Assembly: GCF_003363715.1 (NCBI RefSeq)
Contig: NZ_QREV01000041.1
Location: 1-46,247, forward strand
DNA: 46,247 bases
Direction: 5' to 3'
DNA from: Parabacteroides acidifaciens
GTDB taxonomy: Bacteria; Bacteroidota; Bacteroidia; Bacteroidales; Tannerellaceae
Under the pieces are notes generated by a model, which worked only from the letters and a program-made list of their open reading frames with translations, made no database searches and was not told the origin of the DNA. The first letter of the stretch is position 1. The number at the start of each line of letters is the position of its first letter. This document shows, in pieces, positions 1 through 46,247 of this stretch. Made by a program: the position numbers and the translations under genes.

Positions 1-72
1 AGGTTTTAATCTTTGTTATGTAAATTGAGTTTAGTTATAATTGTTTAATCTGTAAACTGATTTCAGGAAAGG

Positions 73-182
73 TCACGCCAATCGTCCTCTATTGTATGTT
101 ACGGCTGTATTCCTTTTATGTCACAACTGTATTCCTTCTATGTTACGGTTGGATTTCTTTTGTTTCACAGCTGTGACATGAA
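73..182. repeat. Degenerate 22-base tandem repeat
   Basis: Three clear units at 95-116, 117-138 and 139-160 each have the form TATGTYAC followed by 14 bases ending in a CCTTT/CTTT-like tract. A weaker unit lies on each side. The period is exactly 22 bases, about two turns of the helix. A second block with the same period but different sequence lies at 5935-6066. Function unknown. Confidence 0.7.
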
Positions 183-277
183 TAGCGGGTAGGTATGGAA
201 GGGGCACACATTCCGCATCGCTCATTCTATCTGCCGGGTTATTCATTCCTTTACGGCACTATAAACCCATGAAGTAC

Positions 278-366
278 TGCAGACGACGCAGACAAACGCA
301 GATCATTTATTGTTTTAAAAGAAAATAAGTCTGCGTTCCTCTGCGTAATCTGCGCCCGTCTGCGTC
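278..366. repeat. CGCAGA / TCTGCG inverted repeat cluster
   Basis: The left half carries CGCAGA-type motifs (about 280-302) and the right half the complementary TCTGCG motifs (329-364), with an AT-rich loop between them. Transcribed, this would form an imperfect long hairpin. It resembles dispersed intergenic repeats of bacterial genomes; that identity is inferred. Confidence 0.55.
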
Positions 367-416
367 CCCAAGAAATATCGGGTGAGCCCTAAATCAGCTA
401 CCGATGAATGGACATA

Positions 417-448
417 ATAAAAAAGGCCATCCTTTTCAGGATAGCCTT
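417..448 (-). terminator. Intrinsic terminator after tRNA-His
   Basis: On the minus strand AAGGCTATCC (439-448) pairs with GGATGGCCTT (423-432) around a six-base loop, followed by a run of T. It lies directly beyond the 3' end of the tRNA. Confidence 0.85.
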
Positions 449-451
449 ACG

Positions 452-526
452 GGTGAAAGATGGGGCTCGAACCCACGACCCTCGGAACCACAATCCGATG
501 CTCTAACCAACTGAGCTACTCTCACC
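452..526 (-). tRNA. tRNA-His (anticodon GTG)
   Basis: A full cloverleaf is visible on the minus strand. The acceptor arm GTGAGAG pairs with CTTTCAC (one G-U pair), the anticodon loop TTGTGGT reads GTG, and the T loop is GTTCGAG. The extra 5' G (position -1) facing a C discriminator is the hallmark of bacterial tRNA-His. CCA is not fully encoded. Confidence 0.95.
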
Positions 527-565
527 ATGTTTATCTTAACGAACCACGTTTCCTTTAAGACGGTG

Positions 566-596
566 CAAAGATAGATATTTTATTTTAAGTGCCAAA
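566..596 (-). promoter_or_regulatory. Bacteroidetes-type promoter for tRNA-His
   Basis: On the minus strand TTTG (593-596), 19 bases, then TATCTTTG (566-573) match the Bacteroidetes -33/-7 pattern. The predicted transcript starts about 35 bases before the tRNA. Confidence 0.8.
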
Positions 597-613
597 CATT
601 CCGGACACTTTTT

Positions 614-1711
614 TTAATCAAAAACATACTCATCAACCGCTTTATTGTTTCCATTTAGAAGCAAACGGGTATTCTTTACATACTTAATTAATGCTGAATC
701 GACTGAAAAAGAGCCATTTTGATTCTTCTCCGACCAAGATGCCGCCGGAACGACCCGGATATCTTCTTTTCCCCGTTTATTTACATACCGGGAGGAATAA
801 ACCAATGAATATTGTGCGGAGGCAATATACCGGCGCAGCCCTTTCCGGCACAAGACTACTTTTACCATTGCACCTCCGTCCGTATGTTCCCGGCTCATGT
901 TTGAGATAAAATTGCCTAATGAGTAGACGACCAAACGATCGGGGACGCCGTCCTCCCCTTTCCGAAGTTCCATAGGTTGGACGACATGCGGATGGCAACC
1001 GATAACCAAATCCACACCTTGCCCCAGCAACCAGTCTGCCAACCGGCGTTGTTCACGGGAAGGCATCTGCTCGTATTCCAATCCCCAATGCATATTGGCA
1101 ATAATAAAGTCAGGATTAAAAAGTTTGGCTTCGACAATATCCGCTTCCATCACCTGTTTGTCGATATAGTTGACAATACGGGGCGTATCGACCGTCAGAC
1201 CGTTGGTATCATAAGTATAATTAAGCATAATGATACGGAAATCCTTCTTGCGGAGCAGCATCGGATACGTACAATGCCGATGGCCACGATCCAGGAAAGT
1301 CCCGGTATGACGTATCTCGAGGGAATCCAGCATCCGGATAGTACGCACAAGTCCTCGTGTCCGCCTGTCAAGACAATGATTATTTGCTAACAGGAAGAAA
1401 TCGAAACCCGCCTTCTGTAAAGCCAAAGCAAAGTCTTCCGGCGCACTGAAAGCGGGATAACCGCTATAAGGTCTCCCTCCCAACGGAACCTCAAAGTTCA
1501 CGACAGCAATATCCGCAGCCTTCACCTCTTTCTCTATATTCGAAAAGTAACCGCTCAGATCAAAAGAATCTCCTTTCCGGGTATTATCGAGCTGTGTCTG
1601 GTGCATCATGGCATCCCCCGCAAACAAGATTGTCAGCGAGTCCTGGGCGGAGAGCGGCAGGCAACTAAAAAGGAATAAATAAACGACAAAGGAACAAATC
1701 TTATTCATCAT
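614..1711 (-). CDS. CapA-family (PGA_cap) calcineurin-like protein, exported
   Basis: About 365 residues in the family named after CapA, the poly-gamma-glutamate capsule protein, which has a metallophosphatase-like fold. Visible family motifs are GDAMMH near the start, VVNFEVPLGG, ANNHCLD, HWGLEY and GCHPHVVQP, the metal-ligand positions of the fold. The frame stays open upstream to 1774, but those codons lie in a palindromic repeat. The ATG at 1711 (or 1708) begins a signal peptide ending LSAQ and follows AAAGGAAC, so I chose it. It is the last gene after ffh and folD on the same strand. Many Bacteroidales carry such proteins without a capsule operon; the substrate is unknown. Confidence 0.85.
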   Translation of the reverse strand: MMNKICSFVVYLFLFSCLPLSAQDSLTILFAGDAMMHQTQLDNTRKGDSFDLSGYFSNIEKEVKAADIAVVNFEVPLGGRPYSGYPAFSAPEDFALALQKAGFDFFLLANNHCLDRRTRGLVRTIRMLDSLEIRHTGTFLDRGHRHCTYPMLLRKKDFRIIMLNYTYDTNGLTVDTPRIVNYIDKQVMEADIVEAKLFNPDFIIANMHWGLEYEQMPSREQRRLADWLLGQGVDLVIGCHPHVVQPMELRKGEDGVPDRLVVYSLGNFISNMSREHTDGGAMVKVVLCRKGLRRYIASAQYSLVYSSRYVNKRGKEDIRVVPAASWSEKNQNGSFSVDSALIKYVKNTRLLLNGNNKAVDEYVFD

Positions 1712-1715
1712 AAGG

Positions 1716-1754
1716 CTTGTTCCTTTGCGATCCCGCGTCAAGCGCGGGAACAAG
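1716..1754. repeat. Palindromic intergenic element (CCCGCG...CGCGGG)
   Basis: TCCCGCG (1731-1737) pairs with CGCGGGA (1743-1749) around TCAAG. The outer CTTGTTCC (1716-1723) is complementary to GGAACAAG (1747-1754), so two alternative hairpins are possible. It sits between folD and the CapA-like gene. Confidence 0.6.
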
Positions 1755-1778
1755 GTATGTCGAGGCAACCCCACTATA

Positions 1779-2675
1779 TTATTTATAAATAGCTTTCTTC
1801 CCTGCCAGAAGGGTATTACGCATCAAAGAGATGATTGTCATCGGACCGACACCTCCCGGAACCGGCGTGATATAAGACGCTTTGGGAGCAACTTCGTCAA
1901 ACTTGACATCGCCCGTCAGCTTAAAGCCGCTTTTACGGCTTGCATCCGGTACACGGGTCGTTCCGACATCAACAATCACAACGCCATCTTTCACCATATC
2001 GCCTTTCAGGAATTCAGGCACACCCAAAGCTACGATAATAATATCGGCACTCTGGCACATCTCTTTCAGGTTTTCCGAACGGCTGTGGCAGACAGTAACC
2101 GTGCAGTCACCCGGATAAGCCTTCTGCATCATCAGGGTTGCCATCGGCTTGCCCACGATATTGCTACGCCCTAAGACTACGCAATGTTTGCCGCGTGTCG
2201 GGATTTCATAACGGCGCAACAGTTCCAGAATACCGGCCGGAGTAGCCGACACGAAACAAGGAAGACCAATGGACATGCGTCCCACATTGATCGGATGGAA
2301 ACCGTCCACATCTTTACGATAGTCGATCGCTTCGATGATCTTCTGTTCAGAGATATGCTTCGGCAAAGGAAGCTGCACGATGAATCCGTCCACATCGGGG
2401 TCGTTATTCAATTCGTCCACTTTGCGCAGAAGTTCTTCCTCGGTCACATCGCTTTCGTAACGGATCAGTGTCGACTTGAAACCGATCTCATTGCAGGTTT
2501 TCACCTTGCTGGCGACATACGTCTCGCTACCGCCGTCATGACCGACCAAAATAGCCGCCAAATGCGGAATCTTACCGCCTGCAGCCTTGATCTGAGCTAC
2601 TTCTTCAGCCATCTCCTGCTTCATCTGGGCAGAAACAGCCTTTCCATCCAATAGTTTGTACTGTTGCTCTTCCAT
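1779..2675 (-). CDS. folD: Bifunctional methylenetetrahydrofolate dehydrogenase / cyclohydrolase
   Basis: Cytoplasmic one-carbon enzyme of 298 residues, the usual FolD length. It converts 5,10-methylene-THF to 10-formyl-THF with NADP. Family signatures occur in order: [11 protein letters not shown] (catalytic Tyr and Lys), [36 protein letters not shown] (nucleotide-binding loop), DVGTTRVP and the C-terminal [11 protein letters not shown]. It starts 20 bases after ffh and is probably co-transcribed with it. The window also encodes 5-formyl-THF cyclo-ligase (34143), another folate enzyme, but far away. Confidence 0.97.
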
Positions 2676-2695
2676 ATTCTATTATCTTTTCGGAT

Positions 2696-4021
2696 TTATC
2701 TTTTAAATGAAGGGAATTTCTTGCTTCCCGGTTTGGCGGCAGTCAGCATACGCATCATCTTACGCGTTTCGTCGAACTGCTTGATCAGCTTGTTCACTTC
2801 CTGGATGGTCGTGCCGCTACCCTTGGCGATACGCTGGCGGCGTGAACCGTTCAGGATAGCCGGATTGACACGTTCGTCCGGAGTCATGGAATAGATGATC
2901 GCTTCGATGCTCTTGAAAGCATTATCGTCGATATCCACATCTTTCAGGGCTTTGCCCACACCCGGAATCATGGATGCCAGTTCCTTCAGGTTACCCATCT
3001 TCTTGATCTGCTGTATCTGAGCGATGAAGTCATTAAAGTCGAACTGGTTCTTGGCAATCTTCTTCTGCAGGCGTTTGGCTTCTTCTTCGTCATACTGTTC
3101 CTGGGCACGTTCCACCAACGAAACGATATCACCCATGCCGAGGATACGGTCTGCCATACGTTCGGGATGGAAAATATCCAGCGCATCCATCTTTTCACCG
3201 GTTCCGACAAACTTGATCGGTTTGTCGACCACCGTACGGATAGAAAGGGCGGCACCACCGCGTGTATCACCATCGAGCTTGGTCAGGACAACGCCGTCGA
3301 AATCCAGGCGTTCGTTAAATTCCTTCGCCGTGTTGACAGCATCCTGTCCGGTCATGGAGTCGACCACGAACAAGGTCTCATCCGGCTGGATAGCGCTCTT
3401 GATAGCTGCGATCTCTTTCATCATCTGCTCGTCGATAGCCAGACGGCCGGCGGTATCGACAATCACCACATCGTTTCCTTTTGCACGTGCTTCGCGAATT
3501 GCGTTCATGGCGATCTCCACCGGATTCTTATTCTCCAGTTCCATGTAAACAGGCACGCCGACCTGTTCGCCGACCACGCGCAACTGCTCGATAGCGGCCG
3601 GACGATACACGTCGCAGGCAGCCAACAGCGGCTTCTTATTTTTCTTAGTCTTCAGCAAATTTGCCAGCTTACCCGTAAAGGTCGTTTTACCGGACCCTTG
3701 CAGACCGGACATCAGGATGATTGACGGATTACCCGCCAGTTCCAGTTCGGTAGCCGTCCCTCCCATCAGTTCGGCCAGTTCGTCATGCACGATCTTAACC
3801 ATCAACTGGCTGGGCTTAACGGATGTAAGCACATTCTGTCCTAACGCCTTCACCTTCACCGTGTCGGTGAAACTCTTGGCCACTTTATAGTTTACGTCGG
3901 CGTCAAGTAATGCTTTACGTACATCTTTCAATGTTTCCGCCACATTGATTTCCGTAATCTTACCTTCACCCTTCAACAGTTTAAACGATCTGTCTAACCT
4001 TTCGCTTAAGTTCTCAAACAT
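2696..4021 (-). CDS. ffh: Signal recognition particle GTPase Ffh
   Basis: The 441-residue SRP54 homologue binds 4.5S RNA and hydrophobic signal sequences and delivers ribosomes to FtsY at the membrane. The N domain (about 1-85) is followed by the G domain with GLQGSGKTTFTGKLA (P loop), DVYRPAA, DTAGRL and TKLDGDTRGG. The C-terminal M domain carries the RNA-binding NGSRRQRIAKGSG and is less methionine-rich than in enterobacteria. First gene of the ffh-folD-capA-like unit. Confidence 0.97.
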   Translation of the reverse strand: MFENLSERLDRSFKLLKGEGKITEINVAETLKDVRKALLDADVNYKVAKSFTDTVKVKALGQNVLTSVKPSQLMVKIVHDELAELMGGTATELELAGNPSIILMSGLQGSGKTTFTGKLANLLKTKKNKKPLLAACDVYRPAAIEQLRVVGEQVGVPVYMELENKNPVEIAMNAIREARAKGNDVVIVDTAGRLAIDEQMMKEIAAIKSAIQPDETLFVVDSMTGQDAVNTAKEFNERLDFDGVVLTKLDGDTRGGAALSIRTVVDKPIKFVGTGEKMDALDIFHPERMADRILGMGDIVSLVERAQEQYDEEEAKRLQKKIAKNQFDFNDFIAQIQQIKKMGNLKELASMIPGVGKALKDVDIDDNAFKSIEAIIYSMTPDERVNPAILNGSRRQRIAKGSGTTIQEVNKLIKQFDETRKMMRMLTAAKPGSKKFPSFKR

Positions 4022-4067
4022 AATTCGTATGTATATTTATTTTATCTTCTATTCTTTGAATGAGGGG

Positions 4068-4075
4068 CAAAGGTA
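4068..4075 (-). promoter_or_regulatory. -7 box upstream of ffh
   Basis: TACCTTTG on the minus strand, about 47 bases before the ffh ATG, fits the TAnnTTTG consensus. The -33 element is weak. Confidence 0.6.
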
Positions 4076-4121
4076 AGAAAAACTGATGAATAAAGCAGGA
4101 GATTGCCCGGACAAAATAGCT

Positions 4122-5444
4122 TCAGATTTTCTTATTCTGCCAGGAAGCTTTCTTCAGATAGACAACGCTTGACACCAACAGACCGGTATAATAAACAACC
4201 TCGGTCAGGAAGCAAATGGCTACCGGCAGATGCAAACGCATTCCCGCTACATATATAAACAAGGTATAAAAAACAAGCGTAACCAACTCCATGGTAAAGG
4301 CGGAACGCGTATTTCCCGTACCTGTCACCCCGTTAAATACGATATTGGCAACCGCCCCGATCAACAGAGCGCCGGAAATGACATAAAGCGAAGGCACAGA
4401 CGCCTCGATCAAAGACGCGTCATTCGTATAAACCGACAGGATCGTAGACGGAATCAAACAGGTGACAGAAACAAACACCGCCATGATCCCCAACGAAATC
4501 CAGGTAATATGACGGATAATCGGTATCACCTGATCTTTATGACCCGCACCGATGCTGTTACTTACGAATGTATTCGTCGCCGTCGACAAGGAATTGACAG
4601 GAATCAACAAGACAATATAGACACTGCGGACAATATTCGCAACCGCCAGCTCCCGCTGTCCCAGATGTTCCACCGCCACGAAAAGCATGAAATAGGTACT
4701 AAGCGATATGAAATACTGCAACATCGTGAAGATGGAAATACCCAACACATGCCTCAGCAGCTTGACATCGAACGAACGGAACTGGTTCAAGGCATACTTC
4801 TTGATATCCACCGTCACCCGAGTATAAATCATATAAAACACAATCGAAACAGCCTCCGCCATCACCGACGCAATAGCCGCTCCCTTAATCCCTAATTCCG
4901 GAAATCCCCAATGTCCGAATATCAACAGATAGTCGAGCAAGACATTGGTCAGCGCCATCACAATCGCATTCAACGTCAACACCTTTGTGCGCGTAATACC
5001 GATGAACAAAGCACGGAACATCACATTCACAAAAGAGAAAAAGAAACCGAACACGCGCCAGTCCAGAAACTCTTCCGTAGCAGACAGAATCGTATCGGAA
5101 GAAATCAGTCCCCGCATAATATCACCCGCAAACAGACGGGACAACGTAAACATGACTGCCGCTAACGCAAGCAGGAAGAAGACGCCCTGTATCATCACCG
5201 GCCCGACTTCCCTGTAATTCCGCTCTCCATTGCGCCGGGCCATGATAATCTGCGACCCGGTACTGAAACCGAAAGCAATCGTAAAGGCACAGATATAGAA
5301 CAAACCGCCCATCGCCGATGCGCCCAGTTCAACCTCGCCTACCCGCCCTAAAAACGCAGTATCTGTTACGTTGATAACATTCTGCGCTAAAAGGCTTAAA
5401 AAGATAGGATAACTTACATTCCAGATTTGTTTATTCGTGTACAT
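4122..5444 (-). CDS. MATE-family multidrug/organic cation efflux transporter
   Basis: 440 residues with about twelve hydrophobic segments in two similar halves, the length and pattern of the MATE (NorM/DinF) family, which exports cations or drugs using Na+ or H+ gradients across the inner membrane. Family features include the N-terminal PIFLSLLAQNVINVTDTAFLGR and FGFSTGSQIIMARRNGE. The start ATG gives a short charged leader before TM1. Monocistronic: a panD terminator lies upstream and ffh's promoter downstream. Substrate cannot be told. Confidence 0.92.
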   Translation of the reverse strand: MYTNKQIWNVSYPIFLSLLAQNVINVTDTAFLGRVGEVELGASAMGGLFYICAFTIAFGFSTGSQIIMARRNGERNYREVGPVMIQGVFFLLALAAVMFTLSRLFAGDIMRGLISSDTILSATEEFLDWRVFGFFFSFVNVMFRALFIGITRTKVLTLNAIVMALTNVLLDYLLIFGHWGFPELGIKGAAIASVMAEAVSIVFYMIYTRVTVDIKKYALNQFRSFDVKLLRHVLGISIFTMLQYFISLSTYFMLFVAVEHLGQRELAVANIVRSVYIVLLIPVNSLSTATNTFVSNSIGAGHKDQVIPIIRHITWISLGIMAVFVSVTCLIPSTILSVYTNDASLIEASVPSLYVISGALLIGAVANIVFNGVTGTGNTRSAFTMELVTLVFYTLFIYVAGMRLHLPVAICFLTEVVYYTGLLVSSVVYLKKASWQNKKI

Positions 5445-5478
5445 ACAGTTTATTTTCGAATGGGATGTTTATACTCAT

Positions 5479-5511
5479 AAAAAAAGCCCGTCACATCAGA
5501 CGAGCTTTTTC
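5479..5511 (-). terminator. Intrinsic terminator after panD
   Basis: On the minus strand AAAGCTCGTC and GACGGGCTTT pair around TGATGT, with a T run on the 3' side. It lies between panD and the MATE gene. Confidence 0.85.
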
Positions 5512-5547
5512 TATATGCTTTTGCATTTATTATCAGCTACCGATGTT

Positions 5548-5898
5548 TCATATCAGCCTATTTGTCGCCGTATCGGGGAACACAACAGACGGCTTAAATG
5601 TTTTCGCTTCCTCAAAATCCATCAGGGCATAAGACATGATGATGATGATATCGCCGGGCTGTGCCTTTCGTGCTGCCGCCCCGTTCAGGCAAACCATACC
5701 AGAGCCTCGTTTTCCTTTAATAATATAGGTCTCAAGGCGTTCGCCGTTATTGTTGTTCACAATAGATACTTTCTCGTTGGCAATCAGATTAGCGGCGTCC
5801 AACAAATCCTCATCGACCGTAATACTGCCGATATAATTCAAGTTGGCCTCCGTGACCGTCACCCGGTGAATCTTTGATTTAACTACTTCTATTAACAT
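5548..5898 (-). CDS. panD: Aspartate 1-decarboxylase precursor
   Basis: 116 residues, the full PanD length. PanD makes beta-alanine from aspartate for pantothenate and CoA. The self-processing site is the Gly-Ser in [11 protein letters not shown] (around residues 24-25), which gives the pyruvoyl cofactor; K9 of SKIHR and the [11 protein letters not shown] segment are also conserved. It follows panC on the same strand, separated by 196 bases of 22-base repeats, so the two CoA-pathway genes are probably co-expressed. A terminator follows. Confidence 0.96.
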
Positions 5899-5934
5899 AC
5901 GATATGAGTTATGATTCCAATTTCTGAATTATTT

Positions 5935-6066
5935 AGTTTCACTTGTTCCCCTTGCTTGAAACTTTTGTTTCACCAGCATGAAACTTTTGTTCCATAGGCA
6001 TGAAACTGGAGTTTCATGGGCAGGAAACTATTGTTTCACTTATATGAAACTTTTATTTCGCAAGGA
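5935..6066. repeat. 22-base tandem repeat of small palindromes, panC-panD gap
   Basis: Five units of exactly 22 bases start at 5957, 5979, 6001, 6023 and 6045; a weaker one starts at 5935. Each has the form TGAAAC-N4-GTTTCA plus a short spacer such as CCAGCA or TGGGCA, so every unit is itself a near-palindrome. The middle unit is the most perfect (ATGAAACTGGAGTTTCAT). The block fills the space between panC and panD and would be in their joint transcript. Confidence 0.85.
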
Positions 6067-6094
6067 AAGCAAAAACATAATTCACAAGTCTATT

Positions 6095-6934
6095 TTAGTA
6101 CTTAATATTATCTATCAGACGAACCTCTCCGCAATATACGGTAATACATCCCACGGGATAAGTCGTATCGGACCAGTTCCGGATGGATTCCATCGTGTAG
6201 CCATCTACAATCTCATAGTATTCCACCCGCATGACAGGATCGGCATTTATCGTATCGATAACATAATCTATCACCTCCTGCACACTCTTTTCGGGCGCAA
6301 AGTTAGTACTTTCTTTTAACGTACGAGCTATTAACGGTGCTTTTTGACGTTGTTCCGGCGTCAAACGTACATTCCGACTGCTTAAAGCCAGGCCGTCCGC
6401 CTCGCGTAAAATCGGACAGGCATTGATTTTCACCGGGATATCCAACTGTTTCACCATCGCGCGAATCACAGCAATCTGCTGGAAATCTTTTTCGCCGAAA
6501 TAGGCATTATCCGGTTCGACCACATAAAAGAGCTTGCTCACAATCTGGGCGACCCCGTTAAAATGGCCGGGCCGACGCGCCCCTTCCATAACTGCCGACA
6601 CCGTCCCGAAATCGAACGTACGGGTATCCGGCTCCGGATACATTTCTTCTGCCGACGGGGCAAACACATAGTCACAACCGGCCGGCTCTAACAAAGCGCA
6701 GTCCTGATCCAGCGTACGCGGATAAGTTTCAAGGTCATGCTTGTCGTTAAACTGGGTCGGATTAACAAAGACGCTGACCACACATACGTCGTTTTCCTTC
6801 ACACAACGTTCGACCAGGCTCAGGTGTCCGTTGTGCAATGCCCCCATAGTGGGAACAAAGCCGATTTGCTTGTTATTACGCTTTTCTTCAGCGAGATAAC
6901 TCTTTAATTCTTTAATACTGTTTACTATTTTCAT
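6095..6934 (-). CDS. panC: Pantothenate synthetase
   Basis: 279 residues, the standard size. It joins pantoate and beta-alanine using ATP. Signatures: [14 protein letters not shown] (HxGH-type nucleotide site), [16 protein letters not shown], and [10 protein letters not shown] followed by the C-terminal domain. Divergent from the GT5 gene, with overlapping promoter regions in a 99-base gap. Its product and that of panD feed the same reaction. Confidence 0.97.
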
Positions 6935-6973
6935 CCCTTAGATGCTTATTGACGGTGCAAAGCAAATAAATAA

Positions 6974-7005
6974 TTGCGGTAAATGAAAGAAATTTTGTAT
7001 CTTTG
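6974..7005 (+). promoter_or_regulatory. Promoter of the GT5 / DUF4270 pair
   Basis: ATTG (6974-6977), about 20 bases, then TATCTTTG (6998-7005). The box lies inside the longer frame that begins at 6983, which argues for the ATG at 7034 as the true start of the next gene. Minus-strand sequence here (TTGCTTTGC) may serve panC. Confidence 0.7.
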
Positions 7006-7033
7006 TAGCGTCTTTATAAAACTAGTTTACAGA

Positions 7034-7852
7034 ATGGATGCAAAAAAAATCTTGTTTATAGCTCAAGAAATAACACCCTACCTTCCCGAATCCGAGATTG
7101 CAACGATATGCAGAAACCTGCCGCAAGGCATACAGGAGCGCGGTCGTGAAATCAGGACTTTCATGCCTAAATTCGGCAGCATCAACGAGCGCCGTAACCA
7201 ATTGCACGAAGTGATTCGCCTTTCGGGTATGAATCTTATCATTGATGATACCGACCACCCGTTGATTATAAAGGTAGCGTCCATTCAGGCAGCCCGCATG
7301 CAGGTATACTTCATTGACAATGAAGATTTCTTCCAAAGAAAACATACTATAAGCGATGATGATGGAAACGAATACGAGGATAACGACGACCGCTCGATCT
7401 TCTATGTTCGTGGTGTATTGGAAACAGTGAAAAAGCTCCGTTGGATACCCGACGTGATTCACTGTCATGGATGGATGTCAGCGCTAACAGCCCTGTACAT
7501 CAAACGTATGTATGCCGACGATCCTTGCCTCAAAAATGCAAAGATTGTCTATTCTATTTATAACGATGACTTCAAAACACCGTTCAGAAAGGAATTTGCA
7601 AGCAAATTAAAGATGGATGGAGCCAAAGACAGCGACCTGAAAGGTATCAAGGCCGATACCAGCTTCACCGGACTGACAAAACTTGCCATTGATTTCGCTG
7701 ACGGCGTGATACAGGGAAGTGAGACAATCAACCAGGATGTGTTGGATTATATCGCGACCAAAAAGAACACGCCGTTCCTGCCTTACCAGTCTCCGGATGT
7801 TTATATGGATAAATTCAACGAATTCTACGATGTCGTATTAGGCACAAAATAA
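7034..7852 (+). CDS. Glycogen/starch synthase-like protein, N-terminal GT5 domain only
   Basis: 272 residues matching only the N-terminal Rossmann domain of GT5 glycogen synthases: KKILFIAQEITPYLPES in the position of the ADP-glucose-binding region, then DVIHCHGWMSALTALYIK and an acidic insert around DDDGNEYEDNDD. Full GlgA proteins are about 480 residues; the C-terminal nucleotide-sugar domain is absent, with no frameshifted remainder downstream. The next gene begins ten bases later, so this is a stable short form, not a recent break. Catalysis alone is doubtful; a regulatory or partner role is possible. Start chosen by the promoter at 6998. Confidence 0.85.
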   Translation: MDAKKILFIAQEITPYLPESEIATICRNLPQGIQERGREIRTFMPKFGSINERRNQLHEVIRLSGMNLIIDDTDHPLIIKVASIQAARMQVYFIDNEDFFQRKHTISDDDGNEYEDNDDRSIFYVRGVLETVKKLRWIPDVIHCHGWMSALTALYIKRMYADDPCLKNAKIVYSIYNDDFKTPFRKEFASKLKMDGAKDSDLKGIKADTSFTGLTKLAIDFADGVIQGSETINQDVLDYIATKKNTPFLPYQSPDVYMDKFNEFYDVVLGTK

Positions 7853-7862
7853 ATTTAGAGAA

Positions 7863-9242
7863 ATGAAAATCAAGCTTTTTATACTTGGCCTGAGTCTCGG
7901 GATCTCGATCTTGAGCGGGTGTAATGATGAGTTGACGCAGGTAGGAACCGGTATCCAACCGGAGAATGACAGACCGCTGGTGCATGCGGACACATTCTAC
8001 ATGAAAGCAAGCACAATGCTTACGGATTCTGTTTATGCACGAACGACTTATGGTTCGTTGGGAGAAATCTACGATCCTTTATACGGCAACCTGAAATCCG
8101 ATTTCATGTGCCAGTTCTACAGTCCGGAGAACTTCCGGTTCAGAGAAACTCCATATAATGGTAAAATAGACTCTGTTGAATTCAAAATATATTACAGCAG
8201 AAGCTGGACGGGTGATTCTCTTACGCCCATGCGTGTCCAACTCTATGAAGTTACGACACCGTTGACAAGGGATTTCTACACAAATATCGATCCCGGAAAG
8301 TATTGCAATATGCAGAAATCATTGGGCATGCAGACTTATACGGCACGTGATCTGGCCGTTTCCGACTCTCTTTGGAATGATAAAAACACCACATCCGGTG
8401 AATATACTTACTCGCCAAATGTGACCATCCGTATGCCACAGGAGCTCGGACAACGTTTCTATGAAGCGACAATCAACACACCGGAAGTCTTTAAGAATCA
8501 GAACACATTCAATGAATTCTTCCCGGGTATTTATGTAACAAACACGTACGGGACAGGAAATATCCTGAACATTGACGGTACCCAAATGAACATATTTTAT
8601 AAATATGTAGTGAAAGGTTCTGCCGGCCAGGATTCAATCATACAAACAGCAGAAGTATTTAGCGCCACATCTGAAGTAATCCAGTTGAACCGCTTTAAGA
8701 ATACCGACATGAGCCATCTCTTGGAACCGAACGACAGCATCGCTTATTTGAAGAGTCCGGCAGGTGTTTACACTCAACTGACCATTCCTGCACAGGATAT
8801 CGCGCCTATCATTAAAGGCCGTATCGTCAGCAACTTCGCGCTTTCATTGAAAGCGCTTCCGCAGGAAGACTGGAAATATGCATTTGAAGCTCCTGCCAAC
8901 CTGTTGATTTTGCCAAAGGATTCGGTTGATAGTTTCTTTAAAAGCAATAGTGTCGAAAATAGTATAACCTCTTTTAGAGCTCCATATACGGCTTCTACCC
9001 GAACTTATACATTTGGGAATATAGCAAAATTGCTCAAAGCTCACATCGAGAACTCTCCGGACGAGGACCTTGTTCTCAGTGTTATTCCGGTAGAACGCAG
9101 AGTAGGAAAGACTACAAACTATTACGGACAAACAAGTGATTATACCGTCGCTATCGAAAACTACTTGAAACCGTCCGGTGTTAAGTTGCGTATCGACAAA
9201 GATGCAATGGAAGTACGTGTTGTAACAATTGAATACAGATAA
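7863..9242 (+). CDS. DUF4270-family lipoprotein
   Basis: 459 residues with a lipoprotein signal (hydrophobic stretch ending ILSGC, Cys about 20). The mature part carries the DUF4270 opening: a 'VGTGIQP' segment, then repeated beta-rich sequence with DSVYARTTYGSLGEIYDPLYG. Families of this type are surface or outer-membrane lipoproteins of Bacteroidetes with no assigned biochemical role. Ten bases after the GT5 gene and ended by a strong terminator, so the two form an operon. Confidence 0.85.
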   Translation: MKIKLFILGLSLGISILSGCNDELTQVGTGIQPENDRPLVHADTFYMKASTMLTDSVYARTTYGSLGEIYDPLYGNLKSDFMCQFYSPENFRFRETPYNGKIDSVEFKIYYSRSWTGDSLTPMRVQLYEVTTPLTRDFYTNIDPGKYCNMQKSLGMQTYTARDLAVSDSLWNDKNTTSGEYTYSPNVTIRMPQELGQRFYEATINTPEVFKNQNTFNEFFPGIYVTNTYGTGNILNIDGTQMNIFYKYVVKGSAGQDSIIQTAEVFSATSEVIQLNRFKNTDMSHLLEPNDSIAYLKSPAGVYTQLTIPAQDIAPIIKGRIVSNFALSLKALPQEDWKYAFEAPANLLILPKDSVDSFFKSNSVENSITSFRAPYTASTRTYTFGNIAKLLKAHIENSPDEDLVLSVIPVERRVGKTTNYYGQTSDYTVAIENYLKPSGVKLRIDKDAMEVRVVTIEYR

Positions 9243-9264
9243 ATCGACCTTACATTACAGACAT

Positions 9265-9303
9265 AAAAAAACCGGGGTTTCCAGAAGGAAGCCCCGGTTT
9301 TTA
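9265..9303. terminator. Bidirectional terminator
   Basis: AAAACCGGGGTTTCC and its exact complement GGAAGCCCCGGTTTT are separated by a short loop, flanked by A and T runs on either side. It can stop the DUF4270 transcript (plus) and the converging glycogen operon (minus). Confidence 0.92.
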
Positions 9304-9320
9304 CTTTTACCACTTTACCT

Positions 9321-10625
9321 CTATTCAGCAGAAGCAGCTTTCTTTGCTACTTTTTTCTTGCATTTATCAAGTTCTTTCTGCAATTCCTCTATCTCTTCTC
9401 CCTGATTCTTGATTGTTGTCAACAGAGAATTCAGTTCTTCGTTTTCTATTGTTTCCGGGAATTCGGCATTCACACGAACGATAAAGTCCGACAAGACGTT
9501 CATATAGTTATTGAAAGCGTCATACGGATTGTCGTACGGACTGAATCCGGCACCGATATGCTTTGTACTCATGTAATAGAAATGGTCGCTGCTCTGCAGA
9601 TAATACCAATCCTGGCGGATACGGCGGGTCTGCGACAGGCGTACGCGTTCGCCTATTTCATTCAGCTTGCGGAATGCCTCTTGCTGCAAAACATTACCCA
9701 ACCAGGAACTGCAGTCTCTTTCTTCATCCACCCATGACATCGGGTAAGGAACAGAAATACAATCAACCGGTTTCATCAAAGCCAACACTTCCGAAGGAGT
9801 AGAGAAACCTATTCCCTTTTCAGCGGCAAAGCGAGGCAGTGCCTTGAAGAAGTCGAAGATTCCGGTTTCTGCCGGGTGCAGAGAACCTAACACCTCATAA
9901 TTCATAAACAGATTGATAATCTGTTCGGAATCCGGAGTTGCAGCAATCCAGGATATATATTTATCAGCCGTCAGCGGATATTCATTCCAACTATAATTAC
10001 TGAAACGGTCGGACAGGTCTTCACTGAAACGGTCGTTCTTCAACAGCAATTTCAATTTCGGTTCCGTGCAGGAAGAATAGACATAGTTCGGACTCTTCCA
10101 TCCTAAGATGTGTTTAGCCCCTTCAGTCAACATTCCTTTATAACCCATTGCATAAACCATCTCCGAAATCTCGTCGGAATAGATCAGTTCCGTATTGCGG
10201 AACACCTTCGGTTTAACACCGAACAAACTCTTGATCTTATCTTCCTGTTTCTGTACCTGGTGTTTGAATTCAGCCGGGTCACCCAGAGAAGACAAAGAGT
10301 GAGCGTATGTTTCTGACAGGAATTCCACATTGCCGGTTGCAGCCAGTTCTTTAAAGCTGTCGATTACCTCCGGTGTATAGATTTCCATCTGTTCCAATGC
10401 CATTCCCGAAATAGAGAAAGCCACTTTAAACTTGCCGCCACTCGTTTTAATCATCTCCAGAATAGCCTTATTAGCCGGCAAATAGCAGCGTTCGGCTATA
10501 CGGCGGATAATTTCTTCATTCTGGAAATCATCATAATAATAATGATCGTTGCCGATGTCGAAGAAACGGTATCTTTTAAGACGGAACGGCTGATGTATCT
10601 GAAAATAAAAGCAGATCGTTTTCAT
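9321..10625 (-). CDS. GH57 family alpha-amylase / glucanotransferase
   Basis: 434 residues. The start MKTICFYFQIHQPFRLKRY is the GH57 signature (the His-Gln near residue 11), and the nucleophile region is VFRNTELIYSDE, with the catalytic Glu about 146. The C-terminus is a Lys/Glu-rich coiled-coil tail (about 395-434). No signal peptide, so cytoplasmic and most likely acting on glycogen or maltodextrin. It is the last gene of a three-gene cluster with a GT4 enzyme and a debranching enzyme. Exact specificity (hydrolysis, transfer or branching) is not readable. Confidence 0.9.
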   Translation of the reverse strand: MKTICFYFQIHQPFRLKRYRFFDIGNDHYYYDDFQNEEIIRRIAERCYLPANKAILEMIKTSGGKFKVAFSISGMALEQMEIYTPEVIDSFKELAATGNVEFLSETYAHSLSSLGDPAEFKHQVQKQEDKIKSLFGVKPKVFRNTELIYSDEISEMVYAMGYKGMLTEGAKHILGWKSPNYVYSSCTEPKLKLLLKNDRFSEDLSDRFSNYSWNEYPLTADKYISWIAATPDSEQIINLFMNYEVLGSLHPAETGIFDFFKALPRFAAEKGIGFSTPSEVLALMKPVDCISVPYPMSWVDEERDCSSWLGNVLQQEAFRKLNEIGERVRLSQTRRIRQDWYYLQSSDHFYYMSTKHIGAGFSPYDNPYDAFNNYMNVLSDFIVRVNAEFPETIENEELNSLLTTIKNQGEEIEELQKELDKCKKKVAKKAASAE

Positions 10626-10655
10626 AATATCTTATTTTTTTATTTTTTCTTGTCG

Positions 10656-11918
10656 TTACTTATTCAATACTTGATCATAGATGCGGCGAACCTTTTGTCC
10701 GGCATATTCCCATTTAATATTGTCCACCTCTTTCTTACCTTCCTCTTGCAGGAACTTATGCATGGCGGGATAGGTAATAATGGCGTACATGGCATCTGCC
10801 AACGCCTCGATATCCCAATAATCTACCTTCACTGCATAATCAAGAATCTCGGCACAACCGGATTGCTTGGAAATGATGGAAGGCACACCGCACTGCATCG
10901 CTTCGAGCGGAGAAATACCAAACGGTTCGGAAACAGAAGGCATCACATATACATCACTGGCTTTCAACACCTCGTACACCTGTTTACCTTTCATAAACCC
11001 GGTGAAGTGGAAACGGTCCGAAATATTACGCATCGCCGCCAGGTTGATCATCTGATCCATCATGTCGCCGCTACCGGCCATCACGAAACGGGCATGCGGG
11101 GCTTTCGCCAACACCTTGGCAGCTGCTTCCACAAAGTATTCAGGTCCTTTCTGCATTGTAATACGTCCCAAGAAGGTGATCACTTTATCTTTCACACCCT
11201 TTTTATCCTGGATGGACAAAATCTCCTGACTTAGCGGTTCAACGGCATTATGCACAGTCGTCACCTTTGACGGGTCCTGATGATATTTTTCGATCACCGT
11301 CTGCCGGGTCAGGTTACTTACCGTAATAATATGGTCCGCATTATCCATACCGTTCTTTTCGATGGCATACACATCCGGGTTCACATTCCCGCGGCTGCGG
11401 TCATAGTCGGTTGCATGCACATGGATCACGAGAGGCTTACCACTCACATTCTTGGCATGAATACCGGCCGGATAAGTCAGCCAGTCGTGCGCATGAATAA
11501 TGTCATACTGTTCCGTACGGGCCACAACGCCGGCGACGATCGAATAGTTGTTGATCTCTTCCAGCAAGTTATCAGGATAGCGCCCGGAAAACTCCATGCA
11601 TCCCAAGTCATTTACATGCCTGTAACTGAAGTCTGCATAAATATGGTCACGAAGATCATAATATTTCTGCGGATCCATGTATTTCGACAGTCGTTCTCTG
11701 ACATAATCCATCTGGACATCACGCCATACGATCGGGACGTTGCACATCCCTATTATCTTCAGGAAACTCTGGTCTTCATCGCCCCAGGGCTTCGGTATAC
11801 AAAAAGTTATATCCATATCCGGCTGCATAGCCATTCCACGTGTAAGACCAAAACTGGCCGTACCCAGACCTCCCAGGATATGAGGAGGGAATTCCCATCC
11901 AAACATTAATGCTTTCAT
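10656..11918 (-). CDS. GT4-type glycosyltransferase (glycogen synthase-like)
   Basis: 420 residues, cytoplasmic. The N-terminal motif WEFPPHILGGLGTASFGLTRGM matches the sugar-nucleotide loop of glycogen-synthase-like GT4 enzymes. The C-terminal domain has FLGRITMQKGPEYFVEAA and the E-x7-E motif in SEPFGISPLEAMQCGVP. Neighbours (GH57 and debranching enzyme) point to alpha-glucan synthesis, so this may be the working glycogen synthase while the GT5 protein at 7034 is only half-length; that is an inference. Confidence 0.88.
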   Translation of the reverse strand: MKALMFGWEFPPHILGGLGTASFGLTRGMAMQPDMDITFCIPKPWGDEDQSFLKIIGMCNVPIVWRDVQMDYVRERLSKYMDPQKYYDLRDHIYADFSYRHVNDLGCMEFSGRYPDNLLEEINNYSIVAGVVARTEQYDIIHAHDWLTYPAGIHAKNVSGKPLVIHVHATDYDRSRGNVNPDVYAIEKNGMDNADHIITVSNLTRQTVIEKYHQDPSKVTTVHNAVEPLSQEILSIQDKKGVKDKVITFLGRITMQKGPEYFVEAAAKVLAKAPHARFVMAGSGDMMDQMINLAAMRNISDRFHFTGFMKGKQVYEVLKASDVYVMPSVSEPFGISPLEAMQCGVPSIISKQSGCAEILDYAVKVDYWDIEALADAMYAIITYPAMHKFLQEEGKKEVDNIKWEYAGQKVRRIYDQVLNK

Positions 11919-11929
11919 ATGGTACTGTT

Positions 11930-13864
11930 TTATTCGGCATTATACATCTTCAACAAATCCACTACCCGGAGGATAGCAGCCACATTCATTGCAAACGAGA
12001 TAGCTCCTCTACCCGTAAACGGAGGGTTACCATCAAACAATTCAGGAATTGTCCCGATACAATGCAATGACATTTCCTCCTCCATGCTTATCAGCATACG
12101 TTCGGCGAAAGGCACCCCGCCTTTTCCAAACACACGGAGATAAGCCTCCAGATAAGCTCCCAGCAACCACGGCCACGCCGTACCTTGATGATAAGCTAAA
12201 TCCCGCTCATATTGCGGCCCGACATAATATGGTTTATATCCTCCACTTTTCGGACTCAGAGAGCGTAACCCCTTAGGCGTCAACAACTCTTTCGTCACAA
12301 TATCCAACACTGACCGTTTCTGCATTCTCGTCAATGGAGAATAAGTCAGCGCAACAGCAAAGATCATATTCGGACGGACACTCCAGTCAACCGTTGAACC
12401 GCTAACCGAATCAAACAAGTAATTATACCCGTTTATGAATGTTTCGGGGAACGATTTATCCAGCGCCTTGATAATTTTGTCATACTTCTCAACCGGTGCA
12501 CCACCGACCAGTTCCGTATAGAAACAAAGGGCATTATACCAAAGAGAGTTGAATTCTACAATATAACCGGAACGGGACACCACTGGTTTTCCGTTAATAG
12601 TGGAGTTCATCCAGGTTATCGCTTTATCACGGCCATTTGCAAAAAGCAAACCGTTATCCATCAACTTCATATCCGGATGTTTCTGGCCGGAAATATATTC
12701 CAGTATTTCATGTACGAAATCGGCATACAACTCACGGGCCTTTTCCACGCCGACAGCTTTTGCATACTGTTGGATAGCCCAGATTGCCCATAAAGGCACA
12801 TCCGGATGTTCCAACTCCCGGATCACAGGATCTAAACTATTCTGCGACATGAAGGCACGCAATGCAGGCACAGCCGTACTCATGATTTTCTCAAAGCGGA
12901 CAGGGTCGTCGATAGACAAGGTACAACCCGGCAAAGCAACGAACAAATCTCTTGCACGGACTTTAAACCAAGGATAGCCGGCCAGCAAATAAGCATCGTC
13001 TTCTTTCGGACGGAAATAGAACTGCTGCGCCGAGTTTTTCAGGCAGTTGAAAAAGCTGGTACGCGGCGTACGGGCATCGACCTCCTGTTCATACAAACTT
13101 TTCAGGCGGGTCGTCGTGACAGCACTGTCGCCTGCACTGAAAATAATCGATTCCCCTTTCTTGATCGGGACTTCAAAGTAACCGGGCACATACAAGTCTT
13201 CCTGATACGGATATCCCCGCTCCTGTTCTTTCGGATATTCTATTCCAAAATACCAATTCGGCTCATACACAAATTTCACTTTCTTGTTGAATTGCATATA
13301 AAGCTCGGGATATCCGGGATACATACAAGTCTTGATACCATTCGTAACCTCTTCAAAACTCTGATTCACATTCCCATTCGCCTGTGTCAGGGATTTTACA
13401 CTACGGAAAGCCAGAAACGGGCGGAAACGCAAGGTTGTCGCCGAATGGGCATCTTCCAAAGTGTACTTGATCATGATACGGTTTTCATACAGGGAAAAGA
13501 CCTTTTCCTTCGAGAAGATAACGCCACCGACACGATAAACGGTCCGGGGCACTGTTTCCGAACTATATTCACGAATATATTTATGTCCCTTCGGGCTAAA
13601 GTTATTGCCCTGATACTTATGTAATCCAAGATTAAATTCCGCGCCATGCTGAATAACCGTTTCATCCATAGACGACAGCAACACGTGGTTGTCGTCATCT
13701 ATTGCAGGAACAGGCATTACCAGCAGTCCGTGGTATTTTCTTGTATTACAATCAACGACAGTTGTACAATGATAGGCCCCCTTTCGGTTTGTTCGGAGGA
13801 CTTCACGGGTCAAAGACTCCTCCAAATTTATCATGACTGTCTTGTCAAATTTAAGATAACTCAT
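11930..13864 (-). CDS. Amylo-alpha-1,6-glucosidase (glycogen debranching enzyme)
   Basis: 644 residues with the two-part layout of the bacterial GDE family. The N-terminal beta domain (about 20-230) opens with LTREVLRTNRKGAYHCTTVVDCNTRKYHGLLV. The C-terminal alpha/alpha barrel (about 280-640) includes AGYPWFKVRARDLFVALPG, DNGLLFANGRDKAITWMNSTI and the YHQGTAWPWLLGAYLEAYL segment. No signal peptide. First gene of the cluster; the next begins 11 bases on. Confidence 0.93.
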   Translation of the reverse strand: MSYLKFDKTVMINLEESLTREVLRTNRKGAYHCTTVVDCNTRKYHGLLVMPVPAIDDDNHVLLSSMDETVIQHGAEFNLGLHKYQGNNFSPKGHKYIREYSSETVPRTVYRVGGVIFSKEKVFSLYENRIMIKYTLEDAHSATTLRFRPFLAFRSVKSLTQANGNVNQSFEEVTNGIKTCMYPGYPELYMQFNKKVKFVYEPNWYFGIEYPKEQERGYPYQEDLYVPGYFEVPIKKGESIIFSAGDSAVTTTRLKSLYEQEVDARTPRTSFFNCLKNSAQQFYFRPKEDDAYLLAGYPWFKVRARDLFVALPGCTLSIDDPVRFEKIMSTAVPALRAFMSQNSLDPVIRELEHPDVPLWAIWAIQQYAKAVGVEKARELYADFVHEILEYISGQKHPDMKLMDNGLLFANGRDKAITWMNSTINGKPVVSRSGYIVEFNSLWYNALCFYTELVGGAPVEKYDKIIKALDKSFPETFINGYNYLFDSVSGSTVDWSVRPNMIFAVALTYSPLTRMQKRSVLDIVTKELLTPKGLRSLSPKSGGYKPYYVGPQYERDLAYHQGTAWPWLLGAYLEAYLRVFGKGGVPFAERMLISMEEEMSLHCIGTIPELFDGNPPFTGRGAISFAMNVAAILRVVDLLKMYNAE

Positions 13865-13930
13865 ACTTTATATTTGGTTTTAAGTTTATGCTTTAACGTG
13901 ATAATAAATAAATCGGTTTTATATTCTGAC

Positions 13931-13962
13931 CAAAAGTATCACTTAAAAAATAAAAAAACAAA
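13931..13962 (-). promoter_or_regulatory. Promoter of the glycogen cluster
   Basis: TTTG (13959-13962), 20 bases, then TACTTTTG (13931-13938) on the minus strand: an exact match to the Bacteroidetes pattern, with a leader of about 60 bases. The remaining AT-rich part of the gap up to 14150 shows no gene or repeat. Confidence 0.85.
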
Positions 13963-14150
13963 TTTGCTTTCATATTTATTTAGAAATTACATTTTTTACT
14001 ATTTCAGAACAGTTTGATAAATAATTTGTTACGCTTTAGGACTTATCACTATATGTGTTGTCAAACACATGCAAGGTTGTTAAAAACTGCCAAATGCACC
14101 AATTTCAGAAAGCCCGAAAATCAAGACATTTTTATTTACCGATTATTCCG

Positions 14151-14158
14151 TACCTTTG
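14151..14158 (+). promoter_or_regulatory. -7 box of the M3 peptidase gene
   Basis: TACCTTTG, 28 bases before the ATG at 14187. The frame is open back to 14055, but those codons precede the promoter, which fixes the start downstream. Confidence 0.75.
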
Positions 14159-14186
14159 TTATATAAATATGATAACACCAAAGAAT

Positions 14187-16250
14187 ATGAAGCAAAATAG
14201 CGAAAATCCCTTTTTCGGGACTTACCAGACACCTTTCGGGACTCCCCCGTTCGATCAAATCAAAACAGCTCATTACGAACCGGCTTTCGATGAAGGCATC
14301 CGGCAATTGGATGAAGAAATCCGAGGCATAGCCGATAATCCGGAACCGCCGACTTTCGAGAATACGATTGTCGCGTTGGAACGAAGCGGCAGGCTACTGG
14401 ATAAGGTCAGTTCCGCCTTTTTCAATGTGCTGAATGCTGAAGCGGACGACGAAATGATGGAAATTTCACAACGGGTATCCCCCAAGTTGTCGGATAGCTC
14501 CAATAATATTTACCTGAACGAAAAACTGTTTACACGGGTAAAAAGCATCTACGGGCAGAAAGAGATGTTGCATCTATCAACGGAAGATGCCCGCCTGCTG
14601 GAAGAAACATTCGAGGCTTTTTCCGTACGTGGTGCCGCCCTCAACCCGGAAGACAAGGAAAAATACCGCAAACTTAGCTCTGAACTGAGCCGGCTCTCCC
14701 TGACATTCGATCAGAATGCGCTAAAAGATAAAAACCGCTACGAGCTGCTCCTGACAAAAGAAGAAGAGCTGGAAGGCCTTCCCGAAAGCATACGGGAAGC
14801 GGCTGCGCTCCGGGCCAAAGAGAAAGGAAAGGCCGGATGGATGTTCAACCTTTCGGCTCCCAGCTATATGCCTTTCATGCGCTATTCGGCTTTGCGGGAA
14901 TTACGTGAAAAGATGTACCGGGAATACATGAGCGTCGGTAACAAAGGGGACGGATACGACAACAAAGAGATTATCCGGAAAATCGTCAATATCCGGTTGG
15001 AAATCGCCCGCCTGATGGGTTACACGAATTATGCAGACTACAAATTAAAACACACGATGGCCAAGACACCCGCGCGCGTCTACAAGCTGCTCAACGAACT
15101 GCTGGAGGCTTACAAACCGGTTGCCGTCAACGAATATAGCGCCATACAAGGCTTTGCTTTAGGGACTGAAAAAGAAAACATGAGCGTTATGCCCTGGGAC
15201 TGGAGTTATTATTCCGAGAAGCTGAAAGACATCCGTTTCAAGGTGAACGACGAAATGACGCGTCCTTATTTCGAACTGGGCAACGTGAAAAAGGGCGTAT
15301 TCGGGTTAGCGACTCAATTATACGGCATCACATTCAAAGAAAATAAAGAGATACCGGTCTATCATCCGGAAGTGGATGCATACGAAGTGTACGATGCGGA
15401 CGGCCAGTTCCTTTCCATATTATATACGGACTTCCATCCGCGCGACGGTAAACAATCGGGCGCCTGGATGAACAACGTAAAGGAACAATACCGCGAAGGG
15501 GACGGAAGCGACAGCCGCCCGCAGATCATTATCGTGATGAACTTCACCCGTCCGACCGAGACAAAGCCGTCCTTATTGACCTTCGACGAAGTCAACACAT
15601 TGCTGCACGAGTTCGGACACGCCCTGCACGGTATGTTTGCGAAAGGGTCCTATGCAAGCCTTTCCGGAACGAATGTCTATCGCGACTTCGTGGAACTGCC
15701 TTCCCAACTGATGGAAAACTGGCTGACGGAAAAAGAATTCCTCGACCAGATCGCCGTCCACTACCAGACCGGAGAAAAGATTCCGCAGGAATTAGTACAA
15801 AAACTGGTCGATGCCGCCAACTTTAACGTAGGATACGCTTGTTGCCGCCAACTGAGCTTCGGTTTTCTGGATATGGCCTGGCATACACGTACGGAGCCGT
15901 TTGAAGGCGACGTGATCGCATTCGAGAAAGAAGCATGGAAACAAATCGTCATCGTCCCGGAAGTTCCCGGCACCCTGATGAGCAGCAGCTTCGGGCATAT
16001 CTTTTCCGGAGGTTACTCCGCCGGATACTACGGTTATAAATGGGCGGAAGTCCTGGATGCCGATGCTTTCTCCCTGTTCAAAGAAAACGGTATCTTCAAC
16101 CGGGAAACCGCCCGCTCCTTCCGCGAAAACATCCTGGAAAAAGGCGGCACGGAAGACCCGGACGTCCTCTACAAACGCTTCCGGGGAAAGGAGCCGGGAA
16201 TCGAGGCGCTGCTGAGGAGGAATGGGATAAAGAGCATTACAGTCGAATAG
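14187..16250 (+). CDS. M3-family zinc metallopeptidase (peptidyl-dipeptidase Dcp type)
   Basis: 687 residues, the usual Dcp/oligopeptidase length. The zinc site is LLHEFGHALHGMF (HExxH), with the third ligand expected about 25 residues later in the NVYRDFVELPSQLMENW segment. The start ENPFFGTYQTPFGTPPFDQIKTAHYEPAF is typical of the family. No signal peptide, so it probably trims peptides in the cytoplasm. Its 3' end overlaps the converging histidine phosphatase gene by 14 bases, marking the left edge of the CRISPR island. M39 at 14169 is a less likely alternative start. Confidence 0.93.
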   Translation: MKQNSENPFFGTYQTPFGTPPFDQIKTAHYEPAFDEGIRQLDEEIRGIADNPEPPTFENTIVALERSGRLLDKVSSAFFNVLNAEADDEMMEISQRVSPKLSDSSNNIYLNEKLFTRVKSIYGQKEMLHLSTEDARLLEETFEAFSVRGAALNPEDKEKYRKLSSELSRLSLTFDQNALKDKNRYELLLTKEEELEGLPESIREAAALRAKEKGKAGWMFNLSAPSYMPFMRYSALRELREKMYREYMSVGNKGDGYDNKEIIRKIVNIRLEIARLMGYTNYADYKLKHTMAKTPARVYKLLNELLEAYKPVAVNEYSAIQGFALGTEKENMSVMPWDWSYYSEKLKDIRFKVNDEMTRPYFELGNVKKGVFGLATQLYGITFKENKEIPVYHPEVDAYEVYDADGQFLSILYTDFHPRDGKQSGAWMNNVKEQYREGDGSDSRPQIIIVMNFTRPTETKPSLLTFDEVNTLLHEFGHALHGMFAKGSYASLSGTNVYRDFVELPSQLMENWLTEKEFLDQIAVHYQTGEKIPQELVQKLVDAANFNVGYACCRQLSFGFLDMAWHTRTEPFEGDVIAFEKEAWKQIVIVPEVPGTLMSSSFGHIFSGGYSAGYYGYKWAEVLDADAFSLFKENGIFNRETARSFRENILEKGGTEDPDVLYKRFRGKEPGIEALLRRNGIKSITVE

Positions 16251-16908
16251 GCCTGCTTCTTAATACCGCAGTCTTATCCAGTTCCAATGGAGTTACCAAT
16301 TCATACTCATCTGTTTGTTTATTCAATTCCAAAATCACCAACTCTCCATTTTTAGGAGATAGCATTTGTTCGAATTCTTCTACTGTAAGATGGAACCAGC
16401 GCATGATAAACAAACGAATAGCAAGAGAATGAGTTACTAACACACAGTTCCTCGGGTAATCGTCACTTACAAAATCACGATGGAGAGAGCCTAACAGATC
16501 ATTAATACGATCATATACATCTGTACCGGCCTCTCCTCCCGGGAAACGATAATAAAATATTCCATATTCTTTTCGCTCCCGTTTCAGTTGTTGCAACTCT
16601 CCATAAGTTCGTAAATATCCCCATTCCTGTTCACGCAACCGCGGTTCTTCATTATATCCGAATTGTTTCCGTGGAAAGCTACGTGCTATATTTTCAAAAG
16701 TCGAACGTGTTCTCCAAAAAGGAGAAACATAGAAATATATCGATTCGTCCTTTACCAACTCTTTCAATTTTTCCCCAGCCTTCAACGCTTGCCGGATTCC
16801 ATTTTCAGTCAATTCAATAGTATAATCCGGCTCTGTAGCGAATTTACTCTCGTCTGTATTGGCGTGGCATTCACCGTGACGGATGAGGATGATGCGATCT
16901 GGTTTCAT
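16237..16908 (-). CDS. Histidine phosphatase family protein, last gene of the cmr operon
   Basis: 223 residues of the phosphoglycerate-mutase-like superfamily. The catalytic motif is IILIRHGECHANTD (His about 10); further signatures are TENGIRQALKAGEKL, SPFWRTRSTFE, LREQEWGYLR and the second catalytic His in VTHSLAIRLF. These enzymes remove phosphate from sugars, nucleotides or phosphoproteins; the substrate here is unknown. The ATG lies 7 bases after the cmr6 stop, so it should be co-transcribed with the CRISPR effector genes. It may be a host gene flanking the island or an accessory. Confidence 0.88.
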   Translation of the reverse strand: MKPDRIILIRHGECHANTDESKFATEPDYTIELTENGIRQALKAGEKLKELVKDESIYFYVSPFWRTRSTFENIARSFPRKQFGYNEEPRLREQEWGYLRTYGELQQLKRERKEYGIFYYRFPGGEAGTDVYDRINDLLGSLHRDFVSDDYPRNCVLVTHSLAIRLFIMRWFHLTVEEFEQMLSPKNGELVILELNKQTDEYELVTPLELDKTAVLRSRPIRL

Positions 16909-16915
16909 AATAATA

Positions 16916-17680
16916 CTATTTTACTAATACGCTCAAAAACTGCCCATACCCTACATTCGTTTTAGCACCAATACCGACAGTTTCCAAAATATCTTTGAAT
17001 AGATTCAATTTTTCACCTGAACTATACGTTTTTCCATTAACCTTACACTTTGATTCATGCAATCTAAACCTGAACTCAATCTTACATCCAGAAGCAATTT
17101 TCAACATTGTGATAGGAATAGGCTCTTTTAAAGGTCCCCCAGTATGAGGAGTAATGGCATCTTCTTCAAGAAAATGCTTTTTTTTATTTGGTTCTACTAT
17201 TACAGCATCAAAAAAAATATCACGTTTATAAATAGATATATGAGTTCCATCTCTTCTTACTCCATCAAATATCTCTTTCTTCAACACTTTTCCTTCTTCT
17301 TCCGGTATTCCCTCTTTAGCACAAAAATCTTCAAAATAACTCTTCAACACACCTTTAACAGACGAACCATAAACAACAGGCATACCGGTAGTATAATCGA
17401 AATGCATACCCAAATTGAATGCCCCCTTCAAATTTTTGGAACTATGCTCCAACCCAATACCTGTCACCAAACCAGGATAAGCAATTTTCGTCAGCAGACA
17501 GTTCGAACAAATCTCTAACTTCTTTATTTCCTCCAATTCAGCTTCTTTAATTGCCTTATTCATATTTTGAATATATTTTTGGCTAATATCATCCGGCTTT
17601 CCTCTCCTTCTTAGCACATAATCAAAATTGACCTCTTTATAATAATCTTGATAAAAAAGTTTGCCTATATTCTGTTTCAT
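16916..17680 (-). CDS. cmr6: Type III-B RAMP protein Cmr6
   Basis: 254 residues. Cmr6 caps the filament of the Cmr complex at the crRNA 3' end. The RAMP core starts around residue 65 (LLTKIAYPGLVTGIGLEHSSKN), with MPVVYGSSVKGVLKSYFEDF matching the strand-helix 'P..PGSSLKG' signature of the family and a glycine-rich loop TVGIGAKTNVGYGQF near the end. About 60 extra N-terminal residues precede the fold. One base separates it from cmr5. Confidence 0.92.
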   Translation of the reverse strand: MKQNIGKLFYQDYYKEVNFDYVLRRRGKPDDISQKYIQNMNKAIKEAELEEIKKLEICSNCLLTKIAYPGLVTGIGLEHSSKNLKGAFNLGMHFDYTTGMPVVYGSSVKGVLKSYFEDFCAKEGIPEEEGKVLKKEIFDGVRRDGTHISIYKRDIFFDAVIVEPNKKKHFLEEDAITPHTGGPLKEPIPITMLKIASGCKIEFRFRLHESKCKVNGKTYSSGEKLNLFKDILETVGIGAKTNVGYGQFLSVLVK

Positions 17681-17681
17681 A

Positions 17682-18059
17682 TCATCCCAATTTATAAGTT
17701 CTTATCACCTGTTTCAAAGCAACAGAGCAATTGATTATTTCCGTTTTCATTTCCTCTGTCGTTGAAGCTAATATATTCCTAACCAACGATTCCAAATCAT
17801 CATATCCTAACATTCTGGCAATCACCTCCAATAAACATCTCCGATGCGCTTCTCCTTGCTTCGGCTCATCTTGATAATATACAGCAATGGTTGGTTTCAA
17901 ACCTATCATTAGGATAGATACTCCCAATGCGGATATTTGACCATTATAACTTTCATATATAGTTTTCGAAGAACGATCCTTAAATAATGGGCATTGTTCC
18001 CATTCTTGGAGAATCCGTTCGGCCAATTCCATCAATTCTTTATTTGTATCCTTATCCAT
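17682..18059 (-). CDS. cmr5: Type III-B small subunit Cmr5
   Basis: 125 residues, all-helical, the size of Cmr5, the small subunit lining the crRNA-target duplex. Recognisable features are a helical N-terminus, the SALGVSILMIGLKPTIAVYY segment and a C-terminal helix ending in a short basic tail. Assignment rests mainly on size and its place between cmr4 and cmr6. Confidence 0.85.
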   Translation of the reverse strand: MDKDTNKELMELAERILQEWEQCPLFKDRSSKTIYESYNGQISALGVSILMIGLKPTIAVYYQDEPKQGEAHRRCLLEVIARMLGYDDLESLVRNILASTTEEMKTEIINCSVALKQVIRTYKLG

Positions 18060-18071
18060 AACAATATGCTT

Positions 18072-18773
18072 TTATAGTTTAACAAATTTACAATACCCAT
18101 AACCGATGGTTGCATTTGCTCCAATCTGGACGATCTTTCCGTCTAACACATCCAAGTCATCCTGATTTGGAGTAGCAATAATAACAGCCAATACAGACTT
18201 AGACGGAAGCACTTGCTCATACCACAAATTTACGCTTTCGCCGTTATCCAGGCAGTTACGAGCAATAATCGGTAATGATTCATCACTGCAAAGGTTATTA
18301 AAATCATCTTTGGAGGTAGATTTTTTAGTTCCAGAAAACAGTTCATTTAGCTTTGACTCAATCTTCTCTTTCCCGCCATCAAAACCTAAAACTTTTGTCT
18401 TTTCTACAAAATCATTAATTACTCCATCACTGTAAACCAGCCGATACACTTCATTTGTATTGTCAGTATTTGGTTCTGGTATACAAAGTAAATTTGCATC
18501 AAAAAATATCGCACCTCCTTTTTGGGTATCTGATGTTTTACCATTCTTTATAGAACCAAACAAACTCACTATTTTTTTCTCATCAAAATGAAGTTCTTCT
18601 GTCAAAAATTCTTTTACAGCCCCTTTCAACGAACTGGAATTAATGCACGGCAATAAAGTGGTAACATCACGCTGAATTGCTTTATCAATTACATCAAAAC
18701 TAACAACACTCTCATTTCCTACATGTAAATTAGTCTGGGGAATAATCAGCCAGACTGTAGCTTTTTTGTTCAT
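18072..18773 (-). CDS. cmr4: Type III-B backbone RAMP and RNase Cmr4
   Basis: 233 residues, somewhat short for Cmr4. This subunit repeats along the crRNA and cuts target RNA every six bases using an aspartate in a loop near residues 25-35; VSFDVIDKAIQRDVTTLLPCI holds candidate Asp residues. The RAMP signature INSSSLKGAVKEFL follows, and the C-terminal glycine loop is IGANATIGYGYC. Preceded 5 bases upstream by the stop of a 28-residue ORF. Confidence 0.9.
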   Translation of the reverse strand: MNKKATVWLIIPQTNLHVGNESVVSFDVIDKAIQRDVTTLLPCINSSSLKGAVKEFLTEELHFDEKKIVSLFGSIKNGKTSDTQKGGAIFFDANLLCIPEPNTDNTNEVYRLVYSDGVINDFVEKTKVLGFDGGKEKIESKLNELFSGTKKSTSKDDFNNLCSDESLPIIARNCLDNGESVNLWYEQVLPSKSVLAVIIATPNQDDLDVLDGKIVQIGANATIGYGYCKFVKL

Positions 18774-18778
18774 ATCAT

Positions 18779-18865
18779 TTATTTTTGTTTGATTTTACGA
18801 TACTTGTTATATCCTACCTGCACAAATTCTTTGCAACTATCCAATGCTTTACAAAACTCGTCCAT
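18779..18865 (-). CDS. 28-residue micro-ORF between cmr3 and cmr4
   Basis: ATG at 18865, TAA ending at 18779. It starts 6 bases after the cmr3 stop and ends 5 bases before the cmr4 ATG, filling a gap that would otherwise be the only long one in the operon. The peptide starts MDEFCKALDSCKEF and ends in a Lys/Arg-rich tail (KYRKIKQK), so it is acidic then basic and could form one helix. No match to any family is recognised. It may be a translated small protein, a coupling device for cmr4, or the remnant of a larger gene. Confidence 0.5.
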   Translation of the reverse strand: MDEFCKALDSCKEFVQVGYNKYRKIKQK

Positions 18866-18871
18866 CTTTGT

Positions 18872-19921
18872 CTAATTTTCAAAATAGAAAACAGAACCGG
18901 ACTCATATAAATCATAACGCACAAGACTGCGTAGCGATTTATATTTCACATTATAATCCCGTGCTTCTATACTATTCGATGAACTCAAGAAACGAAAAGG
19001 CCGAACCCGAGTAATCGCATAACGGACATACTCCATCGGATTCTTCTCTTTCTCAACAAACAATGGCAGATAAGAGTCTGACAATAACACAACACGTAAA
19101 CTATCCGCCTCGTGAGGAAGAAAACCACACTGGCCATCAGACAACTCTGCTTTAAACAAAAAGTTGGAATCATCAGCCCCGAGCTTGACAAACGTCCCAG
19201 AATAAACAGTCAAATCGGCCTTTGCTTCAACCTCGAATGCAAAACAAAAGTCACGCTCCAACCGATAAGAAATCTGCTTATAAAAAGCAGCATTCTTTAC
19301 CTTTCCCTCATAATCTTTGTCAATGCCGATGCGAGAATCCTTTTCGAACAAGTCTTCTTCTTTTTTTCTATCAGTCCCATCAAGCGTGATATAATATGTG
19401 CCGAGTTGTTCTTTACCGGAATAATAGAGACTTTTATTTTTTTTCATCCTTATTTGAGGGATCTCCATTTTTACCTGATTGATGTTGGCACAAATACTTT
19501 TACCAAAATCCACATCCAAATCAGCATCATATCCTTCTTTAAAATAAGCTTTACACTCTTTTTGATTATAAAGAAAGCAAGGCCCCAAACGGTCAATCTT
19601 TCCAAACTCAGCTTCTATATGATCAGATTTTACTTCAAAACTCTTCTCTCCAATCCAGGCCATAACCTCATTCTCCACACCATTCTTTATATGATTTTCT
19701 TTGCAATCAAACAACCGGTCATTATTTGATAGCAAAAGGAAACGCAACATTCCCAATAAGGATGTCTGCTGAGGCATCTTAAATGAATGAATAATGTAGC
19801 TGGCATAGTTTGTCCCCCTTTTTCCTTTAAGACTGTCCGATTGGAATGTCATATCTCCACCAAAAAAGAACTTCCCCAACGGGATAAGTTTCACAAAATA
19901 TTTGTTTTTCGTTTCACTCAT
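18872..19921 (-). CDS. cmr3: Type III-B RAMP protein Cmr3
   Basis: 349 residues. Cmr3 binds the 8-base crRNA tag together with Cas10. Visible are the RAMP opening KYFVKLIPLGKFFFGGDMTF, the MPQQTSLLGMLRFLLL helix matching the 'P.tslrGaLR' signature, and RDFCFAFEVEA in the second half. I chose the ATG at 19921 over 19939: it overlaps the cas10 stop by 8 bases and follows a strong GAAGGAGA ribosome site. Residues are AT-biased like the rest of the island. Confidence 0.9.
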   Translation of the reverse strand: MSETKNKYFVKLIPLGKFFFGGDMTFQSDSLKGKRGTNYASYIIHSFKMPQQTSLLGMLRFLLLSNNDRLFDCKENHIKNGVENEVMAWIGEKSFEVKSDHIEAEFGKIDRLGPCFLYNQKECKAYFKEGYDADLDVDFGKSICANINQVKMEIPQIRMKKNKSLYYSGKEQLGTYYITLDGTDRKKEEDLFEKDSRIGIDKDYEGKVKNAAFYKQISYRLERDFCFAFEVEAKADLTVYSGTFVKLGADDSNFLFKAELSDGQCGFLPHEADSLRVVLLSDSYLPLFVEKEKNPMEYVRYAITRVRPFRFLSSSNSIEARDYNVKYKSLRSLVRYDLYESGSVFYFEN

Positions 19922-21437
19922 CGCTATCTCCTTCCCCATTTATAAATTTTGCAATACGAAGCATTCCGTACATTTTAGATAATATATCCCCAGTCTCCAC
20001 CTGCCCATCACCAGTACGATCATTCATCAACGTCCAGAGCAGCCTACGAGTTAATTCAATATAACCACTATTTCCTTCCTCCATTATTTTATCATAAAAT
20101 GCAGCGATACGATTTTCATCATTTACATCACGAAGCATGTTCAATAAATCCTCATTAGCACGAAGTTTATGGGAAATAGCTGAAACTAAACCATCATCCA
20201 CTGTAAACGTCATGAGTAATTTGAACAATTGATAAATACTGCCCGCTGAATCATCTTTTGTAAATACCCCTGTAAAGCCCGATCCGCTATGCTTACGAAG
20301 ACACCAGGCTACTGCATTCTTACCAACCACATTTTTTGCTTTGCCAAAAAGCAAATCCAAAGCCGATCGTAAAGCTTCATACAGCGGATATTTATAATAT
20401 GATATCGATAAACCATAAGAAAGAGTAGTATGAATAAGATTTCCTTTTTCATCTTTAGGACGACCGATCTTTTCTATCTCCTTATCCACTCCCACCTGGT
20501 AACATTCATCGATTTGTGATAAAAGTTGGAAGATGTTTTCAACATCATCTTTACCGGAAACCACCGGAGCAAAAAACAGCAAATCATCTCCACCGGCATA
20601 AATAGGTACTCCTCCATACTCTTCAATCATTTTACTGACCTTACAGCCATATTGCATCAAAGCTGTGGACAAATCTTTCACTCGCTTGTTGGATAAAGCA
20701 GATACAATCTTCCCCATATTATCGCCATCAGCCTGCACCACACAGATATATTTGTAGTAAGAACGATACTCCTCCTTAAAATCGACCTTTATCTTCTGAT
20801 AAAACTCATCCTCTATTTTCTCCGGATTCTCACTGTTATTCTCCTTCTCGCGCTCCTCATCCCGATATTTCATCCAGAGAACTTTTTTATCTTCCTCCCC
20901 TGTTTTTGAAAGTTTATCAGTAGCAATCTCAGCCAAGAAAGGAAAATTCCAATTTGGATTACCAAAAGCACGTTTGAACAATGCCGAGTTATTTTTTTCC
21001 TGAATCAAATTCAGTACATTCATGCGACTTTTATCATCAACAGGGCGATTAACAAGCTCTGTACAATCGAGATAGCGGTTTAAATCCTTAATAACATCTA
21101 CACCTGTTTTCGATTCTACAGAAACATACATGATGTTGACATAGTCACGACCAATTCCTGTCACCTGAGTAAACTCTTTCAATGCATTACTTAATATGTC
21201 CTCCAATTCGTCGTCCTCTGTGTCCTCTACAAAAACACGGTCTGGATACAACCCTACTTTCTGAACCTTATCCAGCGAAGCGGGTGAAAGAATCGTTTTC
21301 TCTTTAACTTTCAGTTCTTTGATTAAGCATTCCATCAAGAATGAAAACAAATAACTTGCTGACCATAATTCACGTGGCTTGCGAGCCATAGTGATAGTTC
21401 CAATTATCGGTCCTATATTTATTGCAGTATATCTCAT
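19914..21437 (-). CDS. cas10: Cas10 (Cmr2), HD-less, with GGDD cyclase site
   Basis: 507 residues, short for Cas10. The N-terminus opens directly with a palm-like segment (MRYTAINIGPIIGTITMARK), with no HD nuclease motif. The second palm has QADGDNMGKI (about 236-244) and IYAGGDDLLFF with GGDD at 282-285, the metal-binding nucleotide cyclase site. No CxxC zinc ribbon is seen. The enzyme should make a nucleotide messenger on target RNA binding but not cut DNA. With CorA and NrN encoded alongside, the likely product is SAM-AMP, as shown for the Bacteroides fragilis type III-B system; cyclic oligoadenylates cannot be excluded. Confidence 0.93.
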   Translation of the reverse strand: MRYTAINIGPIIGTITMARKPRELWSASYLFSFLMECLIKELKVKEKTILSPASLDKVQKVGLYPDRVFVEDTEDDELEDILSNALKEFTQVTGIGRDYVNIMYVSVESKTGVDVIKDLNRYLDCTELVNRPVDDKSRMNVLNLIQEKNNSALFKRAFGNPNWNFPFLAEIATDKLSKTGEEDKKVLWMKYRDEEREKENNSENPEKIEDEFYQKIKVDFKEEYRSYYKYICVVQADGDNMGKIVSALSNKRVKDLSTALMQYGCKVSKMIEEYGGVPIYAGGDDLLFFAPVVSGKDDVENIFQLLSQIDECYQVGVDKEIEKIGRPKDEKGNLIHTTLSYGLSISYYKYPLYEALRSALDLLFGKAKNVVGKNAVAWCLRKHSGSGFTGVFTKDDSAGSIYQLFKLLMTFTVDDGLVSAISHKLRANEDLLNMLRDVNDENRIAAFYDKIMEEGNSGYIELTRRLLWTLMNDRTGDGQVETGDILSKMYGMLRIAKFINGEGDSDE

Positions 21438-21458
21438 TACAATTAATATGTTATATAA

Positions 21459-22724
21459 TTAAAACTTTATATAGTTTAAACTTGCACCATTAGTTCTATC
21501 AGTTAATGCAAAATCAATAAATTTTTTGAGATCAAATTTATCAGGAGTATATAAGTCTTCAACTATTCGATCATCCTTATATCCAGAATCACCCTGAATA
21601 TTTACTTCAAAATAGAACTTTTTAGATAAAATCTCTGAAGAAATCTGATTACCTAGTAAATATACAATACCATCAATGACTTTAAATATTATAGGTGATT
21701 TAAAACGTTCAACATCATCACTCTTTATCGACACAATCATTTTCTTATTATCACTAGGAGGATTAGACAACAAAAATTCATATTGATTAGCAAGTCCCAA
21801 CAATGCTCTTAGATAATAAAAATCTTCATCTTCATCCAAACCATTTTTATCCTCATTATGAAAAGATTTCAATTTGTAATATGTTCCATCTTCTTTCTGA
21901 TAAATTTCATCTATATATTCTTTAAAAAATTTCTTTTCCCAACGTTGATTTCTTTTTAATCCATACAACATCAATTTCGATTTTGCGTATGGTTTATTTT
22001 TGCCTGATTTCAACAATCTATAGTCATTAGATATTGTGCTAAACGCCGATGACAAACTATTATCTGTCAACACTTTTTTATATCGAATTAAAAAATTATC
22101 TTTAAAAAGTTGTTCTACTAACTTCAACGGAATTTGTTTCTCTTCATCCAGTCCTCTCACAAAAATACTCTCAACAGTAAAGCAACCAAACCCCTTATCT
22201 TGTCGCATTCCAAAATTTTCAAAAGCAAAAAAAGATTGAATATACTCAGATAATATTCCATTTACTAAATCTTCATGAACGCTATATATGTCAACAATAA
22301 TATCCTGGCAAATAATCCCTTTTGCTTTTATATCATTCCAACTCTTACTCCCTCTAACGATTTCACTATTTTCTTTTTCCTGAGCAAAGAACGGTGATTG
22401 ATCTATAACATTTATGCCTCGATTCTCTAATGTGTCTTTATTTCTTTGACTCAAATAAGACGCAATCAAATACTCCTGTTTCTTATCAGAACTTTTAATC
22501 CTCAACTTATAATCTAAAGCAGGGTGTTCCCCTTTGCCTATTAGCCACGTTTTATTTTTAGCAGTATTCACGCCTGCATCATAATACCCATTTCCTATCT
22601 TTGTCAATATAAATCTGTCCAACTTCGGTTTCACCTCCGAAGCCCTCAACGTTGCTCCATACTGGTCGTGCTGAAAATGTATCAGGGGAGTATGTTGTTT
22701 CAATCTTACTTTTAATGTCTTCAT
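21459..22724 (-). CDS. cmr1: Type III-B RAMP protein, Cmr1-like
   Basis: 421 residues. The opening LKVRLKQHTPLIHFQHDQYGATLRASEVKPKLDR is a diverged Cmr1 start (TPL motif; ATLRASEVK in place of 'R..s.rG.lR'), and ENFGMRQDKGFGCFTVES is the glycine-rich RAMP loop near residue 180. The long C-terminal half (about 230-421) is Lys-rich and not recognised. It is the only candidate for Cmr1, which sits at the crRNA 3' end and helps target capture. Strongly AT-rich. It lies 21 bases before cas10. Confidence 0.72.
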   Translation of the reverse strand: MKTLKVRLKQHTPLIHFQHDQYGATLRASEVKPKLDRFILTKIGNGYYDAGVNTAKNKTWLIGKGEHPALDYKLRIKSSDKKQEYLIASYLSQRNKDTLENRGINVIDQSPFFAQEKENSEIVRGSKSWNDIKAKGIICQDIIVDIYSVHEDLVNGILSEYIQSFFAFENFGMRQDKGFGCFTVESIFVRGLDEEKQIPLKLVEQLFKDNFLIRYKKVLTDNSLSSAFSTISNDYRLLKSGKNKPYAKSKLMLYGLKRNQRWEKKFFKEYIDEIYQKEDGTYYKLKSFHNEDKNGLDEDEDFYYLRALLGLANQYEFLLSNPPSDNKKMIVSIKSDDVERFKSPIIFKVIDGIVYLLGNQISSEILSKKFYFEVNIQGDSGYKDDRIVEDLYTPDKFDLKKFIDFALTDRTNGASLNYIKF

Positions 22725-22735
22725 GGTACAATTTA

Positions 22736-23146
22736 TTACTTTACATAATCCTTTATTATCTCATACGTGTTTTTCACTTTATCCACTTCTTTCTTTAAAG
22801 TTTCTGGTGTTACGCCCTCCTTGTTGCTACCAGATAGCAACAGATGTAGAAGTGCAACACGATTCAGATCCAGTTGAGGTGTTTTATCTTTGTCATCCCA
22901 CAATTTATCCACTTTTTCCTCTCGCTCCTTAGACAGCTTTCTTGCTTCATTTTTTTCAGAAATAATCTTTTCCCATTCAACCTTTCTTTCCCATTCATCC
23001 TTTTTCATTTTCTCTTCATGAGAAAGCTTCAACTCTACTATTTTATATCCATACTTATACTTTAACACGAAGATATAATCTATTAGAAAAATAACTACCA
23101 TTATAGCAAATATTCCCACAATTGATAATAACCATACATCCATCAT
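22736..23146 (-). CDS. Small membrane protein with coiled coil, coupled to corA
   Basis: 136 residues of unknown family. Residues about 4-27 (VWLLSIVGIFAIMVVIFLID) form one membrane helix with a short N-terminal end. Residues about 40-90 are rich in Lys and Glu (KMKKDEWERKVEWEKIIS) and should form a long cytoplasmic helix or coiled coil, ending in a small helical tail (LDLNRVALLHLLLSGSNKEG). The ATG overlaps the corA stop by four bases (ATGA type), so translation is coupled. Position between the channel and the Cmr genes suggests a partner or regulator of the CorA effector; nothing in the sequence proves it. Confidence 0.8.
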   Translation of the reverse strand: MMDVWLLSIVGIFAIMVVIFLIDYIFVLKYKYGYKIVELKLSHEEKMKKDEWERKVEWEKIISEKNEARKLSKEREEKVDKLWDDKDKTPQLDLNRVALLHLLLSGSNKEGVTPETLKKEVDKVKNTYEIIKDYVK

Positions 23147-24663
23147 TTTACCCTCCTATTCTTTATATTATTATATAATAAAGCTGATACACCCACAATT
23201 ACCAATGTTTGCCACAACATATTCACTCCAAACGGATTCATACCAAATATTCCTGTAATCACTGTCGCCGGCAGAAATATAGCAGCCAACCAATTCAGCC
23301 ATTCACCATTTTCATTTCTCTTCTGGTCTATCAACAATGTAATATATTGATGTAATTCACCTATTTCCTCATCCAACTCTTTTATCTTCTCACTGGATGC
23401 GAATTGCTGCATCAACATATTATACATTTCGATACCTTGATCTTGCACCGTCACATGCTGGAAATAGATCTGATTTATAAAACGTATATATTCCTGATAA
23501 AGAGAGCCTATACGTTCCGCTAAACGCCGATCCGTATGTCGAGAAAGACAACTCACTTCAGTCACTTCCCCCGAAAACCTCAACATAGAAGCACGTTGGA
23601 TAATAATAAGTTCAAACATACGAGAATAAATAGTACGCATATGCATCGCTAAGATATTAGAAGCAAACCAACTTCTATTTGTCAGAGCTACCATTGAATA
23701 ACGGGATATCCCATAAAGAGTACCTTGTTTCTGCCATCGATAATAAGTGCTATTCCCTAATAGCTTTTTTTTCATCTCATTATTCTGGCAAGTATCTTCA
23801 TCTCCATCATCCACAAATACATACTTGTACCAGAAATCCCCCATTACAAACTCTCCCTCCTTCATGTTTTCTGTCATATCTTCCACCTGCTTGGCCAAGT
23901 CATCATTCCCATACCAACAATTTACCAGCATACGGTCGTCTATCACAGGAGTTACCTTCATTTCCGGAGACAAATCTTTGATCAAACTATCTATAAATAC
24001 AGCAGGTTTCCAGACATCTGACAAACCGAATTCCAGAACTTGTCCAATCGTATGAACTTTATAATTAAATCCATCCATATATTTAGAAGGATCACCGTGA
24101 AGACCTTTTATCGTTATTGCTTTAGACAACATAGTGCGTCCATCTGCAGAAAACTCACCACTGTGAGGTGGCATTATACGTCGTCCGAACTGGTTAATAT
24201 TCCGGATATCCGATTCATCCTTTTGGCTTTCCTCATTGTTTCTCAAAAAAAATGAAAGAATTCCAACACCTGTAGCATATAAGTTCAAATTAATAGCATC
24301 GACTTTCAGCCTGTATTCCTTATCACGTACCGCAATCCAATATTCGACATTCCCATTTTTAGGTTCTCGACGTTCGAAATGATAAATTATTGGATTTTCC
24401 GCACCCTTTATATCATACAATACTGGATGCACAAAGTCAAAATAATATTGTAACTCACCAAAAAACTCTTCTCTCTCTTTGGTATCTTCTCCAACAGCAG
24501 GTATATACTTTTCATTAGGATCATATTGTATTCTTTCCCACATTGCATATTCATTTACAGGAATATGCTTCAGATCTATTTGCTCAGAAAAAGTTTTTTT
24601 ATCTTCATCCGGCAATTCCCATTTAAAAGGGAAATAAAAAATATGATAACTATAAGTTTCCAT
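23143..24663 (-). CDS. CorA-family membrane protein, probable SAM-AMP effector
   Basis: 506 residues. A large soluble N-terminal region (about 1-440) precedes a long helix with QYITLLIDQKRNENG and two C-terminal membrane helices: WLNWLAAIFLPATVITGIFG and LWQTLVIVGVSALLYNN. Between them is GMNPFGVN, the CorA selectivity-loop GMN. It is larger than housekeeping CorA (about 320). In B. fragilis the equivalent protein binds SAM-AMP and kills or arrests the infected cell, probably through membrane leakage; the same role here is inferred from the neighbours. It overlaps the 3' end of the DHH gene by 14 bases. Confidence 0.88.
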   Translation of the reverse strand: METYSYHIFYFPFKWELPDEDKKTFSEQIDLKHIPVNEYAMWERIQYDPNEKYIPAVGEDTKEREEFFGELQYYFDFVHPVLYDIKGAENPIIYHFERREPKNGNVEYWIAVRDKEYRLKVDAINLNLYATGVGILSFFLRNNEESQKDESDIRNINQFGRRIMPPHSGEFSADGRTMLSKAITIKGLHGDPSKYMDGFNYKVHTIGQVLEFGLSDVWKPAVFIDSLIKDLSPEMKVTPVIDDRMLVNCWYGNDDLAKQVEDMTENMKEGEFVMGDFWYKYVFVDDGDEDTCQNNEMKKKLLGNSTYYRWQKQGTLYGISRYSMVALTNRSWFASNILAMHMRTIYSRMFELIIIQRASMLRFSGEVTEVSCLSRHTDRRLAERIGSLYQEYIRFINQIYFQHVTVQDQGIEMYNMLMQQFASSEKIKELDEEIGELHQYITLLIDQKRNENGEWLNWLAAIFLPATVITGIFGMNPFGVNMLWQTLVIVGVSALLYNNIKNRRVK

Positions 24664-25432
24664 TTGTTATTATTTTTATATGTTCCACCATTTCTTGTAT
24701 TTTGTCAGAAGAATAAGCTCCATACTGTATTCCCACATATCCATTCTCTCCTCCACCACAAAAAAGTTTACCGGACAAGAACTCTTCTTCAAAATAGTCT
24801 CGTATCTGGGTCGCTCCTTTACCATAATACATCCATTCACTATCTGTATAAACCAATAAACACCGATAGGGGAACAAACGGTCACAAATTGGAGAAAAGC
24901 GGGAACTGAAAGCATGAACTATCAGCAAATCTCCCACCTTTTCACTATTTTGAGCTATTGCCTTTTCTGCCGACAATTCATCTTCAGCTGTTACCCCTTG
25001 AGCTTTACGATCTGCACGACGGATAACTGCGATCTCTTCTTTTGTCGCATCCAACTCCAACATACCGGGAATATAGGCTTTGTCATTAGCAGCAACCAAT
25101 TGCTGATACCGATCCATCGGCAAGTGAAGAAATGACATCACCTGTTCCAAAGCACTGGGTAAACAGGTCAGTTCGTTATGATGATCAATTCTCCTATAGC
25201 CAGAGGGAACAGGAATATCTTCCCGCAGTTCTATTCCAAAAACGCTATAGCCTTGGTTTAAAGCATCATCCAATTCTTTCTGGTAGTTACTCACTCGGGC
25301 ATTATCCCAACGCAACTGATGATCAACATAAGCTATTGCTTGTTCATCAAGTACTTGTCGAATGGTTAGCATTTCCAAATCATAACCACCCAACAAAAAA
25401 AGATATTTATTTAGAGAACCATCTATCTGCAT
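24650..25432 (-). CDS. DHH-family phosphodiesterase, NrN type (messenger-degrading)
   Basis: 260 residues. Metal-binding motifs of the DHH superfamily are GGYDLEM (about 15-21), VDHQLRWDNA, the eponymous RIDHHNE (81-87) and AANDKAY. The C-terminal substrate motif CGGGENGYVGIQYG (about 225-238) matches the DHHA1 glycine motif of NrnA-like enzymes. In the B. fragilis system the NrN protein hydrolyses SAM-AMP and so switches the alarm off. It sits directly before corA, with overlapping frames, the expected pairing of an effector with its off-switch. Confidence 0.85.
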   Translation of the reverse strand: MQIDGSLNKYLFLLGGYDLEMLTIRQVLDEQAIAYVDHQLRWDNARVSNYQKELDDALNQGYSVFGIELREDIPVPSGYRRIDHHNELTCLPSALEQVMSFLHLPMDRYQQLVAANDKAYIPGMLELDATKEEIAVIRRADRKAQGVTAEDELSAEKAIAQNSEKVGDLLIVHAFSSRFSPICDRLFPYRCLLVYTDSEWMYYGKGATQIRDYFEEEFLSGKLFCGGGENGYVGIQYGAYSSDKIQEMVEHIKIITNGNL

Positions 25433-25443
25433 TCAATATCCAA

Positions 25444-26109
25444 TTATTTATACGAGGTTACCACCCCATTATTCACACTTGCTGATTTTCCCAATCCGAC
25501 ATATTCAGGCAAAAAGACATTACATCGGAATACGGCCGAAAAGTTCATAAACTCTATATCTTTGTATACACTCAAACCTGGATTTGTCAAATTCAGAATC
25601 CGACATGTTACCGGAAAATCAAAATAAATACCTATTCCTTTGGCAAAAGAGAGTATATTTCCTACTAAAATTTTTTCAAGCATGGCAATACGCTCGATAA
25701 ACCCTTCTGCTTGCTGATATTCTTGATAATTTCCACTATTCAACGGCAACCAATGTTGGATTCGATATGTACTGTCTGACTTGTCGCAACAAGCAAATAA
25801 ATTCTCTGTACATATCGTAACCAGTTCCATTTCCACGGTTCGGCATCCTAATTGGCAAAGAAAACCTTTTTCCTCCCCCAACAGGCTTTCCACCGCTTCA
25901 GATCCCTGGTTTATGCCTATTAAAGCAGCACATCCCTTGATACGCTTATATTGTATCAAAGGATAGGCATAATTGAAGCCATCTCCATTATGATTATGAA
26001 ACAAAGGTGCATCGCCAGATAAACGTATCATCGCTCCCCTAAAAAACGGAATTTCTTCATTGGATATCCTATTTTTAAACAGGGCTGTCGTTATTCGCGT
26101 TGCAGTCAT
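25444..26109 (-). CDS. cas6: Cas6-type crRNA endoribonuclease
   Basis: 221 residues. The opening EEIPFFRGAMIRL is a common start of Bacteroidales Cas6 proteins. The C-terminus LPEYVGLGKSASVNNGVVT carries the glycine-rich RAMP loop with Lys-Ser, the RNA-binding site of Cas6. It would cut each repeat transcript 8 bases before its 3' end, leaving the tag AUUAAGAC. Catalytic residues are not certain (a His near residue 39 is a candidate). First gene of the effector operon, 11 bases before the DHH gene. Confidence 0.78.
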   Translation of the reverse strand: MTATRITTALFKNRISNEEIPFFRGAMIRLSGDAPLFHNHNGDGFNYAYPLIQYKRIKGCAALIGINQGSEAVESLLGEEKGFLCQLGCRTVEMELVTICTENLFACCDKSDSTYRIQHWLPLNSGNYQEYQQAEGFIERIAMLEKILVGNILSFAKGIGIYFDFPVTCRILNLTNPGLSVYKDIEFMNFSAVFRCNVFLPEYVGLGKSASVNNGVVTSYK

Positions 26110-26340
26110 AATAGATCATCATTAAGTGTTACAAGTTATTCATGCCCAATATTAGTAATTTATTTTGAATCCAATCCTTTTTTCATTCACTTTTTTCCTG
26201 ATCTGCTCACAATCGTGTTCTAATTCAAAGAAATTCTATATAAAACCAACCAAACGCATCAAAATAAAGGGGTTCCCATATATGAAGCCTCCCCACACAT
26301 ACATACACACGCAGTCTTAATCTTTAACTTTCGCAAATAA
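26110..26340 (-). promoter_or_regulatory. Regulatory gap upstream of the cas6-cmr operon
   Basis: The 231-base gap holds, reading toward cas6: the element ATTTGCGAAA (26329-26338), just after the cas2 stop; AAAGATTAAGAC (26314-26325), one mismatch from the last 12 bases of the crRNA-sense repeat; an imperfect GGGG...CCCC hairpin followed by TTTATTTT (about 26259-26296), perhaps the cas2 terminator; and a weak -7 box TTTCTTTG near 26239. No gene is seen. Confidence 0.6.
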
Positions 26341-26634
26341 TCAAACCACCATAACTTTCTCATATTTCAATCTTCTATCCGGTTGATATACTATTTTCGT
26401 ATAACAATTAACACAAATCGGATAATACACAATCCGATCTTCCCGATTATCTATCTCCGCACTTATACGTTCTTGCAATTTTACGAATTGCACATCCGTA
26501 AGCATACATTCAAAAACACTATAATTGATACGGACACCTATTTTTTCCAACATCTTGACCACATGGCTTCTTCTCCTGTCATCAGCCACATCATATGCTA
26601 CCACTATAAAATTTTTCTTTGCTCTCATCACCAT
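26341..26634 (-). CDS. cas2: CRISPR adaptation protein Cas2
   Basis: 97 residues, the normal Cas2 size. The ferredoxin-like fold begins FIVVAYDVADDRRRSHVVKML, including the conserved Asp after the first strand, then NYSVFECMLTD. It dimerises and bridges Cas1 dimers in the integrase. Its start overlaps the RT-Cas1 stop; a second ATG at 26628 (TGATG coupling) is equally possible. No further adaptation gene such as cas4 is present. Confidence 0.95.
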   Translation of the reverse strand: MVMRAKKNFIVVAYDVADDRRRSHVVKMLEKIGVRINYSVFECMLTDVQFVKLQERISAEIDNREDRIVYYPICVNCYTKIVYQPDRRLKYEKVMVV

Positions 26635-28898
26635 TTTGCTATATAAGGTTTGTACTTCTTCCCCTCATCAATCCAAGCTGCCATCTCACAAGCTTGCCTA
26701 CGTATGATCTGCTCCATCGTAATCTCTTCTCCCCGATATTTCTCATACCGGTTCAGACGTTCCAATATACTTTTAATTAACAACTTCTTTGTTTCCTCTT
26801 CCAATAACCCTTTTTCAACTCTCAAAGACGGACCTTTTTGTATTAACGAAATAACCACTCTGTCTACCACCTGCGAACGGAACATTTCGACTACATCATA
26901 CACAAACGTTGGTTTGCCTGATTGCCGCACATGTATAATACTGTCAAACGGATTGAGCTTTGCACCAAGCAATGCCTGCCAAACTCGCGTATACAATATT
27001 GCATACCCATAATTGAGCATGCAGTTTACCAGATCCGTAGCCCCTTTCCGTTCACGCTTGACAAAACCGACCTTATCATCAGACAACAGTTCACGAATAT
27101 ATCCCCAATACTTGATTGCCCCCTGCGACTCTTGCCCCACCAATTGTATCAAGAACTCTTCGTCCATCTTGTCCTGTCCTCGTACAAACGTTTTGAATTG
27201 AACATTAAAAACCGACAAATCCTCATACTTTTCACTAAGCGTATCATAGCAATGCTTATGGTATTTATGATAATATTTTACTAAATAGAATTGATTTTTC
27301 AGTTTTGCCTCTATAATACAGGTTGCCAAAGACAAACGTTTTTCCTTTCCACATTGTGCCTGCTTGTTCCATAAAGTATTTTCGATATATTTATTCGACA
27401 ATATAGATCCGGTATGCCAACCTGAAGAGTTGAAAAAATCGATGGTAATCTTATTGGCAAGGCAATAATCAATCAGATTAGAAGACAATGTCACTCCTTT
27501 GCTACTAATCGTTATATGTGAAAGAGCGCCCAATGGCTTCTGGTGGATCACTTTTCCTTGCCGCTTCACTGTTACACCTTTACCTGAAAGACCGACAAAA
27601 CAACCGAACGTATTAATCAGCAACTCACTGCCTTCTCCTTCGCGTTTCCGGTATTCGGCTTTCCGCTGTTCTATAATCTTCTTATTCTGCTCTTTCGCTC
27701 TTTTTTCTTTCTCCTTCCCTTTTTGGAGATCATACAGTTCCACATAATCCTGAAGCATTCTTTTCTTATACAATTGATATTCATTCGAAAGATAATCAAC
27801 TTCAGACATAATCCTTATCAGAACAGCTCGATTCGCTATCTGCTGAAACGAAGCTATTACAATCTGTTTCATACGATCATAGAGCAAATCATCCAAAGCA
27901 TGTAATACCGACTGAGGTAACAGCGCTCCGTAATAGTTCCGCACCCCATTCCATGCACGAAGACTTACAGATGTAAACCCTTTATTTGTTATAGACAAAT
28001 TAGCTATCCGTTCTTTCAAGTCAGCCTCTTTTTTCTCCGATAAGCTCAATCCTCCTTTGGATATCGTTATGCCCAAAAACTCACAGCCTTTACGAAGATC
28101 TGCCACTATCGGAGTATTCAAAGTCAATCCCAAATGCGTTTGTAAATAGACAGATAATTGATTCAATAGGACTTTCGCCTGTTCATGCGTTTCGCACATC
28201 AAGCAAAAATCATCGGCATAACGAACATAAGAACGACATAAAGTTTGTACGAATTTATCGAAAGGATGCAGATAAAAATTAGCCAACAAAGGAGAAAGGA
28301 TAGCGCCTTGCGGCACTCCCTCCAGACTATCGTTCCACTTTAAATGCTTGTTGACAACTCCCATCTGCACAGAAAGCATTATCAACCTCACAATCTCCTC
28401 GTCCGGAATCAGTGCATGAAGACGGGCCGCCAACAAATGATGATTGATCGTGTCAAAATAATTATCAATATCAAGTTTCAACACCCATTTATTCTTCTTT
28501 TTCTGGCATTCGTTCAATGCACGCCTAACAGCTTTCGTATGTCCTTTATTGGGACGATAGCCATAACTGGCATCAACAAAAATATTTTCAAAAAGAGGTT
28601 CTACCAAAGTTTTGATAGCATATTGCACAATTTTGTCTTTAACAGACAACAAACCCAGCTTCCTCACTTCATTTTTCTTCTTAGGAATTTCAATGCTAAG
28701 ATACGGTTCAGGAGACCATATCCCAGCTCTCAACTCACCCGACAACTCTGAAATATATGTCTGGACATTATCTTCAAAACAAGCTAACGTAACCCCATCT
28801 ATTCCCCCGGAAGCATTTTTGCTTTTAACAGCCTTCCACGCCTCAAACAAAAACGCTTCCGTACACAATGTTGAATAACATGACTTCTGTGTTTCCAT
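26628..28898 (-). CDS. Reverse transcriptase-Cas1 fusion
   Basis: 756 residues. The RT half (about 1-330) resembles group II intron RTs: KKKNEVRKLGLLSVKDKIVQ, the first catalytic Asp in LKLDIDNYFDTI (about 143), VPQGAILSPLLANFYL and YVRYADDFCLM (YADD about 227-230), then the thumb RAWNGVRNYYGALL. A Lys/Glu-rich linker (about 390-425) leads to Cas1 (about 430-756) with catalytic Glu in VGQESQGAIKYWG, His in SIIHVRQSGKP and acidic YDVVEMFR. No Cas6 domain is fused. The ATG at 28898 is preferred; a TTG lies at 28919. It allows spacers to be captured from RNA via cDNA, as shown for other RT-Cas1 proteins. Confidence 0.96.
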   Translation of the reverse strand: METQKSCYSTLCTEAFLFEAWKAVKSKNASGGIDGVTLACFEDNVQTYISELSGELRAGIWSPEPYLSIEIPKKKNEVRKLGLLSVKDKIVQYAIKTLVEPLFENIFVDASYGYRPNKGHTKAVRRALNECQKKKNKWVLKLDIDNYFDTINHHLLAARLHALIPDEEIVRLIMLSVQMGVVNKHLKWNDSLEGVPQGAILSPLLANFYLHPFDKFVQTLCRSYVRYADDFCLMCETHEQAKVLLNQLSVYLQTHLGLTLNTPIVADLRKGCEFLGITISKGGLSLSEKKEADLKERIANLSITNKGFTSVSLRAWNGVRNYYGALLPQSVLHALDDLLYDRMKQIVIASFQQIANRAVLIRIMSEVDYLSNEYQLYKKRMLQDYVELYDLQKGKEKEKRAKEQNKKIIEQRKAEYRKREGEGSELLINTFGCFVGLSGKGVTVKRQGKVIHQKPLGALSHITISSKGVTLSSNLIDYCLANKITIDFFNSSGWHTGSILSNKYIENTLWNKQAQCGKEKRLSLATCIIEAKLKNQFYLVKYYHKYHKHCYDTLSEKYEDLSVFNVQFKTFVRGQDKMDEEFLIQLVGQESQGAIKYWGYIRELLSDDKVGFVKRERKGATDLVNCMLNYGYAILYTRVWQALLGAKLNPFDSIIHVRQSGKPTFVYDVVEMFRSQVVDRVVISLIQKGPSLRVEKGLLEEETKKLLIKSILERLNRYEKYRGEEITMEQIIRRQACEMAAWIDEGKKYKPYIAKW

Positions 28899-28923
28899 AT
28901 TCGTATTTTTCGTTAACAATCGT

Positions 28924-30922
28924 TTTATTATCCTTATTCTAATGGAATACTCACTGACTGGTTAAAACAGCCAACCAACATAAATTAAAAATTTTGTCTT
29001 AATCCTTATTCTAATGGAATACTCCCTGACTTTCAGAAAAGGGATGGTTCTTTACACAGCTTCGTCTGTCTTAATCCTTATTCTAATGGAATACTCCCTG
29101 ACATTCCGGGGATGAAAAGGCCGAGATGGTGGATGTTGTCTTAATCCTTATTCTAATGGAATACTCCCTGACTGCTCTTCAGAATTTGACACACCTGAGT
29201 TTATCAGTGTCTTAATCCTTATTCTAATGGAATACTCCCTGACTAAAATGGAAGAAAAAGAACTTGTTAGCTTAATTGGTCTTAATCCTTATTCTAATGG
29301 AATACTCCCTGACCGTTGTTGTTAATGATTTTTGCGGTATATGCCGTGTCTTAATCCTTATTCTAATGGAATACTCCCTGACAAACAACTTTCAATGGCG
29401 CTACTTTCTCCGTCAATGGTCTTAATCCTTATTCTAATGGAATACTCCCTGACTTTGGCAGTTTATTTGACCGATAACGGAAAATTCGTCTTAATCCTTA
29501 TTCTAATGGAATACTCCCTGACTTCCGTGAACTCACCTTTTGCAGGATTAGCTCTTGTCTTAATCCTTATTCTAATGGAATACTCCCTGACAAGAGGAGG
29601 TTCTTATTCAAGATTTGGGGGATGACGTCTTAATCCTTATTCTAATGGAATACTCCCTGACTTGGATTATAAGGCAGGTTCAACGTTCACACTTGCTTGT
29701 CTTAATCCTTATTCTAATGGAATACTCCCTGACAAGCAAGGTTAACATGCCTAAGCTTGAGAGAATTTGTCTTAATCCTTATTCTAATGGAATACTCCCT
29801 GACACCGCATATTATGACGGCAGGTTGTTACAATTTGTCTTAATCCTTATTCTAATGGAATACTCCCTGACATCGTCAACGGCGATAATTGTGCCTACCG
29901 CAAAGAGAAGTCTTAATCCTTATTCTAATGGAATACTCCCTGACCCACGGAACTTATGGTATTAAACTTAATGAGTATGTGTCTTAATCCTTATTCTAAT
30001 GGAATACTCCCTGACTAAAAATATACAGTAATGAGAAATTTAACATCAGGTCTTAATCCTTATTCTAATGGAATACTCCCTGACCTGACATTGTGTGCTC
30101 GGTCGGTCCCGATAAAACCGTCTTAATCCTTATTCTAATGGAATACTCCCTGACATTTTTGCTATGAGTAAGTTAGGAAAAAAGCAAGTCTTAATCCTTA
30201 TTCTAATGGAATACTCCCTGACTCTGCTCGGTTAAGAACATTAATTATTTATTATGTCTTAATCCTTATTCTAATGGAATACTCCCTGACGGAATTATGT
30301 GCTATATAAGCAAATATGTTCTGGTCTTAATCCTTATTCTAATGGAATACTCCCTGACAAAATAGCGTGTATGTACGATAAACAACAATTATGTCTTAAT
30401 CCTTATTCTAATGGAATACTCCCTGACAATAGGAGAACATAGTCGTATAAGAAGACTTGGAATGTCTTAATCCTTATTCTAATGGAATACTCCCTGACTC
30501 AATATCTGACCATTCAGGGAAAAAACAAAGAAAGTCTTAATCCTTATTCTAATGGAATACTCCCTGACTTTGTGAAAACAATGGATATGTGCATCAAGTA
30601 CGCGTCTTAATCCTTATTCTAATGGAATACTCCCTGACTCTTTCCAGGGCGCTCCAACATCTGGAATTGTATCAGTCTTAATCCTTATTCTAATGGAATA
30701 CTCCCTGACTTCTCTTTCTCCTTTCCTTTTATTGGGGATTGAAAGCCGTCTTAATCCTTATTCTAATGGAATACTCCCTGACGATTGATTATAAAGTATT
30801 GGAAGCGTACATATTGTCTTAATCCTTATTCTAATGGAATACTCCCTGACTTGAATAGTGAATTATAGATATTAGAAGATGGTAGCCGTCTTAATCCTTA
30901 TTCTAATGGAATACTCCCTGAC
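28924..30922 (-). CRISPR. CRISPR array: 29 repeats of 35 bases, 28 spacers
   Basis: The plus-strand repeat begins GTCTTAATCC and ends ATACTCCCTGAC; 28 copies look identical. Spacers are 33-38 bases and all different. The leftmost copy (28924-28958), next to RT-cas1, has about six changes, mostly at the tag end: a decayed trailer repeat. So the leader is on the right and the array is transcribed leftward, like the cas genes. In that sense the repeat ends ATTAAGAC, close to the common Cas6 tag ATTGAAAC. Repeats start every 68-73 bases, the newest at 30888-30922. Confidence 0.98.
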
Positions 30923-31016
30923 ATTCTATCAGAGAGCACTTTAGACTTCTTTATCTTGAACTTCTTCTTGCTACTTCGAACTTTAAATCAGGGAGTTAAT
31001 CCATTTATAACTATTT

Positions 31017-31053
31017 TTTCGCAAATGTACCCAATTGAATCCGAGATTTCAAA
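31017..31053 (-). promoter_or_regulatory. Array leader promoter P1 with overlapping operator-like site
   Basis: On the minus strand TTTG (31050-31053), exactly 20 bases, then TACATTTG (31022-31029). The start site is expected about 95 bases before the first repeat. The element ATTTGCGAAA (31017-31026) covers the end of the -7 box and the start site, the classic place for a repressor. Confidence 0.8.
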
Positions 31054-31229
31054 CAAAACAAGGTTCAATTCATGCTCATTTATCTATTTATCAAACATTT
31101 ACAATTTCGCAAATCTAAAAACATACTTGTTTAATTTGGAGATTTGCGAAAAACGCCTAAAAATACATTTCATAAGCATCTGATTATTAAAGCAAAACGT
31201 CAAAGAACATAAATGCCTTCACACTGCAT

Positions 31230-31265
31230 TTTCGCAAATGTAACAACTAAAATGCTGAAAACAAA
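31230..31265 (-). promoter_or_regulatory. Array leader promoter P2 with overlapping operator-like site
   Basis: TTTG (31262-31265), exactly 19 bases, then TACATTTG (31235-31242) on the minus strand, again overlapped by ATTTGCGAAA (31230-31239). A weaker third copy (ATTG at 31381-31384, TTGATTTG at 31353-31360) lies further upstream. Confidence 0.7.
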
Positions 31266-31455
31266 GATTTGCGAAACTTTTCACACAAGTTCCAAAGTCC
31301 ATTTTACAATATTCACCTATTAATCAACCATATATTAAAAATAGAATTTTCGCAAATCAAAAATCTTTATTCAATTATTACAATAACCCCCATTTTCGTA
31401 ATTTTTCTATTTCATCCGAAATATTGATCCATTTTGGATTGACTTTTTTCACGGA

Positions 31456-31935
31456 TTTACCCCTTCCAGCTGACAACAGCCGGAAAGGGGTGCCGAGCCC
31501 ATTCCAAAAAGCGTGCAATTTGATTCTCGAAAACCGGAAACACCGCCAAAGTGATAAACCTTAACTCCCGGAGAATCGAATATTTGAAAATAAAACGGAC
31601 GGCGTCCCAAATATCGCAAGGAAATTTAGGGGCTTTTTTGCCCTGAAGACGGTCCTCTTTCCAATTACGACCGTCCAAATCGCCATTACGACCGTGCTAA
31701 TCTTCGCGAGGTGCCGAGTGCACTACACATTAGCACGGTCGCAATGGCAAAGAGGACGGTCGTAATTGATGGAAACGCTCAAAAAAGGCGAAAAAGCCCC
31801 TTTTTGAGGTCAAAAAAGTGGATTAACATTTGTTTAGTTTCAGTTCTCTTTTTAGCCGGAAAAATACGTTTTATACAATAACCTCCTGGTAATACCCCCT
31901 CCAAAAGCGTGCCGGGAAAATCCGGAAGGGACGTC
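31456..31935. repeat. Nested inverted-repeat region between leader and deaminase gene
   Basis: Several complementary pairs share a centre near 31715: 31628-31642 with 31787-31801 (14 of 15), 31663-31676 with 31754-31767 (14 of 14), and 31682-31701 with 31729-31748 (19 of 20, loop of 27). A separate hairpin with CCCCTTCC arms lies at 31458-31490. A short direct repeat (CCAAAAGCGTGC-like) occurs near 31503 and 31903. The 73-codon frame at 31457-31678 has no recognisable product. It may be a MITE-like element or a structured RNA. Confidence 0.6.
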
Positions 31936-32006
31936 GGGATCTTTTTCAAAATCCACCGGAGGTAAACAAAAACCGTTAAAGCTGTTCCATATATCCCAAA
32001 TATATG

Positions 32007-32014
32007 TACCTTTG
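32007..32014 (+). promoter_or_regulatory. -7 box of the deaminase-protease-ligase operon
   Basis: TACCTTTG, 40 bases before the ATG at 32054; the -33 element is poor. It separates the core operon from the CRISPR leader, which is transcribed the other way. Confidence 0.65.
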
Positions 32015-32053
32015 TCTGCTATTATATAATAAGGTATATAAAATCAGAAAACG

Positions 32054-32491
32054 ATGTGCGATAAGAAGGAAAAGCAACTCGAATTGGATAGACGTTATCT
32101 CAGGATGGCGGCCGTATGGGCGGAAAATTCGTATTGCAAGAGACGACAGGTTGGGGCACTGATAGTTAAAGACCAAATGATTATCTCTGACGGATATAAC
32201 GGTACGCCATCTGGTTTCGAGAATGTTTGTGAAGACGAGAATAATGTCACCAAACCCTACGTCCTGCATGCCGAAGCTAACGCAATCACAAAAGTGGCGG
32301 CTTCGTCAAACAGCAGCAAAGGAGCGACTATTTACGTCACATCCGCACCCTGCATCGAATGTGCCAAGCTTATCATCCAATCGGGAATCAAACGGGTGGT
32401 CTACTCTGAAAAATACAGGGTGGAGGACGGTTGCAACCTATTGCGTCGCGCAGGTGTTATTATTGATTACATAGAAGATATAAACGAATAA
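32054..32491 (+). CDS. Deoxycytidylate (dCMP) deaminase family protein
   Basis: 145 residues with the zinc-dependent deaminase fold: HAEANAI (zinc His and catalytic Glu) and TSAPCIECAKLI (two zinc Cys). Also conserved is VGALIVKDQMIISDGYNGTPSGF. The family makes dUMP from dCMP for thymidylate synthesis, in the cytoplasm. Similar ComE-type proteins share the fold, so the exact substrate is inferred. Twelve bases before the S41 protease gene, an unrelated function but one transcription unit. Confidence 0.9.
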   Translation: MCDKKEKQLELDRRYLRMAAVWAENSYCKRRQVGALIVKDQMIISDGYNGTPSGFENVCEDENNVTKPYVLHAEANAITKVAASSNSSKGATIYVTSAPCIECAKLIIQSGIKRVVYSEKYRVEDGCNLLRRAGVIIDYIEDINE

Positions 32492-32503
32492 AGATACGTT
32501 TTT

Positions 32504-34237
32504 ATGGAGAAGAATAGAAGGCTGTCCGTATGGCTGCCTGTGATTATAGCTTTAAGTGTTGCTCTCGGGATCTTTGTAGGAAATCATTACCTTAGACTGA
32601 CACAGGGTAAGAGACATATTTATTCCAGCGGGAACAAGATCAATGCCATACTCGACATCATTGACGAACAATACGTCGACACGGTCAATATGAAACAATT
32701 GGTAGAAGATGCCATCCCTAAGGTTTTCAGCGAGTTGGACCCGCATTCCGTATATATACCGGCCAAAGACGCCCAACGGGTGAACGAAGACCTGGAAGGA
32801 TCGTTCAGCGGGATCGGCGTTTCCTTTAATATGCAGACGGATACCGTTTTGGTCATTAACGTAATCCCCGGCGGACCATCCGAAAAAGCGGGATTGAAGC
32901 CGTTCGACCGTATCATTACAATCAACGACTCCTTATATGCCGGCAACAAGAGCGACCAGGAAGTAATCATGAAGACACTTCGCGGAGCCAAGAACAGTAC
33001 CGTCAAGTTAGGAGTAAAACGGAAAAACGAACCGGACCTGTTGTATTTCGATGTAACCCGTGGCGATGTTCCCGTGAACTCCGTCGATGTAGCTTACGAA
33101 GTGAGTAAAGGAATCGGTTACATCAAAGTTAGCAAATTCGGACGTACAACCTATAACGAATTTATCACGGCAATCGCCAAACTGAAACAGGCCGGCTGCA
33201 CTTCCTTCGTGATCGACCTCCGCAGCAACACGGGCGGTTACATGGATGCCGCCATCAATATGGTTAACGAATTTATGCCGGAAGGCCGCCTGATCGTTTA
33301 CACCGAAGGAAAGGCATTCCCGCGCAATGATGTTTATACGAACGGAACCGGCACTTGCCAGGATGCACCGCTCGTAGTCCTGACAGACGAGTTCTCGGCT
33401 TCCGCCAGCGAAATCTTCTCCGGGGCGATCCAGGACAACGACCGGGGTCTGATCATCGGCCGCCGTACGTTCGGCAAGGGATTGGTGCAGTCGCCGATCC
33501 AACTTAGCGACGGCTCGGAAATCCGCCTGACAATCGCCCGCTACTACACGCCGTCCGGACGCTGCATCCAGAAAAAATATGAATTGGGCAAAGACAACGA
33601 ATATGAACAGGATATCTACAACCGTTTCATGCACGGAGAGTTTGACTCTGCCGACAGCATCAAACAGGACAATGGCGAAAAATACGAGACCGTCATGGGA
33701 CGTACGGTTTACGGCGGCGGCGGTATCATGCCGGATATCTTTATCCCGCGCGACACCAGCGGCGTGACGACTTATTTCTCCAATGTGGTCAATAGCGGAA
33801 CGCTGAACCTGTATGCACTCGAATACTCGGACCGCAATTACGACAAGCTGTCTTCTTTCAAGACCTACCAGGAGTTGTACAAATACCTGCAACAGCAACC
33901 GTTGCTGTCCGACTTCATCAACTACGCGACAGCGAAAGGCATCAAGAAACGCCCGCATCTGATCAACATATCGAGCAAGCTGATGGAGAAACAGATACAT
34001 GCCTACATCGTCCGCAACTTCTTTGACGAAGCAGGCTTCTATCCTATTTTCCAGAATGACGACGTCACACTGAAACGTGCGATCAAAGTGCTGAACGAAG
34101 GTAAATCGGTCCCGACACCGGAAAATAAAAATATAACAGAAGATGGAATTGCACAAAGCCAAACAAGCACTTCGAGAAGATATGGCCTCCTTAAAGAGAT
34201 CATATACGAAGACTGCATTGCTGGAACTCTCTGCTAA
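32504..34237 (+). CDS. S41 family C-terminal processing peptidase (CtpA-like)
   Basis: 577 residues. An N-terminal membrane anchor (WLPVIIALSVALGIFVG) places the enzyme in the periplasm. A PDZ domain (about 85-165, GSFSGIGVSFN ... GGPSEKAGLKPFDRI) leads into the S41 domain, with the nucleophile Ser in TDEFSASASEIFSGA and catalytic Lys in RRTFGKGLVQ. The family trims C-termini of envelope proteins. The last 32 codons overlap the next gene by 95 bases; the tail after about residue 545 looks unlike the rest, so the reading frame may end abnormally. Confidence 0.93.
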   Translation: MEKNRRLSVWLPVIIALSVALGIFVGNHYLRLTQGKRHIYSSGNKINAILDIIDEQYVDTVNMKQLVEDAIPKVFSELDPHSVYIPAKDAQRVNEDLEGSFSGIGVSFNMQTDTVLVINVIPGGPSEKAGLKPFDRIITINDSLYAGNKSDQEVIMKTLRGAKNSTVKLGVKRKNEPDLLYFDVTRGDVPVNSVDVAYEVSKGIGYIKVSKFGRTTYNEFITAIAKLKQAGCTSFVIDLRSNTGGYMDAAINMVNEFMPEGRLIVYTEGKAFPRNDVYTNGTGTCQDAPLVVLTDEFSASASEIFSGAIQDNDRGLIIGRRTFGKGLVQSPIQLSDGSEIRLTIARYYTPSGRCIQKKYELGKDNEYEQDIYNRFMHGEFDSADSIKQDNGEKYETVMGRTVYGGGGIMPDIFIPRDTSGVTTYFSNVVNSGTLNLYALEYSDRNYDKLSSFKTYQELYKYLQQQPLLSDFINYATAKGIKKRPHLINISSKLMEKQIHAYIVRNFFDEAGFYPIFQNDDVTLKRAIKVLNEGKSVPTPENKNITEDGIAQSQTSTSRRYGLLKEIIYEDCIAGTLC

Positions 34238-34697
34238 GATAACGGAACGGCTGGAAGAGACCGGTCTCTTCCGGCAAGCTTCCTGTATTGCGCTCTACCA
34301 CGCCCTTCCGGGAGAAGTACAAACGGCCGCCTTTATCGAAAAATGGCACCTAAAAAAGAGACTTCTTCTCCCTGTTGTGAAAGGGAACGACCTCCAATTG
34401 TTGCTTTATGCCGGAAAAGAATCCTTGAAAGCCGGAGCTTTCGGTATCCTGGAGCCGACGGAAACATGCCAGCCGGTTGCGGAAAACGAGATAGACCTTG
34501 TGATAGTTCCCGGTGTCGCCTTCGACCGCGGGCGTAACCGCCTCGGACGGGGAAAAGGTTTTTACGACCGCCTCCTTTCCACACTGGACGTACCGAAAAT
34601 CGGGATTTGCTATGATTTCCAATTGAAAGACACTATCCCGGTCGAACCGTTCGACCGAAAAATGGACTTGATCGTAACCGAAAAAGAGATTATCTGA
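34143..34697 (+). CDS. 5-formyltetrahydrofolate cyclo-ligase
   Basis: 184 residues, normal for the family, which turns 5-formyl-THF into 5,10-methenyl-THF using ATP. Conserved are KQALREDM near the start, the LYHALPGEVQT segment, LLLPVV, and the C-terminal signature VPGVAFDRGRNRLGRGKGFYDR. The start at 34143 is supported by the normal N-terminus MELHKAKQALRE, so its overlap with the S41 gene is real or reflects a lesion in that gene. Converges with the DUF721 gene (8-base overlap). Confidence 0.95.
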   Translation: MELHKAKQALREDMASLKRSYTKTALLELSAKITERLEETGLFRQASCIALYHALPGEVQTAAFIEKWHLKKRLLLPVVKGNDLQLLLYAGKESLKAGAFGILEPTETCQPVAENEIDLVIVPGVAFDRGRNRLGRGKGFYDRLLSTLDVPKIGICYDFQLKDTIPVEPFDRKMDLIVTEKEII

Positions 34698-34983
34698 TCA
34701 CGATATCCTGCAAAACTTCCGCCCCGGCATACTCGTTCAAGCTCTTTATCAAACGTTCCCGGCACAACACCAATTCGCTGCGCAAGACGGAGGACGTGAG
34801 GGAAACATGCAGCACACGGTCCTTTACATATATATTACGTGTGTATTGTGCGACCATCGGCCCCATTATCTCACCCCAGGCCCGTTGGACACGTATCTCT
34901 AAAATCTTCCCGCGCAGTTCGGCGTTGTCTTCGAAGAACTCCCGGATCGCCTCGCCCAATGTCTGTGCATTCCGGCGTATCAT
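34690..34983 (-). CDS. DUF721 (DciA-like) protein
   Basis: 97 residues: RNAQTLGEAIREFFEDNAELRGKILEIRVQRAWGEIMG, then YVKDRVLHVSLTSSVLRSEL, the usual DUF721 pattern. DciA, a DUF721 relative, loads the replicative helicase in bacteria that lack DnaC. The ATG overlaps the recF stop by four bases, and pairing with recF fits a replication role, though this short version is not proven to load helicase. Confidence 0.88.
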   Translation of the reverse strand: MIRRNAQTLGEAIREFFEDNAELRGKILEIRVQRAWGEIMGPMVAQYTRNIYVKDRVLHVSLTSSVLRSELVLCRERLIKSLNEYAGAEVLQDIVIR

Positions 34984-36083
34984 TCCGCTTCCTCCATCGG
35001 TTGGACTTCGCCCTGTTCGACCCTAAACAGAGCATACCCGTGATTGATCGACTGCAGGATTGCATCCAGATATTTACGGTTCGTATCCGTTATGAATATC
35101 TGCCCGAACTGATCGCCACTCACCAACTTGATGATTTGCTCCACCCGGTCGGCATCCAACTTGTCGAAGATATCGTCCAACAACAAGATCGGACATGCCT
35201 GCCCCCGGCGTGAAAGGAAAACGAACTGCGCCAGCTTGAGCGCGATCAGATACGTTTTATTCTGCCCCTGTGAACCGACACGGCGGATCAGGTAGTCGTT
35301 CAGCGTCATCTCTAACTCATCTTTATGAATGCCGGTCGAGGTATAGCCGAGGATACGGTCGCGCTCCCGGTTGGCAGCCAGCATATCCGCCAGGCTGCCG
35401 CGTTCGAGTTGGGAGATATAGCGCAAGCCGACTTGTTCGGTCGAACGGCAGATCGTCTGGTAGTATTCATTGAATATCGGGGTGAAATCATTTACCAGCA
35501 TTTGCCGCTTCTCATACACCATCCGCCCGTACATATCGAGTTGCATCTCCAGCACTTCGTACAGGGAAGCGTCCGTGCACTGGTCCTTCAGCAATGAATT
35601 TCGCTGGAGCAACGCCTTATTATATTGTATAAGCGCATGCAAATATGGCTTGTCCTGCTGCGAAATGATCACGTCGACGAAACGGCGGCGCTCCTCGCTC
35701 CCGCCCTGTATCAGTTCGGAATCGGCGGGCGACACCATCACTAACGGCAATAGCCCGATGTGTTCCGACAGCTTGTCGTATTCTTTTTTATTCCGTTTGA
35801 ACTGTTTCCGCTGCCGGCGGCGGATGGCACAGAATATCTCTTCCTCCCGTCCTTCATAATCGTAATTACCTTGTAACACACACATATCCTGACCATTATT
35901 AATAAGTTGGGAGTCGGGCGTATTGACATGGCTCTTGCAAAAAGAGAGATAATGAATGGCGTCCAGCAAATTCGTCTTTCCCATTCCGTTATTCCCGAAA
36001 AAGCAATTAATCTCGGGAGAGAAAGAAACTTCTGCCTGGAGAATATTTTTGTAATTGAGTATAGAAAGCTTTTTAAGTATCAT
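34980..36083 (-). CDS. recF: DNA replication and repair protein RecF
   Basis: 367 residues. An SMC-like ATPase that helps load RecA at gaps. Walker A is FFGNNGMGKTNLLDAIHYLS (about 30-47); the signature-like QGQNKTYLIALKLAQF and Walker B PILLLDDIFDKLD follow in the C-terminal part. The frame opens at a GTG (36089), but the ATG at 36083 gives the usual N-terminus MILKKLSILNYKN. Co-transcribed with the DUF721 gene. Confidence 0.95.
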   Translation of the reverse strand: MILKKLSILNYKNILQAEVSFSPEINCFFGNNGMGKTNLLDAIHYLSFCKSHVNTPDSQLINNGQDMCVLQGNYDYEGREEEIFCAIRRRQRKQFKRNKKEYDKLSEHIGLLPLVMVSPADSELIQGGSEERRRFVDVIISQQDKPYLHALIQYNKALLQRNSLLKDQCTDASLYEVLEMQLDMYGRMVYEKRQMLVNDFTPIFNEYYQTICRSTEQVGLRYISQLERGSLADMLAANRERDRILGYTSTGIHKDELEMTLNDYLIRRVGSQGQNKTYLIALKLAQFVFLSRRGQACPILLLDDIFDKLDADRVEQIIKLVSGDQFGQIFITDTNRKYLDAILQSINHGYALFRVEQGEVQPMEEAE

Positions 36084-36102
36084 CCGCACTATATTAGTCG
36101 CA

Positions 36103-36160
36103 CAAAATTAAAAAATATACTTCTAAGTATAGATTTTCTCAGTAAAAAAAACTACTTTTG
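36103..36160. promoter_or_regulatory. Divergent promoter region recF / TPR gene with palindrome
   Basis: Minus-strand TAATTTTG (36103-36110) suits recF; plus-strand TACTTTTG (36153-36160) suits the TPR gene. Between them lies the palindrome TATACTT-CT-AAGTATA (36116-36131). Both -33 elements are poor, so an activator site is possible. Confidence 0.55.
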
Positions 36161-36218
36161 CGACTTGAATTGCCACAGGCATAAAACAGTGATAAAATAA
36201 TAACAACTATAAAACATT

Positions 36219-36905
36219 ATGGCTACTAAGGAAAAAGACACCAACAAAGAGTTAGAGGTCGAAGAAATTGTTTCGAAATCGGAACAGTTCATTGAAAACA
36301 ATTCAAAGAAAATCATTTATGGTATCATCGCTATCGCACTCGTTGTTGGAGCGGTTTTAGGTATCAAACACGGATATTTGATCCCGCAGGAGAAGAAGGC
36401 CGCAGCAGCTATGTTCAAAGGTGAACAATACTTTGCAAGAGATTCTTTCAACCTGGCACTTAACGGTAATGGTGCAGACTATGAAGGATTCGAAGCCATC
36501 ATCGACCAGTATGGCAGCACATCTGCCGCAAATCTGGCAAAAGCTTACGCAGGTATTTGCTACTTCAAGATGGGCAACAACGAAAAAGCGCTGGATATGC
36601 TGAAATCTTTCAGCGGTGGCGACAAGATGATCTCTCCGGCTGTAACCGGCCTGATCGGCGACTGCTACGTCAATATGGGCAACATCAAGGAAGGTATCAG
36701 CTATTTCGAAAAAGCAGCTAAACAGGCCGACAATGAAGTAGTCAGCCCGGCATACTTGAAGAAAGCCGGTATCGCTTACGAGAACCTGAAACAGTATGGA
36801 GATGCTGTCAAGGCTTATACAGCAATCAAAGAGAAGTATTACAATTCAATGGAAGCAAGCGACATCGATAAATATATCACACGCGCATCTGCTTTGAATA
36901 AATAA
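36219..36905 (+). CDS. Membrane-anchored TPR protein (YfgM-like)
   Basis: 228 residues. A charged cytoplasmic start is followed by one membrane helix (KIIYGIIAIALVVGAVLGI, about 34-52) and then TPR-like helical pairs (AKAYAGICYFKMGNNEKALDML, YVNMGNIKEGISYFEKAAK, AGIAYENLKQYGDAVKAY) in the periplasm. The layout matches YfgM/ancillary SecYEG proteins, which assist secreted-protein folding; the exact role is inferred. Followed by a terminator. Confidence 0.85.
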   Translation: MATKEKDTNKELEVEEIVSKSEQFIENNSKKIIYGIIAIALVVGAVLGIKHGYLIPQEKKAAAAMFKGEQYFARDSFNLALNGNGADYEGFEAIIDQYGSTSAANLAKAYAGICYFKMGNNEKALDMLKSFSGGDKMISPAVTGLIGDCYVNMGNIKEGISYFEKAAKQADNEVVSPAYLKKAGIAYENLKQYGDAVKAYTAIKEKYYNSMEASDIDKYITRASALNK

Positions 36906-36936
36906 AATCATCTGCTTACACAGTATTTATAATCAT

Positions 36937-36976
36937 AAAAGAGGATGCCTTGTTCTGACGAGACATCCTTTTCTTT
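36937..36976 (+). terminator. Intrinsic terminator after the TPR gene
   Basis: AGGATG-x-CTTGT pairs with ACGAG-x-CATCCT around TCTG (one internal mismatch), followed by TTTTCTTTT. It lies just upstream of ribH, so ribH may depend on read-through or on a promoter not seen here. Confidence 0.75.
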
Positions 36977-36989
36977 TAATAATAAGAAT

Positions 36990-37472
36990 ATGGCAACAGC
37001 TTATCAAAATTTATCGGAGTACGACTTCAATAGTGTTCCCGACGGTTCAGACATGACCATCGGTATTGTCGTAGCGGAATGGAACAAGCACATCACCGAA
37101 AAACTACTGGAAGGTGCCTGCAACACACTGGAAAAGCATGGCGTAAAAGCAGAAAACATATACGTGAAACGAGTACCGGGCAGTTTCGAACTGACTTTCG
37201 GTGCAAAAAGACTGGCTGAAACAAAAGAATTGGATGCCGTTATCGTTTTAGGATGCGTTGTAAAAGGTGATACTCCCCATTTTGACTATGTATGCTCCGG
37301 CGTTACACAAGGCATTACGGAACTCAACCTGATGTATGATATCCCGTTCATATTCGGTTTATTAACAACAGACAACATGCAGCAGTCCGAAGACCGCGCA
37401 GGCGGCAAGTACGGAAACAAGGGCGATGAAGCCGCAGTTACCGCACTTAAAATGGTAAATTTTTCAGCCTAA
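36990..37472 (+). CDS. ribH: 6,7-dimethyl-8-ribityllumazine synthase
   Basis: 160 residues, the normal size for the penultimate enzyme of riboflavin synthesis. Signatures: [64 protein letters not shown] (catalytic His region) and [18 protein letters not shown]. An upstream in-frame ATG at 36945 lies within the terminator hairpin, so the ATG at 36990 is used. No flavin riboswitch is seen. Confidence 0.95.
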
Positions 37473-37476
37473 ACAC

Positions 37477-37506
37477 TTGCAGGTTTCAAAAATAATCGTA
37501 CCTTTG
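37477..37506 (+). promoter_or_regulatory. Promoter of the tRNA-Tyr / tRNA-Gly unit
   Basis: CTTG (to 37479), 19 bases, then TACCTTTG (37499-37506), 22 bases before tRNA-Tyr. Confidence 0.8.
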
Positions 37507-37527
37507 CACTGCAATTGAAAATAACGG

Positions 37528-37610
37528 GGGCAGTTACCAGAGTGGCCAAATGGGGCTGACTGTAACTCAGCTGTCTTTCGACTTCGGTGGTTCGAATCCA
37601 TCACTGCCCA
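37528..37610 (+). tRNA. tRNA-Tyr (anticodon GTA)
   Basis: 83 bases with a long variable arm (class II). The acceptor GGGCAGT pairs with ACTGCCC, the anticodon loop is CTGTAAC (GTA), and the T loop is TTCGAAT. Discriminator A. CCA is not encoded. Confidence 0.95.
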
Positions 37611-37628
37611 CCCTTTTTAATTGAACAT

Positions 37629-37701
37629 GCGGAAGTAGCTCAGTCGATAGAGCATTAGCCTTCCAAGCTGAGGGTCGCGGGTTTGAGCCCCGTCTTCCGC
37701 T
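37629..37701 (+). tRNA. tRNA-Gly (anticodon TCC)
   Basis: 73 bases. The acceptor GCGGAAG pairs with CTTCCGC, the anticodon loop CTTCCAA reads TCC, and the T arm has GGGTTTGAGCCCC. Discriminator T. It lies 18 bases after tRNA-Tyr, in one transcript. Confidence 0.95.
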
Positions 37702-37703
37702 CT

Positions 37704-37740
37704 CAAGAAGAGGAAAATCTTTTAGGTTTTCCTCTTTTTT
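37704..37740 (+). terminator. Intrinsic terminator after the tRNA pair
   Basis: AAGAGGAAAA pairs with TTTTCCTCTT around a nine-base loop and is followed by a run of T. Confidence 0.9.
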
Positions 37741-37817
37741 TATATGCTTTCCTCCTGTTTATGTACAAAATAATACTATCTTAGCTCTGTGTTTACAAAC
37801 CATAAAAATAAAGGCAT

Positions 37818-38147
37818 ATGAATAGGATGAAATGGGCGTATATGTTATTAGTCGCATTGCTGTTGACAGGCTGCGGAACACTTATGCAGCCTTACCAGAT
37901 GGACGGCAAGATGAAAGATATCGAGTTAGGAATGACCAAGAAGAAAGTAATCTCTGTGTTAGGAAAAGATTTTGAGTCTGCCGGTGCCCGCATGACACCT
38001 GAAGGGGCGATTGAAAGTATCAGCTATAAGACAGCCTCCATGATGGAGGATACGGAAGGATATTATATCCTGAGTTTTAAGGACGGAAGGTTAGTTGAAT
38101 GGTTTAAGGAAAAATACCCGGCCCGCAACTACAACCACTCCCATTAA
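37818..38147 (+). CDS. Small lipoprotein, BamE/SmpA-like fold
   Basis: 109 residues with a lipoprotein signal (LLVALLLTGC, Cys about 19). The mature part (GKMKDIELGMTKKKVISVLGKDFESAG ... YYILSFKDGRLVEWF) follows the SmpA/OmlA pattern: a 'GMTkkeV...LG' helix, then a strand pair ending 'F.dGrL..W'. Such proteins attach to the outer membrane; BamE assists beta-barrel assembly, but many relatives have other roles. Single gene; it ends against the converging 67-residue gene (4-base overlap). Confidence 0.75.
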   Translation: MNRMKWAYMLLVALLLTGCGTLMQPYQMDGKMKDIELGMTKKKVISVLGKDFESAGARMTPEGAIESISYKTASMMEDTEGYYILSFKDGRLVEWFKEKYPARNYNHSH

Positions 38148-38347
38148 TTAAGACAAACAGTCAAAAACAAATAAGGCAGACGCCTCTGGGCATCTGCCTT
38201 ATCTCTTTTACGGTTATAAACCTTTCTCGATACATGCACCCGGTTAAAGCTGACCGGATGGCCGTGATTCTCAATCTCCGCTTCCCTACTTCCTTTTCGG
38301 TTCGCCTTGATGTAATCCATAAACGAATCTTTCTTCTTTGTCTTCAT
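38144..38347 (-). CDS. Conserved small basic protein (67 residues), unknown function
   Basis: Basic peptide starting MKTKKKDSFMDYIKANRK, with SFNRVHVSRKVYNRKRDK in the middle. No known domain. I think it real because a clean -7 box lies 20 bases upstream of the ATG and similar short proteins are, to my memory, common in Bacteroidales. Its last 20 or so codons coincide with an intrinsic terminator hairpin, so the true C-terminus in relatives may be shorter. Confidence 0.65.
   Translation of the reverse strand: MKTKKKDSFMDYIKANRKGSREAEIENHGHPVSFNRVHVSRKVYNRKRDKADAQRRLPYLFLTVCLN
38163..38202 (-). terminator. Terminator overlapping the 3' end of the 67-residue gene
   Basis: On the minus strand AAGGCAGATGCC pairs with GGCGTCTGCCTT around CAGA, followed by ATTTGTTTTT. 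The hairpin lies within the coding frame's last codons. Confidence 0.8.
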
Positions 38348-38367
38348 ACTGAATATATTTAACGGGA

Positions 38368-38375
38368 CAAAGATA
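38368..38375 (-). promoter_or_regulatory. -7 box of the 67-residue gene
   Basis: TATCTTTG on the minus strand, 20 bases before the ATG at 38347. Confidence 0.65.
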
Positions 38376-38404
38376 CTAATAATATTTGAAATACTGACCG
38401 GACT

Positions 38405-38713
38405 TTACTTTTCCGGATAGGTCCGCTTTGGATTCTTGGGGAACCAGCCTTTGAGGACGCGTTCTTCCTGTTCGAACACCTCCTTTATTGTCCAGAAGGA
38501 AGAGAATGCGAAAACGCCGCAAATGGCCGAAAAGAAAACGCTTTCGATCAGCAAAGAGGCGATTGTTCCGACAATACCCAATAGGAGAAAAATCCACCAG
38601 CATTTCGTACCCCAGTAATATTCCGCTTTCACTACGACCGGATGAAAAAGCCCGATAATCAAGAAGGTTGCGATACCTATCAATAATCCATTAAAGTTAA
38701 TTAAGTCCATCAT
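38405..38713 (-). CDS. DUF4491-family membrane protein
   Basis: 102 residues with three hydrophobic helices (LLIGIATFLIIGLFHPVVVKAEYYWG, CWWIFLLLGIVGTIASLLI, FFSAICGVFAFSSFWTI) and a conserved end VLKGWFPKNPKR. The family is restricted mostly to Bacteroidetes and Firmicutes and has no known function. Confidence 0.85.
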   Translation of the reverse strand: MMDLINFNGLLIGIATFLIIGLFHPVVVKAEYYWGTKCWWIFLLLGIVGTIASLLIESVFFSAICGVFAFSSFWTIKEVFEQEERVLKGWFPKNPKRTYPEK

Positions 38714-38762
38714 ATTCGTTTACTGTTTAGAGGAGGGTGCCTGTTTGCACATCCTTTTTAGA

Positions 38763-38770
38763 CAAAGATA
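38763..38770 (-). promoter_or_regulatory. -7 box upstream of the DUF4491 gene
   Basis: TATCTTTG on the minus strand, about 50 bases before the ATG at 38713. Confidence 0.6.
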
Positions 38771-38837
38771 CAAGAAAATAATATCTCCCACGATCAATTA
38801 TATCTATCCATTTATCGATAATTATATAAAAGATAAC

Positions 38838-38875
38838 AAAAAAAGAGGCATCCCGGTTGCGGAATACCTCTTCTC
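38838..38875 (-). terminator. Intrinsic terminator after secG
   Basis: On the minus strand AGAGGTATTCCG pairs with CGGGATGCCTCT (two G-U pairs) around a three-base loop, followed by a long T run. Confidence 0.9.
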
Positions 38876-38898
38876 TATATCAGAAAATTCGTTTCTAA

Positions 38899-39264
38899 TT
38901 AATTAGCCGGAGTATCTTCAGAAGGAACAGGGGCTGTAGCAGGCTGCTGAGCCGTACCGAAGTCAGGAGCTACCGTATTCGGATCGATCGTTACAGCGTT
39001 GTTTATCTGTTCTTTGATTTCAGACTGGGTAGTGTGCTGAGCTCTTGGAATGAAAGCAGTAATCACAATACTTAAAACAACAACGGTACCGGCAAGGCTC
39101 CATGTTGCTTTTTCAAGAAAGTCCGTGGTTTTGCGTACCCCCATAATTTGGTTAGAAGAAGAGAATCCTGAAGCCAGACCTCCGCCTTTTGAGTTCTGTA
39201 TCAATACAATCAAGATCAATAGTATAGATGCGATCAGGATTAAGATAGAAATAAATACGTACAT
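38899..39264 (-). CDS. secG: Preprotein translocase subunit SecG
   Basis: 121 residues with two membrane helices: ISILILIASILLILIVLIQ and WSLAGTVVVLSIVITAFI. The family motif NSKGGGLASGF lies between them. The C-terminal tail, rich in Thr, Pro and Ala, is longer than in enterobacteria, as is common in Bacteroidetes. SecG assists SecYE-SecA export. Last gene of a four-gene unit with the TPR, LptE and sigma-54 genes. Confidence 0.95.
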   Translation of the reverse strand: MYVFISILILIASILLILIVLIQNSKGGGLASGFSSSNQIMGVRKTTDFLEKATWSLAGTVVVLSIVITAFIPRAQHTTQSEIKEQINNAVTIDPNTVAPDFGTAQQPATAPVPSEDTPAN

Positions 39265-39271
39265 CTTTGTT

Positions 39272-40030
39272 TTATTTTTTAGTGTTAATAATCAACTTTT
39301 CAAGAAATCTGATTTGGTCTGCAAAGTAAACATTTTTTTCTGGATATTTCAAGTTTAAGTTTTTAATTATTTGCAATGCCTTCTCATATCGCTTCTGTTT
39401 TATGTAAATATGGGCCAAAGTCTCGGTAAAATAGGAGTCGTCCAGCGATTTATGCTGTCCTTCTTCCAGCTCGGCCAGATTTTCGGGAGTGCTTGCTTCC
39501 GGAGCTTCCGCATCCAGATTCAGACCACTTCCGGGCGGGCGCTGTTCCTCGTTGCGGATAAAAGAGTCGATCAGGTCGTGATGCTGCAAACGGACCTCTT
39601 CTTTTTCCTCGGGCTGTTCGTTTTCTTTTGTCAGCGACCAATAGATATAATCGGACGAAACGGACGGCTGGAACAAGAGTGAAGCATCCGCCTTCGGTTC
39701 CTCCTCTTCTCGGTTGGACAGGAAAGCGTCGATCAGGGAAAAAGCATCTTCCTGTGACGGTGTTTTCTCTTCTACCGGCTTGGATTGCAGACCGTAGCGC
39801 TCTCCTTCTATCAAGGTGAAGAGTTTCCTGCGGTCAGGAATAAATATCGCCATTTTTTTGAGTTCAGTGCTGAAACGTATATCGCTCAGAACAGCCAGAT
39901 TCTTCAGGTAAAGCATCCGGGCTATCTGAAAATAGGGAAACTCGTCCACGATCTGCTTCAACTGGGGAAGCGTTTCCTCAGTCAGCAGCGTGGGATTTCC
40001 CATCAATTGATATAAATCAGCCGCTTTCAT
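39272..40030 (-). CDS. TPR-containing protein, unknown role
   Basis: 252 residues. The N-terminal helical region (LTEETLPQLKQIVDEFPYFQIARMLYLKNL) is followed by a low-complexity acidic middle and a C-terminal TPR motif (YFTETLAHIYIKQKRYEKALQIIKNLNLKYPEKN). No signal peptide. It sits between the LptE-like gene (gap of 2 bases) and secG (gap of 7), so it is likely tied to envelope biogenesis; the partner is unknown. Confidence 0.8.
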   Translation of the reverse strand: MKAADLYQLMGNPTLLTEETLPQLKQIVDEFPYFQIARMLYLKNLAVLSDIRFSTELKKMAIFIPDRRKLFTLIEGERYGLQSKPVEEKTPSQEDAFSLIDAFLSNREEEEPKADASLLFQPSVSSDYIYWSLTKENEQPEEKEEVRLQHHDLIDSFIRNEEQRPPGSGLNLDAEAPEASTPENLAELEEGQHKSLDDSYFTETLAHIYIKQKRYEKALQIIKNLNLKYPEKNVYFADQIRFLEKLIINTKK

Positions 40031-40032
40031 CC

Positions 40033-40545
40033 TTACCAGTTAGCAACGGTTGCATTATAAATCTGGTCGACCAACTCATCCGTAATCTCTTCCGACAGCT
40101 GGTCCTGTACCTGCTGTAACATCTGAGTCGCATCGAACTCACGATAAGCCGAGAAACTCTGCTCGAAATCTTCTTCCGGGTTCACCCGGTTGGAATAGCG
40201 AACACGCACCGTAATCGTCAACTTGGTCTGTGACGCATAGGCATCTTCCTTGACTGCCATAGGAGTCAGGTCGTAGCCGGTGATCTCACCTTCCAGATCG
40301 AGGTCGCCATTGCTGTTGACCAGTTGCAGGCGGGTCTGGCGGATATAAATATCCTTCAGGGCTTCCGTGAACTTCTGCGAAAGGGGCGGATAGACCAGCG
40401 GGGCCTGGTTGGGGAAATCCTTGATGGTGATCGTCTTGACCTTCGTATAGTCGATAGAGGCACCATTAAACTTATAGGAGATCGAACAAGCCGTCACAAT
40501 CAGCCCGATCAGGCAGAAAAGCCATATCTTATTATTCTTCAACAT
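40033..40545 (-). CDS. LptE-family outer membrane lipoprotein
   Basis: 170 residues with a lipoprotein signal (LIGLIVTAC, Cys about 20) and the opening SISYKFNGASIDYTKVKTITIKDFPNQA that marks the Bacteroidetes LptE family. LptE plugs LptD, the lipopolysaccharide export pore. The C-terminal helix (LSEEITDELVDQIYNATVANW) is also typical. Translated just after the sigma-54 activator (gap of 3). Confidence 0.88.
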   Translation of the reverse strand: MLKNNKIWLFCLIGLIVTACSISYKFNGASIDYTKVKTITIKDFPNQAPLVYPPLSQKFTEALKDIYIRQTRLQLVNSNGDLDLEGEITGYDLTPMAVKEDAYASQTKLTITVRVRYSNRVNPEEDFEQSFSAYREFDATQMLQQVQDQLSEEITDELVDQIYNATVANW

Positions 40546-40548
40546 CTT

Positions 40549-41745
40549 TTATTCCAGATTATATTCTTTAATTTTTCTGTACAGGGTACGCTCCGATATC
40601 TTCAGGTCCGCAGCGGCATTCTTACGGCGCCCGTTATGTTTCTCGAGCGCTTTGCGGATCATCTCTCTCTCGACCTCTTCCAACGACAACGTCTCTTCCT
40701 CTTCCACCGCTTCGGCTTCCTGGATGGTGGGAACGGGATGAACCGGATGTGCGGAATGAATCGGATGCGGATACGTCACCGGTTCTTCGGGAACATCGAT
40801 CGGCATCTTGCCTCCCATAATATCGTGCACTAACTTTTTCAGGTCGTTGACATCTTTCTTCATATCGAACAATACCTGATACAGGATTTCCCGTTCACTG
40901 TTAAATATCTTCTGATCCGGATCTTGCTTGACCAGGACCGGATATTTCTCCATATTCAGATCCGGCAGATATAGGCGGAGCGTGGGAGCTGTGATATCCC
41001 GGTTCTCCTCGATCACGGAAATACGTTCGGTGATATTCTTCAATTCCCTGACGTTGCCCGGCCAGCGGTACGACAGCATCAACTGGCGCGCTTCCTCATC
41101 CAGGCGGATCGGCGGCATGCGGTATTTCTCCGCACAATCACCGGCAAACTTACGGAACAGCAAGATTATATCTTCCCCCCGCTCGCGCAAAGGAGGAACC
41201 TGGATAGGTACCGTACTCAAACGATAGAACAAGTCCTCGCGGAACTTGCCTTCCGCAACGGCCTGCGTCAGGTTCACATTGGTAGCCGCTACGATACGGA
41301 CATTTGTTTTCTGTACTTTGGAAGAACCGACACGAATGAACTCGCCCGTTTCCAACACACGCAGCAGTCGTGCCTGCGTCGGAGTCGGCAACTCCCCTAC
41401 CTCATCCAGGAAAATAGTTCCGCCGTCCGCCACCTCGAAATAGCCTTTACGGTCGGACAAAGCCCCTGTAAAAGAACCCTTTTCATGCCCGAACAATTCG
41501 GAATCGATCGTTCCTTCAGGGATGGCGCCACAGTTCACGGCTATATATTGCCCATGCTTACGCGGGCTGTTCTGATGTATTATCTGAGGAAAAGTTTCTT
41601 TACCGACACCGCTCTCTCCGGTAATCAGCACAGACAAATCCGTCGGAGCGACTTGTAAGGCAACATCGATAGCACGGTTCAACGCGGCATTATTGCCGAT
41701 AATCCCAAAACGCTGCTTTATCTGTTGCACGTCAACCTTAATCAT
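40549..41745 (-). CDS. Sigma-54 interaction domain transcriptional regulator
   Basis: 398 residues. The AAA+ domain starts almost at once: Walker A GESGVGKE (about 43-50), the sigma-54 contact loop GSFTGA (90-95; the usual form is GAFTGA), Walker B FLDEVGE (112-118) and RLSTVPIQVPPLRER. The C-terminal Fis-type helix-turn-helix is NAAADLKISERTLYRKIKEY. It has no receiver or sensor domain, so control is probably by expression or a partner. Placed first in an envelope operon. Confidence 0.92.
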   Translation of the reverse strand: MIKVDVQQIKQRFGIIGNNAALNRAIDVALQVAPTDLSVLITGESGVGKETFPQIIHQNSPRKHGQYIAVNCGAIPEGTIDSELFGHEKGSFTGALSDRKGYFEVADGGTIFLDEVGELPTPTQARLLRVLETGEFIRVGSSKVQKTNVRIVAATNVNLTQAVAEGKFREDLFYRLSTVPIQVPPLRERGEDIILLFRKFAGDCAEKYRMPPIRLDEEARQLMLSYRWPGNVRELKNITERISVIEENRDITAPTLRLYLPDLNMEKYPVLVKQDPDQKIFNSEREILYQVLFDMKKDVNDLKKLVHDIMGGKMPIDVPEEPVTYPHPIHSAHPVHPVPTIQEAEAVEEEETLSLEEVEREMIRKALEKHNGRRKNAAADLKISERTLYRKIKEYNLE

Positions 41746-41779
41746 ATCTTCTATCTGTAATTATTTCAGTTTAACCTGC

Positions 41780-41787
41780 CAAAATTA
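41780..41787 (-). promoter_or_regulatory. -7 box of the sigma-54 activator-LptE-TPR-secG unit
   Basis: TAATTTTG on the minus strand, about 35 bases before the ATG; weak -33 element. Confidence 0.5.
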
Positions 41788-41838
41788 CAAATCTTAATCC
41801 AATTTACCGAATCTGCAGGTGGTTTCTGTGCCGCTTTG

Positions 41839-42666
41839 TTATTTTTTAGCACCGTATGTCCGCTGATACAGGAATTCGGCCAGGTCTTTATCATCGGCGA
41901 TCGCCCCGATTTCTTCCGGAGTGACAGGCTCGCCGATATAGACGTCGACCGTACGTCCGCGTTTGTTAAACGCTTCGGTCGGTATCCGCAACGTACGGAT
42001 ACGCCAGTCGATACGCCCCAGCCAATAGAAAAAGCGGGAATTCAGAAAATCGAAATAGACAGGATAGACAGGCACTTTGGATTTCCGGATCAGGCGGATC
42101 ACACTGTGCGTCCAGGGCAAATCCTGTATCCTCTTTGTTTTCTTATTATACATCGAGATACCGCCCGCCGGGAAAAAGCCCATCGGATGGCCCTCTTTCA
42201 GTTGTTGCAGGGAGAGGCGGACTCCGTTTATATTTTTGGGATTGGCCCCTTGCTTGTTGGAATCGGGAGTGACAGAGACGAAATTGTCTTCCATCGCGCC
42301 GATCTTTGTCAACACTCCGTTGACCATCACTTTAAAATCCGGACGCCGCGAAGCAAATATATCGATCAGCATAATGCCGTCTATCGACCCGATCGGATGG
42401 TTGGAGACAGTTGCAAACGCACCTTCCGGCAAGTGGTCCAACACTTCGGCATTGTGCAACCTGTATTGAATATCAATCAACGGATCATTCAGCAAAGCCG
42501 TTGTAAAAGCAGCCCCCCGCAGGTGGCAGTTGTTAGCATGTACCCGGTTTACCTTTTCGATGTTAAACCATTTGATCAGCGCATTTCCGAGAAATGCACC
42601 GAAACGACTTTTAAAGAACGGGGCGACCTGCTGTAAATCATGGATGTCTACTACGCTCTCTTTCAT
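41839..42666 (-). CDS. PlsC-like phospholipid acyltransferase
   Basis: 275 residues. The acyltransferase site is ATVSNHPIGSIDGIMLIDI (His and Asp of block I, with the NHP-type spacing seen in hemolysin-like members); later blocks are MGFFPAGGIS and VYPVYFDFLNS. It acylates a lysophospholipid or glycerol-phosphate at the inner membrane. Last of a four-gene operon with lipid-headgroup enzymes (gap of 3 to the previous gene). Confidence 0.85.
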   Translation of the reverse strand: MKESVVDIHDLQQVAPFFKSRFGAFLGNALIKWFNIEKVNRVHANNCHLRGAAFTTALLNDPLIDIQYRLHNAEVLDHLPEGAFATVSNHPIGSIDGIMLIDIFASRRPDFKVMVNGVLTKIGAMEDNFVSVTPDSNKQGANPKNINGVRLSLQQLKEGHPMGFFPAGGISMYNKKTKRIQDLPWTHSVIRLIRKSKVPVYPVYFDFLNSRFFYWLGRIDWRIRTLRIPTEAFNKRGRTVDVYIGEPVTPEEIGAIADDKDLAEFLYQRTYGAKK

Positions 42667-42669
42667 AAG

Positions 42670-43560
42670 TTATTGTTTATAGAATGTTGCACACATCTTT
42701 TCGTGCTTCCGCATGGCAAGCAGCAAAACGATGTTCAACACGATTATCTCATAGAGGAAATAAAACCAGACCTCCCCGACCAGCACGACGATAAACATTA
42801 CGATCGTACGTCCGTTGAAGGTCAGCAGGTCGATCATACGCATCAGTTCCTTGCTCTGCTTGCGAAACCTGACGCGGATATCCTCCGGTATATTATCCCC
42901 ATAACGGGCATGCAGGCTGCGGAGCATTCCTTGCAAAGAAGGGGTAGCCTTCACCTGTAAAAGCGTATAGCCACGATACAGGAAATAAAAGAATTTGTTT
43001 ATACCGTATTTCATCTCCTTATGGCGGGCACGTACCTGTTCCAATGTCTGGAACTCAGCACCTTTATCCTTACTGATGAAATACAAATGAAGTGTCTTGT
43101 AATAGTCCGTGATATTAGCCTGCACCAGATGCGACAGACCTGAAAGGACCGCTAAGGCAAAGAACCAGTCCGTCCCGTAATCGTGAGACAGGCGGAGCGC
43201 AAAAGCTACGTATATACAAGCGAACCAGATATCTCCGGCAAAGCCATCCAGGATACGGCCAATAGCCGATTTGATGCCGGTCAACCGGGCCAACTGCCCA
43301 TCCACGCAATCCAGGATATTCGCAAGCACCAGCAACAGGATGCCGCATATGTTATAAATCAAATCGTCATGATAGAAAAAGAAACCGACTGCCGCCCCCA
43401 CAAAGATGGACACCACAGTCACCATATTAGGAGTAATACCTGTACCTTTCAGCATACGGGCAATGCGGAAACCGATAGGACGATAAAAAATCCGGTCAAT
43501 CTTATTTTCTGTTTCTATCGACTTCAACGAAGCCTCGTATTCCTTATCCAAATCGCTCAT
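42670..43560 (-). CDS. CDP-alcohol phosphatidyltransferase family protein
   Basis: 296 residues, integral membrane. The signature DG-x2-AR-x8-G-x3-D-x3-D is intact as CVDGQLARLTGIKSAIGRILDGFAGD (about 86-111), giving the metal site. Several membrane helices surround it. It joins a CDP-linked group and an alcohol to make a phospholipid; the substrates depend on the neighbours and are unknown. The long N- and C-terminal hydrophilic parts distinguish it from PgsA. Confidence 0.9.
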   Translation of the reverse strand: MSDLDKEYEASLKSIETENKIDRIFYRPIGFRIARMLKGTGITPNMVTVVSIFVGAAVGFFFYHDDLIYNICGILLLVLANILDCVDGQLARLTGIKSAIGRILDGFAGDIWFACIYVAFALRLSHDYGTDWFFALAVLSGLSHLVQANITDYYKTLHLYFISKDKGAEFQTLEQVRARHKEMKYGINKFFYFLYRGYTLLQVKATPSLQGMLRSLHARYGDNIPEDIRVRFRKQSKELMRMIDLLTFNGRTIVMFIVVLVGEVWFYFLYEIIVLNIVLLLAMRKHEKMCATFYKQ

Positions 43561-43567
43561 TTATCTT

Positions 43568-44302
43568 TTATTTATACGAATAACCGCCGTCTACAACGAC
43601 CACTTCGCCATTAAAATAACTATTTTCTATTAACATCTTATATACCTCCGCCAACTCTTCCGGATCGCAGAAACGCCCCAACGAAACCTTGTTTTCGATA
43701 TTACGGCGTATCTCGGCAGGCTTTGTCTTCTGCCATTCGGTATCGACGAAACCGGGTGCCACAGCGTTCACACGCAGTTCATACGGCACGAGGAATTTCA
43801 CCATATTTTTCACCAGCGAATGCACGGCGCTCTTCGTCACGCCATAGGCCAATGAAACCGAATGGGGCTGAATCCCCATCAGCGAACCGGTGAAGACAAT
43901 GCTTCCCCCTTTGCCGATGCGACGGACAATCCGCTGCAACAGGAAAACCGGGAAATGCACATTGGCAAAAAATACCCGCTCCCACTCTGCCATATCCAGC
44001 TCCTCAAACGGATCCCGGCAAGTCAGACCGGCATTAAAAACAACCGCTTCCAACCGTATGTCGCGGTCATCCAGGTATTGTTCTATCTTGTCAATCGTAT
44101 TTTTATCGGAAATATCAGCTTGAAGCGAATCGACCTCCACGCCGAACTGCTGCTGCAATCCGTTTACGGCACGGATAGCCTCGCCTTCATCCGAAGCATA
44201 GGTAAGGAGCAGATTATGCCCGGCTTTTGCCAGGCAAGAGGCAACCGCTTTACCGATTCCTTTTGTCCCCCCTGTTATCAATATAAACTGTCCCATCTGC
44301 AA
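43568..44302 (-). CDS. SDR-family oxidoreductase (FabG-like)
   Basis: 244 residues: NAD(P) motif TGGTKGIGKAVAS at the start, NAG in VVFNAGLTCRD, the catalytic Ser in VFTGSLMG and YGVTK (Tyr and Lys of YxxxK), then the PGFVDTEW loop. FabG-like in outline, but the setting among lipid-headgroup genes suggests a different ketone substrate. The start may be the second Met. Gaps of 3 and 7 bases to its neighbours. Confidence 0.9.
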   Translation of the reverse strand: MQMGQFILITGGTKGIGKAVASCLAKAGHNLLLTYASDEGEAIRAVNGLQQQFGVEVDSLQADISDKNTIDKIEQYLDDRDIRLEAVVFNAGLTCRDPFEELDMAEWERVFFANVHFPVFLLQRIVRRIGKGGSIVFTGSLMGIQPHSVSLAYGVTKSAVHSLVKNMVKFLVPYELRVNAVAPGFVDTEWQKTKPAEIRRNIENKVSLGRFCDPEELAEVYKMLIENSYFNGEVVVVDGGYSYK

Positions 44303-44305
44303 CCC

Positions 44306-44776
44306 TCACTCTTTTTCACCGAAACCTTTGACGGATTCAGGCTTGGACTGACGCTGAGACTTCAAATTCGCTTCATAAGAATCGTGAATCGTTTTCTTCA
44401 GGTTCGAAGAAGAAACGCCTGTGCCGTAAGGGAAGTAAAACACCTGTACACCCAGGTCTTTCAAATAGTCGTATTTACCGTACCAGTCATCTCCCACGAC
44501 AAAAGCATCGATATTCAGCTTTTTCACTATTTCAGAATGGTCCAGTGTATGTTGCGGAATCACAATATCCGGAGTTTTCAATGCTTCGATAATCTGCAGG
44601 CGTTCGGTAAAAGGGATAATCGGTTTCGCTTTATAAGAAGACACTAATTCATCCGTGCTTACACCTACGATCAATATATCCGCAATACTGCGGGCATAAT
44701 TTATCATCCGGAGATGGTTGTAATGGAACATGTCGAATGTTCCAGATGTATATACAATTGTTTTATCCTTAAACAT
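44306..44776 (-). CDS. Cytidylyltransferase-like nucleotidyltransferase
   Basis: 156 residues from the ATG at 44776 (the frame is open to 44827, but the codons before lie in the promoter). The site is YTSGTFDMFHYNHLRMINYAR, an HxGH motif written HYNH. DDWYGKYDYLKDLG and GVSSSNLKKTI (like the ISTT/S motif) follow. This family makes CDP-glycerol, CDP-alditols or similar. First gene of a four-gene operon, so it may supply an activated headgroup to the CDP-alcohol transferase. Confidence 0.85.
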   Translation of the reverse strand: MFKDKTIVYTSGTFDMFHYNHLRMINYARSIADILIVGVSTDELVSSYKAKPIIPFTERLQIIEALKTPDIVIPQHTLDHSEIVKKLNIDAFVVGDDWYGKYDYLKDLGVQVFYFPYGTGVSSSNLKKTIHDSYEANLKSQRQSKPESVKGFGEKE

Positions 44777-44800
44777 ACTACTTATATTCTTTTGAAACCG

Positions 44801-44808
44801 CAAACTTA
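44801..44808 (-). promoter_or_regulatory. -7 box of the lipid-headgroup operon
   Basis: TAAGTTTG on the minus strand, 24 bases before the ATG at 44776; a TTTG lies upstream at somewhat short spacing. Confidence 0.65.
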
Positions 44809-44948
44809 CGCAAACTTTTCCTATCAAAAAAAAAATGACAGGAAAAAGGGACAGATATTATCACTGCTGTAGCCTTTTAGAAAGAAAGACAGCGCGATAA
44901 CAAAATAGTTCGGAATTTCTTTTCCGCATAAAACAATCTGTCAAGAGT

Positions 44949-45524
44949 TTAATCATCTAATTCATCGTCGGCTATGGTTGCTAAATCAAAATACAACAAA
45001 CGGGTATCGGCATCAGCATCTTCGTCATTCAGGGGGATGAAACCGTTCTTCAAATAAAAGGGAATGGCTTCAGCATAAGCATCTACGGTCAAGAAACGAC
45101 AACCGGTCTTGTTGTTGATGACAAAATAACTCTTGATAAAATCCAACAAAAAAGAACCGAGGTGCAAACCTTTTGCAGAAGTGTCCACCCCCAAACGACA
45201 TATCTTAGTAGCCGGATAACTTTTCAGACGCTTCTCATTAACGAAACGATGCTTGCGAAAACGATTGAAATCCGTCTTACATCCGAAATCATTCAGGGAA
45301 ACTTTGTCGTTTGCCAAACTAAAATAGGCAGAAACACTGTAATTATCCAGTTTGTTTTCTGCCACATAACTCACGGCTAACAATACTTTTCTGTAAAGAT
45401 GAGATTCGTTCAAAATAAAATCGTTCAAATCGGCGTCACCGCAATCGAACGATTTTACTGTCTCTTTTTTCTTCAAGCGTCGTACCTCATACGTTGCCAG
45501 AAACCTCTCTTCCGTCAAAATCAT
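44949..45524 (-). CDS. GNAT-family acetyltransferase, probable toxin of a TA pair
   Basis: 191 residues. The N-terminus KSFDCGDADLNDFILNES matches the 'F.cg...ld.FL...A' start of TacT-like GNAT toxins, which acetylate charged tRNAs. The acetyl-CoA site is CRLGVDTSAKGLHLGSFLLDF, and TVDAYAEAIPFYLKNGFIPL is the C-terminal GNAT motif. The gene begins 6 bases after the stop of a 50-residue ORF, the layout of an antitoxin-toxin pair. Whether it is toxic is not shown. Confidence 0.85.
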   Translation of the reverse strand: MILTEERFLATYEVRRLKKKETVKSFDCGDADLNDFILNESHLYRKVLLAVSYVAENKLDNYSVSAYFSLANDKVSLNDFGCKTDFNRFRKHRFVNEKRLKSYPATKICRLGVDTSAKGLHLGSFLLDFIKSYFVINNKTGCRFLTVDAYAEAIPFYLKNGFIPLNDEDADADTRLLYFDLATIADDELDD

Positions 45525-45530
45525 AGTGCA

Positions 45531-45683
45531 CTAATCTTTAAAGACACTCATCACTGCTCTATAATGCGCCAAACGGCGTTCACGTTCTTCCTTCGTTTCC
45601 TTTGGCGGATTCTTCATCCGTTCCAGAAATCTCCGGGCATCTTCCCCATAAAGTATCGGGGTTTCCTTAATAGGTCTTGCCAT
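45531..45683 (-). CDS. 50-residue putative antitoxin partner of the GNAT protein
   Basis: ATG at 45683, TAG ending at 45531. The peptide starts MARPIKETPILYGEDARRFL and is strongly charged (EERERRLAHYRAVM). It has an excellent ribosome site (AAAGGAGGAGAG, a few bases before the ATG) and its own promoter. It lies 6 bases before the GNAT gene. Not a ribbon-helix-helix DUF1778 protein by eye, so the antitoxin type is unclear. I recall such short proteins next to GNAT genes in Bacteroides, but cannot verify it here. Confidence 0.8.
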   Translation of the reverse strand: MARPIKETPILYGEDARRFLERMKNPPKETKEERERRLAHYRAVMSVFKD

Positions 45684-45715
45684 ACAGCTCTCCTCCTTTC
45701 TTTTGGTTTACGATG

Positions 45716-45746
45716 CAAAGATACGCTTTCCTTTCCTTTTCACCAA
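45716..45746 (-). promoter_or_regulatory. Promoter of the antitoxin-GNAT pair
   Basis: TTGG-like -33 (around 45743-45746), about 19 bases, then TATCTTTG (45716-45723) on the minus strand. Confidence 0.7.
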
Positions 45747-45785
45747 CACAATCTTTCAAAGAACGCTTTTGTTTTCAGTGCGTGG

Positions 45786-46247
45786 CTACAAGCGTCCCGG
45801 CTCATTATCCAAGCGGACCAGGTCCATCAAGTCGCAGAGGTCGTCGGTTGTGGCGGAGTCTTTGCGCAGTTTGTCGCTCAGGTAATCTACTGTTTCGGGG
45901 AAGTCGAAAGCAAGGAGCAGGCAGAAAGATAGATGCCTGTACGACGGGACGCCGCCGTTGCCCTTTCCTTCCGATAGCGAGAGCAGGCGCCGAAGCAAGA
46001 CGGGTTCGCGGAGGATGTAGACCAGCGAGCCGAACACTGTGTGCCGGCGCAGGTAGTCGACTGTATGTTGCTTATCGTGCAACAACAGGTTTGTGAGAAA
46101 TGTACGGTAACTTTTTGCAAGCGTGTCCCACTCCGTAAAAGCGGCGTCGTAGGCCGCCTTGTAATAGAAGGGATGCTTTTCGGCGGGTAATGTACTCAAT
46201 TTAAGGTTAAACTTCTTGACCGAAGGGATTTCCTTCCCAAATAACTC
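45786..46247 (-). CDS. Partial unrecognised protein, cut by the window edge
   Basis: The frame is open to the last base of the window, giving at least 153 C-terminal residues. The part before the TTG near 46199 (ELFGKEIPSVKKFNLKL) is in frame and looks coding, so the real start lies outside. The protein is helical and Leu/Arg-rich (FLTNLLLHDKQHTVDYLRRHTVFG), GC-rich, with no motif I know. The codon usage is like core genes. Confidence 0.65.
   Translation of the reverse strand, partial: ELFGKEIPSVKKFNLKLSTLPAEKHPFYYKAAYDAAFTEWDTLAKSYRTFLTNLLLHDKQHTVDYLRRHTVFGSLVYILREPVLLRRLLSLSEGKGNGGVPSYRHLSFCLLLAFDFPETVDYLSDKLRKDSATTDDLCDLMDLVRLDNEPGRL

Follow-up and report, generated by a model that had tools for sequence, protein, structure and literature searches.

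The window, by which is meant the whole 46,247-nucleotide stretch of Parabacteroides acidifaciens DNA analysed here, carries a CRISPR array read leftward from its leader. To the left of the array lie the genes for an RT-Cas1 fusion, Cas2 and Cas6b, followed by those for a DHH protein and a CorA-like protein and by the Cmr genes of a type III-B system. The leader contains six copies of one ten-base word; a copy is termed an F site when it reads ATTTGCGAAA toward the array and an R site when it reads away from it. The features are as follows.

28930..30922, minus strand: CRISPR array, read leftward from the leader.
30923..31357, minus strand: leader with the six-site layout.
26628..28919, minus strand: RT-Cas1 fusion (Pfam RVT_1 and Cas_Cas1), the putative reader of the sites.
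26341..26634, minus strand: Cas2 (Pfam).
31017..31026, minus strand: site F1, ATTTGCGAAA toward the array, 94 bp to the first repeat, overlapping the predicted array promoter.
31022..31029, minus strand: predicted −7 box of the array promoter, TACATTTG, which overlaps F1 (sequence and consensus).
31050..31053, minus strand: candidate −33 element with the sequence TTTG, lying 20 nt upstream of that −7 box (sequence and consensus).
31105..31114, minus strand: site F2, 182 bp to the first repeat.
31142..31151, plus strand: site R2, inverted partner of F2 (start-to-start 37 bp), 219 bp to the first repeat.
31230..31239, minus strand: site F3, 307 bp to the first repeat, inside a TAnnTTTG box at 31235-31242 with TTTG at 31262-31265.
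31267..31276, plus strand: site R3, inverted partner of F3 (37 bp), 344 bp to the first repeat.
31348..31357, minus strand: site F4, 425 bp to the first repeat.
26329..26338, minus strand: seventh ten-mer, isolated, upstream of cas6 and outside the platform count.

The III-B operon pairs the CorA-like protein with a DHH-family protein (23143-25432; PADLOC DHH_CorA), a gene pair found in SAM-AMP signalling type III systems. Just past the leader, at 31648-31768, lies a near-perfect inverted repeat with 40-nt arms (88% complementary) and a 27-nt gap; it contains repeated ACGACCGT words and is possibly a mobile-element relic or a terminator-like structure.

The exact ten-mer TTTCGCAAAT was located at 26329(+), 31017(+), 31105(+), 31142(−), 31230(+), 31267(−) and 31348(+), giving seven copies in the window. 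The original prediction, of six exact leader copies in both orientations spaced 88-37-88-37-81, two inverted pairs with 27-bp gaps at a 125-bp period, and a seventh copy upstream of cas6 with none further, was thereby borne out. Allowing one mismatch added three scattered sites, and 100 dinucleotide shuffles of the window held a mean of 0.37 copies with a maximum of 3. The prediction had named abundance of the word in unrelated intergenic regions as the finding that would count against it; the word was found 24 times in the whole genome (5.10 Mb) and its reversed control 29 times, so the ten-mer is not a general intergenic word. Outside the window there are 17 copies, of which four (L005, L008, L009 and L012) resemble, by eye, single −7 boxes before a gene; 11 more lie within an ORF of at least 80 aa, and L022 and L023 were placed by eye in neither class. 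The exact inverted-pair pattern occurred genome-wide as the two leader pairs only. A chance origin of the copies was set aside on the strength of the window shuffles, the genome counts and the leader scores given below.

The search for RT-Cas1 relatives covered 123 genomes of the family, 393 of the order and 395 of the phylum, together with a scan of named genomes, and among the matches listed the closer relatives carried the same ten-mer in their leaders at similar distances. A scan for the inverted pair matched 12 of 393 genomes in the order set, seven of which had a CRISPR array next to the pair (five genomes matched the reversed control); 9 of 131 in the family of G506, six beside arrays (control, five); and 9 of 121 in the window's own family, five beside arrays (control, four). 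In the phylum set, where 9 of 390 genomes matched, no array neighbour was found except in the window and perhaps G638, and the pair search of a viral collection returned 67 stretches, one of them beside arrays (L253). The layout was present, whole or in part, in 25 arrays, the window's included and near copies among them (L321/L321b, L322/L323 and L325/L325b), from at least seven host families (f1, f20, f60, f61, f86, f109 and f110, plus named MAGs); L253, with one pair, was mapped in addition. With degenerate sites counted, all six sites were present in 7 of the 25 arrays and three to five in the rest, and F1 stood 92-94 bp from the first repeat in 14. The systems bearing the layout included III-B, Csm-type III (G207, and by ORF starts only G970 and G090) and VI-B, the last with Cas13b both in G141, where RT-Cas1 is present, and in G447, where it is absent. 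Arrays beside other Cas1 genes, some of them in the same genomes, were examined and were without the layout. That the layout is real and conserved is, in our view, practically certain.

Several single loci deserve mention. In L170, from a single-contig genome without RT-Cas1 (G411), the entire site set lies some 84 bp farther from the array than elsewhere. In L063 (G070; 6973-10991), RT-Cas1 is interrupted by some 1.7 kb of inserted DNA with a 353-aa ORF that is integrase-like by its start only, and the leader sites are kept despite the split. Contigs titled Nitrospira and Nitrospiraceae (L086 and L091, among the matches listed) carry the layout, and misbinning is possible there. The viral-collection stretch L253 (1449-3022), possibly cyanobacterial at a guess, combines GTTGCAAC-type repeats with the pattern TTTCGCAAAT-N26-ATTTGCGAA, which occurs twice close to its arrays. 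In L280 (1-487; G638:C74), one TTCGCAAA...TTTGCGAA pair, which may be chance, stands about 60 nt away from an array; the Cas1 beside this array has a frame of 331 aa, which leaves no room for a fused RT. On another viral-collection contig (L269, 6028-6117), where no array was found, ten-mers are arranged R-F-R, 37 and 43 bp apart, either by chance or as a viral copy of the leader word. Two VI-B loci with Cas13b (L069, 4767-10299, and L171, 4933-10599) each have a neighbour of 438 to 520 aa with a weak CorA-like match.

Spacing was compared between site classes bounded by analyst-chosen ranges, in a set from which L323, L321b and L325b had been dropped and to which L085 (without its F4) and L170 had been added. 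The distance within the inverted pairs was nearly constant, at 36-37 bp for F2-R2 (14 of 14) and 36-38 bp for F3-R3 (13 of 13). The other spacings fell in clusters some 10-13 bp apart: 87-88 (n = 4) or 97-99 (n = 13) for F1-F2; 75-79 (n = 10) or 87-89 (n = 7), plus 53 and 97, for R2-F3; and 118-121 (n = 15) or 131-134 (n = 3) for F3-F4. Steps of 10-11 bp point to helical phasing, and the phasing is less clean outside the 75-79/87-89 steps, with an F3-F4 step of 12-13 bp, a looser F1-repeat distance and a best period that is not sharp. Random sets drawn within the observed range matched the observed phasing in 0 of 5000 cases for F1-F2 and likewise for R2-F3, in 0.1% for F3-F4 and in 3.6% for F1-repeat, figures that overstate independence since the rows are related. 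With that relatedness in mind, distances are kept in helical-turn steps, as in a phased adaptation leader motif.

The geometry was also scored without reference to any word, as pairwise matches among five ten-mers placed at the F1, F2, R2, F3 and R3 positions, on both strands of 94 loci. Scores of at least 76 were obtained for 16 loci, all from the list of 27 RT-Cas1 loci; two of the 16 (L075 and L086) show only an N-terminal part of RT-Cas1 in the stretch. The 67 loci outside that list, mostly other reverse transcriptases and including three broken or cut-off RT-Cas1 relatives (L064, L065 and L084), peaked at 73; shuffled leaders averaged 49.7-56.6 with a maximum of 69, and the leaders of six arrays beside other Cas1 types gave z values of −1.0 to 1.6. 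Of the 11 RT-Cas1 loci under the threshold, L070, L079, L091 and L154 show sites by word, and for the remaining seven (L061, L071, L073, L077, L078, L081 and L083) the stretch covered contains no array. The gap choices included 63-64 bp, added after L153 had been inspected, so the scan was not blind to that locus. In a second scan, the leaders of G447 (L158 and L171), G231 (L185) and G914 (L329) scored below 75 despite sites by word, and that of G207 scored 75.

At four RT-Cas1 arrays (L085, L153, L154 and L066) the element was present with other words. Their k-mer counts were compared with those of their own shuffles, which were Markov-sampled and crude; L085, L153 and L066 were not above them and are supported by the geometry score, and L154, whose counts were equal to or under the 99th percentile, failed by geometry (z −0.7), the element there being recognised from the word alone. 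In Campylobacter concisus the word ATTTGCGAAC was found at 93, 191, 228, 305 and 342 bp, with one more near 400. Further words were TTTTCGAACT in a Campylobacter MAG (L082), ATTTTCGAAA in L066 (G081), AATGAGAAAA in L153 (G726), ATCTGAGAAA in L152 (G519), and CGTGAGAAAA in a Chlorobiota MAG (L080), where sites were recognised in the order F4, R3, F3, R2, F2 and F1 was not clear. Two Arcobacter plasmid loci, fetched after the hypothesis had been formed, carry GCGAAC sites at 78, 174, 287 and 382 bp and at 80, 176, 289 and 385 bp; as F1 to F4 these give spacings of 96 (F1-F2), 113 (F2-F3) and 95-96 (F3-F4), matching C. concisus. The five-site score missed both loci because their R sites are absent or weak. 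No layout was found at Nostoc, Microcystis, Pseudanabaena and Rhodothermus loci with an RT or a long Cas1, where 95-239 bp lie between cas2 and the array. The platform belongs to one clade and not to every CRISPR-linked RT.

A tree of the Cas1 domain was built from 41 of 49 rows (two were not found, and six, including the site-bearing L070 and L076, were too short). All 22 site-bearing rows fell in one group of 26 (support only 81/74), the other four members of which have no leader sequence in the data, and 14 rows without sites lay outside it. Within the tree, the GAGAA words form one clade (95/86), and the GCGAA and TCGAA words do not form clades. Two genomes of one host genus (G081 and G112; g15) carry different words, as do L082 and L085, both titled Campylobacter among the matches listed. 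As judged from these sequences, then, the word varies with the lineage of RT-Cas1 and not with that of the host. Since two genomes of one genus differ in their word, the word follows the CRISPR locus, and because it does so a reader encoded at the locus is probable. The effectors differ between these systems, so RT-Cas1 and Cas2 are the parts seen in common, and that they are this reader, acting in adaptation, is about an even bet. Among 17 whole genomes with site-bearing leaders, six (G411, G447, G207, G914, G066 and G090) are without an intact RT-Cas1; G411 is a single contig, G066 is 86% complete and G090 keeps an N-terminal remnant. These six may be recent losses, assembly gaps or a sign of another reader.

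The relation of the sites to promoters was assessed against the Bacteroidota −33/−7 consensus, which we take to be TTTG followed about 19-21 nt downstream by TAnnTTTG. Several copies had been said to overlap −7 boxes or variants of them. Read toward the array, the exact TAnnTTTG is present at 31017, 31105 and 31230 and the remaining copies are variants, and a −33 partner, TTTG 20 or 19 nt upstream, accompanies the copies at 31017 and 31230 only, that is, F1 and F3. Of 22 leaders, 14 had the −7 TA at F1, 10 had a properly spaced TTG upstream, and 7 had both. Both elements were also present in 4 of 21 F3 sites and in none of the F2 (0/16), R2 (0/18), R3 (0/12) or F4 (0/18) sites, and the promoter pattern was thus not found across the site classes as a function of every copy. 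The F1 sequence is TATACATTTGCG in C. concisus and in one of the Arcobacter loci, and to our reading it resembles a −10 box. Since F1 overlaps the predicted array promoter, a factor bound there should obstruct RNA polymerase, and transcription is likely to be affected under either of the two leading models considered below.

The original prediction further held that the copies serve a dedicated regulator of the array and the effector operon. A dedicated leader factor fits the data well, since the sites are leader-specific, keep their position and orientation across families and are stepped by near helical turns. Control of the effector operon does not: no companion sites were found near the copy at 26329-26338, and across 20 related cas loci, some with partial operons, 3 of 68 ten-mers lay more than 560 nt from an array. 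A conserved site at the effector operon, as expected of an operator for a regulator of both, was not found in these 20 loci.

The favoured interpretation of these data is that the six sites form a docking platform for a locus-encoded, sequence-specific DNA-binding factor, most likely the RT-Cas1-Cas2 integrase, to which we assign a probability of roughly one half. The factor would bind each ten-mer, at F1, F2/R2, F3/R3 and F4, with two inverted pairs at 37 bp and the sites near helical register. Some 430 bp of leader would in this way be folded or coated, giving a complex whose distance from the leader-repeat junction is set and which would mark that junction for spacer insertion. Binding at F1 would be expected to lower or time array transcription too, since F1 overlaps the predicted promoter's −7 box. 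Against docking by the integrase count the six genomes without intact RT-Cas1, the Nostoc, Microcystis, Pseudanabaena and Rhodothermus loci without the layout, and the position of F1 on promoter-like sequence, which also fits transcription control. There is also the finding, in the available portions of two studies of RT-Cas1 from other lineages, that purified complexes integrate with 20-163 bp of leader (PMC8102632, PMC11014452).

It could instead be that a dedicated regulator, possibly encoded elsewhere, acts on the F1 −7 box and loops to the other sites, repressing or tuning the array promoter. This is a real possibility, if on balance a doubtful one: F1 has promoter elements in a good part of the leaders and F3 is the only other class with both, phased operators suit looping, and the sites persist in the six genomes lacking an intact RT-Cas1, but the word goes with the RT-Cas1 lineage rather than with the host, F1 stands 92-94 bp from the first repeat in 14 of 25 arrays, a distance that transcription by itself would not have to preserve, and no regulator gene was found in the window's cas operon with Pfam or PADLOC. 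We consider docking of the integrase no less likely than transcription control alone, because distances to the first repeat are on the whole maintained and the word follows RT-Cas1. Nor did the scans of window proteins with Pfam and PADLOC reveal an HTH protein, and no CARF-wHTH gene, as in Csa3-type control, was matched among 17 window proteins with Pfam, eight of them also with PADLOC.

A host architectural protein of the HU/IHF kind could bend the leader for integration through the sites, as IHF does in types I-E and I-F, and periodic spacing would suit bending; the different words in two genomes of one genus and the lack of enrichment of the ten-mer elsewhere in the window's genome make this unlikely. 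More improbable still is that the copies are Bacteroidota promoters in tandem with −7 boxes in common. A match to TTTG-N18-21-TAnnTTTG does exist at F1 and at some of the F3 sites, but the TA is absent from F4 (0/18) and present in 1 of 12 R3 sites, the sites run in two orientations, GCGAAA is kept downstream of the box, and the layout extends to Campylobacter and Arcobacter. Each pair is an inverted repeat and might for that reason be read as an RNA or DNA hairpin, yet in 26 pairs with 26 arm positions off consensus there was no case (0/26) of the same change in both arms, F1 and F4 are kept although unpaired, and the predicted promoter lies downstream of the pairs, so that hairpins are scarcely credible.

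The docking reading has a wider form, which is tentative and which we would not yet favour: that one RT-Cas1-Cas2 clade reads its leader through a phased six-site platform of 430 bp, common to III-B, III-A and VI-B, with a word that co-evolves with the enzyme and with the array promoter covered, such that transcription and insertion are coupled. If true, a single integrase could serve RNA-targeting arrays of several types. Those integrases capable of recording RNA that have been studied were tested on short leaders, according to the portions available of those reports (PMC8102632, PMC11014452). A conserved platform with one word per lineage offers a handle for finding and orienting such arrays, and in III-B, III-A and VI-B leaders it flags arrays that possibly share machinery.

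In type I-E and I-F leaders, an IHF site and an upstream motif lie in phase at set distances from the first repeat and help the integrase to find the junction. The present sites are like these in their set, phased distances, and unlike them in comprising six copies of one word with two inverted pairs over about 430 bp, in a word that changes with the RT-Cas1 lineage, and in that no IHF word was seen. In Sulfolobus type I-A, a leader-distal DNA site (−143 to −94) of the archaeal wHTH regulator Csa3a is tied, in the part of the paper available, to array transcription and Cas1 activity (PMC9456107); no such gene was present among the scanned window proteins. Arrays of F. columnare type VI-B gain spacers in trans from II-C, according to the accessible part of that study (PMC8092290). 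There is thus a precedent for shared machinery, and VI-B arrays could have a reader different from RT-Cas1. Among the titles listed by literature searches none concerned a leader organised in this way, an outcome that does not prove absence. The type III-B arrays of Bacteroides fragilis share both their type and RT-Cas1 with the window locus, and a highly conserved region upstream of their repeats has been noted; in the available text of that paper, CRISPRleader gave no definitive leader and the word 'motif' does not occur (PMC5704556). Finally, in the part available of the work of Toro and Martinez-Abarca, which concerns RTs and mentions the leader once, RT-CRISPR clade 2 comprises RT-Cas1 fusions of Bacteroidetes and Delta/Epsilonproteobacteria, in line with the hosts in which the layout was found here (PMC5541045).
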